From: Gammaproteobacteria bacterium
GTDB taxonomy: Bacteria; Pseudomonadota; Gammaproteobacteria; Steroidobacterales; Woeseiaceae
Direction: 5' to 3'
Assembly (NCBI GenBank): GCA_029863305.1
Contig: JAOTVR010000023.1
Span: forward strand, 1 to 43,928
Length of the DNA: 43,928 nucleotides
A model generated the notes under the pieces. The model was not told where the DNA came from. It ran no database searches and saw nothing but the letters and a program-made list of their open reading frames with translations. The stretch's first letter is position 1. Every line of letters starts with the position of its first letter. Both the position numbers and the translations under genes were made by a program. Shown piece after piece: positions 1-43,928 of the stretch.

Positions 1-1
1 G

Positions 2-118
2 TTCGTGGCCGGCGGCCGCTACAATTTCAGCGACGCTTTCTCGGTGGGCCTCGACGGACGCTGGGGTGACGATATCTCGCGTTATGCAATCAGCGGTCGG
101 TATTATTTCGGCCAATAG
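2..118 (+). CDS. Outer-membrane beta-barrel protein, C-terminal end only
   Basis: Only the last 38 codons are inside the window; the gene enters from the left edge and stops with TAG at 116-118. The visible residues alternate polar and aromatic or hydrophobic positions (GGRYNFSDAFSVGLDGRWG, then ISGRYYFGQ), the pattern of amphipathic membrane beta strands. The aromatic-rich end resembles the closing strand of small outer-membrane barrels. A rho-independent terminator follows within 25 bases. The exact family cannot be told from this fragment. Confidence 0.55.
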   Translation, partial: FVAGGRYNFSDAFSVGLDGRWGDDISRYAISGRYYFGQ

Positions 119-137
119 GATCGTCCACATGCTCCTG

Positions 138-166
138 AAAACCCCGCCCTGCGCGGGGTTTTTTTT
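138..166 (+). terminator. Rho-independent terminator after the barrel gene
   Basis: A 7-bp GC-rich stem (ACCCCGC at 141-147 pairing with GCGGGGT at 153-159, loop 148-152) is flanked by A residues on the left and followed by a run of T. It sits about 20 bases after the stop codon of the partial barrel gene, exactly where a terminator is expected. Confidence 0.9.
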
Positions 167-283
167 GATTCAATGAAGAAACGGGGCGACGATGGGGCTT
201 GCAAACCGATATACGCGAAATACACAATAGACAGAATGACGGGCCACACTTAGTTTGACTAGCCAATGTGACGGGAGAAGCTC

Positions 284-655
284 ATGCGGCATGAATTGAT
301 TGAGGCACTCACTTATCCGAGGTTGCTGGTAGAGGAACTCATCTCAGAAAAGGACTGTCCGCACGACAGCCTGTTCGCGGCGACCGAAGAGCGATGTCGA
401 AATTGCGACACCAACAAAGAATGCCACTGGGCGAACTGCGTGGTCGATTTTTCCGAGTTCGACGACACGCCGGATCACACGCTCAACGCCTCCCTGCGTT
501 ACGGCATCAAGCTCGTCGAGAAGCTACACAACAAACTGCGCCACAACGAAACGACCTGTACCTGCGAGCCCTGCACCTGGGTGCGGGATGCGCAGCGCCT
601 CACCGAGGAATTCGACGCACACCTCGAAACCGGCATTCACGGACCGATGTACTGA
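284..655 (+). CDS. Small Cys-rich protein, probable metal binder
   Basis: A 123-residue soluble protein with no signal peptide or membrane segment. A GGGAG ribosome site lies about 7 bases before the ATG. It carries two cysteine clusters: CRNCDTNKECHWANC around residues 38-52 and TCTCEPCTW around residues 91-99. The spacing suggests bound zinc or another metal. The rest is acidic and helix-rich (FDDTPDHTL, LRYGIKLVEKLHNKL). It stands alone between the upstream terminator and the convergent aldo/keto reductase gene. I do not recognise the family, so function is unknown; that it is a real gene is supported by codon use and ribosome site. Confidence 0.7.
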   Translation: MRHELIEALTYPRLLVEELISEKDCPHDSLFAATEERCRNCDTNKECHWANCVVDFSEFDDTPDHTLNASLRYGIKLVEKLHNKLRHNETTCTCEPCTWVRDAQRLTEEFDAHLETGIHGPMY

Positions 656-677
656 TCGCGACGGGGCGACCCGCGGC

Positions 678-1643
678 TCACGCCGAGCCGAATATCCGCT
701 CGATCTCGGCGATGACGTCGGGCGTAAAGCTGTCGACGAACTTCATTGCCTGCATATTCTCGTGCACCTGCTCCACCCGGCTTGCGCCGGTCATGACCGT
801 ACTCACATAAGGATTCTGCAGGCACCAGGCTATCGACAACTGCGCGAGACTTGCACCCATTCCTTTCGCGACAGGCTCCAGTGCCGATGCTTTGGCCAGT
901 CGCTGCTTGTCGGTCAGTTGGTCTTTGAGCCAGTCGAGGCCATCGAGGGCGCCACGACTGCCTTCCGGGATGCCGGTCTTGTACTTGCCGGTCAGCAGTC
1001 CCGAGGCTAACGGACTCCAGGTCGTCGACCCGTAACCGTATTCCTTGTATACGGACTCGTATGCAGCGCCGAACCTGTGCCGTTCGAACAGGTTATAGAC
1101 GGGTTGCTCGACGACGGGTTTGTGCAGGTGGTGACGCTCGGCAACCTCGATCGCGGTCAATATGTCGGCAGCCTCCCATTCCGACGTGCCCCAATACAGG
1201 GCTTTACCCTTCTCGATAATGTTGTGCATCGCCCAGACAGTCTCTTCGATCGGCGTCGCAGGGTCAGCGCGGTGACAAAAGAGCAGGTCGACGTAGTCCA
1301 TATCCAGTCGTGTTAGCGAACCATCGATTGCCTCGATCAGGTATTTGCGATTCAGCGTATTCCGTTCGTTGGGGCGATCGTGCAGCCCCCAGAACAGTTT
1401 GGTCGAAACGAGGTAACTGCCGCGACGCCAACCCAGCTTCCTGAGCGCTGCGCCCATGACCGTTTCCGCCTTGCCGCCCGCGTACGCTTCAGCATTATCG
1501 AAAAAATTGACGCCGGCGTCATACGCTGCCGCCATCATCGCGACGGTCGATTCGATTCCAGCTTGATTGTGCAGGGTGATCCAGGAACCGAAGGACAGCT
1601 CACTAACCTGAATGCCCGCTTTGCCCAGGTGGCGGTATTTCAT
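678..1643 (-). CDS. Aldo/keto reductase, Kv-beta/YghZ-like
   Basis: A 321-residue NADPH-dependent aldo/keto reductase with the usual (beta/alpha)8 barrel. The catalytic tetrad is visible: Asp49 and Tyr54 in [11 protein letters not shown], Lys82 in LVSTKLFWG and His124 in LLFCHRADP. The opening [19 protein letters not shown] and the order of motifs match the Kv-channel beta-subunit/YghZ branch, which reduces small aldehydes such as methylglyoxal. An upstream in-frame ATG at 1697 would add 18 residues. I chose 1643 because AAGGAG lies 6 bases before it and it matches the usual family start. The physiological substrate is not evident. Confidence 0.9.
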
Positions 1644-1771
1644 TCGCACTCCTTCATATTCGGGGTTCGATATGTGACCGATCCATGAGTCTGACAATCT
1701 ACGCTACTTCACATCGAGACAGAACAATGACGTTCTCGGTTATGATTGCAGAACATTGAGGAGAGATCGCA

Positions 1772-1999
1772 ATGAATGATTCGACGAACAGCCGTGTGCC
1801 CATATTGCTGTGGCCGTTCTATGCCATCTGGCGGCTACTGACGTTTATTCTCGAACTCATTGGCCGGCTGTTGTGTGGATTGCTCGGGACGGGCTTGATG
1901 GTTGCCGGGGTCGCAATCACGCTCAGCGTCATCGGCGCCCCGCTCGGAATTCCGCTCGCATCACTCGGATTCCTGTTGCTGGTGCGCGCCATCTTCTGA
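1772..1999 (+). CDS. Small two-helix membrane protein
   Basis: A 75-residue protein preceded by GAGGAG 8 bases before the ATG. After a short polar N-terminus it is almost wholly hydrophobic, with two likely membrane helices (about residues 10-40 and 42-74) separated by a Gly-rich turn. The second half, with VAGVAITLSVIGAPLGIPLA, resembles small bacterial inner-membrane proteins of unknown role. A possible -10 (TATGAT, 1741-1746) precedes the gene. No function can be assigned. Confidence 0.7.
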   Translation: MNDSTNSRVPILLWPFYAIWRLLTFILELIGRLLCGLLGTGLMVAGVAITLSVIGAPLGIPLASLGFLLLVRAIF

Positions 2000-2086
2000 A
2001 CGCCACGCCTTGGCCTGGGCACCCTTTTTTTGGCCTCAACCGCTGCGCGGCTCACTACCGGCTGCAAATGCAAACAGATTGTTGCG

Positions 2087-2116
2087 TTGATGTTTCACAG
2101 GGCCGCGTCCTATACT
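2087..2116 (+). promoter_or_regulatory. Putative sigma-70 promoter for the DUF6351-like gene
   Basis: TTGATG (2087-2092) and TATACT (2111-2116) with an 18-base spacer form a reasonable sigma-70 promoter. Transcription from about 2123 would give a leader of some 45 bases before the chosen ATG at 2168. Confidence 0.4.
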
Positions 2117-2167
2117 CCCCGAAATTTCTCTGTCCGGCGTAAATGTAACCTGAGGTATAGTTGTGTA

Positions 2168-4411
2168 ATGGCCTGGACGCGACGCAAGAAATTCGCAGTG
2201 GCATTCGTGACAATTGTCCTTGTCGCGCTGATCGCGGCATTTCTCGCCGTCTATCCGCTGCTACAGCAATTGAGCGACGATCGCTACGCCGGCCAGCCGA
2301 AGGTCGTCGCATTACCACCAGGGTACGATCCGCTGGCTGCGATGAGCCCCTACGACGGTACGCATCCTGCGACAAACGGTCGACCTCAGGATCCTTACCC
2401 GTATCCAATTCCTGTCGGTGGCGCAGGCCCGGTAGTTCCGACCTACGCGGACAAGCTGGACTATCCGTTCGCCTGTCGAACGGAAAGTTCAGGGCTGGGG
2501 CAACCACTTGTCGACAATCACGATGGTGCCGGCACGCCCGTTTACGCTATGGACGAATCAGGCAAGAAAACGGATCGAATCATCGGCTATAGCAAGGACT
2601 GTAGCCTGAATACGAACGTGTACTACTACTATCGCAGTCGCAGCACCGGGGAGTTTGTGCCGCTCGCGGGACAGCCGACGGACATTGACGAGCTGCTGCT
2701 CGACGGTCAGGCCGTGCCCTTCGTAGTCCGTCTCGAAATCGGAACGATCAACCGACACATCTATGTCATCGCTGTTTTGAGAGGCCCGCATGACACGCCC
2801 GAAAAGCCGGACCTGAAATACTGGAATCGCAAACTCATCTACCAGTTTCGCGGCGGCGTCGGCATTGGTCGCCGGCAGGGACGCATTACACCGGATTACA
2901 TTCCTGACCGGCGCCAGGAGCAACTGCGGCAGGGATTCGCGATCGCCCATTCGACGGCAAACCAGACCTCGAACAGTTACGACATAGAACTCTCCGAAGA
3001 CACGGTTGCACGTGTCAAACGTCAATTCTCTGCCCGCTATGCCGAGCCGTACTACACGATTGGCATTGGCGGATCCGGCGGCGCAATACAGCAATACCTG
3101 ATCGGACAGAACCGGCCGAAATTGCTCGATGCCGGAGTCGCCTTGTACTCGTACCCGGATATGGTCACCCAGACGACCAAGGTGATGGATTGCGAGTTGC
3201 TGGAGTACTATTTCGATGTCACGGACGCCGGCAACCAGAAGTGGCAATCGTGGTCACAGCGCGCCTGGATTGAAGGATTCAATGCCCGCGATGATGTTCC
3301 CAACGAATTCGAACTCCTTCGTGCCTTGCAGGCCATCAGCCAGGCGCAATGGCCGGAGTGGTCGGACGGCCATACCGAGTGCACACGCAGCTGGCGAAAT
3401 TTGACGCCGCAGATTGCGAATCCGCGTTACACCTACTTCAGGTCGCTCTTCGCCCCGGATGTTTTTGAACGAGTGCCGTGGACATACTGGGATAATCTAA
3501 AGCGAGTGTATGGTACGGACGAAAATGGTCTGGCCCGTCGCACTTATGACAATGTCGGCGTGCAGTACGGATTGGCGGCACTCAAGCAGGGACTGATTAC
3601 GGTCACCGAGTTCCTGAATCTGAACGATACGATTGGCGGCTGGAAGCCCGCAGTCGAGATGTTGCCGGAGCGGTATTGGTTATCTCGCGCGGCGCTGTCG
3701 AGCCTGGCAGACCTTTCCGTTTGGAGCCATCACAATATGACCGGTAAGAACTCCGGTGGTGAGCCCGCGCGCCGCAGCGTGGGCGATACCAGCGCAATTG
3801 CAGCGGCATACCGATCCGGCCAGGTATTCATGGGAAAACTGTCGATACCCATCATCGATTTCCGCCACTATCTCGAACAAGAGCTGAACATGCATCACAG
3901 CCTGCAGTCATTTTCCGCCCGCCTGCGGATGTTGCGTTGGCAAGGCAATGCCGATAGTCAGGTCATATGGTCTGCACCAAAACCATTCGCGCCGTTGCGC
4001 GAAGCGATTGACGTCCTGGATCATTGGCTCGAGAACATGCGTGCTGATCCGGGGCTGACGGTCGTCGAAGCGAAGCCACAACAGGCGACGGATCGGTGCT
4101 ACAGCGAGACCGGACAGGTCATTGCCAGCGGCACAACGGTCTGGGATGGCGTATGGAACGGCAAATCGGCCGGCAAATGCATGGACGAATACCCGATCTT
4201 CAGCAATCCGCGCATCGTGGCGGGTGACGACTATGCCGGGTATGTTTTCAAATGCCACCTGCAGTCAGTAGACGAGGCAATCGCCAACGGCGAGTACGCG
4301 CCTGTCGACGTGTCGGCCTACCGTGACGAGCTGCGTCGCGTATTTCCCGACGGCGTTTGTGATTACAGGCGAGGCGATGCCGGCAGGCCTGACGACCTGC
4401 TGTTAGAGTGA
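2168..4411 (+). CDS. DUF6351-like membrane-anchored or secreted hydrolase
   Basis: A 747-residue protein with an N-terminal hydrophobic segment (about residues 7-30, after basic MAWTRRKKF) that acts as a signal anchor. The rest is extracytoplasmic, with many paired cysteines. A nucleophile-elbow-like GIGGSGGAIQQYLIG centres on Ser303, followed by LLDAGVALYSYPDM. These features match the DUF6351 family, which is distantly like tannase/feruloyl-esterase alpha/beta hydrolases. An earlier in-frame ATG at 2030 would add 46 residues without signal character; 2168 fits both the promoter at 2087-2116 and the hydrophobic N-terminus. Substrate unknown. Family call moderately sure, hydrolase activity inferred. 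Confidence 0.65.
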   Translation: MAWTRRKKFAVAFVTIVLVALIAAFLAVYPLLQQLSDDRYAGQPKVVALPPGYDPLAAMSPYDGTHPATNGRPQDPYPYPIPVGGAGPVVPTYADKLDYPFACRTESSGLGQPLVDNHDGAGTPVYAMDESGKKTDRIIGYSKDCSLNTNVYYYYRSRSTGEFVPLAGQPTDIDELLLDGQAVPFVVRLEIGTINRHIYVIAVLRGPHDTPEKPDLKYWNRKLIYQFRGGVGIGRRQGRITPDYIPDRRQEQLRQGFAIAHSTANQTSNSYDIELSEDTVARVKRQFSARYAEPYYTIGIGGSGGAIQQYLIGQNRPKLLDAGVALYSYPDMVTQTTKVMDCELLEYYFDVTDAGNQKWQSWSQRAWIEGFNARDDVPNEFELLRALQAISQAQWPEWSDGHTECTRSWRNLTPQIANPRYTYFRSLFAPDVFERVPWTYWDNLKRVYGTDENGLARRTYDNVGVQYGLAALKQGLITVTEFLNLNDTIGGWKPAVEMLPERYWLSRAALSSLADLSVWSHHNMTGKNSGGEPARRSVGDTSAIAAAYRSGQVFMGKLSIPIIDFRHYLEQELNMHHSLQSFSARLRMLRWQGNADSQVIWSAPKPFAPLREAIDVLDHWLENMRADPGLTVVEAKPQQATDRCYSETGQVIASGTTVWDGVWNGKSAGKCMDEYPIFSNPRIVAGDDYAGYVFKCHLQSVDEAIANGEYAPVDVSAYRDELRRVFPDGVCDYRRGDAGRPDDLLLE

Positions 4412-4439
4412 CAGACATACCGGCGTCGCCTTGTTGGCA

Positions 4440-4844
4440 CTATTCTGACGGCGTGCCCGGACTCAATACGTCGGTATCATCATAAGCCGGCGGTGCAGCT
4501 TCTGCTTCGTCATCGGCATCGACCTCCGACTCCATGGCGGGCGCCGATGGCTCGCCTTGCCCGCAGTCCCAGCCCCAACCCTCGAGCTTGGCGATGAATT
4601 CTTCGGTCTTGCTTTCGCAATAGCCTTCCTGGCTGTCCGCGCTCCAGAGCACCTGTTTCTCGCCGGGCGCCTCCGTATCCTTGTAGTAATGCACCTCGCA
4701 GGGCACGGCTACGCCGGGCTCGGTGAGGATCTCGACGCGCCGTTGCAGCTCGCCAAAGGAACACTGATAGGACCCGACGTCCTGGCCCAGCGCCAGGCAT
4801 GGTACCGCCGCCGTAATCAGTGCAAGTGCGTATTTCGTATTCAT
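4440..4844 (-). CDS. Small secreted Cys-containing protein, unknown function
   Basis: A 134-residue protein beginning MNTKYALALITAAVPCLALG, a clear signal peptide, so the product is periplasmic or secreted. The mature part has four cysteines (YQCSFGELQRR, VPCEVHYYK, EGYCESKTEEF, GWDCGQG) that could form two disulfides. It ends in a low-complexity acidic Ala/Asp/Glu tail. GGAGAG precedes the ATG at 4844; a longer reading to 4976 lacks such a site and would bury the signal peptide. It is convergent with the DUF6351-like gene, with a 28-base gap. Proteins of this look are common and uncharacterised in gammaproteobacteria. Confidence 0.7.
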   Translation of the reverse strand: MNTKYALALITAAVPCLALGQDVGSYQCSFGELQRRVEILTEPGVAVPCEVHYYKDTEAPGEKQVLWSADSQEGYCESKTEEFIAKLEGWGWDCGQGEPSAPAMESEVDADDEAEAAPPAYDDTDVLSPGTPSE

Positions 4845-5031
4845 ATCGCTCTCCGTATTGGGACACCAGTCACCGTATGAGTATAGCGCCCCGCTCGTGT
4901 ATATTCCTTTGAGCATCGTCGTGCTGTGGAAGTGGACACTTCGACTGCCGCCACCGCTATTTGCCGGCTCGATCACCTTTGGGGTACTGCTGTATGGACC
5001 TGCTCTTTTTTATGGCTCGTTATCGAACGTG

Positions 5032-5817
5032 ATGAAAACAACACTCGCAAAACTGCCGGAATGGATGAAGGCGCCCCTCAGATGGCTGGTCACCCATGTG
5101 CGTGCTATTCCCTACTACGGCACGGGCCGGGTCTGCCCGGTTTGCACGAAGTCATCGCGTCGCTTTCGCACATACGGCGCCGTGGCGCGCAAAGAAGCCG
5201 AATGCGCTCATTGCAGCGCCCTTGAACGTCATCGGCTGTTGTGGCTTTTTGTTTCCAGACGGACGGATTTGTTTGACGGTAAATCGAAGCAAGTTCTGCA
5301 TGTGGCGCCCGAGCCCTGCCTGGCGACAAGACTGCAGGAAAAGCTGGGCGACGATTACATCACCGCCGATTTATACCGCCCGACCGCCAGGGTCAGGATG
5401 GACATCACCAACATCGACTACCCCGATGAGTCGTTCGATGTCATCTATTGCAGCCATGTCCTGGAGCATGTCCTGGACGATAGAAAAGCCATGCGGGAGT
5501 TTCATCGAACCCTGAAGAGTGATGGATGGGCGATCCTGCTCGTGCCGATCTCAGCTGATGTCACCTATGAGGATGCGTCTATCGTCGAGCCACAAGATCG
5601 ACTCAAAGCGTTTGGCCAGGAAGACCACGTGCGGCGTTACGGCCCGGATTACGCAGACAGACTTCGTGAGGCAGGCTTCGACGTCGCGATCACCGGGATT
5701 CATGACCTGGCTGACGATGATGAAATCCTCCGGATGGGTCTGAGGCACGCGAGCGGCGACATATTCTATTGCACAAAACGCCGGACCGGAGCTGGCGCAG
5801 GGAGTAAACAATTGTAA
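5032..5817 (+). CDS. SAM-dependent methyltransferase with N-terminal zinc ribbon
   Basis: A 261-residue class I methyltransferase. Near the N-terminus a zinc ribbon is visible (VCPVCTKSSRRF, then ECAHCSALERHRLLW). The Rossmann part follows: VLHVAPEP for the motif I strand, DDYITADLY for the acidic end of strand 2, and FDVIYCSHVLEHVLDDRKAM, the typical type-11 motif. Such zinc-ribbon methyltransferases often lie in surface-polysaccharide loci, but none is adjacent here and the substrate is open. The frame stays open upstream to 4858 with two hydrophobic stretches; I rejected that extension because the region looks like the divergent promoter zone. No strong ribosome site precedes 5032, so the start is uncertain. 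Confidence 0.8.
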   Translation: MKTTLAKLPEWMKAPLRWLVTHVRAIPYYGTGRVCPVCTKSSRRFRTYGAVARKEAECAHCSALERHRLLWLFVSRRTDLFDGKSKQVLHVAPEPCLATRLQEKLGDDYITADLYRPTARVRMDITNIDYPDESFDVIYCSHVLEHVLDDRKAMREFHRTLKSDGWAILLVPISADVTYEDASIVEPQDRLKAFGQEDHVRRYGPDYADRLREAGFDVAITGIHDLADDDEILRMGLRHASGDIFYCTKRRTGAGAGSKQL

Positions 5818-5883
5818 ATTTGTGCCGGTACGGCCGCTGAATCCAATATATTTCGGTATTGCAGATTGATTTAGGAGTGACCC

Positions 5884-6477
5884 ATGACCCCCAAGAGCCT
5901 GATCACCTTGATAGCATTGTCCTTGTTGATGTCCTTGCCGATCATTGCCTCGGCGCAGTCGGGCAGGGATAAGGAAAAGCCCGTTGCCGACAGAGAAATC
6001 AGCACGGCTCAGAATCGGGCCCGCACGCAGGAGACGATCGATGAACTGTCTGCAGAGCAGCGGGAAGAGCTGGAGGAGGAAGTTCGTGCCCGGCGCGACA
6101 GGGATCCGGACGGCCTGGATGACGCTGACGATGACGCTGACGATGACGGTAAGTCCGCGGCGCAGCTCGATAGGAACAAAGGTAAGACCAAAGCCGCAGG
6201 CCAGGAAATGAAAGCTCGCGGCGACCTGCAGCGCGAGGGCGCTGAGGCCCAGGGCAGCGAGCGAGCACAGGAAATGCGTGCGCGTCGCGACGAGCGTAAG
6301 GCGATCAAGGACGATTACAGGTCAGGTCGGGAAGCGGGCGACGAAGCCGACGTAGCTGCACACGCTGACGACAGACCAGGCGAACTGGACGATCCGGAGC
6401 GTTCGGACGCTGCGATCGACGCCGCCGAGGCAAAGGATAAACCCAAGAAGCCGTGGTGGAAATTCTGGGATGACTAG
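5884..6477 (+). CDS. Exported highly charged repetitive protein ending PWWKFW
   Basis: A 197-residue protein with a clear signal peptide (hydrophobic residues 5-24, cleavage after ASA). The mature protein is almost entirely charged and predicted helical or disordered: Glu/Arg-rich heptad-like runs, a DDADDDADDDG acidic repeat around residues 78-88, and basic/acidic alternation after that. It ends KPKKPWWKFWDD, a Trp-rich basic tip seen at the end of several unrelated exported bacterial proteins. AGGAG lies 7 bases before the ATG. No enzymatic motif is present. A role in the envelope, such as metal or polyelectrolyte binding, is only a guess. Confidence 0.7.
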   Translation: MTPKSLITLIALSLLMSLPIIASAQSGRDKEKPVADREISTAQNRARTQETIDELSAEQREELEEEVRARRDRDPDGLDDADDDADDDGKSAAQLDRNKGKTKAAGQEMKARGDLQREGAEAQGSERAQEMRARRDERKAIKDDYRSGREAGDEADVAAHADDRPGELDDPERSDAAIDAAEAKDKPKKPWWKFWDD

Positions 6478-6492
6478 AGCTTGAACGGCACG

Positions 6493-6514
6493 AGCCCGGC
6501 CATCAGGTCGGGCT
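6493..6514. terminator. Weak hairpin between convergent genes
   Basis: AGCCCG (6493-6498) pairs with CGGGCT (6509-6514) between the stop of the charged exported protein gene and the stop of ygbA. There is no good T run on either strand, so termination is possible but weak. Confidence 0.3.
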
Positions 6515-6522
6515 GCGCCTTG

Positions 6523-6897
6523 TTATTTCTGCCGCGACTGCTTGCGTTGCTCGCGCGTGAGTTCGCGCGGGTGCGTGGCCTTGCGGAAACCATCCAGTTG
6601 GTGGGCTATAGCGAGCAGCGGATGGCGCAATAGCATCCGGGGACCGGCGTATCGCATGATCGCTCGGGCCTGAGCCTTGCGAGCGGGCTTGTAACAGTGG
6701 ATGGGACAGTTGGCACAGGTCGGTTTGTCTTCGCCGTAAGGACATTTATCGAGCCGCACCTCGGCATAGCCCAGGAATTCCTGACACTCCGCGCATAACA
6801 CGTCCGCGGAATTGTCATGCTGAGCCGAACAATAGATACCGACCATCACGGCCATGGTTCGCCTCTCCCGGGCGAGACGTTTCTTTTCGGATCTCAT
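6523..6897 (-). CDS. ygbA: YgbA-like nitrous-oxide-stimulated promoter family protein
   Basis: A 124-residue protein whose pattern follows Escherichia coli YgbA: basic start KKRLARERRT, a helix ending IYCSAQH, Cys pair LCAECQEFL, then the signature KCPYGEDKPTCANCPIHCYKP and MRYAGPRMLLRHPLLA. The eight or so cysteines suggest a bound metal or iron-sulfur site. In enterobacteria the family is induced by nitric oxide and helps cells recover iron metabolism; a similar role is inferred here. A longer frame to 6942 exists; I chose 6897 because family members begin with this basic helix. It lies just downstream of the M28 peptidase gene on the same strand. Confidence 0.85.
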   Translation of the reverse strand: MRSEKKRLARERRTMAVMVGIYCSAQHDNSADVLCAECQEFLGYAEVRLDKCPYGEDKPTCANCPIHCYKPARKAQARAIMRYAGPRMLLRHPLLAIAHQLDGFRKATHPRELTREQRKQSRQK

Positions 6898-6951
6898 TCC
6901 AGTCCCGTCTGCAAACAGCCAAATCAGAGTAACATCCGTCACCCACGGCTT

Positions 6952-6986
6952 CGATAGCGGATTTCCGATCTGATTCCTCGCTATCG
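6952..6986. promoter_or_regulatory. 8-bp inverted repeat between the M28 gene and ygbA
   Basis: CGATAGCG (6952-6959) and CGCTATCG (6979-6986) are perfect inverted copies 19 bases apart. The right arm overlaps the stop codon of the M28 peptidase gene; the left arm is about 55 bases before the ygbA start. It could end the peptidase transcript or bind a regulator of ygbA. No T run follows. Confidence 0.35.
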
Positions 6987-9695
6987 GGTTCGCGTACTGG
7001 TGCCGAATATCACGGTCACCTCGATGCGCTCATCACCGCGCTCGACAACCACCGTGCCTTCCTCACCGGGTTTGGCCTCACGCAATACGTACATCAGGTC
7101 ATAGATATCGCGAATCTCGCGGCCCAGCAGTTCAACGACCCGGTCGCCGCGTTGCAGCCCGGCCGAATCGGCGGGTCCGCCTGCACGTACGCCTGCGAGC
7201 AGCATGCCGGTTTTGTTGTCAGGCGCACCGGTGTAATCGGGGATCGTACCCAGAGACGCACCGTAGCCGCGCATGTCTCCCTGCGGCGCGGGCGCTTCTG
7301 TCTCTTTATAGGTCAGTCCTTCGATCGCCGTCAGATCAGCTGCCAGACTCGCAACAAGATTCGCGATCTGCACTCCGCCCGCAGCATTGATGAACTCGGC
7401 ATCGTCGGATGGCAAATGATAATCGTCATGAGCACCACTGAAAAAATGCAGAACCGGCACACCGGCCGCATAAAAAGGAGTCTGATCGGAAGGCCCATAC
7501 CCATCACCGCCAAGCTGGCATTGGATCTTCAACTCGGCGCAATGCGGTTGCACAATGTCATTCCACTCCTCGGCTGACTCGCCGCCGAGAATTGCCACTC
7601 GATTACCACGCAGCCGGCCGACCATGTCCATGTTGAGCATCGCCACGAGGCCGGCAGGTGCCGTGCCAGGCAACGGGCTCTTCGCCAACTCGCTCGAGCC
7701 CAGCAGGCCAGACTCTTCGCCAGTAAACGCAACGAAGACAACGTCCCGACTCAGGTCAGAGGCACGCGCGGCGAGCACGCGAGCCGCTTCCAGTAACGCC
7801 GCCGTGCCCGATGCATTGTCGTCCGCACCGCTGTGCGGCTCGTTGGATTCGGGCGCCAGCGATCCGGGCCCGCCCATGCCGAGATGATCGTAATGCGCAC
7901 CGATCATTACGGCACCGGCCATTCGCTCGCGTGCTGTCAAGCGGCCAACGATATTGTCGACGGGTTGCGTCCGTTCTAGCAGATCTGTCGTGATGGTCAC
8001 CTCCTTGCCACCATCAAGCAGGCGTTTCGCCCAATCGCGCCGGATCACGGCCACGGGCATGCCCGCGTCGCCCTGGTTGTCGGCGCGCACGACCGGAAAC
8101 GGCGCTTCGTCGATGTCATCAGCGAGCGGCAGGTCCGCGATCAGCAGCGCGACAGCACCATGCTCACGCGCCGTAAACGCCTTGTAGCGTATGTCGCCCA
8201 GGCGGCGCTGCAGTTCTTCATCTTCGAACACACCGTCTTTCGGCGTGTAGCGGCGTACCAGAACAACCTTGCCTTCGGCAGCCACGCCCTCGTAATCGTC
8301 GATTCCATGCTCGTCTGACACGATGCCCCAGCCGGCAAAGACGACCGCCGCCGATGCGCTTGCACTCGATGAAAAGCCCGGAACCATGAAATCCGTATCA
8401 CTCAGTGGCTCGCCATCGATACGCAGCATCGTCGCCGGACCGTTCTCCACGGAGACCACTGCGTCAAAGCGCTGCCGGTAACCCCCCGCCTCACCGGCAG
8501 GTTCAAGGCCGATCGCAATGAATTGCTGTTCGAGCCAGTCAGCCGCGGCGGCAAGTCCGGCGCCACCCAGTCCGCGACCTGCCCTCGCGTCATCACTCAG
8601 CCATTCGACATCGGCAAGGTAGCGATCCGCCGCACGCTGCTCTGTCGTGCCGGCATCGGCATTCCAACTCGCCACGTAGACGTCCGTATCGCCGGGCGCC
8701 CCCTGATTTCGGTTGGAGCCGAATGCCAGCGACCTGCCATCCGGCGAGAACATTGGAAAGCCGTCGAATCCTTCGGTGTAGGTAACCCGCTCCAATCCTG
8801 TGCCATCCACGTTCACGGCGAATATATCGAACTCGCGCCCGCGCGGATCGTGATGATTCGTCGAGAACAGGATGCGATCCGCGTCCGGAAAGAAGTACGG
8901 CGCGAAATTGGCCCCACCGAGGTAGGTCACTTGCTGCGCGTCCGAGCCGTCGGCATTGGCAACCCAGATCTCGAGTTCACCGGGGCGCACCAGGCCCTCG
9001 GCCAATAACGACTGATACTCCTCGAGCGAGGGCCCGGTCGGCCGCGATGCGCGCCACACGATCCTGGAACAGTCGCGGGAGAAGAACGCGCCACCATCGT
9101 AGCCAGGCGTTTCGGTCAATCGTCTGACGTTGGTGCCGTCCGCATCCATGCGGTACAACTCGAGGTCGCCATCGCGGGTCGAGGTGAACACGATGGACCC
9201 ATCCACCGAACACACGGTCGCCTCGGCATCGTAAAACCCGGTGTCGGTCAATGCCCTGAGATCGGATCCGTCCGGTGCCGCCGAGTAGATCTGGTAACTG
9301 TCGTAAATGGGCCAGACGTAACCGCGCGACCGATCGGGCGTTGCCGGACAGGCTTCGTCCGTGGCATGCGTCGACGAATAAATCACGCGCTTACCGTCGC
9401 CCGAGTAATAACCACAGGTCGTGCGGCCGGTGCCCGTGGACACGAGCGTCAGGCTCGCGGGATCACTCAACGGCATGCGGAATATCTGATCGCAGGCGTA
9501 CTCGCCGTGCGTGGACTGAAAAATCAGTTCCGAACCGTCCGGCGACCAGTAAGCCTCGGCGTTTTCACCACCGAATGTCAGTTGCCGGACATTGGAGAAA
9601 CGCACCTCGCGCTCATCGTGCAGCCCCGCGCAGGCGCTCGACAGGGGAATGAGCAGCAGCGCCACGACGCTGAAGGAATATCGACGATTACGCAA
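6981..9695 (-). CDS. Exported M28 aminopeptidase with TolB-like, PA and PDZ regions
   Basis: A 904-residue exported protein with an N-terminal signal sequence ending near SSACAG, possibly a lipoprotein. Regions in order: TolB/PD40-type beta-propeller repeats (about 40-340; repeats such as YWSPDGSELIF and MFSPDGRSLAFGS), a PA-like insert (about 430-540), the M28 zinc peptidase core (about 590-800) and a PDZ domain (about 815-900; AGGPADSAGLQRGDRVVEL). The zinc and catalytic residues are present: GAHYDHLG, SGADDNASG, FTGEESGLLG, LNMDMVG and AHDDYHLPSDD. It probably removes N-terminal residues from peptides outside the inner membrane. The start is TTG, with AAGG about 10 bases upstream. The M13 peptidase gene is divergent. 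Confidence 0.9.
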   Translation of the reverse strand: MRNRRYSFSVVALLLIPLSSACAGLHDEREVRFSNVRQLTFGGENAEAYWSPDGSELIFQSTHGEYACDQIFRMPLSDPASLTLVSTGTGRTTCGYYSGDGKRVIYSSTHATDEACPATPDRSRGYVWPIYDSYQIYSAAPDGSDLRALTDTGFYDAEATVCSVDGSIVFTSTRDGDLELYRMDADGTNVRRLTETPGYDGGAFFSRDCSRIVWRASRPTGPSLEEYQSLLAEGLVRPGELEIWVANADGSDAQQVTYLGGANFAPYFFPDADRILFSTNHHDPRGREFDIFAVNVDGTGLERVTYTEGFDGFPMFSPDGRSLAFGSNRNQGAPGDTDVYVASWNADAGTTEQRAADRYLADVEWLSDDARAGRGLGGAGLAAAADWLEQQFIAIGLEPAGEAGGYRQRFDAVVSVENGPATMLRIDGEPLSDTDFMVPGFSSSASASAAVVFAGWGIVSDEHGIDDYEGVAAEGKVVLVRRYTPKDGVFEDEELQRRLGDIRYKAFTAREHGAVALLIADLPLADDIDEAPFPVVRADNQGDAGMPVAVIRRDWAKRLLDGGKEVTITTDLLERTQPVDNIVGRLTARERMAGAVMIGAHYDHLGMGGPGSLAPESNEPHSGADDNASGTAALLEAARVLAARASDLSRDVVFVAFTGEESGLLGSSELAKSPLPGTAPAGLVAMLNMDMVGRLRGNRVAILGGESAEEWNDIVQPHCAELKIQCQLGGDGYGPSDQTPFYAAGVPVLHFFSGAHDDYHLPSDDAEFINAAGGVQIANLVASLAADLTAIEGLTYKETEAPAPQGDMRGYGASLGTIPDYTGAPDNKTGMLLAGVRAGGPADSAGLQRGDRVVELLGREIRDIYDLMYVLREAKPGEEGTVVVERGDERIEVTVIFGTSTRTR

Positions 9696-9891
9696 GACGG
9701 ACAGCCTTAAATGATGATTGATCCGGACAGGCTCCCATTATCGCCAATTTCGTGCCGCGCGTTCCACACGTTGCCCAGATCTACTGCCGGAAATCTTCCG
9801 CTGAAATTACCAATTCCCTGCCGACAAGTGGCAAAATGCACGCCTGTTCCGCCGGGTCCAACCCGTGCAAAGAAACACACAGGACAATGTC

Positions 9892-11937
9892 ATGAATAAG
9901 ACTCTACCCGCCCTTGCGGCCGCAGTACTTGTCGTCGCGTGCAGCCAGGACACTGCATCGACCGAAACGCCGGCAGCCGCCGAACCACTGACATCCGGCG
10001 TCGAAATGACTGGCATGGATACGACCGTCCGGCCGCAGGACGATTTCTACGCGTACGCCAACGGCACCTGGCTCAAAGCAACTGAAATCCCGGCGGACCA
10101 GTACGGCTGGGGTAGCTACATGACACTGCGCGACGACAGCCTGACGCATCTGCGGGCAATCGTCGACGAAGTGGCGGGTGATGTCGAAGACAACGAGGCA
10201 GCCGCAAAAATCGGCAATTACTACAGCGCCTGGATGGACGAAGCGCGTGTCGAGGAACTCGGCATGTCGCCACTCGAGACCCTTTTTGCGGATATCGACA
10301 GACTTGAAGACCATGACGCCCTCGCCCGCTGGTTTGGCGAAAACAATGAACTCAACATCGACGGTCCGTTCAACCTGGGCGTCGGGCAGGACGACAAGGA
10401 CTCGACCCGGTACGTGATTTTCGTCGTCCAGTCCGGACTCGGGTTGCCGGACAGGGACTACTACTTCGATGACTCGGAGCGTGGCCTGCAGCTGCGCGAT
10501 GGCTACGTCACATTCGTGGAAAAACTGCTGGCCACATCCGGCTACGCGGATGCCGGCGGCGCTGCCAGGCGCATAATGGCACTCGAGACCAGCCTGGCTA
10601 AGCATCACTGGGACAAGGAGGACAGCCGCGACGCGGACAAGATCTATAACAAGACCATGGACGAGGAACTCGGCGAGCTGTTATCGAACTTCAACCTCGA
10701 TGACTACTTCGAGGGCATCGGCTCGGGCCGGCAGGACTACGTCATCGTCAGTCAGCCTTCCTATCTCGAGGCCGCCAATGAGATATTCGTCGCCACGGAT
10801 CTGAACACGTGGAAAGAGTATGCACGCCTCAACACGATTTTTGCTTTCGCGGGCTTCCTGCAGAAAGACGTCGTCGACGCACAGTTCGAATTCATCAACA
10901 AGACCTTGTTGGGAGCCGAAGAACAACAGCCACGCTGGCAGCGCGCAATCAGTTCGATGAACGGCAATCTGGGAGAACTGCTGGGCCAGTTGTATGTCGA
11001 GAAACATTTCCCACCGGAAGCCAAGGAACGCATGGCCGACATGCTCGACAACCTCAGCGCGGCGTACGCGGATTCGATCAGGAACCTGGAATGGATGAGC
11101 GACGAGACCAAGGAAAGAGCACTCGAGAAGCTGTCGAAGTTCACGCCGAAGGTCGGCTACCCCGACGTCTGGCGAGACTACTCGACACTCGAGATTTCCG
11201 CGGACGACCTGGTCGGCAATATCGTGAACGCCCGGCGTTTCAATCACTACCGCCAGATCGACAAGCTGGGCAAGCCGATCGACCGTAACGAATGGTTCCT
11301 GCCGCCACAGACGGTCAACGCGTATTACAACCCGAGCATGAACGAAATCGTGTTCCCGGCCGCGTACCTGCAGCCGCCGAACTTTCAGCTCGATGCCGAA
11401 GACGCGTATAACTACGGCGCAATCGGTGTGACGATCGGCCATGAGATAGGCCATGGGTTCGACGATCAGGGCAGCAAATACGATGGCGATGGCAACCTCA
11501 AGAGCTGGTGGACCGACGAGGACCGGGCCAACTTCGAAGAACGCACCAAAGGGCTGGTCGAGCAGTTCAGCCAATACGAGGCGCTGCCGGGCTTGTTCGT
11601 CAACGGCGAATTCACGCTTGGCGAGAATATCGGCGACCTTGGCGGTACAGCAATTGCTTTAAAAGCTTATCGTATGTCTCTGAAAGGTAAGGAGTCTCCT
11701 GTCATAGACGGCTTCACGGGCGAGCAGCGCTTCTTCCTCGGCCATGCGCAGTCGAGTCGCATCAAATGGCGTGAACAATTGATCGAACTGCTGATCAAGT
11801 CCGACCCGCACTCACCGGATGAGTATCGGGTCAACGGCGTGGTGCCGAACATCGATGATTTCTACACGGCTTTCGACGTCAAAGAAGGCGATGCGCTCTA
11901 CCGGCCGCCCGAAGAGCGGATTCGTATCTGGCAGTAG
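9892..11937 (+). CDS. M13 (neprilysin-type) zinc metallopeptidase lipoprotein
   Basis: A 681-residue M13-family endopeptidase of the PepO/neprilysin type, near the usual family length. It starts with a lipoprotein signal (AAAVLVVACSQ), so it is probably tethered in the periplasm. Zinc ligands are His517 and His521 of VTIGHEIGHGFDDQG with Glu518 as catalyst, and Glu578 of GENIGDLGG as third ligand; the substrate-binding VNAYYNPSMNEIVFPA is intact. M13 enzymes cleave short peptides. AGGACA precedes the ATG at 9892; a start 9 codons earlier is less likely. A stretch around 11641-11700 uses AT-rich codons unlike the rest of the gene. Confidence 0.93.
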   Translation: MNKTLPALAAAVLVVACSQDTASTETPAAAEPLTSGVEMTGMDTTVRPQDDFYAYANGTWLKATEIPADQYGWGSYMTLRDDSLTHLRAIVDEVAGDVEDNEAAAKIGNYYSAWMDEARVEELGMSPLETLFADIDRLEDHDALARWFGENNELNIDGPFNLGVGQDDKDSTRYVIFVVQSGLGLPDRDYYFDDSERGLQLRDGYVTFVEKLLATSGYADAGGAARRIMALETSLAKHHWDKEDSRDADKIYNKTMDEELGELLSNFNLDDYFEGIGSGRQDYVIVSQPSYLEAANEIFVATDLNTWKEYARLNTIFAFAGFLQKDVVDAQFEFINKTLLGAEEQQPRWQRAISSMNGNLGELLGQLYVEKHFPPEAKERMADMLDNLSAAYADSIRNLEWMSDETKERALEKLSKFTPKVGYPDVWRDYSTLEISADDLVGNIVNARRFNHYRQIDKLGKPIDRNEWFLPPQTVNAYYNPSMNEIVFPAAYLQPPNFQLDAEDAYNYGAIGVTIGHEIGHGFDDQGSKYDGDGNLKSWWTDEDRANFEERTKGLVEQFSQYEALPGLFVNGEFTLGENIGDLGGTAIALKAYRMSLKGKESPVIDGFTGEQRFFLGHAQSSRIKWREQLIELLIKSDPHSPDEYRVNGVVPNIDDFYTAFDVKEGDALYRPPEERIRIWQ

Positions 11938-11945
11938 GTCGGACC

Positions 11946-12998
11946 TCAGTTCCCCGGCCGGGCCTCGAATACACCGGCAATGACGGTGCCGCAGTTGTTG
12001 CAGGCACCGTCAGGCGTCAGATTCCAGGTCGAGAGTTCGTACCAGTCGCGTCCGATCAGAATGTTTCCGCAGTTGTGGCAGTAAGTGCTCGAGCCCTTGA
12101 AGTCGTGCACGTTGCCTGTGTACGCATAGCGCAGCCCTGCGCGCAGCGCGACGTCACGCGCGCGAGTTAGCGTGGCCATCGGTGTGGACGGTGTTTGCAG
12201 CATCTTCCAGTCAGGGTGAAACGCCGAAAAATGCAGCGGCACATCGGGCCCCAGATTCTCCATGATCCACTGCGTCATCGCTTCGATTTCGGCCACGCCG
12301 TCGTTTTCACCGGGTATCAACAGCGTTGTTATCTCGAACCAGACATCGGTTTCGTGACGAAGGTAGCGCAGCGTATCGAGCACCGGCTCGAGATGTCCGC
12401 CGCAGATCTTCCAGTAGAATCGCTCTGTGAATGCCTTGAGGTCGATATTCGCGGCATCCATGTTGCGGAAGAACTCCTCGCGTGCCTGCTCGGTGATATA
12501 GCCCGCCGTCACAGCAACGTTCCTGACGCCTCGCTTCCGGCACGCCTCAGCCACGTCGACCGCGTACTCGAGAAAGATCACCGGATCATTGTAGGTATAC
12601 GCGACGCTGCGGCTGCCCGTGGCCAATGCCGCATCGGCGATCGCCTGCGGCGTCGCGCTGACTTGCAGCCGGTCGAACTCACGCGACTTCGAGATATCCC
12701 AGTTCTGGCAGAATTTGCAGGCGAGATTGCAGCCTGCGGTGCCGAACGAGTACACGCGGGTGCCAGGCAGGAAATGGTTGAGTGGCTTTTTCTCGATGGG
12801 ATCGACGCAAAAGCCACTCGAACGGCCGTAGGTCGCCAGGACGATTTCGTCCCCGCTGCGCTCGCGCACGAAACACAGGCCCCGCTGGCCGTCACGCAGC
12901 CTGCAGAACCGCGGGCACAGGTCGCACTGCAATCGACTGTCGTCCAGCCGATGCCAATAACGGCCTGTAACGCCCGTGATCTCGCTGCGGTTTTCCAT
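11946..12998 (-). CDS. amrS: AmmeMemoRadiSam system radical SAM enzyme
   Basis: A 350-residue radical SAM protein. The cluster motif is in FGTAGCNLACKFCQNWDIS (CxxxCxxC). Cys pairs near the N-terminus (LQCDLCPRFCRL) and a zinc-ribbon-like C-terminus (TYCHNCGNILIG, then CNNCGTVIAG) match the AmrS branch related to pyruvate formate-lyase activating enzymes. AmrS works with AmrB (MEMO1-like), whose gene is divergent 124 bases away, and AmrA (AMMECR1-like), which is not in this window. The system's chemistry is unsettled. I chose the start at 12998 because a TATAAT promoter box lies only about 14 bases upstream, arguing against the longer frame to 13073. Confidence 0.9.
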   Translation of the reverse strand: MENRSEITGVTGRYWHRLDDSRLQCDLCPRFCRLRDGQRGLCFVRERSGDEIVLATYGRSSGFCVDPIEKKPLNHFLPGTRVYSFGTAGCNLACKFCQNWDISKSREFDRLQVSATPQAIADAALATGSRSVAYTYNDPVIFLEYAVDVAEACRKRGVRNVAVTAGYITEQAREEFFRNMDAANIDLKAFTERFYWKICGGHLEPVLDTLRYLRHETDVWFEITTLLIPGENDGVAEIEAMTQWIMENLGPDVPLHFSAFHPDWKMLQTPSTPMATLTRARDVALRAGLRYAYTGNVHDFKGSSTYCHNCGNILIGRDWYELSTWNLTPDGACNNCGTVIAGVFEARPGN

Positions 12999-13011
12999 GA
13001 TGCTCAACACC

Positions 13012-13042
13012 ATTATATGGGGGCCGCTGACCGAACGATCAA
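13012..13042 (-). promoter_or_regulatory. Putative promoter for the AmrS gene
   Basis: Reading the minus strand, TTGATC (13042-13037) and a consensus TATAAT (13017-13012) are separated by 19 bases. Initiation would fall about 7 bases before the ATG at 12998, giving a very short leader. Confidence 0.4.
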
Positions 13043-13122
13043 TCCACGCCCCCGTAATCCTACTTATTCCCATCGGAACTCAGAGGTCTACAATACTATT
13101 ACGTGGATCAGGAATTGCAGCG

Positions 13123-13908
13123 ATGACCTTGATCCGGACACCCGCCGTTGCGGGCCAGTTCTACTCCGGCAACGCCAGAGAACTGCGCGCGACCGTCACG
13201 ACCTTGCTTGCCGAGGCGCAGGAGAGGAACACGCCGGCGCCGAAGGCCCTGATCGTGCCGCATGCCGGCTACATCTACTCGGGCCCGGTAGCCGCCAACG
13301 CCTATGCTCGTCTGCAGCCGTTTGCCGATCAGTATCAACGGGTAATCCTGCTCGGCCCGTGCCACCGTATGCCTGTTTTTGGCCTGGCGTTGAGCAGTGC
13401 GGATGCATTTCGCACACCACTGGGCGACGTGCCGGTCGACAAGTCCGCGATTGCAGGCCTGCATGTCCGGGACGTCGATATCTTCGATGCATCGCATCGG
13501 TCCGAACACAGTCTCGAGGTGCACCTGCCGTTCCTGCAATCCGTACTCGGCGAATTCTCTGTCGTGCCCATTGTCGTGGGCGATGCCGCTCCCGAGCTGG
13601 TTTCCCGGGTGCTCGAGGCGCTCTGGGGTGGGCCCGAAACACTGATCGTCGTCAGCTCCGACCTCAGCCACTACCTGCATTACGACCAGGCCAATGCAAT
13701 TGATGCGGTAACTTGCCAGGCTATCGAAAACCTCGATGCCGGGCGGATCGATCACGACATGGCCTGCGGCGCGATACCGGTCGCCGGCCTGCTCATCGCC
13801 GCGAAACGTCACAACATGGCCGTGACGACCCTCGATCTCAGAAACTCGGGCGATATTGCAGGCGATCGGGACTTTGTCGTCGGCTATGGCGCCTGGATGT
13901 TTGTCTGA
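13123..13908 (+). CDS. amrB: AmmeMemoRadiSam system protein B (MEMO1 family)
   Basis: A 261-residue MEMO1-like protein. Conserved histidine and acidic motifs are in place: PHAGYIYSGPVAA, LLGPCHRMPV, SEHSLEVHLPFLQ and VVSSDLSHYLHYDQA. The fold resembles non-haem iron dioxygenases of the LigB type; eukaryotic MEMO1 binds copper or iron. It faces the AmrS gene across a short divergent promoter region, as AmrB genes often do. A weak AGGA precedes the chosen ATG, which matches the family N-terminus (RTPAVAGQFYSG). Its TGA abuts the ATG of the pcm gene, so the two are probably co-translated. Confidence 0.92.
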   Translation: MTLIRTPAVAGQFYSGNARELRATVTTLLAEAQERNTPAPKALIVPHAGYIYSGPVAANAYARLQPFADQYQRVILLGPCHRMPVFGLALSSADAFRTPLGDVPVDKSAIAGLHVRDVDIFDASHRSEHSLEVHLPFLQSVLGEFSVVPIVVGDAAPELVSRVLEALWGGPETLIVVSSDLSHYLHYDQANAIDAVTCQAIENLDAGRIDHDMACGAIPVAGLLIAAKRHNMAVTTLDLRNSGDIAGDRDFVVGYGAWMFV

Positions 13909-14625
13909 ATGAAAGTGCTTGCGTGCCTGTTGCTGTTCGTCTCCGGCGTTGCCTGCGCCGCTGAGGCCGACTACGCGCTGGCGCGCGCGGCGTTGATCGA
14001 CGAGCTCGAGCTGTACGCACGCCAGGCGCACGGTCGTGACGACATCCGTATCGATGGACCCGCACTGGCCGCGATGGCCCGTGTGAAACGGCACAAGCTG
14101 GTGCCGGCATCGGAGCGGCGCTTTGCTTACCGGAATCGGCCGCTGCCGATCGGTTATGGCCAGACGATCTCGCAGCCGTACATCGTCGCCCTGATGACCG
14201 AACTCATCGAACCCGATGGCGACGATGTCGTACTCGAAGTCGGCACCGGTTCCGGCTACCAGGCGGCCGTCCTTGCCGAACTCGTCAAGCACGTTTACAG
14301 CATCGAGATCATTGCGGCGCTGGCTATTCGGGCCGAGCAGGACCTCAGGGAACTGGGCTATCAAAACATCACGACCCGGCTTGGCGACGGCTATTACGGC
14401 TGGGAAGAACACGGGCCGTTCGATGCCATCGTCGTCACGGCTGCCGCCACTCACGTGCCACCGCCACTGATCGCACAGCTGAAACCGGGCGGGCGCATGG
14501 TCATCCCGGTCGGCAGTAGATTCATGACGCAACAGCTATTGCTGCTCGAGAAAACCGACAAGGGTGAAGTCATCACCCGGCAAATCGCACCCGTACGCTT
14601 CGTACCGCTGACCGGCGAACACTAG
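13909..14625 (+). CDS. pcm: Protein-L-isoaspartate O-methyltransferase with signal peptide
   Basis: A 238-residue PCMT, longer than the usual 205-215 because of an N-terminal signal sequence (MKVLACLLLFVSGVACAAEA). The catalytic part is complete: GYGQTISQPYIVALM, the SAM-binding VLEVGTGSGYQAAVLAEL and LKPGGRMVIPVG. PCMT methylates L-isoaspartyl residues in aged proteins so they can revert to aspartate. The leader suggests action in the periplasm, where a SAM source is unclear; the cleavage region could instead act as an anchor. The ATG directly follows the amrB stop with no spacer. The 3' neighbour begins 10 bases after its stop, suggesting a three-gene operon. Confidence 0.88.
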   Translation: MKVLACLLLFVSGVACAAEADYALARAALIDELELYARQAHGRDDIRIDGPALAAMARVKRHKLVPASERRFAYRNRPLPIGYGQTISQPYIVALMTELIEPDGDDVVLEVGTGSGYQAAVLAELVKHVYSIEIIAALAIRAEQDLRELGYQNITTRLGDGYYGWEEHGPFDAIVVTAAATHVPPPLIAQLKPGGRMVIPVGSRFMTQQLLLLEKTDKGEVITRQIAPVRFVPLTGEH

Positions 14626-14635
14626 GCCGGCTCCG

Positions 14636-17062
14636 GTGCGCCGTCTGCTTCCTGCCACGCTGCTCGTGTCTGCTGGCGCGATCGGCTACGAACTGCTCTT
14701 GATGCGTACGCTTTCGATCGTCCAGTGGCACCACTTTGCCTACATGATCATCAGCCTTGCGCTGCTCGGTTACGGCGCCAGCGGCACGTTCATTGCGCTG
14801 TTCCGGCATCGCCTGGAGGCACGATTCGGTGCCGCGTTTGCCGCGAGCGCTTTGCTATTCAGTATCACGATGCTCGTCTGCTTCGCACTCGGCCAGCGAC
14901 TGCCATTCAATGCGCTCGAGATCGTTTGGGATCCACAGCAACTGGCCTACCTGAGTCTTATCTACCTGGTCTTTTTCGTGCCGTTTTTTTTCGCCGCCCT
15001 TTGCATCGGTCTCGCGCTCACCTGCAGACGCGCGGAGATCAGCCGCATTTACTTTTTCGATCTGTTTGGCGCAGGTCTCGGTGCTGTTTTCGTCATCGCC
15101 GCGATGTTCGCGGTCACCGTGCAGAACGCACTACTGTTGTTGTTGGCGCTGCCGCTGACCGCATCTGCACTGATGGCGCTGCGCTCGAGTGCGCGCGTGC
15201 CGTTGATTGCCGCACAACTGGCGTGGCTGGCATTGATCTTCGCAGGCGTTCCCCACAGGCACCTGGACTTGCAGGTCTCGGAGTACAAGGGCCTGAGCCA
15301 GGCACTGCAGGTGCTCGACAGCCGTGTAATCGGCGTCTCATCCAGCCCACTGGGTTTGCTTACCGTTGTAGAAAGTCCCACTGTCGCAATCCGCCACGCA
15401 CCCGGGCTCAGTTTCAATACCCGGCACATTCCGCCAGATCAGCTCGGCGTGTTTACCGATGGCGATAGCCTGAGTGCGATCACGCGATTCGATGGTGAGC
15501 TGGATTCCCTTGCATACCTTGCCGATGTCACGGCAGCCTTGCCGTACGCGTTGCTCGGCGAACCCGACGTCCTGGTTCTCGGCGCGGGCGGCGGCAACGA
15601 CGTATTGCTCGGCCTGTTTCACGGCGCGAACAGCATCGATGCCGTTGAACTCAATCCACAGATGACAGAGCTGGTCGAGAAGACTTACGCAGAATTCGCG
15701 GGATTTCTCTACGACGATCCTCGCGTGACTGTGTACACGAAAGAGGCGCGCGGCTTTGTTGCACAAACCGACTCACAATACGATCTGATACACATCGGTC
15801 TCCTCGATTCGGTCAGCGCGGCGGGCGCCGGTGTTCACTCGCTCAACGAAAGCTATATCTACACGGTAGAGGCTATACGGGAGTATCTCGAGCACACGGC
15901 GCCCGGTGGTGTGCTTGCGATCACGCGCTGGCTGAAATTGCCGCCGCGCGACAGTCTGAAACTGGTCGCAACGGCAATTGCAGCGCTCCGATCGATGGGC
16001 GTCAGCGACCCGGGTCAACAGCTTGCCGTGATTCGCAGCTGGAACACCAGCACGGTGCTCGTAAAAGACGGGGCACTGACAGCGGACGATGTCGACGCTA
16101 TCCGGGAATTCGCACACTCGCGCTCGTTTGACACGGCCTGGGTTCCTGGCATTGGCGCGAGCGACGCGAATCGATTCAACATATTGGACCAGGCCTACCT
16201 CTACGATGGCACCGTGGCGTTGCTGAGCGAACAGGCTAACGAGTTCGTCGAGCGCTACAAGTTCTACGTCGCACCGGCGACCGACAATCGGCCGTACTAC
16301 TTCCATTTCTTCAAGTGGGCAACGCTTCCCGAGGTCATCGCCTTGCGCAAGGTCGGCGGCGCGGCGCTGATCGAATGGGGCTACCTGATACTGATCGCGA
16401 CGCTCGTGCAGGCGGCTATCGCCGGCCTCGTGTTGATTGTCTTGCCGCTCTGGCGGGTTGAGCGCGACTGGCCAGCCGGCACGACGTCGCGCATGGGCAG
16501 CTACTTCCTGCTGCTCGGCTTCGCTTTTCTTTTCGTCGAAATGGCGTTTATTCAGAAATTCATCTTGTTCCTGAGCCATCCACTGTATGCAGTCGCCGTG
16601 GTATTGAGCGCATTTCTAATATTTGCCGGCCTGGGCAGCGCCGGGTCTGCCTGCCTTGCACGCAGACTCGAGGCACGCGGCCGCTCGCCCATCGTCGCGG
16701 TGGCCGGTGGCATAGCACTGCTCAGCGTCCTGTACGTCACACTGTTGCCCCTGTTGTTCAAGCGACTTATCGGCTACGGGGACCTGACCAGGATCGTGAT
16801 ATCGGTCGTGATGATCGCACCTCTCGCATTCAGTATGGGCATGCCATTCCCGCTGGGCCTGAAACACGTTGCCAGGACGGCACCAGCCTTCATTCCTTGG
16901 GCCTGGGGCATCAACGGTTTTGCCTCGGTCATGAGTGCCGTGCTGGCTACGCTCCTCGCGATTGAATTCGGGTTTACCTTCGTTGTGCTGTTCGCATTAC
17001 TCCTGTACGGCATTGCGGCAAAGATTCTTACCTCGTCCGGCTACTCGTCTTTGTCCGTGTAA
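14636..17062 (+). CDS. Membrane-embedded spermidine-synthase-like protein
   Basis: An 808-residue protein: about six or seven N-terminal membrane helices (residues 1-210), a central SpeE-like Rossmann domain (about 225-560) and more helices at the C-terminus (about 575-800). The nucleotide motif VLVLGAGGGNDVLLGL, the acidic VELNP and the strand YDLIHIGLLDS resemble aminopropyltransferases. However, the usual active-site Asp of GGGD is Asn and the later DxxDP-type motif is absent, so spermidine synthesis is doubtful. Such fused proteins are widespread and uncharacterised. It starts with GTG ten bases after pcm. Its last 22 bases overlap the convergent DUF3012 gene. Confidence 0.8.
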   Translation: MRRLLPATLLVSAGAIGYELLLMRTLSIVQWHHFAYMIISLALLGYGASGTFIALFRHRLEARFGAAFAASALLFSITMLVCFALGQRLPFNALEIVWDPQQLAYLSLIYLVFFVPFFFAALCIGLALTCRRAEISRIYFFDLFGAGLGAVFVIAAMFAVTVQNALLLLLALPLTASALMALRSSARVPLIAAQLAWLALIFAGVPHRHLDLQVSEYKGLSQALQVLDSRVIGVSSSPLGLLTVVESPTVAIRHAPGLSFNTRHIPPDQLGVFTDGDSLSAITRFDGELDSLAYLADVTAALPYALLGEPDVLVLGAGGGNDVLLGLFHGANSIDAVELNPQMTELVEKTYAEFAGFLYDDPRVTVYTKEARGFVAQTDSQYDLIHIGLLDSVSAAGAGVHSLNESYIYTVEAIREYLEHTAPGGVLAITRWLKLPPRDSLKLVATAIAALRSMGVSDPGQQLAVIRSWNTSTVLVKDGALTADDVDAIREFAHSRSFDTAWVPGIGASDANRFNILDQAYLYDGTVALLSEQANEFVERYKFYVAPATDNRPYYFHFFKWATLPEVIALRKVGGAALIEWGYLILIATLVQAAIAGLVLIVLPLWRVERDWPAGTTSRMGSYFLLLGFAFLFVEMAFIQKFILFLSHPLYAVAVVLSAFLIFAGLGSAGSACLARRLEARGRSPIVAVAGGIALLSVLYVTLLPLLFKRLIGYGDLTRIVISVVMIAPLAFSMGMPFPLGLKHVARTAPAFIPWAWGINGFASVMSAVLATLLAIEFGFTFVVLFALLLYGIAAKILTSSGYSSLSV

Positions 17063-17232
17063 TTGCCGAGCACACAGTGTTTCGCGAAATCTTTGGCCTC
17101 GTTCGCGGTCCACTCGCCTTTGGGTTTGTCATTCATTTTCTCGCACCACTTTTCGCTCCCGACCTCGGGCGCACAGCCGCCGATCAGTGCCACTGACAGC
17201 AGCAGGGTCAAGGTCGCCAACATTGTCCTCAT
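17041..17232 (-). CDS. Small DUF3012 lipoprotein
   Basis: A 63-residue lipoprotein with lipobox LIGGC at residues 16-20. The mature part, APEVGSEKWCEKM, then GEWTANEAKDFAKHCVL, is the DUF3012 signature with two conserved cysteines. GAGGAG lies 8 bases before the ATG at 17232; the frame open to 17298 is rejected on that ground. The family is small, envelope-located and of unknown function. The 3' end overlaps the end of the spermidine-synthase-like gene on the other strand. Confidence 0.85.
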   Translation of the reverse strand: MRTMLATLTLLLSVALIGGCAPEVGSEKWCEKMNDKPKGEWTANEAKDFAKHCVLGNYTDKDE

Positions 17233-17335
17233 TGTTTCACTCCTCACGGTAGGAATTGTCGCTGCACACATCCCGTATATGCGCACCTGAACGTCCATGC
17301 TAGCGTTTTACTGTTGGTGACAACAGGAGCAGATC

Positions 17336-17842
17336 ATGGGCGCCATCAAGCATGCCGTCATGCTGGCATCCGCCACCTGCCTGCTTCTCGCCAGCTGTGC
17401 GACCTCACCCGAAGCCGAGAGCAGGCGCAAGGCGATCGAGGCAGACATCGAATCGATACTCAGCGAGCCCCTCGACCCGACAGAATTCGGCGAGACCCAA
17501 CGGTGCCTGTCAGACCGGGAGATCGACAACTTTCGCGCTCTCGATGACAAACACATACTGTTCGAGAGCCGCCGTGGCAAGCAGTGGATCAACACGCTGC
17601 GATCGAGTTGCCCGGACCTGCGCTTTGGCACTTCGCTGCGCGTGAAGTCGTTCTCCTGGGCACGCATTTGCGATATGGACAGATTCCAGGTCGGTGACTG
17701 GTTCGACTGGCCGTGGTACCGGCGCTGGCCCTGGGACTGGAACAGCAGTTGGGGCATGGACATGCACTGTGCACTCGGCAAGTTCCAGCCGGTAACTGAA
17801 GACCAGGTTGCGGAGATCGAGGCAGTTCTGAGATCCCGCTAG
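17336..17842 (+). CDS. DUF6491-like lipoprotein
   Basis: A 168-residue lipoprotein with signal and lipobox (CLLLASCATS). The mature protein carries CLSDREIDNFRALDDKHILF, NTLRSSCPDLRFG and MHCALGKFQPVTEDQV; this order of Cys-containing motifs resembles the DUF6491 family of secreted proteins. A Trp/Pro-rich stretch (WFDWPWYRRWPWDW, around residues 122-135) is a local oddity. AGGAGCAG precedes the ATG. Function unknown; envelope location well supported. Confidence 0.75.
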   Translation: MGAIKHAVMLASATCLLLASCATSPEAESRRKAIEADIESILSEPLDPTEFGETQRCLSDREIDNFRALDDKHILFESRRGKQWINTLRSSCPDLRFGTSLRVKSFSWARICDMDRFQVGDWFDWPWYRRWPWDWNSSWGMDMHCALGKFQPVTEDQVAEIEAVLRSR

Positions 17843-17950
17843 CTCAGTCCTGCTCCATTGTAAAGACGCATAAGATGGCGATCTTGCGCATAATGACGTC
17901 CACGCTTCGGTGCCGGGATACCGTAGTCTGACACAGTCGGGAAATATGTA

Positions 17951-18409
17951 GTGAAGATATGGGTCGATGCCGACGCCTGCCCCGTCGTCATCAAGGAAAT
18001 ACTGTTTCGCGCCGCCGATAGAACCGGCGTGCAGCTGACGCTGGTCGCCAACCAGGCGCTGAATGCACCCTCGTCGTCCAACATCACTACCTTGCAAGTG
18101 CCCAGAGGATTCGATGTCGCTGACGATGAAATCGTCAAGCGACTGACGGCCGGCGACCTCGTCATTACGAGCGACATTCCACTGGCCGCCGAGGTCATCG
18201 AAAAAGGCGGGCATGCGTTGAGCCCACGCGGCGAAATGCACACGACCGAGAACATCGGCGCGAGACTCAACATGCGCGACTTTCTCGATACGATGCGATC
18301 CAGCGGCGTTGAGATGGGCGGCGGCCCGGCGGCATTCAGCCAACGTGACAAACAGACTTTTGCGAATGAGTTGGACCGGTTTCTGACGAAGTACGTCGCC
18401 AGCGGCTGA
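17951..18409 (+). CDS. yaiI: YaiI/YqxD (DUF188, UPF0178) family protein
   Basis: A 152-residue cytoplasmic protein of normal family length. It opens [18 protein letters not shown], the DUF188 hallmark, and continues [26 protein letters not shown] and the C-terminal [20 protein letters not shown]. The fold is PIN-like, with acidic residues placed as in nucleases, but no activity is firmly established for the family. Translation starts with GTG; no strong ribosome site is visible. Confidence 0.92.
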
Positions 18410-18421
18410 CCGGCGATCTTG

Positions 18422-19441
18422 TTATTGCCGCGGGTAGCCCTGCGAATCGATCGACCAATCGGTAAACGCATACGCATACGGGTGCTCGACGCCACGCTCG
18501 AAGTGCCATGAATTGTCGCGCCCGAAGCGAATGGCGCGCTGCATCATGGTCAGATCCAGCGCCCATCGGCCGCCGTCATTCTCAAAGAACCATGGTGCGC
18601 ATTGGCGTTGGCCAAGCGGATAGCGGATGACACCATACCGGCCGCCTGAGTCAATGCGTTCCGCTTCGGCTTCACAGCGGCGATAGGTTGTCACGATGTT
18701 ATCCATCTGCGCGGGCGTCATCACCCAATCGCGCAACATCTTCCGCGTCGCTGCTGTGTAGATATCGAGATCCGGGTTCGCGTCGCGAGCCTGCATGCGT
18801 GACAGGTATTGCGACAGAACTGTCGCGGGACTCGTGCCACTGGCCAACCGCGTCCGCGAGTTGAATACAGAGTGGACCGGCCCCTCGCCGATGCGGGCGC
18901 CGGTCGACGCACCCGCACCACCGCTGCCGGCGAGCCAGACCTCGCTTTCCAGGCCGGCGTTCTTCTTTGCGTTTTGGGCGCGGGTAACGATCAGTTCGGT
19001 AGTGGACAAGATTCCATCGGCAACCCGGCCGGCCCGGAAAAACGGCACCATTTGTCGCTGCTCGACATAGGCAATAAACGCATCGGGGAATGTCCCTTCG
19101 AGCGCATAGCCCACTTCGAGCCGTACCCGATTCTCGCCGGGGTCAATCAACAACAGCAGGCCCTGTTCTTTCGTGCTGCGATTGCCCGCAGCGATTTCCT
19201 CGAACAGCATCGCCGCGTGTGCGTCGATGTCACCCGCTTCGTTGGTCGTGACAACGCGATAGTCGATGTCGAAGTCGGCACGCAGGAGCTCGTGAAAAGT
19301 CCTGATGCGGGTGCGCTGCGCAAGGTCTAGCAAGGCCGCGTGGTCCACGACCAGTTCCGTTCTGCCCGACGGCGATGGCGTGCAACCGGTCACCAGAGCC
19401 AGGCACAGGAAAACAAAAGCCGTGAAGATCAGTCGGTGCAT
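18422..19441 (-). CDS. TPM-domain lipoprotein (YgcG-related)
   Basis: A 339-residue lipoprotein: signal and lipobox (LALVTGCTPS), then a TPM_phosphatase-type domain (about residues 30-165) with VVTTNEAGDIDAH, GLLLLIDPGENRVRLEVG and FPDAFIAYVEQRQMVP. The C-terminal 150 residues are not recognised. It starts 11 bases after the LemA gene stop, in the same operon; LemA and TPM proteins are commonly paired. TPM domains act in the membrane or periplasm, in photosystem repair in plants and less clearly in bacteria. Confidence 0.8.
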   Translation of the reverse strand: MHRLIFTAFVFLCLALVTGCTPSPSGRTELVVDHAALLDLAQRTRIRTFHELLRADFDIDYRVVTTNEAGDIDAHAAMLFEEIAAGNRSTKEQGLLLLIDPGENRVRLEVGYALEGTFPDAFIAYVEQRQMVPFFRAGRVADGILSTTELIVTRAQNAKKNAGLESEVWLAGSGGAGASTGARIGEGPVHSVFNSRTRLASGTSPATVLSQYLSRMQARDANPDLDIYTAATRKMLRDWVMTPAQMDNIVTTYRRCEAEAERIDSGGRYGVIRYPLGQRQCAPWFFENDGGRWALDLTMMQRAIRFGRDNSWHFERGVEHPYAYAFTDWSIDSQGYPRQ

Positions 19442-19451
19442 GCCGGCAGAC

Positions 19452-20387
19452 TCAGTCGAATGCCAGGTCCGGTTTTTCGCGCGATTCTTCGTCGGCTTGA
19501 AAATACGCTTTACGGTTGAAGCCGCCAACGTTGGCGATCAGGCTGCCCGGTAGTTTTCGAATGGCCGCATTGTAGGCAGCAACGGCCTCGTTGAAACGCA
19601 TGCGTGCCACGTTAATGCGATTCTCCGTTCCCTCGAGCTGCGCCTGCAGTTCGAGAAACTGATCGGCGGAGCGCAGCTGCGGGTAGCTCTCCGCGACGGC
19701 CAGGAAACTGTGCATGCGCTTGCCAACGCGCTGCTGCGCGGCATACAGAGCCGCGAGGTCGGCATCGTTCTCGACAATGCCGGCGCCTTCTTTTTGCACG
19801 ATGTCGGTGGTCGCTTTTTGCGCCGCGATCAGCTCATCCAGTACTTGCGACAGCTTTGCATCACCGCGTTGCCCGGTGACCGATGTGAGCGTCTCCGATT
19901 CGTGGCGCAAATACCTCGACACGGTTTCGACCAGTGCAGGAATGAGATCGGCGCGTCGCTCGAGATTGCTTTCGGTCTGAGCCCACGCTTCGAATACCGC
20001 TTCTTCCTTGGTGACAAGCGAGTTGTGCAACGCCGCCCAGAGGATCAGCGGGACGATCAGCAGGAGTGCGATTGCCAACAGGCCTGAGAAGCTTTTGTTC
20101 ATTTGTCCAATACCTCCGGGTTCATTCAGGGTCGCGGCTACGTCTTGCGGCGTCTGCGGGTCGACGCCCGGGCCGATCACAAACGCGTAGAAAGCGACGG
20201 CGATCGCGGCGGCCACGAGCCTCAGCAACCACTTTGACGTGGATTTGTGCGCCAGATGATCGGCACTGCCCGCCGCCCCATTCACGTGGGCACCGCCCCA
20301 CTCCAGGCTTTCTTTGAGAAGCTCGGCCTGCTCCGGGGTGAGAACGCCGTCGGCCTGCATGCGGCCAAGTCTTTCTTCAGAGTCCAC
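19452..20387 (-). CDS. LemA family protein with N-terminal extension
   Basis: A 311-residue LemA protein. The core (about residues 95-295) shows membrane helix LAIALLLIVPLILW, then NSLVTKEEAVFEAWAQ, LERRADLIPALVETV and FLELQAQLEGTENRINVAR, the coiled helices typical of LemA. An extra N-terminal part has a short helical module (EERLGRMQADGVLTPEQAEL, reminiscent of SHOCT-like oligomerisation segments) and a second membrane helix at about 53-72, so it is longer than classic LemA. It starts with GTG, overlapping the DUF2089 gene by 11 bases, with AAGGAG upstream, implying translational coupling. Role unknown, probably envelope. Confidence 0.88.
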   Translation of the reverse strand: MDSEERLGRMQADGVLTPEQAELLKESLEWGGAHVNGAAGSADHLAHKSTSKWLLRLVAAAIAVAFYAFVIGPGVDPQTPQDVAATLNEPGGIGQMNKSFSGLLAIALLLIVPLILWAALHNSLVTKEEAVFEAWAQTESNLERRADLIPALVETVSRYLRHESETLTSVTGQRGDAKLSQVLDELIAAQKATTDIVQKEGAGIVENDADLAALYAAQQRVGKRMHSFLAVAESYPQLRSADQFLELQAQLEGTENRINVARMRFNEAVAAYNAAIRKLPGSLIANVGGFNRKAYFQADEESREKPDLAFD

Positions 20388-20736
20388 CTTTCAACTCCTT
20401 GATCAGTCGCGCCGCCGTTTCCGGCAGCATCTCTCCGGCCTCGACAGCCTTGAGAAGCTCGACCGTGCGGGCATCGTCATCGGAGCGCAAACGGACCACG
20501 GCCTCGACCAGTTCGTCGAGTCGTTTACGCAGCGTCGGGTAACTGACCTCCAGGCTGGTAGCCATGAGCTTGAGGTTACCGGCCGCGAGCACCAGTTGCT
20601 CGGCGAGGTGCTGATGCGGCGGCGACAGGCGCGCCAGGCGCGGCAATGAAAAGTCGCCCTCGTAGCTAACCTGGCAGGCCTCGCAATGCAGTTTCGCTAC
20701 CGCGAGATTCGATTCACAATTTAAACATTGGTGCAT
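20377..20736 (-). CDS. DUF2089-like zinc-ribbon/HTH protein, probable regulator
   Basis: A 119-residue protein with an N-terminal zinc ribbon (CLNCESNLAVAKLHCEAC) followed by a helical region containing a helix-turn-helix-like AAGNLKLMATSLEVSYPTLRKRLDEL, with its basic recognition helix, then a helical tail. This is the DUF2089 pattern. Given the HTH and the palindrome in its own promoter, it may autoregulate the DUF2089-LemA-TPM operon; that is inference. No Shine-Dalgarno sequence precedes the ATG. A promoter -10 lies exactly 7 bases before it, so the mRNA may be leaderless. Confidence 0.8.
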   Translation of the reverse strand: MHQCLNCESNLAVAKLHCEACQVSYEGDFSLPRLARLSPPHQHLAEQLVLAAGNLKLMATSLEVSYPTLRKRLDELVEAVVRLRSDDDARTVELLKAVEAGEMLPETAARLIKELKGGL

Positions 20737-20743
20737 AAATTGG

Positions 20744-20773
20744 ATATTACTTTAATAAAATTAAAGTTTCTAA
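20744..20773 (-). promoter_or_regulatory. AT-rich promoter with a palindrome filling the spacer
   Basis: On the minus strand TTAGAA (20773-20768) and TAATAT (20749-20744) are 18 bases apart. The intervening DNA is a perfect inverted repeat, ACTTTAAT-AAA-ATTAAAGT (20749-20767). The -10 ends 7 bases from the DUF2089 ATG. A repressor binding here would occlude RNA polymerase. The neighbourhood is strikingly AT-rich compared with the flanks. Confidence 0.5.
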
Positions 20774-20813
20774 TCTATTTTATAAATTATGTGAACCCCG
20801 TCACGAATGAGGC

Positions 20814-20840
20814 AAAAAGAAACCCTGCCGAAGCAGGGTC
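20814..20840 (-). terminator. Rho-independent terminator for the secreted-protein gene
   Basis: On the minus strand, stem ACCCTGC pairs with GCAGGGT around a stable TTCG tetraloop (20839-20822), followed by TTCTTTTT (20821-20814). It lies about 25 bases after the stop of the minus-strand gene at 20865. Confidence 0.92.
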
Positions 20841-20864
20841 TCATTGGCGTACAGCACGGCCTGA

Positions 20865-21812
20865 TTACGGCGTCGCGAGTATCAGCAGTTCACTTTCCGT
20901 CGGACCACCACCGATGCCCTGAATCAGGAGCAGCCCCGAACCGGCGCAATAGTACTTGTGCTCAACGCTGGCACCGGGCTCGAGGGCCGTCCATTCCTTG
21001 ATCTTGCGGCAACCGTCATAGTCGCCTTCAAACTGGCCATCCTCTATCGATACCGTGGCATTTTGTCTCAGGACTTTGGCCATGTCCTCGGCACCTTCGG
21101 CAACCTCCTGCATCCAGTATGTGCCTGGCGTGAGTGGTTCACCGGCGGCCGGCATGTCGCTCGGCACTACGATGCCCGCTTCACCGACGATCTCGCCCTC
21201 TTCCTGACCGGGTTGTCCGGCCTCCCAGGAGCCGCCGGTGCAGTCGAGAAAGGTCTCCTCGTCGGGCCAATCGTCGACTGGCGCGCCGAGCATCACTTCA
21301 TCGAGCGACGGGCATTCGTCGCCGAAATCCCGACTGGCTTCACCCATGTACCAGATGTTGTCGTAGTCGTCCTGCGAGTACCAATCGAAGGTGAGCTCGC
21401 CGAGCCCCTCCTCCGGCTCCCAGCCGGGATCTCCGGCAATCGTCGCCAGGAGATCATCGCACTCGACATCTTCCAGTTCCCACTCCCTGTCGAGCACCAC
21501 CTGCGCCACGAAACCGTCGTAAAACTCGTAGCCAGGTTCGCTGTCAGCGAACACCTTGATGTCTCCGGGCGCAGCTGTAATCTTGTTGAACGCACACCCA
21601 TCCTCGGTCTCACCGATGTAGATGAATACGGTTGCGTCGTTCCCGGGCAGTAACGGCCAGTAAGTGTTGGAAAGCACGGTCGGAGCAGTGAAATCAGTTG
21701 GGTCGAAATCGACCGCGAGCAGACCTCCCGCCCATGCGCCGCCACTGGCCGCCGCCATCGCCAGAATCGCAGCAGAAGTGACAATGCCATGTTTGATGAT
21801 GTTTCTCTGCAT
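20865..21812 (-). CDS. Secreted acidic protein, unknown function
   Basis: A 315-residue protein with a clear signal peptide ending near GGAWAGG; AGGGAG precedes the ATG at 21812. The mature protein is very acidic, with paired cysteines (DGCAFNK, VECDDLL, DECPSLDE, FLDCTGG, DGCRKIKEW, KYYCAGSG) suggesting disulfides. A central Gly/Glu-rich linker (around residues 200-220) separates two halves. The second half (LTPGTYWMQEV, VSIEDGQFEG, VEHKYYCAGSGLLLIQGIG) looks like a beta-rich domain. I do not recognise the family. It is a single-gene unit with its own terminator. Confidence 0.7.
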   Translation of the reverse strand: MQRNIIKHGIVTSAAILAMAAASGGAWAGGLLAVDFDPTDFTAPTVLSNTYWPLLPGNDATVFIYIGETEDGCAFNKITAAPGDIKVFADSEPGYEFYDGFVAQVVLDREWELEDVECDDLLATIAGDPGWEPEEGLGELTFDWYSQDDYDNIWYMGEASRDFGDECPSLDEVMLGAPVDDWPDEETFLDCTGGSWEAGQPGQEEGEIVGEAGIVVPSDMPAAGEPLTPGTYWMQEVAEGAEDMAKVLRQNATVSIEDGQFEGDYDGCRKIKEWTALEPGASVEHKYYCAGSGLLLIQGIGGGPTESELLILATP

Positions 21813-21961
21813 GATCTTTCTCCCTGAATATAAAGGTAGAGCATGTGCCGCCGTGTCCTCGGCGAACATCCGGGTCTCTACTTTCTCTTAGACAGGGATT
21901 GCGGTGAGAATCGGTCGCTGCGGCATGCCGCAACAGCCGATTCCGTGGCGCTAGGCGCGCT

Positions 21962-22885
21962 TCAAAGCCAATCCGTAATCAGCTGGATGACCTTCGGGTG
22001 GATCAGGTAGCCCGCACCATGGTGTGGATTCGAAGCGCCGCCGCGGACCGCCAGATTGTAGATCTTGTGATCGTTGATCTCGACAATCAGCCGCTCCTTG
22101 TACATCCGCTTGTAGTCGTTCGCTATCTTCGAGTCGTGCGAGATGAAATCATCCTCCGCGGAGACGTTTTCCCAGCGCCTGATGTTACCCGGATAGCGTC
22201 GCGGACCACTCGCTCTCGCGCCCTTGAGGTTTCTCTTCACCGTTTCGTCGCCCAGCGGAGACCCGAGCGTAATCCAGGTATCGATCTTCCTGTTCGAGTA
22301 TTTGGGCCGGTATTCGCTGGTACGACTGAATTTCCAGAACGTGTCGTAGGCGACCATCGTCCCGAGGCTATGAGAAATGACCATGATCTTGTCACCTCGA
22401 TTCATCGCCCGCTTGAGCGGACCGATCATCGTCGCACGAACATTGCTGCCGAACTCGCTGTCGAAATTCCAGTAATGACGCATGTCGGCCGCAACGACCG
22501 ACACCAGGCCCTCCGTCAGACGCAACGGTCCCAGCGTCATGGCACCGACATCCGCAAGAAATTCCTTGTAGGACGCTTTGCCCGGCAGTTTCTTGTAGGT
22601 TGCTTTCGTGAACTGCCGGGCGTTGTAGCCCTGTAGCGCCGCGAGCGTTTGCTTTCTGCTCTCGACATCCTTCTTTTCGTTGTATTTCGAGCCCTTGGAA
22701 CGAAGAAACGCGTTGGACAGATCACCGTAGTAGACCAGTTCCTTGTTAGCCTTTTTGAAGGCCGCCAACTTACCCTGACGATCTCGCCCGATGCCGTGTT
22801 CGACCGCGCCAAACCAGTTCGACTGCAACGCCGCTTTTTGCGGTTTGAAGCTCCTGCCGTGCACAAAAATAATGGTCTTTCCCAT
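21962..22885 (-). CDS. Alpha/beta hydrolase (lipase-like), cytoplasmic
   Basis: A 307-residue alpha/beta hydrolase without a signal peptide. It opens MGKTIIFVHGRSFKP, with the FVHG oxyanion loop, and has nucleophile elbow IMVISHSLGTMVAYD (Ser in SHSLGT). The strand TWITLGSPLGDETV follows the usual lipase order, and a late His (GAGYLIHPKVIQL or NPHHGAG) may complete the triad. A Lys-rich insert (about residues 55-120) forms the cap. AAGGAG lies 10 bases before the ATG at 22885, supporting it over the longer frame. It follows the acetylesterase-like gene by 41 bases, so the two may be co-transcribed. Substrate unknown. Confidence 0.8.
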   Translation of the reverse strand: MGKTIIFVHGRSFKPQKAALQSNWFGAVEHGIGRDRQGKLAAFKKANKELVYYGDLSNAFLRSKGSKYNEKKDVESRKQTLAALQGYNARQFTKATYKKLPGKASYKEFLADVGAMTLGPLRLTEGLVSVVAADMRHYWNFDSEFGSNVRATMIGPLKRAMNRGDKIMVISHSLGTMVAYDTFWKFSRTSEYRPKYSNRKIDTWITLGSPLGDETVKRNLKGARASGPRRYPGNIRRWENVSAEDDFISHDSKIANDYKRMYKERLIVEINDHKIYNLAVRGGASNPHHGAGYLIHPKVIQLITDWL

Positions 22886-22926
22886 CGTACCGGCTCCTTT
22901 TCGTCTGTCGGGACAGCCGCAGTCGT

Positions 22927-24162
22927 TCAGGGCAGAGGCACAAAGTCCTCGACGATGTCGACCCACGAGCTGCGCTTCGGCCCGAGATCGCCATCGTCGT
23001 TATCCCTTTCGCGATAGGCACGCTCACCCGGCCGCAGGAAATCCGCCATCCACTCGTTCAGCGGCACGCCATTGGCCGTACCGAAGTAGAAGAGCGGCGT
23101 CTGCAAAGCCGTGTGAAAGTCATCGCCGCTGCGAATGAATCGTTTGTAGCGATCCGGGTGCGCCGCATTCAGGAGCCCGTGCTCGGTGACGATCAGGTAG
23201 CGATACATTTCCTGCGTGGGTACACCCAGGAAGAAACGGTCGGTTGCATCGCCGTCGGTTGAATAGAAGGACTCTCGCACCGTGCTATCGTTATCGAGCC
23301 GCCATTTGATAAGCGCGGTCTGCTGGCCCAGATCGCTGCAGTCGGTGCAGCTTGCCGGGTAGAACTGGCCAAACAACCAGTCGGCTGCCCGCAGTGGAAT
23401 GCCACCCAGAAAGTCGTTGAGATCCACGGCCACCGGACCGGCATCGTTGAACACCGACAACTGCACCTCATTGCCGAAGACCATGCGCGTCAGCAATGGC
23501 GCAAATGATGCCGCGCCGACGCCACCCGCACTCGAACCCGCGACGAGAATCCTGCGCGCTTTCGGGAACATGGTTTTGGCCATGTCGATACCGGCGGATG
23601 CGTTCTCGAGGCCCCGGTGAAAACGTACCGGGCCAAACGGGAAGTTCGGATCGAGTACATCGTTGTCGCCGGTAAAGACGGAACCATCACAGTACGGCAT
23701 ATAGACGATCGAATAATCGGCCAGCGGATTGGGTGAATCCTTCATGCCGGCTGGGACCGAATCATCCCAGATGCCGAGCGGCACCTCGGGTGGCGGCTCC
23801 TGGTCCTCGGAAAGAATGTTGCAGAAGTAGAAATCCTGCCAGCAGGCGCCGCCGCCTTGCATGAAGATCAGCAGGTTCTTCGGGTCCCTGGACTTGGTGA
23901 AGACCGAATACGGCGTGCCCGCGATGCACAGCGGACCGTCGCCCGGATAATTCGGCGCATAGGTGTGTTTGGTCCAGCCATCGCCGACATCAGTCGATGT
24001 GGCCGGCGTAAATTGACCGAGATACTGGCTGGCACCTGAGTCAGCCAGTTCTTGCCGCGCTTGTGGATTCAGCCCTTTGGCGCCTTCATCGTCATTGCTC
24101 AGGGCGATGCCCGGGAACGACAGAAAAAAGACGCCGATCAGTAGGAAAGTAGTTTTCTGCAT
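22927..24162 (-). CDS. Secreted pectinacetylesterase-like hydrolase
   Basis: A 411-residue protein with signal peptide (LLIGVFFLSFPGIALS). The catalytic landmarks of the pectinacetylesterase/notum family are visible: oxyanion-forming FMQGGGACWQDFYFC, YMPYCDGSVFTGD, and nucleophile motif ILVAGSSAGGVGAA; a histidine (LLNAAHPDRYK or GDDFHTAL) could complete the triad. The enzyme probably deacetylates or hydrolyses esters in extracellular polymers; pectin itself is only one possibility for this family in proteobacteria. GGGGAAA precedes the ATG at 24162; the frame extends upstream to 24420 but that part is not signal-like and is rejected. Confidence 0.82.
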   Translation of the reverse strand: MQKTTFLLIGVFFLSFPGIALSNDDEGAKGLNPQARQELADSGASQYLGQFTPATSTDVGDGWTKHTYAPNYPGDGPLCIAGTPYSVFTKSRDPKNLLIFMQGGGACWQDFYFCNILSEDQEPPPEVPLGIWDDSVPAGMKDSPNPLADYSIVYMPYCDGSVFTGDNDVLDPNFPFGPVRFHRGLENASAGIDMAKTMFPKARRILVAGSSAGGVGAASFAPLLTRMVFGNEVQLSVFNDAGPVAVDLNDFLGGIPLRAADWLFGQFYPASCTDCSDLGQQTALIKWRLDNDSTVRESFYSTDGDATDRFFLGVPTQEMYRYLIVTEHGLLNAAHPDRYKRFIRSGDDFHTALQTPLFYFGTANGVPLNEWMADFLRPGERAYRERDNDDGDLGPKRSSWVDIVEDFVPLP

Positions 24163-24468
24163 GACAGTTTCCCCGCGATTATGATGTTGTTTTGCCGCAG
24201 CCCAATTATACGCCTCGGAAGCATGCGTGGCAGCGGCGAATTCAGCTCGAAACCGGCGGCTGGTTCTCGCGGTACTCCTGAAGGCCAATATCCAGCCGAT
24301 GAGCCGCACGAATGGCGCGGTCACCGGAATGACGCCAACGCGCTGATAGTTGTGACCTGGCCGTTGGATACCGGCACGCTGTGACCAATTCGTGATATTT
24401 CGATGATAACGGCGTGACATGTGGCGACTACGCTACCCACTCCATTGATCAAAGGGGTAGGTATCACC
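24163..24468. other. Divergent intergenic region, nothing definite
   Basis: This 306-base stretch separates the divergent acetylesterase-like gene and the small exported protein gene. It should hold both promoters, but I see no convincing -35/-10 pair, repeat or RNA gene. Only short open frames without ribosome sites are present. Confidence 0.4.
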
Positions 24469-24825
24469 ATGAAAAAGACAAGATTCATCGCCGCAGTTGC
24501 CGCCATCGCCGCTATCGTCGTCATGTCCACAGGCGCACTCGCCAAGGAACGGACGACCGGCAGAGGCACGGGGCCCGTCGTCTACGTGCTGTCACAGGGG
24601 CTGTTTTACGACTCCATCGTGGTAGCCGATTTGCCGGCACACGGCCGATTCCAGCAACTCCTGCCGGGCGTCGGTCCGTCCGGACTCGCCACGGAGTACG
24701 GCCCGGGCGATCACGATTACGTCGGTGGCCGATGGTGGGTCGATGCCAACGAGAACGGCTATATGGACGAAGAAGACGCGTACTTCCTGTGCCCGCTGTT
24801 GGGGCCGGGTCGCAGCGAAATGTAG
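24469..24825 (+). CDS. Small exported protein, unknown function
   Basis: A 118-residue protein with signal peptide (MKKTRFIAAVAAIAAIVVMS, cleaved near GALA). The mature part includes GPVVYVLSQGLFYDSIVVAD, LPAHGRFQQLLPG and an EF-hand-like acidic loop VDANENGYMDEEDAYFLCP, which has the Asp/Asn spacing of a DxNxNGxxD calcium-binding loop. GGTAGG lies upstream of the ATG. Similar small exported proteins are common in marine gammaproteobacteria and uncharacterised. Confidence 0.75.
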   Translation: MKKTRFIAAVAAIAAIVVMSTGALAKERTTGRGTGPVVYVLSQGLFYDSIVVADLPAHGRFQQLLPGVGPSGLATEYGPGDHDYVGGRWWVDANENGYMDEEDAYFLCPLLGPGRSEM

Positions 24826-24833
24826 CTTGAATG

Positions 24834-24868
24834 CCGCGAATGGCCGACGCAATGTCGGTCGTTCGCGG
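24834..24868. terminator. Long hairpin between convergent genes
   Basis: A 15-bp stem (24834-24848 with 24854-24868, two G-T wobbles, 5-base loop GCAAT) lies precisely between the stops of the convergent genes at 24825 and 24873. It lacks a T run on either strand but is well placed as a bidirectional transcription barrier or 3'-end stabiliser. Confidence 0.55.
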
Positions 24869-24872
24869 TACC

Positions 24873-25301
24873 CTAGTCATAGCGTCGCCCGTTGTGCTCG
24901 AGCCAGCCGGCAACGTGTGCGCCGCGCGGATCATGATGAGTCCAGTGAATGACGCCCCCTTGCGGGTTGGTTTCATATTGGCCATAGAACGCGACGCTGT
25001 CGCCCGTCCTTAGTGACGAAATTCGCGGCGCCAGATCGATATTGTGGGCGACCAGCACGGTTCGCCCGGAATTCAACTCCAGAATGAAGCGCTGATGGCG
25101 ACTGCCGTCGTTGTCATCGGCAAGGAGACGCAGCACCGTGCCGCTACCCCGCACCTGCTCCCCGGAACGCCACTGCTCGCTGCGTGCGCTCGTTTGCGTG
25201 CCTGGCGTTTGAGCACGGCTCGCAGGGAGTTCGGGGATCAGGAATCGTTCGTAGGCGTAGTAGGCAGCAACCACGACGACGATGAATACGAGTCTTTTCA
25301 T
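24873..25301 (-). CDS. DUF3465 protein, membrane-anchored
   Basis: A 142-residue protein with one N-terminal hydrophobic segment (VFIVVVVAAYYAYERFL), a low-complexity linker, and a DUF3465 domain from about residue 50: RGSGTVLRLLADDNDGSRHQ, then LVAHNIDLAPRI, GDSVAFYGQYE and VIHWTHHDPRGAH. The conserved His/Asp motifs resemble an OB-like nuclease fold, but activity is unproven. Its ATG overlaps the stop of the DUF2779 gene (ATGA), so the two are translationally coupled. Confidence 0.88.
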   Translation of the reverse strand: MKRLVFIVVVVAAYYAYERFLIPELPASRAQTPGTQTSARSEQWRSGEQVRGSGTVLRLLADDNDGSRHQRFILELNSGRTVLVAHNIDLAPRISSLRTGDSVAFYGQYETNPQGGVIHWTHHDPRGAHVAGWLEHNGRRYD

Positions 25302-26800
25302 TCCAGGCTCAGTCCGTGCTCCGGGCGAGTGAAAAATCGCACGATCTCCACCATCGCCTCGGTGTCGAACCTGCAATAACGCAGCAGCTGCTCTTCGAGT
25401 TCGAGTTTTCGCACCATGTCGGTCTCGGGATTGATGGCCTCGATAAAGGCGTCCGACGCGGCGGTGCCCTCCGCAATGCCCTCCAGCTTTGAATAGTCCA
25501 TTTGCGGGTTGATCGTCGGCAGCACAGCCTTGATGGACCACGATCCGAGCATGTCCGGGTGGTAGTAATTTAGTTTAATTACCGGATGTAAGTCCCAGAG
25601 CCTGCTGATTATTTTCTCCAAGGATTCAGCCAAATCGGGGAACATGTCGCGCAGGCCCTCGATGACCTTCTGCTCGTAGGTCGTGTACATCAGCACGGGC
25701 CCGGAATCCCCCAGACAGCCGATCAGCTTCTCGGCCAGGGCCCGCATCGGCGGCTGGCCGGAGAGATCCAGGAACTCCTCGTGGCGCAACTCCTGGTTCT
25801 CGTCCTCGATGTGGCAGGACCACTGCACCGGGATCGTTGCATACGGTCGGGTATCGGGCCAGATCGGCACGCCGGGGCCGATCGTCTCGAAATCCAGGTA
25901 GTAGCGCGGGTAGCGCAGAGCCTCGAGGGTCTGTCGGGCAGCGTCAAGTATCTCGGGCTCGCCCTTGCAGGTCACCCGGTAGATACGTTGCTGGGTTGCG
26001 GCCGTGATGCTGTGCTCATCGACATCGAGGATGTCGCGGGCGCCGAGCGCCACGTACTCACCCAGCTTCGCCTTGCTGCCGCCCAGACCCGAGATCGGGT
26101 AGCGTGTTTCCGTTGGCCAGCAATGGGTTTGAAACTGACAATCATAGGGCTTGTTGCACTGCGCGCCGACCTGCGTATCCGGCATCGGGCCCGTGACCGC
26201 GTCGCGCGCTTTTTCGACCAGTTCGACAACGCGCGGCTCGAGTGTACGGGCTTTTTCGGTCAGGTCGTGCTCGATGAGCAGCCCGTGGTAGTCGCCATTA
26301 CCGCGATACACGAACTGGTTGTTGACATGTGCGAGGGATATGCCGGTGACGTTGATGCCCGAATGCCGCAGGACCCAGTCCTGAATCGCACAATCGAGCA
26401 CGTGGTAGTCCTTGACCGAGGTCGAGGCCTTGACCTCGATCACCCGCCAGCTATTGCCCCCCACCTCGCGCTCGGGCATCAGCACATCGACCCGCACCAG
26501 AACGCCCTCGTGCCGAAACGTCGCCTCGAAGATCGGAAAGTTCGCCCCGGCATCGATGAGACCCCGGGTCTCGGCGATCATCGTCCTGAAGTCAAACGCG
26601 ACCTCGACGGCGTCGGGGCTACCGTAGAGTTGCCGGGCAACGGCGCCAACCTGATGACCACCGGCAAACATCGACTCCATCTGTGGCGTGATAACACCCC
26701 ACTCGGGGTGATGCTTTTCAAGGTGTAGCTTCTTCGGGCACTGCCAGGCGGAAATGAGGCGGGATTTGGAGAGATAAGGTTTGTTGGCTGTCCTGATCAT
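25298..26800 (-). CDS. DUF2779 protein: Cas4/AddB-like nuclease plus DnaQ-like domain
   Basis: A 500-residue protein. The first half is a PD-(D/E)xK nuclease fold: Asp105 in VRVDVLMP, Glu122/Lys124 in VIEVKAST, and four cysteines, Cys21 near the start and Cys215, Cys221, Cys227 in CNKPYDCQFQTHC, the layout that holds a 4Fe-4S cluster in Cas4 and AddB. The second half, DUF2779, has DEDD exonuclease-like motifs: YYLDFETIGPG (Asp303, Glu305), later YTTYEQKVIEGL and YCRFDTEAMVEIV. A DNA-processing role is likely but undocumented. The start at 26800 (MIRTANKPYLSKSRLIS) matches the nuclease N-terminus; the longer frame to 27007 overlaps greB and is rejected. Confidence 0.85.
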   Translation of the reverse strand: MIRTANKPYLSKSRLISAWQCPKKLHLEKHHPEWGVITPQMESMFAGGHQVGAVARQLYGSPDAVEVAFDFRTMIAETRGLIDAGANFPIFEATFRHEGVLVRVDVLMPEREVGGNSWRVIEVKASTSVKDYHVLDCAIQDWVLRHSGINVTGISLAHVNNQFVYRGNGDYHGLLIEHDLTEKARTLEPRVVELVEKARDAVTGPMPDTQVGAQCNKPYDCQFQTHCWPTETRYPISGLGGSKAKLGEYVALGARDILDVDEHSITAATQQRIYRVTCKGEPEILDAARQTLEALRYPRYYLDFETIGPGVPIWPDTRPYATIPVQWSCHIEDENQELRHEEFLDLSGQPPMRALAEKLIGCLGDSGPVLMYTTYEQKVIEGLRDMFPDLAESLEKIISRLWDLHPVIKLNYYHPDMLGSWSIKAVLPTINPQMDYSKLEGIAEGTAASDAFIEAINPETDMVRKLELEEQLLRYCRFDTEAMVEIVRFFTRPEHGLSLE

Positions 26801-26988
26801 GACACGACAAAATACCACAGATAAAAGAGCCGCCCGGATGGTGTTTGTTTCGTGAACACTGCGTTCGCGATCAATGGGTATCAGCGGTTCCGAGTGCCGG
26901 ACAACCCCGGCCGCATCGATAAAGTGTCGCAAGTGGGCCGCAGGCACCAGCATAATAGAGCTTTCGACATGGCAACAGGAGGAACGTG

Positions 26989-27483
26989 ATGGGACGCTGG
27001 CGTCCACCCGCCCCGAGCGCTTCGCCCTATATCACGCCGGCCGGGTTTGCCGCACTGCAGGAGGAACTGGAGAGTATCTGGCTGCGCCGGCGCGATGTCG
27101 TCGAAGCGCTGGCTGAGGCTGCCGCAGAAGGCGACCGCTCTGAGAACGCGGAATACATCTACCGCAAGAAAGAACTCGGTGGATTGGATAGGCGCATCCG
27201 CTATTTGCAGAAGCGTCTGCCGGTACTTAAAGTGGTTCGAGAAGCGCCCGGCAGCAATGCGATCTATTTCGGTGCGACCGTGGAACTGTGTGACGACGAG
27301 GACAAGACACGCGCCTATCGAATCGTGGGTCCCGACGAGACTGACGCCAAGGCGTTCGCGATCAGCATGGACTCCCCGCTCGCAAGGGCATTACTCGGCA
27401 AACACGTGGATGATGAGGTGCGAATCACGATTGGCGAGAAGACCACGACAGTGAGTGTAGTATCGATTCGCTACGAAATATGA
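26989..27483 (+). CDS. greB: Transcription elongation factor GreB
   Basis: A 164-residue GreA/GreB protein. The N-terminal coiled coil with its acidic tip is present (LRRRDVVEALAEAAAEGDRS, then ENAEYIYRKKELGGLDRRIR). The C-terminal FKBP-like domain includes ATVELCDDEDKTRAYRIVG, SMDSPLARALLGKHVDDEV. The TP-xG-x-L start (YITPAGFAALQEEL) and YRKKELGGLDRRIRYLQKRL assign it to GreB rather than GreA. It binds the RNA polymerase secondary channel and stimulates cleavage of backtracked RNA. AGGAGG lies about 7 bases before the ATG; a GTG one codon earlier is possible. Confidence 0.95.
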   Translation: MGRWRPPAPSASPYITPAGFAALQEELESIWLRRRDVVEALAEAAAEGDRSENAEYIYRKKELGGLDRRIRYLQKRLPVLKVVREAPGSNAIYFGATVELCDDEDKTRAYRIVGPDETDAKAFAISMDSPLARALLGKHVDDEVRITIGEKTTTVSVVSIRYEI

Positions 27484-27489
27484 GGTTGA

Positions 27490-27512
27490 GGGTTTGAAAC
27501 AGGATTATTTGC
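27490..27512 (+). repeat. Short dispersed direct repeat, copy 1
   Basis: A 23-base sequence (from GGGTTTGAAACAGGATTATT) that recurs with two differences at 31817-31839. This copy overlaps the translation-initiation region of the TIGR01244-like gene. Confidence 0.5.
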
Positions 27513-27514
27513 AG

Positions 27515-27847
27515 ATGAGGGTGCTCGAGCTGGCCCCTCAGGTCTATGTCTCCGGGCAGCTGTTCGAGCACGATATCCGGCTCGCGGCCAAACAGGGTGT
27601 TCGCAGCATCATGAACAACCGGCTTGACGGGGAGTCGATGGGACAGCCCTTGTCGGAGGATCTTGCGAGGACCGCCGGGGAACTCGGGATGACGTTCCTG
27701 CATCTCCCTGTCGACCCCAGAGCCATCACCCAACGCGACGTCGAGGAATTCGCGAAAGCACGCGACGAACTGGAGCGGCCTCTCCTCATCTTTTGCCGTT
27801 CCGGTGCGCGCTCGACGACGATCTGGGAGATGGCGGAGTCGAAGTAG
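27515..27847 (+). CDS. TIGR01244/DUF442-like phosphatase-fold protein
   Basis: A 110-residue protein of the TIGR01244 group, related to dual-specificity phosphatases and often linked to sulfide oxidation or persulfide handling. Diagnostic elements: VYVSGQLFEHDI at the start, GVRSIMNNRLDGES, FLHLPVDPRAITQRDVEEF, and the active loop LLIFCRSGARSTTIW with catalytic Cys and Arg. A TTG at 27494 would add seven residues; the ATG at 27515 with AGGATT upstream is preferred, though neither ribosome site is strong. It starts 31 bases after greB and may share its transcript. Substrate unknown. Confidence 0.82.
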   Translation: MRVLELAPQVYVSGQLFEHDIRLAAKQGVRSIMNNRLDGESMGQPLSEDLARTAGELGMTFLHLPVDPRAITQRDVEEFAKARDELERPLLIFCRSGARSTTIWEMAESK

Positions 27848-28164
27848 TTGGGAATACCGCGCCAAAGCCGGCCGCAACCGGCTCAGCAGTTCTTCTCTGA
27901 CCGATCTCTCACGGGATCGGCGTCAACGCCTGAAGATTCCCGCAAGTCGGCCGTCCGGCGCTTGACCCGAACGATCAGACCGATGTTCGGGTTTCTGCGC
28001 AGGCGGTCAGCCTGTTTGTTCGCGTGGTCGAGGACACAGTAATTGCTGTTCTTGCCTTTTGACATAATCTCAAGCCGCTGCCGATGTAAGGCATCGTCAT
28101 TGAGACAAGCGCAATCAGCGCGTGAATCCCCTCACGCAGACAGACTGGATTCGTCGGCTACGCT
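27848..28164. other. Intergenic region with hairpins and one doubtful short frame
   Basis: This 317-base region lies between convergent genes. It holds the two hairpins near its left end and a 60-codon minus-strand frame (27883-28065) rich in basic residues, with no proper ribosome site and no recognisable family. I see no RNA gene or mobile element. Confidence 0.4.
27866..27883 (+). terminator. Possible terminator after the TIGR01244-like gene
   Basis: AGCCGG (27866-27871) pairs with CCGGCT (27878-27883), then a pyrimidine-rich CAGCAGTTCTTCTCT tract. Position, 19 bases after the stop, is right but the T run is interrupted. A second small hairpin (CCGATC/GATCGG) sits at 27901-27920. Confidence 0.4.
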
Positions 28165-28356
28165 TCAGCGCTCTGCGACGGTGACCTCTACCCTCGCTGT
28201 TTCTGCGGCGTCGTTAGCAGCCTGTTTGCTGCCACCTTCGCCATCGCCGGTCATCAGCGCACTGGCGGCGACGACTCCAAGTAACGCGCCGCCGAATCCG
28301 CCTGCAGCGGCGGCAATAAGAGTTCTGGACGGTGGGGGTGTGCTTGCATCGGCCAT
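28165..28356 (-). CDS. Small single-helix Gly-rich membrane protein
   Basis: A 63-residue protein with a strong AAGGAG 8 bases before its ATG. It has a short polar N-terminus (MADASTPPPSR), one membrane helix rich in small residues (AAAAGGFGGALLGVVAASAL, of the glycine-zipper kind) and a charged C-terminal tail. It is divergent from the sigma factor gene, with 156 bases between. No family recognised. Confidence 0.6.
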   Translation of the reverse strand: MADASTPPPSRTLIAAAAGGFGGALLGVVAASALMTGDGEGGSKQAANDAAETARVEVTVAER

Positions 28357-28512
28357 CGTTCGGCTCCTTCAGTTGGTTGACGTTGAATGCCAGTGCAGTC
28401 TAGATGCCGAACCCGGCAACCGCCAGCCGCGGGCTGTGCTTTCGTGGCATTGCGGTCAGCCAACCCATTTGTTATCAACACACGACGACAGACTCGATTA
28501 CGGCACGCGCCC

Positions 28513-29070
28513 ATGACGTCCGCACCGACGGTCACGACACTATTGCAGGACTGGCGCTCCGGCGACGCGGATGCGCTCGACCAGCTCGTGCCGCTGATTT
28601 ATGACGATTTGCGCCGCATCGCGGCATCCCATATGCGGAGCGAAAGATCGGGACACACTCTGCAAGCCACTGCCCTCGTAAACGAAGCGTTCACGCGGCT
28701 GGCCGAGGCAAACGCCTCGTTTCAGAACCGGGCACACTTTTTCGCGATCGCGGCACGGACGATGCGACACATTCTGACCGACTATGGCAGGGCTCGGCGC
28801 AGCCAGAAGCGCGGCGGTGGCGTGGCGCCTGTCGCGTTGGACGAAGACCGCGTCGCATCGCCGGCATCGGCGGATATCGTGGATCTCGACGACGCACTGC
28901 AAAAGCTGGCGAAGATTGATGATCGAAAGAGCGATATTCTCGTTCTGCACTTTTTCGGGGGAATGACCTATGAAGAAACGGCGGAGGCATTGAACCTGTC
29001 TGCCGCTACCGTGGATCGGGAACTGCGCCTGGCGAAAGCGTGGCTTGCCAATGAACTCGAAGACGATTGA
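28513..29070 (+). CDS. ECF sigma factor (Sigma70_ECF, TIGR02999-like)
   Basis: A 185-residue ECF sigma factor of the TIGR02999 type. Region 2: LIYDDLRRIAASHMRSERS, ATALVNEAFTRLAEAN and AHFFAIAARTMRHILTDYGR. Region 4: RKSDILVLHFFGGMTYEET with HTH AEALNLSAATVDRELRLAKA. Members of this branch are typically encoded next to a Ser/Thr kinase, as here, and are thought to be controlled through it rather than by a classical anti-sigma factor. Its end overlaps the kinase start by 20 bases. The frame is open upstream to 28387, but homology starts at 28513. Confidence 0.93.
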   Translation: MTSAPTVTTLLQDWRSGDADALDQLVPLIYDDLRRIAASHMRSERSGHTLQATALVNEAFTRLAEANASFQNRAHFFAIAARTMRHILTDYGRARRSQKRGGGVAPVALDEDRVASPASADIVDLDDALQKLAKIDDRKSDILVLHFFGGMTYEETAEALNLSAATVDRELRLAKAWLANELEDD

Positions 29071-31744
29071 GCTAAGCAAGGAGCGCTGGGCGCGCGTCGA
29101 CGAATTGTTCGACAAAGCGCAGCCGCTGGAGCGCGGCGAGCAGGCTGCCTATCTCGATTCGGCCTGCGCAGATGACGCCGAGTTGCGCGATTACCTGCTG
29201 GCCTTGTTGCAGAGCAATCCTGCAATTGACGCCACGATAGAGAACACGATCGTCGAGACGATCAATCTGGCATTCGGTGAAGGCGACCCGCACGCCGATG
29301 ATATGAAAGGCGAAATGATCGGCCCTTATCGTGTTGAACGATTGCTCGGCACGGGCGGCATGGGCGTGGTCTATCTGGCGGAAAGAGCCGATGAACAGTT
29401 TGACCAGCAGGTCGCGATCAAGCTCGGCCGGCATCGCCTCGTCGATCCACAGACCGAATTGCGCCTGCGCAGTGAGCGACAGATTCTTTCGGATCTCGAT
29501 CACCCCAACATCGCGCGCCTGCTGGACGGCGGCACGACCCGGGACGGTGTTCCCTACCTCGTCATGGAATACATCGACGGCATGCGCATCGACACCTACT
29601 GCGACCTGCACCGGCTGACAGTCGTCGAGCGCTTGCGGCTGTTCCAGACGATTTGCGCCGCGGTTCACTCCGCTCACCAGAATCTGGTCATACACCGCGA
29701 CATCAAGGCCTCCAATATCCTGGTTACCGCAGACGGCACACCGAAGCTCCTCGACTTCGGTATCGCGAAACTGACGGATGCCAGCGGCGCGGCGACCGAC
29801 GGGTTGACGCGCGAAGGTGCGGTCATCATGACGCCGGCAAACGCGGCACCCGAGCAGATACTCGGCAAAACCATTACGACGGCGACCGATATCTATGCAC
29901 TGGGCCTGCTGCTGCACACCTTATTGAGCGGCTTTCGGGCCTACGAGACAGACGACCTGACGCCGAGCGAATTCGCGCACATCGTCTGTCAGCAAGACAC
30001 GATGCGGCCCAGCCAGCGACTACAACAGGAAAGACTGATCGCCCAAACGAGCAGCGATCCCTGCGTATTACAGACGCTCGAGCGTATTGCGAGCGATCGC
30101 CGCAGCAGTCCGGAACGCCTGCAACGGCGACTGCGCGGCGATCTGGACACGATAATTCTCAACGCACTGCGCAAGGAACCGGAGCGCCGGTATCGATCGG
30201 TCAGCGCGCTCGCCGACGACATCGGCCTGCATTTGCGATGGATGCCGATCAACGCGCGCGCGGATTCGTGGCGCTACCGGACCAGCAGGTTCGTGCGTCG
30301 TCATTATGCAGCGGTGTCCGCGTCCGTTCTGGTCGTCGCCTTGCTTGCGACATTTGCAGTGCTGTTATCGATGCAGAATCGAATTGTCGTCAAGGAACGC
30401 GACACAGCGCGGGAAGTATCCCGCTTTCTCGAGGATATCTTCATGGCGCAGGATCCTGCGCAGGCGCGCGGCACGAGCATTACCGCTGAGGAAATACTTG
30501 CGTCCGGAGCCAGTCGAATCCAGGGAGACCTCACTGGCCGCCCCGAGATTCAGTCGGCATTGATGGGGACGATAGGCCGTGTCTATTTCAATCTCGGCGA
30601 GTATGAGCCGTCGCGTGAGATGCTCGAGCAGGCGTTGCAATTGCGATTGCAAACCGACGGTGAATCGCACGCAAATGTTGCAGTCGCCGGTAACGATCTG
30701 GCCGAAACCTTGATTCGTCTGGCCGATTACGAGCGTGCCGAAGATTTGCTCGACAGGTCGCTGACGATCAACCGGCAAGAAAGTGGCGCGTATTCAGCGG
30801 ACGTCGCCAAAAACCTGTTTAATCTCGCAGAGCTGCACCTGAAAACCGGCGAACTTGACGAAGCGGAGGCTTTCGCGAGTTCGAGTATTGACATCTATAC
30901 GCAGATCGACTCGGGCTACAGCATCGAGCTGGCCGAAGCAAAAAATATGCTGGCCCGGATTCTGCAGGTCCGGGGCGATCTCGACAGAACCGAGGAGTTG
31001 CTGCTCGAAGCGATAGACATCGTCACGACCAATGAAGGCGCCAATCACCCTCTGATGGCGTACTACCTGCAAAACCTGGGCGTGCTGCAGCGCTCGAAGG
31101 GTGATCTGCAGGCCGCCGAGGATACACTGGACCGGGCGATCGAGGCGACGCGACGAATTCTGGGTGACAAACACCATCTGTTGGCAGCAACGCTCATCAA
31201 CAAGGGCACTCTGCTGCACGCGCGGGGCGACTATGACAACGCGGAACGCGTCATGCGTGACGCATTGTCGCTGCACATCGAGTCGCGCGGCGCCGGTCAT
31301 CCGATGGTGGCTTACGATATGACCTTGCTTGGCATGTTGCTGCATGACCAGTCGGAACTGAGTGCGGCCGAGGATATGCTTCGCCGCGCACTCGTCATCT
31401 ACGGCGAGGCGCTCGATGACGAGCATCAATACACGGCGTCGGCCCTCACCGAGCTCGGTGCCGTACTCAACTCGGCCGGCCGCCTCGCCGAAGCGCAAAC
31501 CCTGCTCGAGCGTGCGCTGCAAATTCGTGAGAAGGACTATCCGTCCGACCACGAGCTGGTTGCCGGAACGCGGACGGAATACGCCGACACCTTGTCCCGC
31601 CAGGGCCGATTCGACGACGCCGAAGCGCTGCTGCTGCAAAGTATTGACGCACTTCGAGACAGACCCGGTCGGCGTCAGACGCGCGCAAACGAGGCATTGA
31701 CGCGTCTCAACGAGTCAGCTGGCCAGACCATAACTGACCAGTAA
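29051..31744 (+). CDS. Membrane Ser/Thr protein kinase with TPR sensor domain
   Basis: An 897-residue Hanks-type kinase. Kinase region about residues 90-370: glycine loop LLGTGGMGVVYLAER, Lys124 in QVAIKLG, HRDIKASNILV (Asp217) and DFGIAKL (Asp235), with NAAPEQILG for the APE motif. A basic stretch and a single membrane helix (about 419-440, ASVLVVALLATFAVLL) follow, then a large TPR region (about 500-880) outside the membrane, rich in repeats such as GEYEPSREMLEQALQL and GDYDNAERVMRDALSL. The first 85 residues are a helical lead-in found in this kinase group. It is co-translated with the ECF sigma factor and probably transmits an envelope signal to it. Target and signal are unknown. Confidence 0.93.
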   Translation: MNSKTIELSKERWARVDELFDKAQPLERGEQAAYLDSACADDAELRDYLLALLQSNPAIDATIENTIVETINLAFGEGDPHADDMKGEMIGPYRVERLLGTGGMGVVYLAERADEQFDQQVAIKLGRHRLVDPQTELRLRSERQILSDLDHPNIARLLDGGTTRDGVPYLVMEYIDGMRIDTYCDLHRLTVVERLRLFQTICAAVHSAHQNLVIHRDIKASNILVTADGTPKLLDFGIAKLTDASGAATDGLTREGAVIMTPANAAPEQILGKTITTATDIYALGLLLHTLLSGFRAYETDDLTPSEFAHIVCQQDTMRPSQRLQQERLIAQTSSDPCVLQTLERIASDRRSSPERLQRRLRGDLDTIILNALRKEPERRYRSVSALADDIGLHLRWMPINARADSWRYRTSRFVRRHYAAVSASVLVVALLATFAVLLSMQNRIVVKERDTAREVSRFLEDIFMAQDPAQARGTSITAEEILASGASRIQGDLTGRPEIQSALMGTIGRVYFNLGEYEPSREMLEQALQLRLQTDGESHANVAVAGNDLAETLIRLADYERAEDLLDRSLTINRQESGAYSADVAKNLFNLAELHLKTGELDEAEAFASSSIDIYTQIDSGYSIELAEAKNMLARILQVRGDLDRTEELLLEAIDIVTTNEGANHPLMAYYLQNLGVLQRSKGDLQAAEDTLDRAIEATRRILGDKHHLLAATLINKGTLLHARGDYDNAERVMRDALSLHIESRGAGHPMVAYDMTLLGMLLHDQSELSAAEDMLRRALVIYGEALDDEHQYTASALTELGAVLNSAGRLAEAQTLLERALQIREKDYPSDHELVAGTRTEYADTLSRQGRFDDAEALLLQSIDALRDRPGRRQTRANEALTRLNESAGQTITDQ

Positions 31745-31816
31745 GAAGGTTTGGCGATCAGGTCATCGTGCGCATCCATATACTGTCGCGAACGGCGACG
31801 CATGCATTGGAATTGG

Positions 31817-31839
31817 GGGTTTGAAGCAGGATTATTCGC
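31817..31839 (+). repeat. Short dispersed direct repeat, copy 2
   Basis: A 23-base near-copy (21 of 23 identical) of 27490-27512, here in the intergenic gap between the kinase gene and the convergent DUF2254-like gene, not next to any start codon. Confidence 0.5.
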
Positions 31840-31863
31840 GGAATACTGCTTTTGCAGCGGACC

Positions 31864-33438
31864 TTAGTCGCGACTCCTGGCCCAGTCCAGGACTGTGTCT
31901 ACGTGGCGCCGCAATTGCGGGTCGAGATATGAGAAGTTGATGCCTCGATCGGTTATTTCCCAGTAGTGGGGCCGTTCCTCAGACATCAACATTTCGCGCA
32001 CTTGCTTGACTCGCTCCGGCTTCTCGACCATCAAATCATTCGCGATGCGCCGGGCCCTCGACTCGTCGCCGCGGTCAAGAAAGAAAGCGGCCAGCTGGAT
32101 TTGCGCTCGCCGGATTCCCAGTAGGCTCACCTCGTCCGACTCCTTCTTGATTTCGCGATCCAGTTCAAGGATCAGATCAAGCAAGTCGTCTACCTGAGTA
32201 GATTTCTGTCGGGCGGCATCCTCGATTAATCGACCGATGTCATACGCGGCAACCTCGAGCAGAAATGGCATATTAAGAGTGAAACCGAGCTGACCATAGA
32301 ATTGGAAATGCAGCGCAATTTCACGAACCGCGTTCTCCTGCCCGGACCTCAGCAGTTCCTCTGCCATTTGTCGGTATTGGTTCATGATGTAGTAGCAGGT
32401 TCGCTGATCATTTTTGTTGATCGTGGCGCGCAGATAGCTGTTAAAGCACCGGATACACAGTTCAACGACAGCCGTCCTGGTCGTTGCGGCCGCACTGCCA
32501 ATGCGATTCGTGTTGATTGCGATCAGATTGGTCATGTCGCGGGAACTGGAACTGCCAATGCTCACGAGACTCAGGTATTGCCGCATAACTTTGACATCCA
32601 GCCAGGTACCGGATTTTTCGATCTCACTGATTGAAGAGTCGCTCAGCGACACGAAATCAGGATCTCTCGCAACACACGGACTCACTAAGAACCAATTCTT
32701 TGGGAGGTTCGGAATGTGTTCCTGGTAGTCGGTAAGCAACTCGCACAAAGCGTTGATGCTTTTCATGGCCACAGCGCGGTCGCCTGTCTCCGAGGCGCGC
32801 CGCGCGATATCCTGCAACTCGTCAACCCGATTCAGCATGTAGTTTTTTGTCGGCTCATTGTCGTCGTTACCAACAGAATCAAACCGCCTTACTGCGGCGC
32901 CCTTGATCTTCTCGATAACGCTATCCGGCGAGAGGAACGACAGTACAAAAGCAAAATACGGCAGTAGCAGAGTCAGGGAAATGGTGACCATCGCCATACT
33001 GATCAGCAATCCGGCATTCGCTATAACCGCCTGGGTGCTGTCCCCGCCAACAAAAAGAGAATTCCAAATGCTGTGAATCGTAGCGACGACAAAAAAGCTC
33101 ATTACGAAAATGTTCACGGGCTCGCGAACGAACATTGTCGTAATTCTGTGGCTGTACCGGTTCGCTGCCAATTCGACAACGATAGCCACGACTGTGATCG
33201 CGATCGCAAGCACAGCGGCCAGCAGTTCCGCGGCATTTGTGAGCACCTCGAAAGTAACATCGGGCCCGAGGCTTGTGAGCCGCTCAACCAAACCGCGCTC
33301 CGGTCCGGCAAACACGCCTTCAAGGGCCAGCGAGATCAGGAAAACCAGCAGCGTGACCACGGATATGCCGAAAAAAGCCACAGCCGCGCCGTACAGTGCC
33401 CGGGAATGAACGGTTTGTTTAGTATTCTTATTGAACAT
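31864..33438 (-). CDS. DUF2254-like membrane protein
   Basis: A 524-residue protein. Four membrane helices fill the first 165 residues (VAFFGISVVTLLVFLISLAL, LLAAVLAIAITVVAIVVEL, VNIFVMSFFVVATIHSIW, LLISMAMVTISLTLLLPYFA). The junction ANRYSHRITTMFVREPVNIF resembles the DUF2254 family. The remaining 360 residues are cytoplasmic and helix-rich, longer than in typical DUF2254 proteins, with TPR-like helices near the end. No Shine-Dalgarno site is obvious. It is divergent from the S41 gene with only 77 bases between, so the two may share control. Function unknown. Confidence 0.6.
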   Translation of the reverse strand: MFNKNTKQTVHSRALYGAAVAFFGISVVTLLVFLISLALEGVFAGPERGLVERLTSLGPDVTFEVLTNAAELLAAVLAIAITVVAIVVELAANRYSHRITTMFVREPVNIFVMSFFVVATIHSIWNSLFVGGDSTQAVIANAGLLISMAMVTISLTLLLPYFAFVLSFLSPDSVIEKIKGAAVRRFDSVGNDDNEPTKNYMLNRVDELQDIARRASETGDRAVAMKSINALCELLTDYQEHIPNLPKNWFLVSPCVARDPDFVSLSDSSISEIEKSGTWLDVKVMRQYLSLVSIGSSSSRDMTNLIAINTNRIGSAAATTRTAVVELCIRCFNSYLRATINKNDQRTCYYIMNQYRQMAEELLRSGQENAVREIALHFQFYGQLGFTLNMPFLLEVAAYDIGRLIEDAARQKSTQVDDLLDLILELDREIKKESDEVSLLGIRRAQIQLAAFFLDRGDESRARRIANDLMVEKPERVKQVREMLMSEERPHYWEITDRGINFSYLDPQLRRHVDTVLDWARSRD

Positions 33439-33515
33439 TACGGATTAAAGGCCATCCGGCAAAAGTCGCTGATGACAATGAGTTTAGCACTGACTTCAGT
33501 TATTCTCGTCGGACT

Positions 33516-35489
33516 ATGCCAAATTCAAAAACGAAACTAAAACCATCATTCGTAACGAATGCGCACAAAGCGGTCCGCTCGAGCGTTGGCGCAAGTATTG
33601 ACGTGCCAACGTTTCTTGAAAAATGTGCGACACTGACGCTCGCGGCACGCAAGACGATCGTCGAGCAAGCGCTGCTCGTATTGGCGGAAAACTACGTGCA
33701 TCTGCCATACAAGCAGGCAATGCACGGCGTCAACGCCTTGCAGAGGCTTAAGCTACTGCAACACAAACTGCAACAGAGCAAGCAGTCACAGCTTTCCCAC
33801 CCTGTCGAATTTCACAGGGAGATACTGGAGATCTTTAACTCGTTACACGATATGCATACAGATTACTTTCTGCCCGATCCTTTTCGGCAGATGACCGCTT
33901 ACCTGCCGTTCCAGATCGAGGAGTGCTATGACGCTGGCAAATCCCGGCATTACCTGGTAACGAAATTACTACATGGTTTCGACCACAAGACATTCCGGCC
34001 GGGCGCGGAAGTCCTGACATGGAACGGAGTACCGATGGAGCGCGCTGTCGCCATCAGCGCCGCCGCAAATGCCGGAAGTAACGCCGCCGCCCGACGCGCT
34101 CGCGGTATTGATGCGATGACATTACGCCCACTGATTGCGCTGTTGCCGCCGGACGAAGAACGAGTCGTTGCCCAGTATTGCGACAACCAGGGTAGAAAGC
34201 ACGAAATTCGGATTGAGTGGCAAATATTTGCACCGCCCGCGGAAACCGACAAAGTCGACCACGACAAGCCGTCAGCGTCTTCGTCGTCAATCGGTCTCGA
34301 CCTCACCGCAGATCACATGCGGCTGGCGCGAAAAGTACTGTTTGCTCCAGAGGTAGTTGCCGCCGAGGCGGTAGCATCGTCGTCGCAAAGCGGCCGCGCT
34401 CAGGTACAAACCGAGGCGCTGGAAACGTGCATGCCAAAAGTTTTCATGGCGAGGCCGGTAACAACACCACACGGTGAATTTGCGTACATTCGCGTCAGAA
34501 CTTTTGCCACAGAGAACCCGGACGCGTTCGTCGATGAGTTCCTGAGGCTGTTGGAACAGTTGCCGAAACGGGGCCTCGCCATAGACGTGCGAAATAATGG
34601 CGGCGGCAGCCTGCAGGCTGCCGAACGGCTGTTGCAATTGTTGACGCCACGAGAGGTACATCCACAATCGCTTCAGTTTCGCAATACACCTTTGAACTTG
34701 CGAATATGTCAGCGCCATAAGAACGGCGAACTCGGATTCGACTTATCGCCGTGGATACCATCAATGCTTCGCGCGATCGAAACTGGCGCCGTCTATTCGA
34801 GCGCATATCCGCTCACTTCGCGAGAATCCGCCAACGCAATAGGACAGCGCTACCACGGACCGGTTGCGCTCATTACGGATGCGAGATGCTATAGCGCTAC
34901 GGATGCATTCGCCTCGGGCTTTCACGATCACCAGATTGGACCGATCATCGGCGTTGACCACAATACAGGCGCGGGCGGCGCCAATGTCTGGACGCAGGAG
35001 TTTCTCAGGCAATCGTTGATCAAGCCCGGGCTGCGGGATCCGGAATCTCCATACAAAAAACTACCCGGAAATGCAGCATTACGCGCAGCAATGCGACGAA
35101 CGCTTCGCGTCGGCAAACAACACGGCACACCGGTCGAAGACCTTGGCGTGACCCCTGATCACTACCACCCGATGACAAGGAATGATCTCCTTGAATCCAA
35201 TGTTGATCTAATCGCAGCGGTAGCCAAGCGAATCGACCGAATGCCTAAACGCTTGTTGGAGTGCAGTGTGTCAGCCTCCGGAGAATTGCTGGACCTGAAA
35301 TTTGCAACGTTTGGGCTCGATCGGCTCGACATCTACGTTGACGGTCGCCCGTTTGCTTCTCCGGATGTTGGCGATGGCGAGTCCGACTGCCAAATTAGCA
35401 GACCGCCAAACGCCCAGTCCCTGGATATTCGGGGCTTCGTAAAAGGAACGCACGTTGCATCGAGACGCATTTCCCTAAGCGGCGACTGA
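33516..35489 (+). CDS. Cytoplasmic S41 family peptidase with PDZ-like segment
   Basis: A 657-residue protein with no signal peptide. An N-terminal helical domain (about 1-110) precedes a PDZ-like stretch (GAEVLTWNGVPMERAVAIS, about 158-176) and the S41 core: GEFAYIRVRTFATENPDAFV, IDVRNNGGGSLQAAERLLQL and the nucleophile strand ARCYSATDAFASGFHDH. After it comes GVDHNTGAGGANVW; the Lys of CtpA-type S41 enzymes is missing, so any activity would use the tricorn/IRBP-like arrangement. A small beta domain forms the C-terminus. Its TGA overlaps the ATG of the cyclase-like gene (TGATG). Cytoplasmic S41 proteins are unusual; a role in processing a partner protein or peptide is inferred. Confidence 0.78.
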   Translation: MPNSKTKLKPSFVTNAHKAVRSSVGASIDVPTFLEKCATLTLAARKTIVEQALLVLAENYVHLPYKQAMHGVNALQRLKLLQHKLQQSKQSQLSHPVEFHREILEIFNSLHDMHTDYFLPDPFRQMTAYLPFQIEECYDAGKSRHYLVTKLLHGFDHKTFRPGAEVLTWNGVPMERAVAISAAANAGSNAAARRARGIDAMTLRPLIALLPPDEERVVAQYCDNQGRKHEIRIEWQIFAPPAETDKVDHDKPSASSSSIGLDLTADHMRLARKVLFAPEVVAAEAVASSSQSGRAQVQTEALETCMPKVFMARPVTTPHGEFAYIRVRTFATENPDAFVDEFLRLLEQLPKRGLAIDVRNNGGGSLQAAERLLQLLTPREVHPQSLQFRNTPLNLRICQRHKNGELGFDLSPWIPSMLRAIETGAVYSSAYPLTSRESANAIGQRYHGPVALITDARCYSATDAFASGFHDHQIGPIIGVDHNTGAGGANVWTQEFLRQSLIKPGLRDPESPYKKLPGNAALRAAMRRTLRVGKQHGTPVEDLGVTPDHYHPMTRNDLLESNVDLIAAVAKRIDRMPKRLLECSVSASGELLDLKFATFGLDRLDIYVDGRPFASPDVGDGESDCQISRPPNAQSLDIRGFVKGTHVASRRISLSGD

Positions 35490-38400
35490 TGAACGTTGGC
35501 GAAAAGCTGGCCAGGTTTGCACCCCAGGTACAGCTTAGAGATGTACTGGCCGGGTTCGACGATGGCACAAAGCAAATGCCCTCGCAGGAATCAGGGCATG
35601 CCGCACTTTTGTTTATTGATTTGAGCGGTTTCACAGCGCTAACAGAGCGATCCGCAGCACGCGGACGCCGCGGCGCCGAAAATCTCACCGAGATTATTAA
35701 TCAATATTTCGGTAAAGCAACGGATCTCATCCTCGATCACGGAGGAGATATACTTTTTTACGCCGGCGATTCGATCCTCGCCATCTGGCCTGCTGAAAAG
35801 AGCGAATCATTGGCCGAGGCCGCGCAAATGGCTGCGGGCTGCGCACTGGAAATTCAAGTGCATGTCAGCGATCAAGCAAAGACCGAGAGTGATTCGCTGA
35901 GGTTTCGCGCCTCCGTCACTTCAGGGGCTGTCTCTTTTCTGCAGGTCGGTGGAGCTCATGACATATGGCAGTTTCTCGTGTCGGGAAAACCTGTTGTGGA
36001 GATCGCAGAAAATGATCGATGCACCCGTCCCGGTGAAGTAGTTGTCACACAATCAACGTGGCAGCTAATCGATAAGGGCTTTGTCGGGAATGAGATCGAC
36101 CAGGGACGCCGCAAACTGGTTTCCCGACGCAATGACGTTACGGCGCGCTCACCGGATCCTGTGCAAGTACCCATCGGAGCTGAAACCGTACTCGTCGGTC
36201 TTGTGCCTTCTGTCGTCGCCACACGAACCAGGGCCGGCTACGACGAATGGCTTGCCGAGTTTCGAAACATCGTGGTCTTATTCATCAACTTCGTCGGGCT
36301 GGATCAGACTGAAACCGACCTGCTGGACAAACTCCAGCCGATTGTGAAATACCTGCAGGAAATCATCACCGGACTTGAAGGTACGGTATACCAGCTCCTC
36401 ATGGATGATAAGGGCGCGTCGATGGTTGTGGGTTTTGGGTTGCCGCCGTTCGCGCATGAGGATGATGCCCGCCGCGCCACACTGGCTGCCATCGAGATTC
36501 GCGAGTGGCTTGCCAATCAAGGGGTAGAAGCGTCAATAGGTATTGCCAGCGGGCCGCTCTACTGCGGCATATACGGGACAGAGCGCCGGCAGCAGTACAC
36601 GATTGCCGGAAGCGCTATAAACCTCGCCGCCCGGCTCATGCAAAAAGCGGATGGGCGAATTCTGTGTGACACGTCGGTCGCCAGTCGAGCCCAAGTCAAT
36701 AATGCTTTCGAGCCTTTGCATCCAATCACGATGAAGGGCCACAGCAGCCCGACATCAGTATTCCGCGTTCAAACACCGGACGAAAATACAACCACAGCCA
36801 TCACCCGGCAAACCACCAACATCGCGATTTTTGGCAGAGACGAGGAAACAGCGAAGATCGAGCAGGCGTTGCGTGAAGCGCAGAACGAGGGTGCCGGCAG
36901 CCTGCTGCTACTCGAGGGCGACGCCGGTATCGGTAAATCGACACTCATGGAATACGCTGCGTCGCGTGCCCAGGACCTCAATATCGCCGCACTCAAAGGC
37001 GGTGCCGACGCGATTCGCAAAGATTCCTCATTTTATCCCTGGCGCCAGGTTTTTGCGACCCTGCTTGAACTCGAGCCGGGCTCGGAAAATACGGAGGAGA
37101 TGACATCACGTCTTATTCAATCGCTGCCGAAAGAAAGACGCCAACTCGCACCATTATTGAGCGCGGTTCTTCCATACGAAATTCCGGATAACGACGTTAC
37201 CAAGCGAATGAGCGAAGAAGTACGGGCGGACAACACTCTGAGCCTTTTGCTTGAAGTGTTGGGCACGGCTACCGAAAACGGTTCGATCGGAATCTTTCTG
37301 GAGGATGCCCACTGGTTCGATTCGGCTTCCTGGAAACTTATTTCGCTCGTGGCGCGCAGCAATGACTCGATTCTGTTTGTCATCAGCACTCGACCGACGG
37401 AAGTCGAGCATCCGCTGTTGTCGTCGCTGTTCGAACTGGGTGGCGCGAATAAACTTCACGTTTCCCCGCTATCGGCACCAGCCACCGTTGATCTTGTTTG
37501 CCATCGCCTTGGCGTAGATTCCACGCCTGAGTCGGTGTCCGAGTTTGTGATGGAGAAAGCGGGCGGAAACCCGTTTTTCAGCGAGGAACTCGCCTACGCA
37601 TTACTCGAATCCGGAGTCATCACTATCGCCGATCGTGTTTGCGAGCTGGCAGATCCTGATACAGACCCGGGCAAATCGATGGCGAACATGCTGGCTGACA
37701 AAGGACTGCCCGACACGATCCAGGGAATAGTTACATCGCGCATCGATCGGCTGTCCGAGCAACTCCAATTCGCCATCAAAGTTGCAAGCGCCATCGGTGT
37801 CAGGTTCACAGTCGACTCCCTGGTTGCGGTTTACCCGGAAGCTACAAGTAAGAAGAGCATGCTGAGGTGGCTCGATGAACTGAGCGAAGGGGATTTCATT
37901 GATGTCGACAGTGAAAACAGTGGTGTTTTCGAATTTCGACATGTCATTACGCGCGACGTTGCTTATCACTCGATGTTGTTTTCACAGCGAAGGAAGCTTC
38001 ATCGCAGAATCGCATCGTGGTTCGAAGAACAATCGAACTCCACAAGCGAGTCGATGCAACCGGTACTCGCTCATCACTGGCAGCATGCAGACGAATGGGA
38101 GAGAGCCACCAGCTACCTGACCAGGGCGGGCGATAATGCAATGCGGAACTTCTCAAACAGGGAAGCAATATCGTTCTATTCCGATGCGCTTGAAATCAGC
38201 AACAAAGCCTCTGAAGACGGCCAGGGCTTCGCGACCACAGATGATCGGAGACACTGGAAACTTTCGATTGGCCGCGCGCATTTGAAGGAGTCGGAATACC
38301 AGACCGGTCGAACTCATATCGAGCAGGGACTCAGCCTTGCAGGAATCGAGATGAAGAAGGGCAAGTTGCGCCCGATTTTTGGCCTGTTCTCGCAGATGGG

Positions 38401-39598
38401 CCGCCAGGTTCTGCATCGCTACAGGGCCGGCCGGATTGTTGGCAGCAGGCACGATGATCGAAAAAGCCTGCTCGAGCAGGCGCGTGCGCTTGAGGGGCTG
38501 GTCGAAGCGTATTTTGTCGCCAATGAGAATATCCGCTGTCTCCATTGTGCGTTTCAGTCCCTTAATATCGCGGAACTTGCCGGTCCGTCCCCGGAGCTTG
38601 CTCGCGGTTACGCCTCCGTAGGCGCAATCATGGGTTTCATTCCTTTGCACGGCATCGCAAAAAAGTATTGCGATCGGGCTATGGACGCTGCTGAGAAGAC
38701 CGATGAACCGGAGACCCTGGCCTGGGTGTCATTGGCTTATGGCGTGTACGAAGCCGGAGCCGGCAATCTGGACGAGGCCAGGCGGCACCTGTTCAATACA
38801 ACCGCCGTAGCGAAAAAAAGAGGAGACCGACGACGTTGGGACGACGGCACGCAAAACCTCGCGGCGACCGCCTATATTCGCGGAGAATTGGACAAGTCCC
38901 TTGAATTCGGAAGCGATCTCTTTTCTTCGGCGGAGCGTCGCGGAGACAAAAAAGATCAGGCCGAAGCACTTCGCTGGATTATTCGAGTGCGCCTTGCCCG
39001 GCGCAATCTGGAGAAATTGCCGGAACTGATTCAGCGATTTCTCGATCTGCGTCAGGGAGAATCCGGGATTGGCGAGAAGTACAGCGCCGACGTCCGCGTG
39101 GCACAGGCGGATTTTGTGTATGCCGCCGGCGATCTGGCAAAGGCGCAAGCGCTTGCCGATGACGCAATGACGTTAGTCGGTCGCGGGCCCTCAAACTTCT
39201 ACGATGTGTTCGTTGAGCAGTCTGCATTGGCTGACATCTATTACGCTCTTTTCAGCAACGCAACATCAAATAAGAATTTCTCCCAGCTCAATTCACTGGT
39301 CAATGTCATCAAGCGGCATGCACGCGTATTCGCCGTGGCCGAACCCACGGCCCGGTATTGGGACGGAGTGATTAAGCGACTCAGAGGACGTCACAAGGCT
39401 GCCAGGGCTGCGCTTGAATCCGCCATTGACTGTGCGGAGCGCATGAAAATGCCAATCCAGGAAGCAAGAATTCGTGCGGAGCTGGCGAAAAACAAGACCA
39501 TTTCTGAGAGCGCCAGAGAACGTCACCTGGCCGGTGCGGTGAAAATCTTGTCTGCCGCACGCGCACGGTCTGATCTCGCAAGGATTGACGCTAATTGA
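35489..39598 (+). CDS. Soluble-adenylyl-cyclase-like protein: two cyclase domains, ATPase, TPR
   Basis: A 1369-residue protein with the architecture of mammalian soluble adenylyl cyclase. C1 (about 38-195) has metal-binding Asp44 in LFIDLSGFTAL and Asp94 in GGDILFYAGDSILAIW. C2 (about 258-425) lacks the metal Asp (Asn267 in VLFINFVGL, as in sAC) but keeps Asn378 and Arg382 of YTIAGSAINLAARLM. The STAND/AAA-type ATPase follows, with Walker A GDAGIGKST (477-485) and Walker B IFLEDAHW (602-609), then a TPR-like tail to the end. The two cyclase halves could form one composite site. The adenine Lys of C2 is Gln302, and bicarbonate-site residues are changed. Overlaps the S41 gene by one base. Confidence 0.88.
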   Translation: MNVGEKLARFAPQVQLRDVLAGFDDGTKQMPSQESGHAALLFIDLSGFTALTERSAARGRRGAENLTEIINQYFGKATDLILDHGGDILFYAGDSILAIWPAEKSESLAEAAQMAAGCALEIQVHVSDQAKTESDSLRFRASVTSGAVSFLQVGGAHDIWQFLVSGKPVVEIAENDRCTRPGEVVVTQSTWQLIDKGFVGNEIDQGRRKLVSRRNDVTARSPDPVQVPIGAETVLVGLVPSVVATRTRAGYDEWLAEFRNIVVLFINFVGLDQTETDLLDKLQPIVKYLQEIITGLEGTVYQLLMDDKGASMVVGFGLPPFAHEDDARRATLAAIEIREWLANQGVEASIGIASGPLYCGIYGTERRQQYTIAGSAINLAARLMQKADGRILCDTSVASRAQVNNAFEPLHPITMKGHSSPTSVFRVQTPDENTTTAITRQTTNIAIFGRDEETAKIEQALREAQNEGAGSLLLLEGDAGIGKSTLMEYAASRAQDLNIAALKGGADAIRKDSSFYPWRQVFATLLELEPGSENTEEMTSRLIQSLPKERRQLAPLLSAVLPYEIPDNDVTKRMSEEVRADNTLSLLLEVLGTATENGSIGIFLEDAHWFDSASWKLISLVARSNDSILFVISTRPTEVEHPLLSSLFELGGANKLHVSPLSAPATVDLVCHRLGVDSTPESVSEFVMEKAGGNPFFSEELAYALLESGVITIADRVCELADPDTDPGKSMANMLADKGLPDTIQGIVTSRIDRLSEQLQFAIKVASAIGVRFTVDSLVAVYPEATSKKSMLRWLDELSEGDFIDVDSENSGVFEFRHVITRDVAYHSMLFSQRRKLHRRIASWFEEQSNSTSESMQPVLAHHWQHADEWERATSYLTRAGDNAMRNFSNREAISFYSDALEISNKASEDGQGFATTDDRRHWKLSIGRAHLKESEYQTGRTHIEQGLSLAGIEMKKGKLRPIFGLFSQMGRQVLHRYRAGRIVGSRHDDRKSLLEQARALEGLVEAYFVANENIRCLHCAFQSLNIAELAGPSPELARGYASVGAIMGFIPLHGIAKKYCDRAMDAAEKTDEPETLAWVSLAYGVYEAGAGNLDEARRHLFNTTAVAKKRGDRRRWDDGTQNLAATAYIRGELDKSLEFGSDLFSSAERRGDKKDQAEALRWIIRVRLARRNLEKLPELIQRFLDLRQGESGIGEKYSADVRVAQADFVYAAGDLAKAQALADDAMTLVGRGPSNFYDVFVEQSALADIYYALFSNATSNKNFSQLNSLVNVIKRHARVFAVAEPTARYWDGVIKRLRGRHKAARAALESAIDCAERMKMPIQEARIRAELAKNKTISESARERHLAGAVKILSAARARSDLARIDAN

Positions 39599-39599
39599 T

Positions 39600-40541
39600 A
39601 TGAGCGGAGAGACCCTTGCATATGACGCGGCCGCAAGCGAGTGCATTGATCGTGCTCTTGAAAGACTATCTGCGGAAATTCGTGATCGAACGCCGAACAT
39701 GGCGCCTGCCGTGAGCAACTGGATGGCGTCTCTTTCACACTCGCGTACCCCCGCCGACTACTTCAAGGACATTCGCGGATTCCCGATGCTGCGTCTGCCC
39801 CGATGGCTGGCTGAATCAACCGATGCAAATGAAGACGTAGATTTTCAGGACGGCCTTGCATACTCGACAGTGAGCGGCTACTACTTCGTTCGCCTTATTG
39901 ACAACCTTATGGACAATCAGGCCACGAACGAAAAAGCGATTCTCTCAATTAGTGCTTTGTTTCACACAGAGTTTCAGCGCATATACCAGGAGTACTTCGC
40001 GGCGACGCACCCTTTCTGGGAAATATATCGACGTGAATGGGCGCGCGGATTCGATTCGGCCGCTGCAGAAGCCAGCGCCACTGACATAGACGAAGATCGG
40101 TTCTACCAATTGTCCGCGACTAAAACTTGCGCCGGCAAGATTCCCCTCGCCGCGACTGCATTTCATTTCTCAGCGGAGGACAGGCTCCCTGAGTGGAACA
40201 ATTTTTGCGATGCGCTTAGTGCATGGATACAAATGCGGGACGATATGTCCGACTGGTATCGCGACCACCGATGCGGCGCAAAGACATTTTTTCTTTCCAG
40301 GAGCAATGCGAATCGCTTGCCCGACGAGACACTGCTTGCATGGCTCGGCCGTGAAGGCGCGAGCTGGGGCACAGAGCAGCTACAGGGTATGCATCAGAAA
40401 GTCCGCAAGGCCGGAGCGCCGCTTAACTCGCAATCGTTGGACCGCTACGTGGATGAGCTCGAATCCTGGATGGTCACGTGGACAAGTAACTTTGGGCGTG
40501 CTATAGCGGAATTGGCGAAAGTTGCAAAGGCATTGGCCTGA
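39600..40541 (+). CDS. Divergent class I isoprenoid synthase
   Basis: A 313-residue helical protein with the motif order of class I isoprenoid enzymes. First acidic motif Asp101-Asp105 is in FVRLIDNLMDNQ; then SATKTCAGKIPLA, like the KT motif of trans-prenyl diphosphate synthases; the second acidic motif is QMRDDMSDWYRD (Asp214, Asp215, Asp218), followed by GAKTFFL in place of the usual GK. Sequence around these motifs is far from known prenyl synthases or squalene/phytoene synthases, so the product could be a prenyl diphosphate or a terpene. The ATG is one base after the cyclase-like gene stop; a TTG at 39585 is less likely. Confidence 0.72.
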   Translation: MSGETLAYDAAASECIDRALERLSAEIRDRTPNMAPAVSNWMASLSHSRTPADYFKDIRGFPMLRLPRWLAESTDANEDVDFQDGLAYSTVSGYYFVRLIDNLMDNQATNEKAILSISALFHTEFQRIYQEYFAATHPFWEIYRREWARGFDSAAAEASATDIDEDRFYQLSATKTCAGKIPLAATAFHFSAEDRLPEWNNFCDALSAWIQMRDDMSDWYRDHRCGAKTFFLSRSNANRLPDETLLAWLGREGASWGTEQLQGMHQKVRKAGAPLNSQSLDRYVDELESWMVTWTSNFGRAIAELAKVAKALA

Positions 40542-40633
40542 GCAAGCAAATTACGGAAAACTGGTCTATTATGAATCGCGCTCTGTGTGATTAATGACAA
40601 AACAGCCGGAACACGGTTACCAAGGGAAATTTT

Positions 40634-40831
40634 ATGAAATTTGAAACAATGATCGATAAAGTAATGAACGACCCAAGCTTTCGTGAGGGCATCAGGACGG
40701 ATCCCGAAGGGACGCTAAAAGCGCACAATTTCGATGCGCACCCTGAGAAAGTCGAGGCACTGAAGAACGTTGACTGGAGTTCGCTCGACAAGGTACGAGA
40801 TTCGTTCGGGGACGATGACAGCATCTGCTAG
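40634..40831 (+). CDS. 65-residue Os1348/NHLP-like peptide, candidate RiPP precursor
   Basis: A small protein with a good AGGGA ribosome site and an ATG. The body reads like the short Os1348/NHLP-type leader family: MNDPSFREGIRTDPEGTLKA, then HNFDAHPEKVEALKNVDW, matching the DPxFRxxxxxDPxxxLxxxxF...EKVEAL pattern. After a helix it ends GDDDSIC, with the only cysteine as the last residue. It lies 92 bases after the isoprenoid synthase gene and 12 before the membrane cyclase gene, inside the operon. It may be a modified peptide substrate or a carrier/adaptor; there is no recognisable RiPP-modifying enzyme such as YcaO or LanM nearby. Confidence 0.65.
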   Translation: MKFETMIDKVMNDPSFREGIRTDPEGTLKAHNFDAHPEKVEALKNVDWSSLDKVRDSFGDDDSIC

Positions 40832-40843
40832 ATACTAAGCGGA

Positions 40844-41530
40844 ATGGAACACCCGAGAGGCGAGTTATTCACATTAGCTGATGTTGCAGCACTCGGCATC
40901 GCCGGCGATGTCCTGTGGCTGTTCGCGTATGCGATGATCATATGGGTGGGGTTTAAAAATAAGACCTACGCAATTCCAATAGTCGCCGTCTGCCTGAATT
41001 TCTCGTGGGAAGCCATATTCGCGGTATTTCGCCCGCCGTTGACGTCGGCGGGCGATTTGGACTTGCCAAAACTTTCCATGTTCATCGGGTGGATGGTGAT
41101 CGATGCAATTATCGTTTACCAGTGCTTCAGATACGGTAAGCAACAGCAGACTGTCGCCGCGATCAAACGGTTCTTCAATACCGGTCTGGTCATCTGTCTG
41201 TTGATAGCAGCAGTCTGGATGTGGACATTTACTGATCAGATTCATGACAGCTCCGGTCACATGACGGCGTATACAATCAACCTGATCATGAGCATGTTGT
41301 TCGTCGATATGTTTTTCAGGAGACCGGATCTCAGAAACCACTCCTACAGCGGCGCGTGGCTAAAGTTTTTTGCCACCGGCGTCATCTCTTTGGCTAACGG
41401 AATTGTGATGGCAGAAAAGGGAGTTAATAGCTATTTCCTTTTTCTGATGATTTCCGTGTTCACATTCGACCTGCTTTACATTCTCTTGTTAAGACAAGCG
41501 AGAAACCAGACAAATCTTGTCCCGGCGTAA
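40844..41530 (+). CDS. Pyr4/PaxB-like transmembrane terpene cyclase
   Basis: A 228-residue protein with seven likely membrane helices. The pattern GIAGDVLWLFAYAMIIWVGF, NKTYAIPIVAVCLNFSWEAI and the later SVFTFDLLYILLL matches the fungal meroterpenoid/indole-diterpene cyclases Pyr4, PaxB and AndB. Two acidic residues proposed as catalytic in that family appear equivalent here: Glu56 in NFSWE and Asp209 in FTFDLLY, 153 residues apart. Family members protonate an epoxide to start polyene cyclisation. It follows the peptide gene by 12 bases, and its stop overlaps the start of the monooxygenase gene by 14 bases, supporting joint action. Confidence 0.75.
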   Translation: MEHPRGELFTLADVAALGIAGDVLWLFAYAMIIWVGFKNKTYAIPIVAVCLNFSWEAIFAVFRPPLTSAGDLDLPKLSMFIGWMVIDAIIVYQCFRYGKQQQTVAAIKRFFNTGLVICLLIAAVWMWTFTDQIHDSSGHMTAYTINLIMSMLFVDMFFRRPDLRNHSYSGAWLKFFATGVISLANGIVMAEKGVNSYFLFLMISVFTFDLLYILLLRQARNQTNLVPA

Positions 41531-42650
41531 AGCGATAGTTGTTGGTGCAGGGCCGGCCGGATCGACGATAGCGTGGCTCCTCGCAAAGCAGGGATTCCAG
41601 GTTGCTGTGTTCGACCGCCGAACCGATCCAGCTACCGACGACTACGCTTCCCGTCGCTCTCTCAATATCGCCATAGCTCAAAACAGCGTTGACTTACTGG
41701 CGAGCTCCGGTCTCGATCGCCCAATCATCGAATGCACTGTCCAGCTGTCCAAGCGAGCGATACACAGTCGGAGCGGCACCATCACGGAACAGCGGTATTC
41801 AGATCAGATCGACGGGCCATCCTCACTCCTTACACCGCCGGGCGGTGTGAGGTCGGGTTCCAGGCTCGATATTGCGAATGCTCTTTTTGAACACGTCCGT
41901 ACGAGTCAGCACGTTAGTTTCCATTTCAGTTCTGCCGTTCGCGCAATTAACGCGTCCGGCGGTACCGTCGAACTGGCAAGCGGTGAAATTATTACGGCAG
42001 ATCTGGTCGTTGGTGCCGATGGCGCCAATTCGGTCGTGCGTTCTGCAATCGAAGATCGTCACGGTACTCATACAGATAGATCGAAGTTCAACTATGCGTA
42101 CAAAGAACTCTTCGTTCCGGCCGACGTCGCACTCGATGGATCAGCGTTTCATATCTGGCCACGTCAGGGATCCCTGATCATGGCGCTTCCGAATCGGGAC
42201 GGATCTTTCCGTGCTTCATATTTCTATCCGGTCGACGGCGTGACATCCGACAGCGGGGCTGGGGTTGACCGGGCATTGGCACTGTTTCGCGAGAATCATG
42301 CGGACTGTGTACGGTACTTTCCCCAATACGCCTCGGAATTACGCGTTAATCCTGAATGTTTAATGTTTACGCTAACGACGGAGACCTGGTACGCCGAACG
42401 GGCAGCGCTTGTCGGGGACGCCTGCCACACGATCCTGCCGTTCACCGGGATGGGACTCAATCTGGCCTTCGAAGACTGCATCGTCCTGAGCCAGAATATT
42501 GAGCACTATCCGGACGTGACCGCGGCATTTGAAGCCTACGTCAATACCCGCAAGAGCATGACGGACGACGCTGCGGGCAAAGCAAAGATTCTGGGGCAGA
42601 TTGTCCTGGCACTCTTGCCAGAAGATGGTGTTTTCGGGCAGATTAACTAG
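41517..42650 (+). CDS. FAD-dependent monooxygenase (PHBH/KMO-like), candidate epoxidase
   Basis: A 377-residue group A flavin monooxygenase. All three signatures are present: FAD-binding GAGPAGSTIAWLLAKQGF near the start, the DG motif VVGADGANSVVRSA, and the GD motif ALVGDACHTILPFTGMGLNL. It resembles kynurenine 3-monooxygenase more than squalene epoxidase. Translation begins with TTG inside the last codons of the membrane cyclase gene. Next to a Pyr4-like cyclase, the likely job is epoxidation of a terminal prenyl double bond, as PaxM and Pyr5 do in fungi; that is inference from context. Confidence 0.85.
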   Translation: MSRRKAIVVGAGPAGSTIAWLLAKQGFQVAVFDRRTDPATDDYASRRSLNIAIAQNSVDLLASSGLDRPIIECTVQLSKRAIHSRSGTITEQRYSDQIDGPSSLLTPPGGVRSGSRLDIANALFEHVRTSQHVSFHFSSAVRAINASGGTVELASGEIITADLVVGADGANSVVRSAIEDRHGTHTDRSKFNYAYKELFVPADVALDGSAFHIWPRQGSLIMALPNRDGSFRASYFYPVDGVTSDSGAGVDRALALFRENHADCVRYFPQYASELRVNPECLMFTLTTETWYAERAALVGDACHTILPFTGMGLNLAFEDCIVLSQNIEHYPDVTAAFEAYVNTRKSMTDDAAGKAKILGQIVLALLPEDGVFGQIN

Positions 42651-42715
42651 ATTCGGCGCGGGAGCCTGCTATTTCGCCGAGTGAACAATCAAGATAAATA
42701 AACAGGGAGAAAGCG

Positions 42716-43366
42716 ATGCCAGCGCCCAACGCGGGACTGTTAATGAATATCGCCGTGTCGTCGGTGCCGATGGCGCCGAATCCGCAGACCGGCCAAAAAC
42801 TGGCCAATGCGATCAGCAAGGTAATAGGAAGCGCCTGCGAGGACTTTCTGCAACGGGTTTTCATGGAACCGGGGGTCCCCTGCAACGTGACGCCGCCTGC
42901 GATGGTTGGCACTGTCATCGGTATGGGACGACTGACCGGCGCCTGCCCAACCCAGGCGGAGATCAAGGCGAATGCAATGTCTGTCATCTCCTCCTCCGGG
43001 ATGTCGAGGCCCGGTCAGGACAGTTTCACCGAAACGATTTCCAAGGTAACGGCGAAGGGGCTGGCAGAATTCATGGCGGCCGCCCAGGTTCTTCCCGGCA
43101 CGCCGATCGCCGGCGGCGTTACGGCGGCTCCGGCCAGACTGACAGTCTCGCTGCCAACCGTAAAAAGCCAACTCAATATGCTGGCGCCCCCAAAGTTTCC
43201 GGGCGCGCCTGCCGTGCCAACGGTCAGCGAATTGCCGCCGGACTTCCCCCAGATCGTTGTCAAGGTCATGGTCTATGCGCTGGAACAGATGGCACAGATG
43301 GTCATGGTTGCACCGGGAATTCCGACCCCGGCAAATCTGACGGCCGGGCCCGGCAAGCTGATGTAA
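42716..43366 (+). CDS. Protein of three degenerate PGxP repeats, unknown function
   Basis: A 216-residue protein without signal peptide, preceded by GGGAG 6 bases from the ATG. I see three units, each a helix followed by a Pro/Gly loop: ISKVIGSACEDFLQRVFMEP with GVPCNVTPPAMVG; ISKVTAKGLAEFMAAAQVLP with GTPIAGGVTAAPARL; and VVKVMVYALEQMAQMVMVAP with GIPTPANLTAGPGKL. The units are about 60-85 residues apart and end in a similar xPxxL. I recognise no family. It is the last gene of the plus-strand run, 65 bases after the monooxygenase. Confidence 0.7.
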   Translation: MPAPNAGLLMNIAVSSVPMAPNPQTGQKLANAISKVIGSACEDFLQRVFMEPGVPCNVTPPAMVGTVIGMGRLTGACPTQAEIKANAMSVISSSGMSRPGQDSFTETISKVTAKGLAEFMAAAQVLPGTPIAGGVTAAPARLTVSLPTVKSQLNMLAPPKFPGAPAVPTVSELPPDFPQIVVKVMVYALEQMAQMVMVAPGIPTPANLTAGPGKLM

Positions 43367-43397
43367 CGGCAGGGTTTAGCCTTTGCACCGCAGCGGT

Positions 43398-43424
43398 CGA
43401 TGGGTGACCCTGCTCTGCCCATCG
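43398..43424. terminator. Hairpin between convergent genes at the cluster end
   Basis: CGATGGG (43398-43404) pairs with CCCATCG (43418-43424) with a 13-base loop, between the stop of the repeat-protein gene and the convergent aminotransferase. No T run; possible terminator or structural boundary. Confidence 0.3.
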
Positions 43425-43491
43425 GCGGCCAGCCTGTACGATCTTGCGAAGGTCGACATTAAAGTGCGGCAGCAATAGGTTTCGACAACAA

Positions 43492-43928
43492 TCACCTGTT
43501 GCCGCCGCCAACTGTCTCGTTGATCACACCGTTGAGCTTGTCGATGCACTCCAGCAAATGCCGGTCCTCCACGATCATCGGAGGGGCAAGCAGAATGTGC
43601 GGTACCGTCAGGTTGTCGAATGTAACCCCTCCCGGGTAGACGATGAGTCCATGCCGCATCGCCGCGCGGCGCAGCTTTTCGGGCAGGTCGGCGCCGTCCT
43701 TGAAACCGGCTTTGCTTGCCTTGTTTCCGACGAGTTCGAGCCCCAGCAACAGGCCGCGGCCCCGAATGTCTCCAACATTCGGATGGTCCGACAGGCGGTC
43801 GCTCAACAGGCCCCTGAGGCGCGCGCCCATCGTTTCCGTTCTCTCCAGCAAGTTGTCGCGTTCCATGACTTCCTGCACCGCCACCCCGGCAGCGCAGGCG
43901 ACAGCGTGGCCAATGTAGGTATGCCCGT
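43492..43928 (-). CDS. Class III (PLP) aminotransferase, C-terminal part
   Basis: The C-terminal 145 residues of a class III aminotransferase; the gene runs off the right edge. Visible elements are the conserved GHTYIGHAVACAAGVAVQEV after the PLP lysine region, GDIRGRGLLLGLELV and the C-terminal ILLAPPMIVEDRHLLECIDKL. These enzymes move an amino group from omega-amino acids, amines or beta-alanine to a keto acid. The N-terminal two thirds, including the PLP lysine, lie outside the window, so specificity cannot be judged. Confidence 0.9.
   Translation of the reverse strand, partial: GHTYIGHAVACAAGVAVQEVMERDNLLERTETMGARLRGLLSDRLSDHPNVGDIRGRGLLLGLELVGNKASKAGFKDGADLPEKLRRAAMRHGLIVYPGGVTFDNLTVPHILLAPPMIVEDRHLLECIDKLNGVINETVGGGNR

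Follow-up and report, generated by a model that had tools for sequence, protein, structure and literature searches.

The window analysed here, a whole contig of 43,928 nt ending at 43928, carries seven plus-strand ORFs, A–G, between positions 33516 and 43366. A and B overlap by TGATG at 35487–35491, one base (39599) separates B from C, 12 bases (40832–40843) separate D from E, and E and F overlap by 14 bases (41517–41530), all as listed in the initial annotation of this DNA; gaps of 92 bp between C and D and of 65 bp between F and G were absent from that list. The GC3 of A–F ranged from 0.589 to 0.629 and was lower than in ten other genes of the window (0.666–0.756; one-sided Mann–Whitney p = 1.2e-4, leaving out two measured genes, namely the upstream neighbour at 31864–33438, whose GC3 of 0.648 lies in between A–F and the other window genes, and the gene at 43492–43884 with a GC3 of 0.779). 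G (42716–43366), a single-copy gene in its genome, encodes a 216-aa protein with three PG[VTI]P-type repeats and no credible family match in Pfam or NCBIfam. Its GC3 (0.728 versus 0.59–0.63 in A–F) resembles that of the other window genes; G was therefore rejected as a member and probably lies outside the system, and the seven-gene operon initially proposed was not borne out. A–F (33516–42650) hold together as a unit in their spacing, strand and base composition. Scans for promoters and terminators gave results at chance level only.

The family assignments initially made for A, B, D, E and F all hold on the matches described below. A (33516–35489) encodes a CPAF/CtpA-like S41 serine peptidase of 657 aa (Pfam S41, 7.8e-19), which also matched the NCBIfam model chlamy_CPAF at 6.8e-20, below that model's cut-off. 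The Ser in CYSATD (from residue 458) and the His in DMHTD (from residue 112) are presumably the catalytic residues. B (35489–39598) is a 1369-aa protein in which PDB, Pfam and NCBIfam matches indicated twin class III cyclase domains, an AAA NTPase domain and TPR-like repeats. Its N-terminus matched human soluble adenylyl cyclase (sAC) ADCY10 in both cyclase domains (PDB 4oya, 1.4e-44). The Pfam matches were AAA_16 (1.4e-17) and Guanylate_cyc (2.8e-14), with TPR models below cut-off; NCBIfam TOMM_kin_cyc scored 8e-54, below that model's cut-off, and PADLOC returned class III cyclase matches only. B and ADCY10 are alike in both cyclase domains, and B also has the AAA domain and TPR-like repeats; unlike ADCY10, B is bacterial and encoded within a biosynthetic operon.

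C (39600–40541) encodes a 313-aa trans-IDS-like (class I isoprenoid) enzyme, a candidate prenyltransferase recognised by its motifs and a family profile. Matches to C in Pfam and NCBIfam were weak (best prenyl-type model PF00348, E = 0.019), and the C-family profile matched polyprenyl synthetases in the PDB at 4e-4 and weaker. An AlphaFold2 model of C alone, from one sequence, had a pLDDT of 39.7 and was set aside. Both Asp motifs, D101/D105 (DNLMD) and D215/D222 (in DDMSDWYRD), were unchanged across all 17 family members in the alignment. The [LH]RR found after the first motif in five of six presumed canonical rows was missing there in the C-family rows, and the second motif (QMxDDxxDWxxD) recurred in seven of nine Paenibacillus-type rows and in L127, L128 and L159. 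The label Paenibacillus-type was deduced from the published PalQ cluster. The C-family profile found matches in 31 of 299 Bacilli genomes, with 23 scoring 45–90 bits. In the family tree, C grouped with L127, L128, L129 and L159 (support 96/97), and this window clade was not joined to the Paenibacillus-type group with support. Neither tblastn of C and D against plasmids nor one scan of C against viral contigs gave a match.

PalQ, a published peptide prenyltransferase acting on the NHLP peptide PalX of Paenibacillus alvei, is, like C, an isoprenoid-synthase-superfamily enzyme encoded beside an NHLP-type precursor; its Asp motifs (D89/D93 and D200/D204) are 111 residues apart, compared with 114 in C, according to the part of the paper available (PMC10853753). 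The motif in common with PalQ-like genes, together with the NHLP neighbours described below, suggests that C most likely acts as a peptide prenyltransferase of the trans-IDS-like kind. Of the "class I isoprenoid synthase" initially assigned to C, the class I kinship was thus retained, whereas a role as scaffold synthase was not, peptide prenyltransferase being the better fit.

D (40634–40831) encodes a 65-aa Os1348-family NHLP-type peptide, the proposed precursor, and is the sole match to NF038399 in its genome (50.7 bits; cut-off 40). The peptide contains one Trp (W48) and ends in ...DDDSIC, with Cys at the C-terminus (C65) and a very short segment after the NHLP domain. Across the C family, an NHLP gene adjoins the enzyme gene in 30 of 42 loci (L127–L142, L159, L160, L185, L187–L206 and L212–L214). 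These include 19 of 20 Paenibacillus-type loci, which are mutually related and represent 20 of the 23 strong Bacilli matches, 10 of 16 Myxococcota loci and one of two Acidobacteriota loci, with phylum and class labels following the taxonomy of the genome taken as centre (L010, L081, L051, L052). Two of the six Myxococcota loci lacking such a neighbour (L127, L128) end at contig edges. The counting profile was built from 15 peptides (11 A3 rows, one from L159 and three from Bacilli) and thus partly counts its own members; without that profile, a search with D alone recovered L137, L131 and L136, and NF038399 scored the L159 peptide above cut-off. A different short peptide ORF lies beside the enzyme in three Actinomycetota family loci and one Acidobacteriota locus (L160, L212–L214; ORFs chosen by a simple composition score), and C relatives are found beside precursor-like peptides in four phyla. 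In 14 control loci, covering shorter stretches (2.0–3.5 kb), no NHLP peptide was found; these comprised nine C-profile matches (18–26 bits, from the window's class) and five similar weak matches, taken, without family scan, for ordinary synthases of the prenyl or squalene/phytoene type.

Of the four relatives nearest to C, two are accompanied by RiPP machinery. In L127, an rSAM_ocin_1 RiPP enzyme is encoded beside the C relative (TIGR03975, 1.7e-107, above cut-off), and L159 combines an NHLP peptide (above cut-off) with a LanM-type dehydratase domain (4.8e-76, below cut-off) and an ABC exporter; L128 and L129 had no recognisable RiPP gene. Among the 16 Myxococcota loci, class III cyclase genes were located nearby in 10 and identified peptidase genes in seven; neighbours labelled ribosomal, kynurenine-pathway or transporter-like without family scan reflect a reading by eye. 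The suggestion of a terpenoid tied to a ribosomal peptide was supported by this recurrence of NHLP peptides beside C in several phyla, and the prenyl acceptor is probably the operon's own peptide D. Within A–F there are candidates, judged from sequence, for a precursor, a modifying enzyme and a protease, and neither an RRE (PqqD) domain nor an exporter was detected by Pfam or NCBIfam. The unit is probably a RiPP-type gene cluster acquired by horizontal transfer.

E (40844–41530) encodes a 228-aa Pyr4-type integral-membrane terpene cyclase (PF25129, Pyr4-TMTC, 63.3 bits; cut-off 27), for which AlphaFold2 gave a model with seven long helices and a pLDDT of 93.3. A PDB search with E returned no match at E ≤ 0.001; the best was cystinosin (4.1e-3), with no Pyr4-type entry among the best 50 of 166 matches. 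Three acids were conserved in relatives, namely E56 (80/80), D87 (80/80) and D209 (75/75), and the equivalents of E56 and D209 in E are taken here to be the catalytic acids. Tblastn of E in plasmids gave six records (Streptomyces 4, Nostoc 2), and no NHLP was found near the E-like genes in the four of these that were examined. A Pyr4 match in another genome (G533, L004) was dropped, being a 301-aa ORF that appeared transporter-like by eye.

F (41517–42650) encodes a 377-aa FAD monooxygenase (FAD_binding_3, 1.1e-25) resembling kynurenine 3-monooxygenase (KMO), which provides its closest solved relatives (PDB, 2.3e-36), and is a candidate epoxidase. The genome has a separate KMO-like gene of 501 aa (L162:9671–11176) with 31–32% identity to F, and the shorter F is not a full-length kynurenine-pathway KMO. 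F retains an Arg and a Tyr that align with the presumed kynurenine-binding residues of KMO. F and E together probably tailor the prenyl chain, which E would cyclise. The epoxidise-and-cyclise logic initially proposed was upheld in part: the Pyr4-like cyclase is present, whereas epoxidation is a step that we only infer, since F is KMO-like.

The initial expectation that these genes travel together was borne out in the sampled loci by NHLP with C and, in Myxococcota, by class III cyclase and peptidase genes near C, but not by E and F. The first 12 Myxococcota loci with C gave no Pyr4-profile match, no NHLP occurred in 80 Pyr4 loci and no C-family gene in 84 Pyr4 loci, and 28 Pyr4-carrying genomes yielded only one C-profile match at 40 bits and one at 19 bits. 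FMO-like genes were near Pyr4 in two of 84 loci, both weak and detected with a KMO-leaning profile. No other sampled locus had both a C-family and a Pyr4 gene, so the link of E and F to the peptide rests on one operon. The combination having been met once only, A–F might be chance neighbours on an acquired fragment, with C/D and E/F serving no common pathway; we regard this as very improbable, given that all six genes have the same orientation, that A/B and E/F overlap, that no gap exceeds 92 bp, and that their common GC3 is lower than in the ten other window genes.

Another reading is a meroterpenoid built on a small molecule, where C would make or transfer the chain, F epoxidise it and E cyclise it, with D merely as a regulatory or leader-like partner. 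This would follow the logic of known bacterial Pyr4 pathways, in which FMOs typically make the priming epoxide according to the available part of the source (PMC13307353). However, no UbiA, P450 or acceptor-making gene was detected in A–F by Pfam or NCBIfam, NHLP recurs with C and not with Pyr4, and two near C relatives adjoin RiPP enzymes; we consider this reading unlikely.

The reading we prefer, to which we give an even chance, is a six-gene RiPP pathway in which C prenylates D, F oxidises, E cyclises, A cuts and B regulates. The gene identities, the conserved motifs, the repeated pairing of C with D and the common base composition of the unit are observations; from these we infer each chemical step, the order of the steps and the role of each enzyme as follows. 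After translation of D, its NHLP domain would be bound by C, which keeps both Asp-rich motifs and would transfer a C10–C20 prenyl group from its diphosphate onto D, most likely at the C-terminal Cys65 and otherwise at Trp48. F would then oxidise the attached chain, most simply to a terminal epoxide, and the membrane protein E would open the epoxide or protonate the chain, leading to ring closure. A would remove the NHLP leader, and B, as an sAC-like cyclase/ATPase, would couple production to a cellular signal. Among the observations that argue against this pathway, the nearest solved relatives of F hydroxylate kynurenine, and the acceptor residue is not conserved among the partners of C.

This lack of conservation follows from the partner peptides: Trp is absent altogether, and the last residue is not Cys, in eight of the 10 NHLP partners from Myxococcota and in the one from Acidobacteriota. 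Outside Bacilli, five of the 16 peptides encoded next to a C-family gene end in Cys (window, L130, L142, L213 and L214), with a Flavoprotein-family gene (PF02441) adjoining in L213 and L214. The non-Bacilli NHLP partners end in C, S, A, V, E or T. Such variation at the C-terminal residue could fit D serving as a scaffold, with a small terpenoid amino acid assembled on its last residue and freed by peptidase A, a logic like that of the pearlins. The very short segment after the NHLP domain and the peptidase gene in the operon also agree with it, but no peptide aminoacyl-tRNA ligase was detected among A–F by Pfam or NCBIfam, and we hold it to be quite improbable.

The same pathway might instead use Trp48 of D, by indole prenylation as in ComQ, PalQ and ChrPC, with F oxidising either the indole or the chain. 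Trp is the target of every characterised trans-IDS-like peptide prenyltransferase according to the part of a review available (PMC13290415), D has exactly one Trp, and the second motif of C is common to Paenibacillus-type enzymes, whose listed peptides have Trp among the last three residues in 18 of 18 cases. D, however, has no Trp at or near its C-terminus; W48 sits 17 residues before the last residue, near the NHLP fold, whereas PalQ is described in the same review as strictly recognising the peptide terminus (PMC13290415). The Gln upstream of the second motif was dropped as a marker of a Trp acceptor, because all six presumed canonical rows carry it too. Prenylation of Trp48 seems unlikely. 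S-prenylation of the C-terminal Cys by the trans-IDS-like enzyme, followed by epoxidation and Pyr4-type cyclisation under an sAC-like sensor, would yield a meroterpenoid carried on a peptide and cyclised in the fungal manner; this full series of steps is the most far-reaching reading and is put forward tentatively, as less likely than not.

Prenylated and cyclised ribosomal peptides are known already, from PalQ and from the ChrPC and NctPC fusions, as described in the available parts of the sources. PalX ends in Trp and D in Cys; the neighbour of PalQ is a histidine kinase, that of C an sAC-like protein; and the PalQ cluster has, by description, three genes without a Pyr4 cyclase, FMO or peptidase (PMC10853753). 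ChrPC and NctPC share with the proposed A–F pathway peptide prenylation followed by terpene cyclisation, and the P domain of ChrPC is trans-IDS-like, as is C; in the review's available text, their cyclase is a fused domain (said to be MstE-like in NctPC), whereas A–F encode a separate Pyr4-type protein and an FMO (PMC13290415). XiaH, TylF, GroF and ZigF are, like E, Pyr4-type cyclases of bacterial terpenoid pathways, for which peptide substrates or an NHLP peptide are not described in the available part of the source (PMC13307353). Os1348 of Pseudomonas sp. Os17, after which the NHLP-clan family of D (NF038399) is named, has an acetyltransferase, a gluzincin-like protein and a SagB-type dehydrogenase as neighbours, with no isoprenoid enzyme listed in the available text (PMC7726476). 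In the literature covered, which was partial, no prenylated and cyclised ribosomal peptide with a Pyr4-type cyclase was found. The pairing of ribosomal-peptide prenylation with a fungal-type membrane cyclase would be new if confirmed by laboratory tests. It would join ribosomal peptides and Pyr4-type meroterpenoids, which otherwise meet, in the sources as available, through fused prenyltransferase-cyclases with other cyclase types, and would make a genetically encoded peptide a handle for terpene cyclisation. C would then be a candidate trans-IDS-like enzyme acting on cysteine, whereas the characterised ones act on tryptophan, as far as the review's available text goes (PMC13290415). Across Myxococcota, Acidobacteriota, Bacilli and Actinomycetota, the genes for such enzymes and their neighbouring peptides form a family of pairs that could be mined with one profile.

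The initial annotation described seven consecutive plus-strand ORFs (A–G) as a candidate operon, and their positions and junctions were confirmed. Family scans assigned A (33516..35489) to the S41 peptidases, B (35489..39598) to cyclase/AAA proteins with TPR-like repeats, D (40634..40831) to the Os1348-family NHLP clan proteins, E (40844..41530) to Pyr4-TMTC and F (41517..42650) to the FAD monooxygenases, in agreement with the earlier labels of S41 peptidase, NHLP-like peptide, Pyr4-like cyclase and FAD monooxygenase. Gene C (39600..40541), encoding a trans-IDS-like enzyme and proposed peptide prenyltransferase, gave weak matches only. GC3 was 0.589–0.629 in A–F and 0.666–0.756 in ten other window genes, with an intermediate value (0.648) in the upstream neighbour (31864-33438), and the operon is flanked on the opposite strand by a DUF2254 protein gene upstream and an aminotransferase gene downstream. 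Based on this GC3 split and the opposite-strand flanks, A–F are treated as the unit, which was probably acquired. The proposed seventh member, G, was set aside, as its GC3 (0.728) lies in the range of the ten other genes. This gene (42716-43366) has host-like GC3 and encodes a protein with PG[VTI]P-centred repeats at three separate sites; family scans gave no credible match for it. Upstream of the operon, the genes for an ECF sigma factor and, after it, a TPR-containing Ser/Thr kinase (28387-31744) probably form a separate regulatory pair. The window is an entire contig of a 4.25 Mb genome in 200 contigs. In the order, only this genome matched C (1/296). The C-family profile matched 10 of 229 genomes in the class, strongly only in the window's own (the other nine, 18–26 bits), and Pyr4-TMTC exceeded the cut-off in one of 398 genomes of the phylum, again its own. 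NF038399 had a single match within this genome.

Relatives of C were frequently found beside NHLP-type peptide genes in other phyla. In Myxococcota, C matched 15 of 282 genomes at 16 places, all of which were fetched (L127–L142; L127 and L128 are truncated by contig ends); an NHLP-type gene lay directly downstream on the same strand in ten (L130–L132, L135–L140, L142), and the NHLP profile found none in L129, L133, L134 and L141. In Bacilli (matches in 31/299 genomes, 23 at 45–90 bits), the peptide gene adjoined C in 19 of 20 fetched loci, the twentieth being truncated by a contig end. Among six matching genomes of 179 in Acidobacteriota, one match was strong (L159) and one moderate (L160); in L159, an NHLP gene (49.8 bits, above cut-off) abuts C, and the locus also encodes an ABC exporter and a LanM-type dehydratase domain whose match falls below the cut-off. 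NHLP was absent from 14 loci of presumed ordinary prenyl synthases, which at 2.0–3.5 kb each offer a narrower view than the C loci. The question of whether the set is conserved elsewhere thus received a divided answer: NHLP adjoins C in several phyla, but the Pyr4 profile had no match in the first 12 Myxococcota C loci. A gene for a 567–593-aa protein follows the NHLP gene at L131:1891-3669, L137:10444-12225 and L140:10905-12608; Pfam gave no match for the copies in L131 and L137, nor did NCBIfam for the one in L131.

In a tree of 34 rows, including 9 of the 20 Bacilli sequences, the window's C grouped with L127, L128, L129 and L159 (support 96/97), and the Paenibacillus-type enzymes formed their own clade (97/97), with weak deeper branches. 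L127, L128 and L159 share the QMxDDxxDWxxD motif of the window's C, as do seven of nine Paenibacillus-type rows; L129 has QL in place of QM in this second motif. After the first motif, [LH]RR was present in 5/6 presumed canonical rows and absent at that position from C-family rows. Against PDB, the C-family profile matched polyprenyl synthetases at 4e-4. Within the window's clade, no RiPP gene was recognised in L128 or L129.

The sAC-like reading of B was borne out, its first 444 residues matching both domains of human soluble adenylyl cyclase (1.4e-44), and full-length homologues adjoin C in L127 (27.7% identity) and L138 (30.4%). A class III cyclase match lay within the fetched stretch at 10/16 Myxococcota C loci (L127, L130–L132, L135, L137–L140, L142) and at 0/84 Pyr4 loci, a weak control given the differing phyla. 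Peptidases of classes other than that of A were located near C in 7/16 of these loci: papain-like in L127 and L138, and M50-like in the other five, with matches above the cut-off for L140 and L142 but short of it for L132, L135 and L139. L132 also had a PqqD match (below cut-off), and L127 runs on into a RiPP radical SAM methyltransferase gene (TIGR03975).

A Pyr4-alignment scan of genome contigs yielded 217 relatives of E, the best 80 of which were used. Of these 80, the two nearest come from Myxococcales and Polyangia records and share 35–36% identity with E. In both, an MPAB/Lcp-type oxygenase gene comes before the cyclase gene (L009:6978-8213, L010:8718-9941), possibly encoding another oxidising partner for Pyr4-type cyclases. 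The NHLP profile had no match in 80 Pyr4 loci or four plasmid loci, nor the C-family profile in 84 Pyr4 loci, and when the six remaining proteins of A–G were compared by tblastn with the Pyr4 loci then gathered, the only matches were to the AAA region of B (L010, L060). FMO-like genes occurred near Pyr4 in 2/84 loci, as weak matches. At the genome level, the C-family profile gave two matches (40 and 19 bits) in 28 Pyr4-carrying genomes; NF038399 had some match in 11 of 33, exceeding the cut-off in one, in two copies, namely the genome with the Ktedonobacter racemifer loci. E retains the acids conserved in its relatives (E56 and D87, 80/80; D209, 75/75), and its predicted model has seven long helices (pLDDT 93.3), with only distant cystinosin/SWEET/KDEL-receptor-like matches among solved structures.

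F, which overlaps E by 14 nt, resembles kynurenine 3-monooxygenase (KMO; 2.3e-36). Its Arg and Tyr align with KMO residues that we take to be kynurenine binders, and their retention would favour an aromatic substrate. Elsewhere in the genome, the stretch L162:9671-13642 holds a 501-aa KMO-like gene beside quinolinate/3-hydroxyanthranilate-metabolism-like genes, as judged by eye; F is therefore an extra KMO-like copy. Olefin epoxidation by F may be inferred by analogy, since FMOs are the usual partners of Pyr4-type cyclases according to PMC13307353.

D contains W48 and C65, and PMC10853753 and PMC13290415 place the action of the peptide prenyltransferase PalQ at the peptide C-terminus. All 18 Bacilli NHLP peptides examined carry Trp in their last three residues. 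Actinomycetota had C matches in 4/246 genomes, with a short ORF beside the enzyme in 3/3 fetched loci, ending in PLLPW (L212), ACSPYVTC (L213) and CGTWGC (L214). In the latter two (L213:4606-6664; L214:4491-6309), a Flavoprotein-family gene (PF02441) lies downstream of the enzyme, and their products could possibly be decarboxylated or prenylated C-terminal cysteine peptides. A terminal Cys was found in 5/16 non-Bacilli peptides (window, L130, L142, L213, L214), L130 and L142 falling in a branch with a differing second motif; neither Trp nor terminal Cys occurred in 8/10 Myxococcota NHLP partners or in that of L159. Judged from these sequences, Cys65 has a modest lead over Trp48 as the putative acceptor on D.

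As PalQ/PalX (PMC10853753), the prenyltransferase-cyclase fusions ChrPC/NctPC (per the review PMC13290415) and bacterial Pyr4-type cyclases (surveyed in 2026; PMC13307353) are already in print, the operon would be a variation on these rather than a new category. No bacterial Pyr4 plus RiPP cluster appeared in the titles or abstract openings of the papers listed. In L160 (8828-12531), a Cys-rich peptide of 64 aa is encoded beside a 710-aa fusion of a class I domain to a squalene-cyclase-like domain (match below cut-off), together with a daptide-like HExxH protease (match below cut-off). This layout resembles that of ChrPC as described in the review (PMC13290415), and L160 looks like a ChrPC-type cluster for a prenylated, cyclised peptide.
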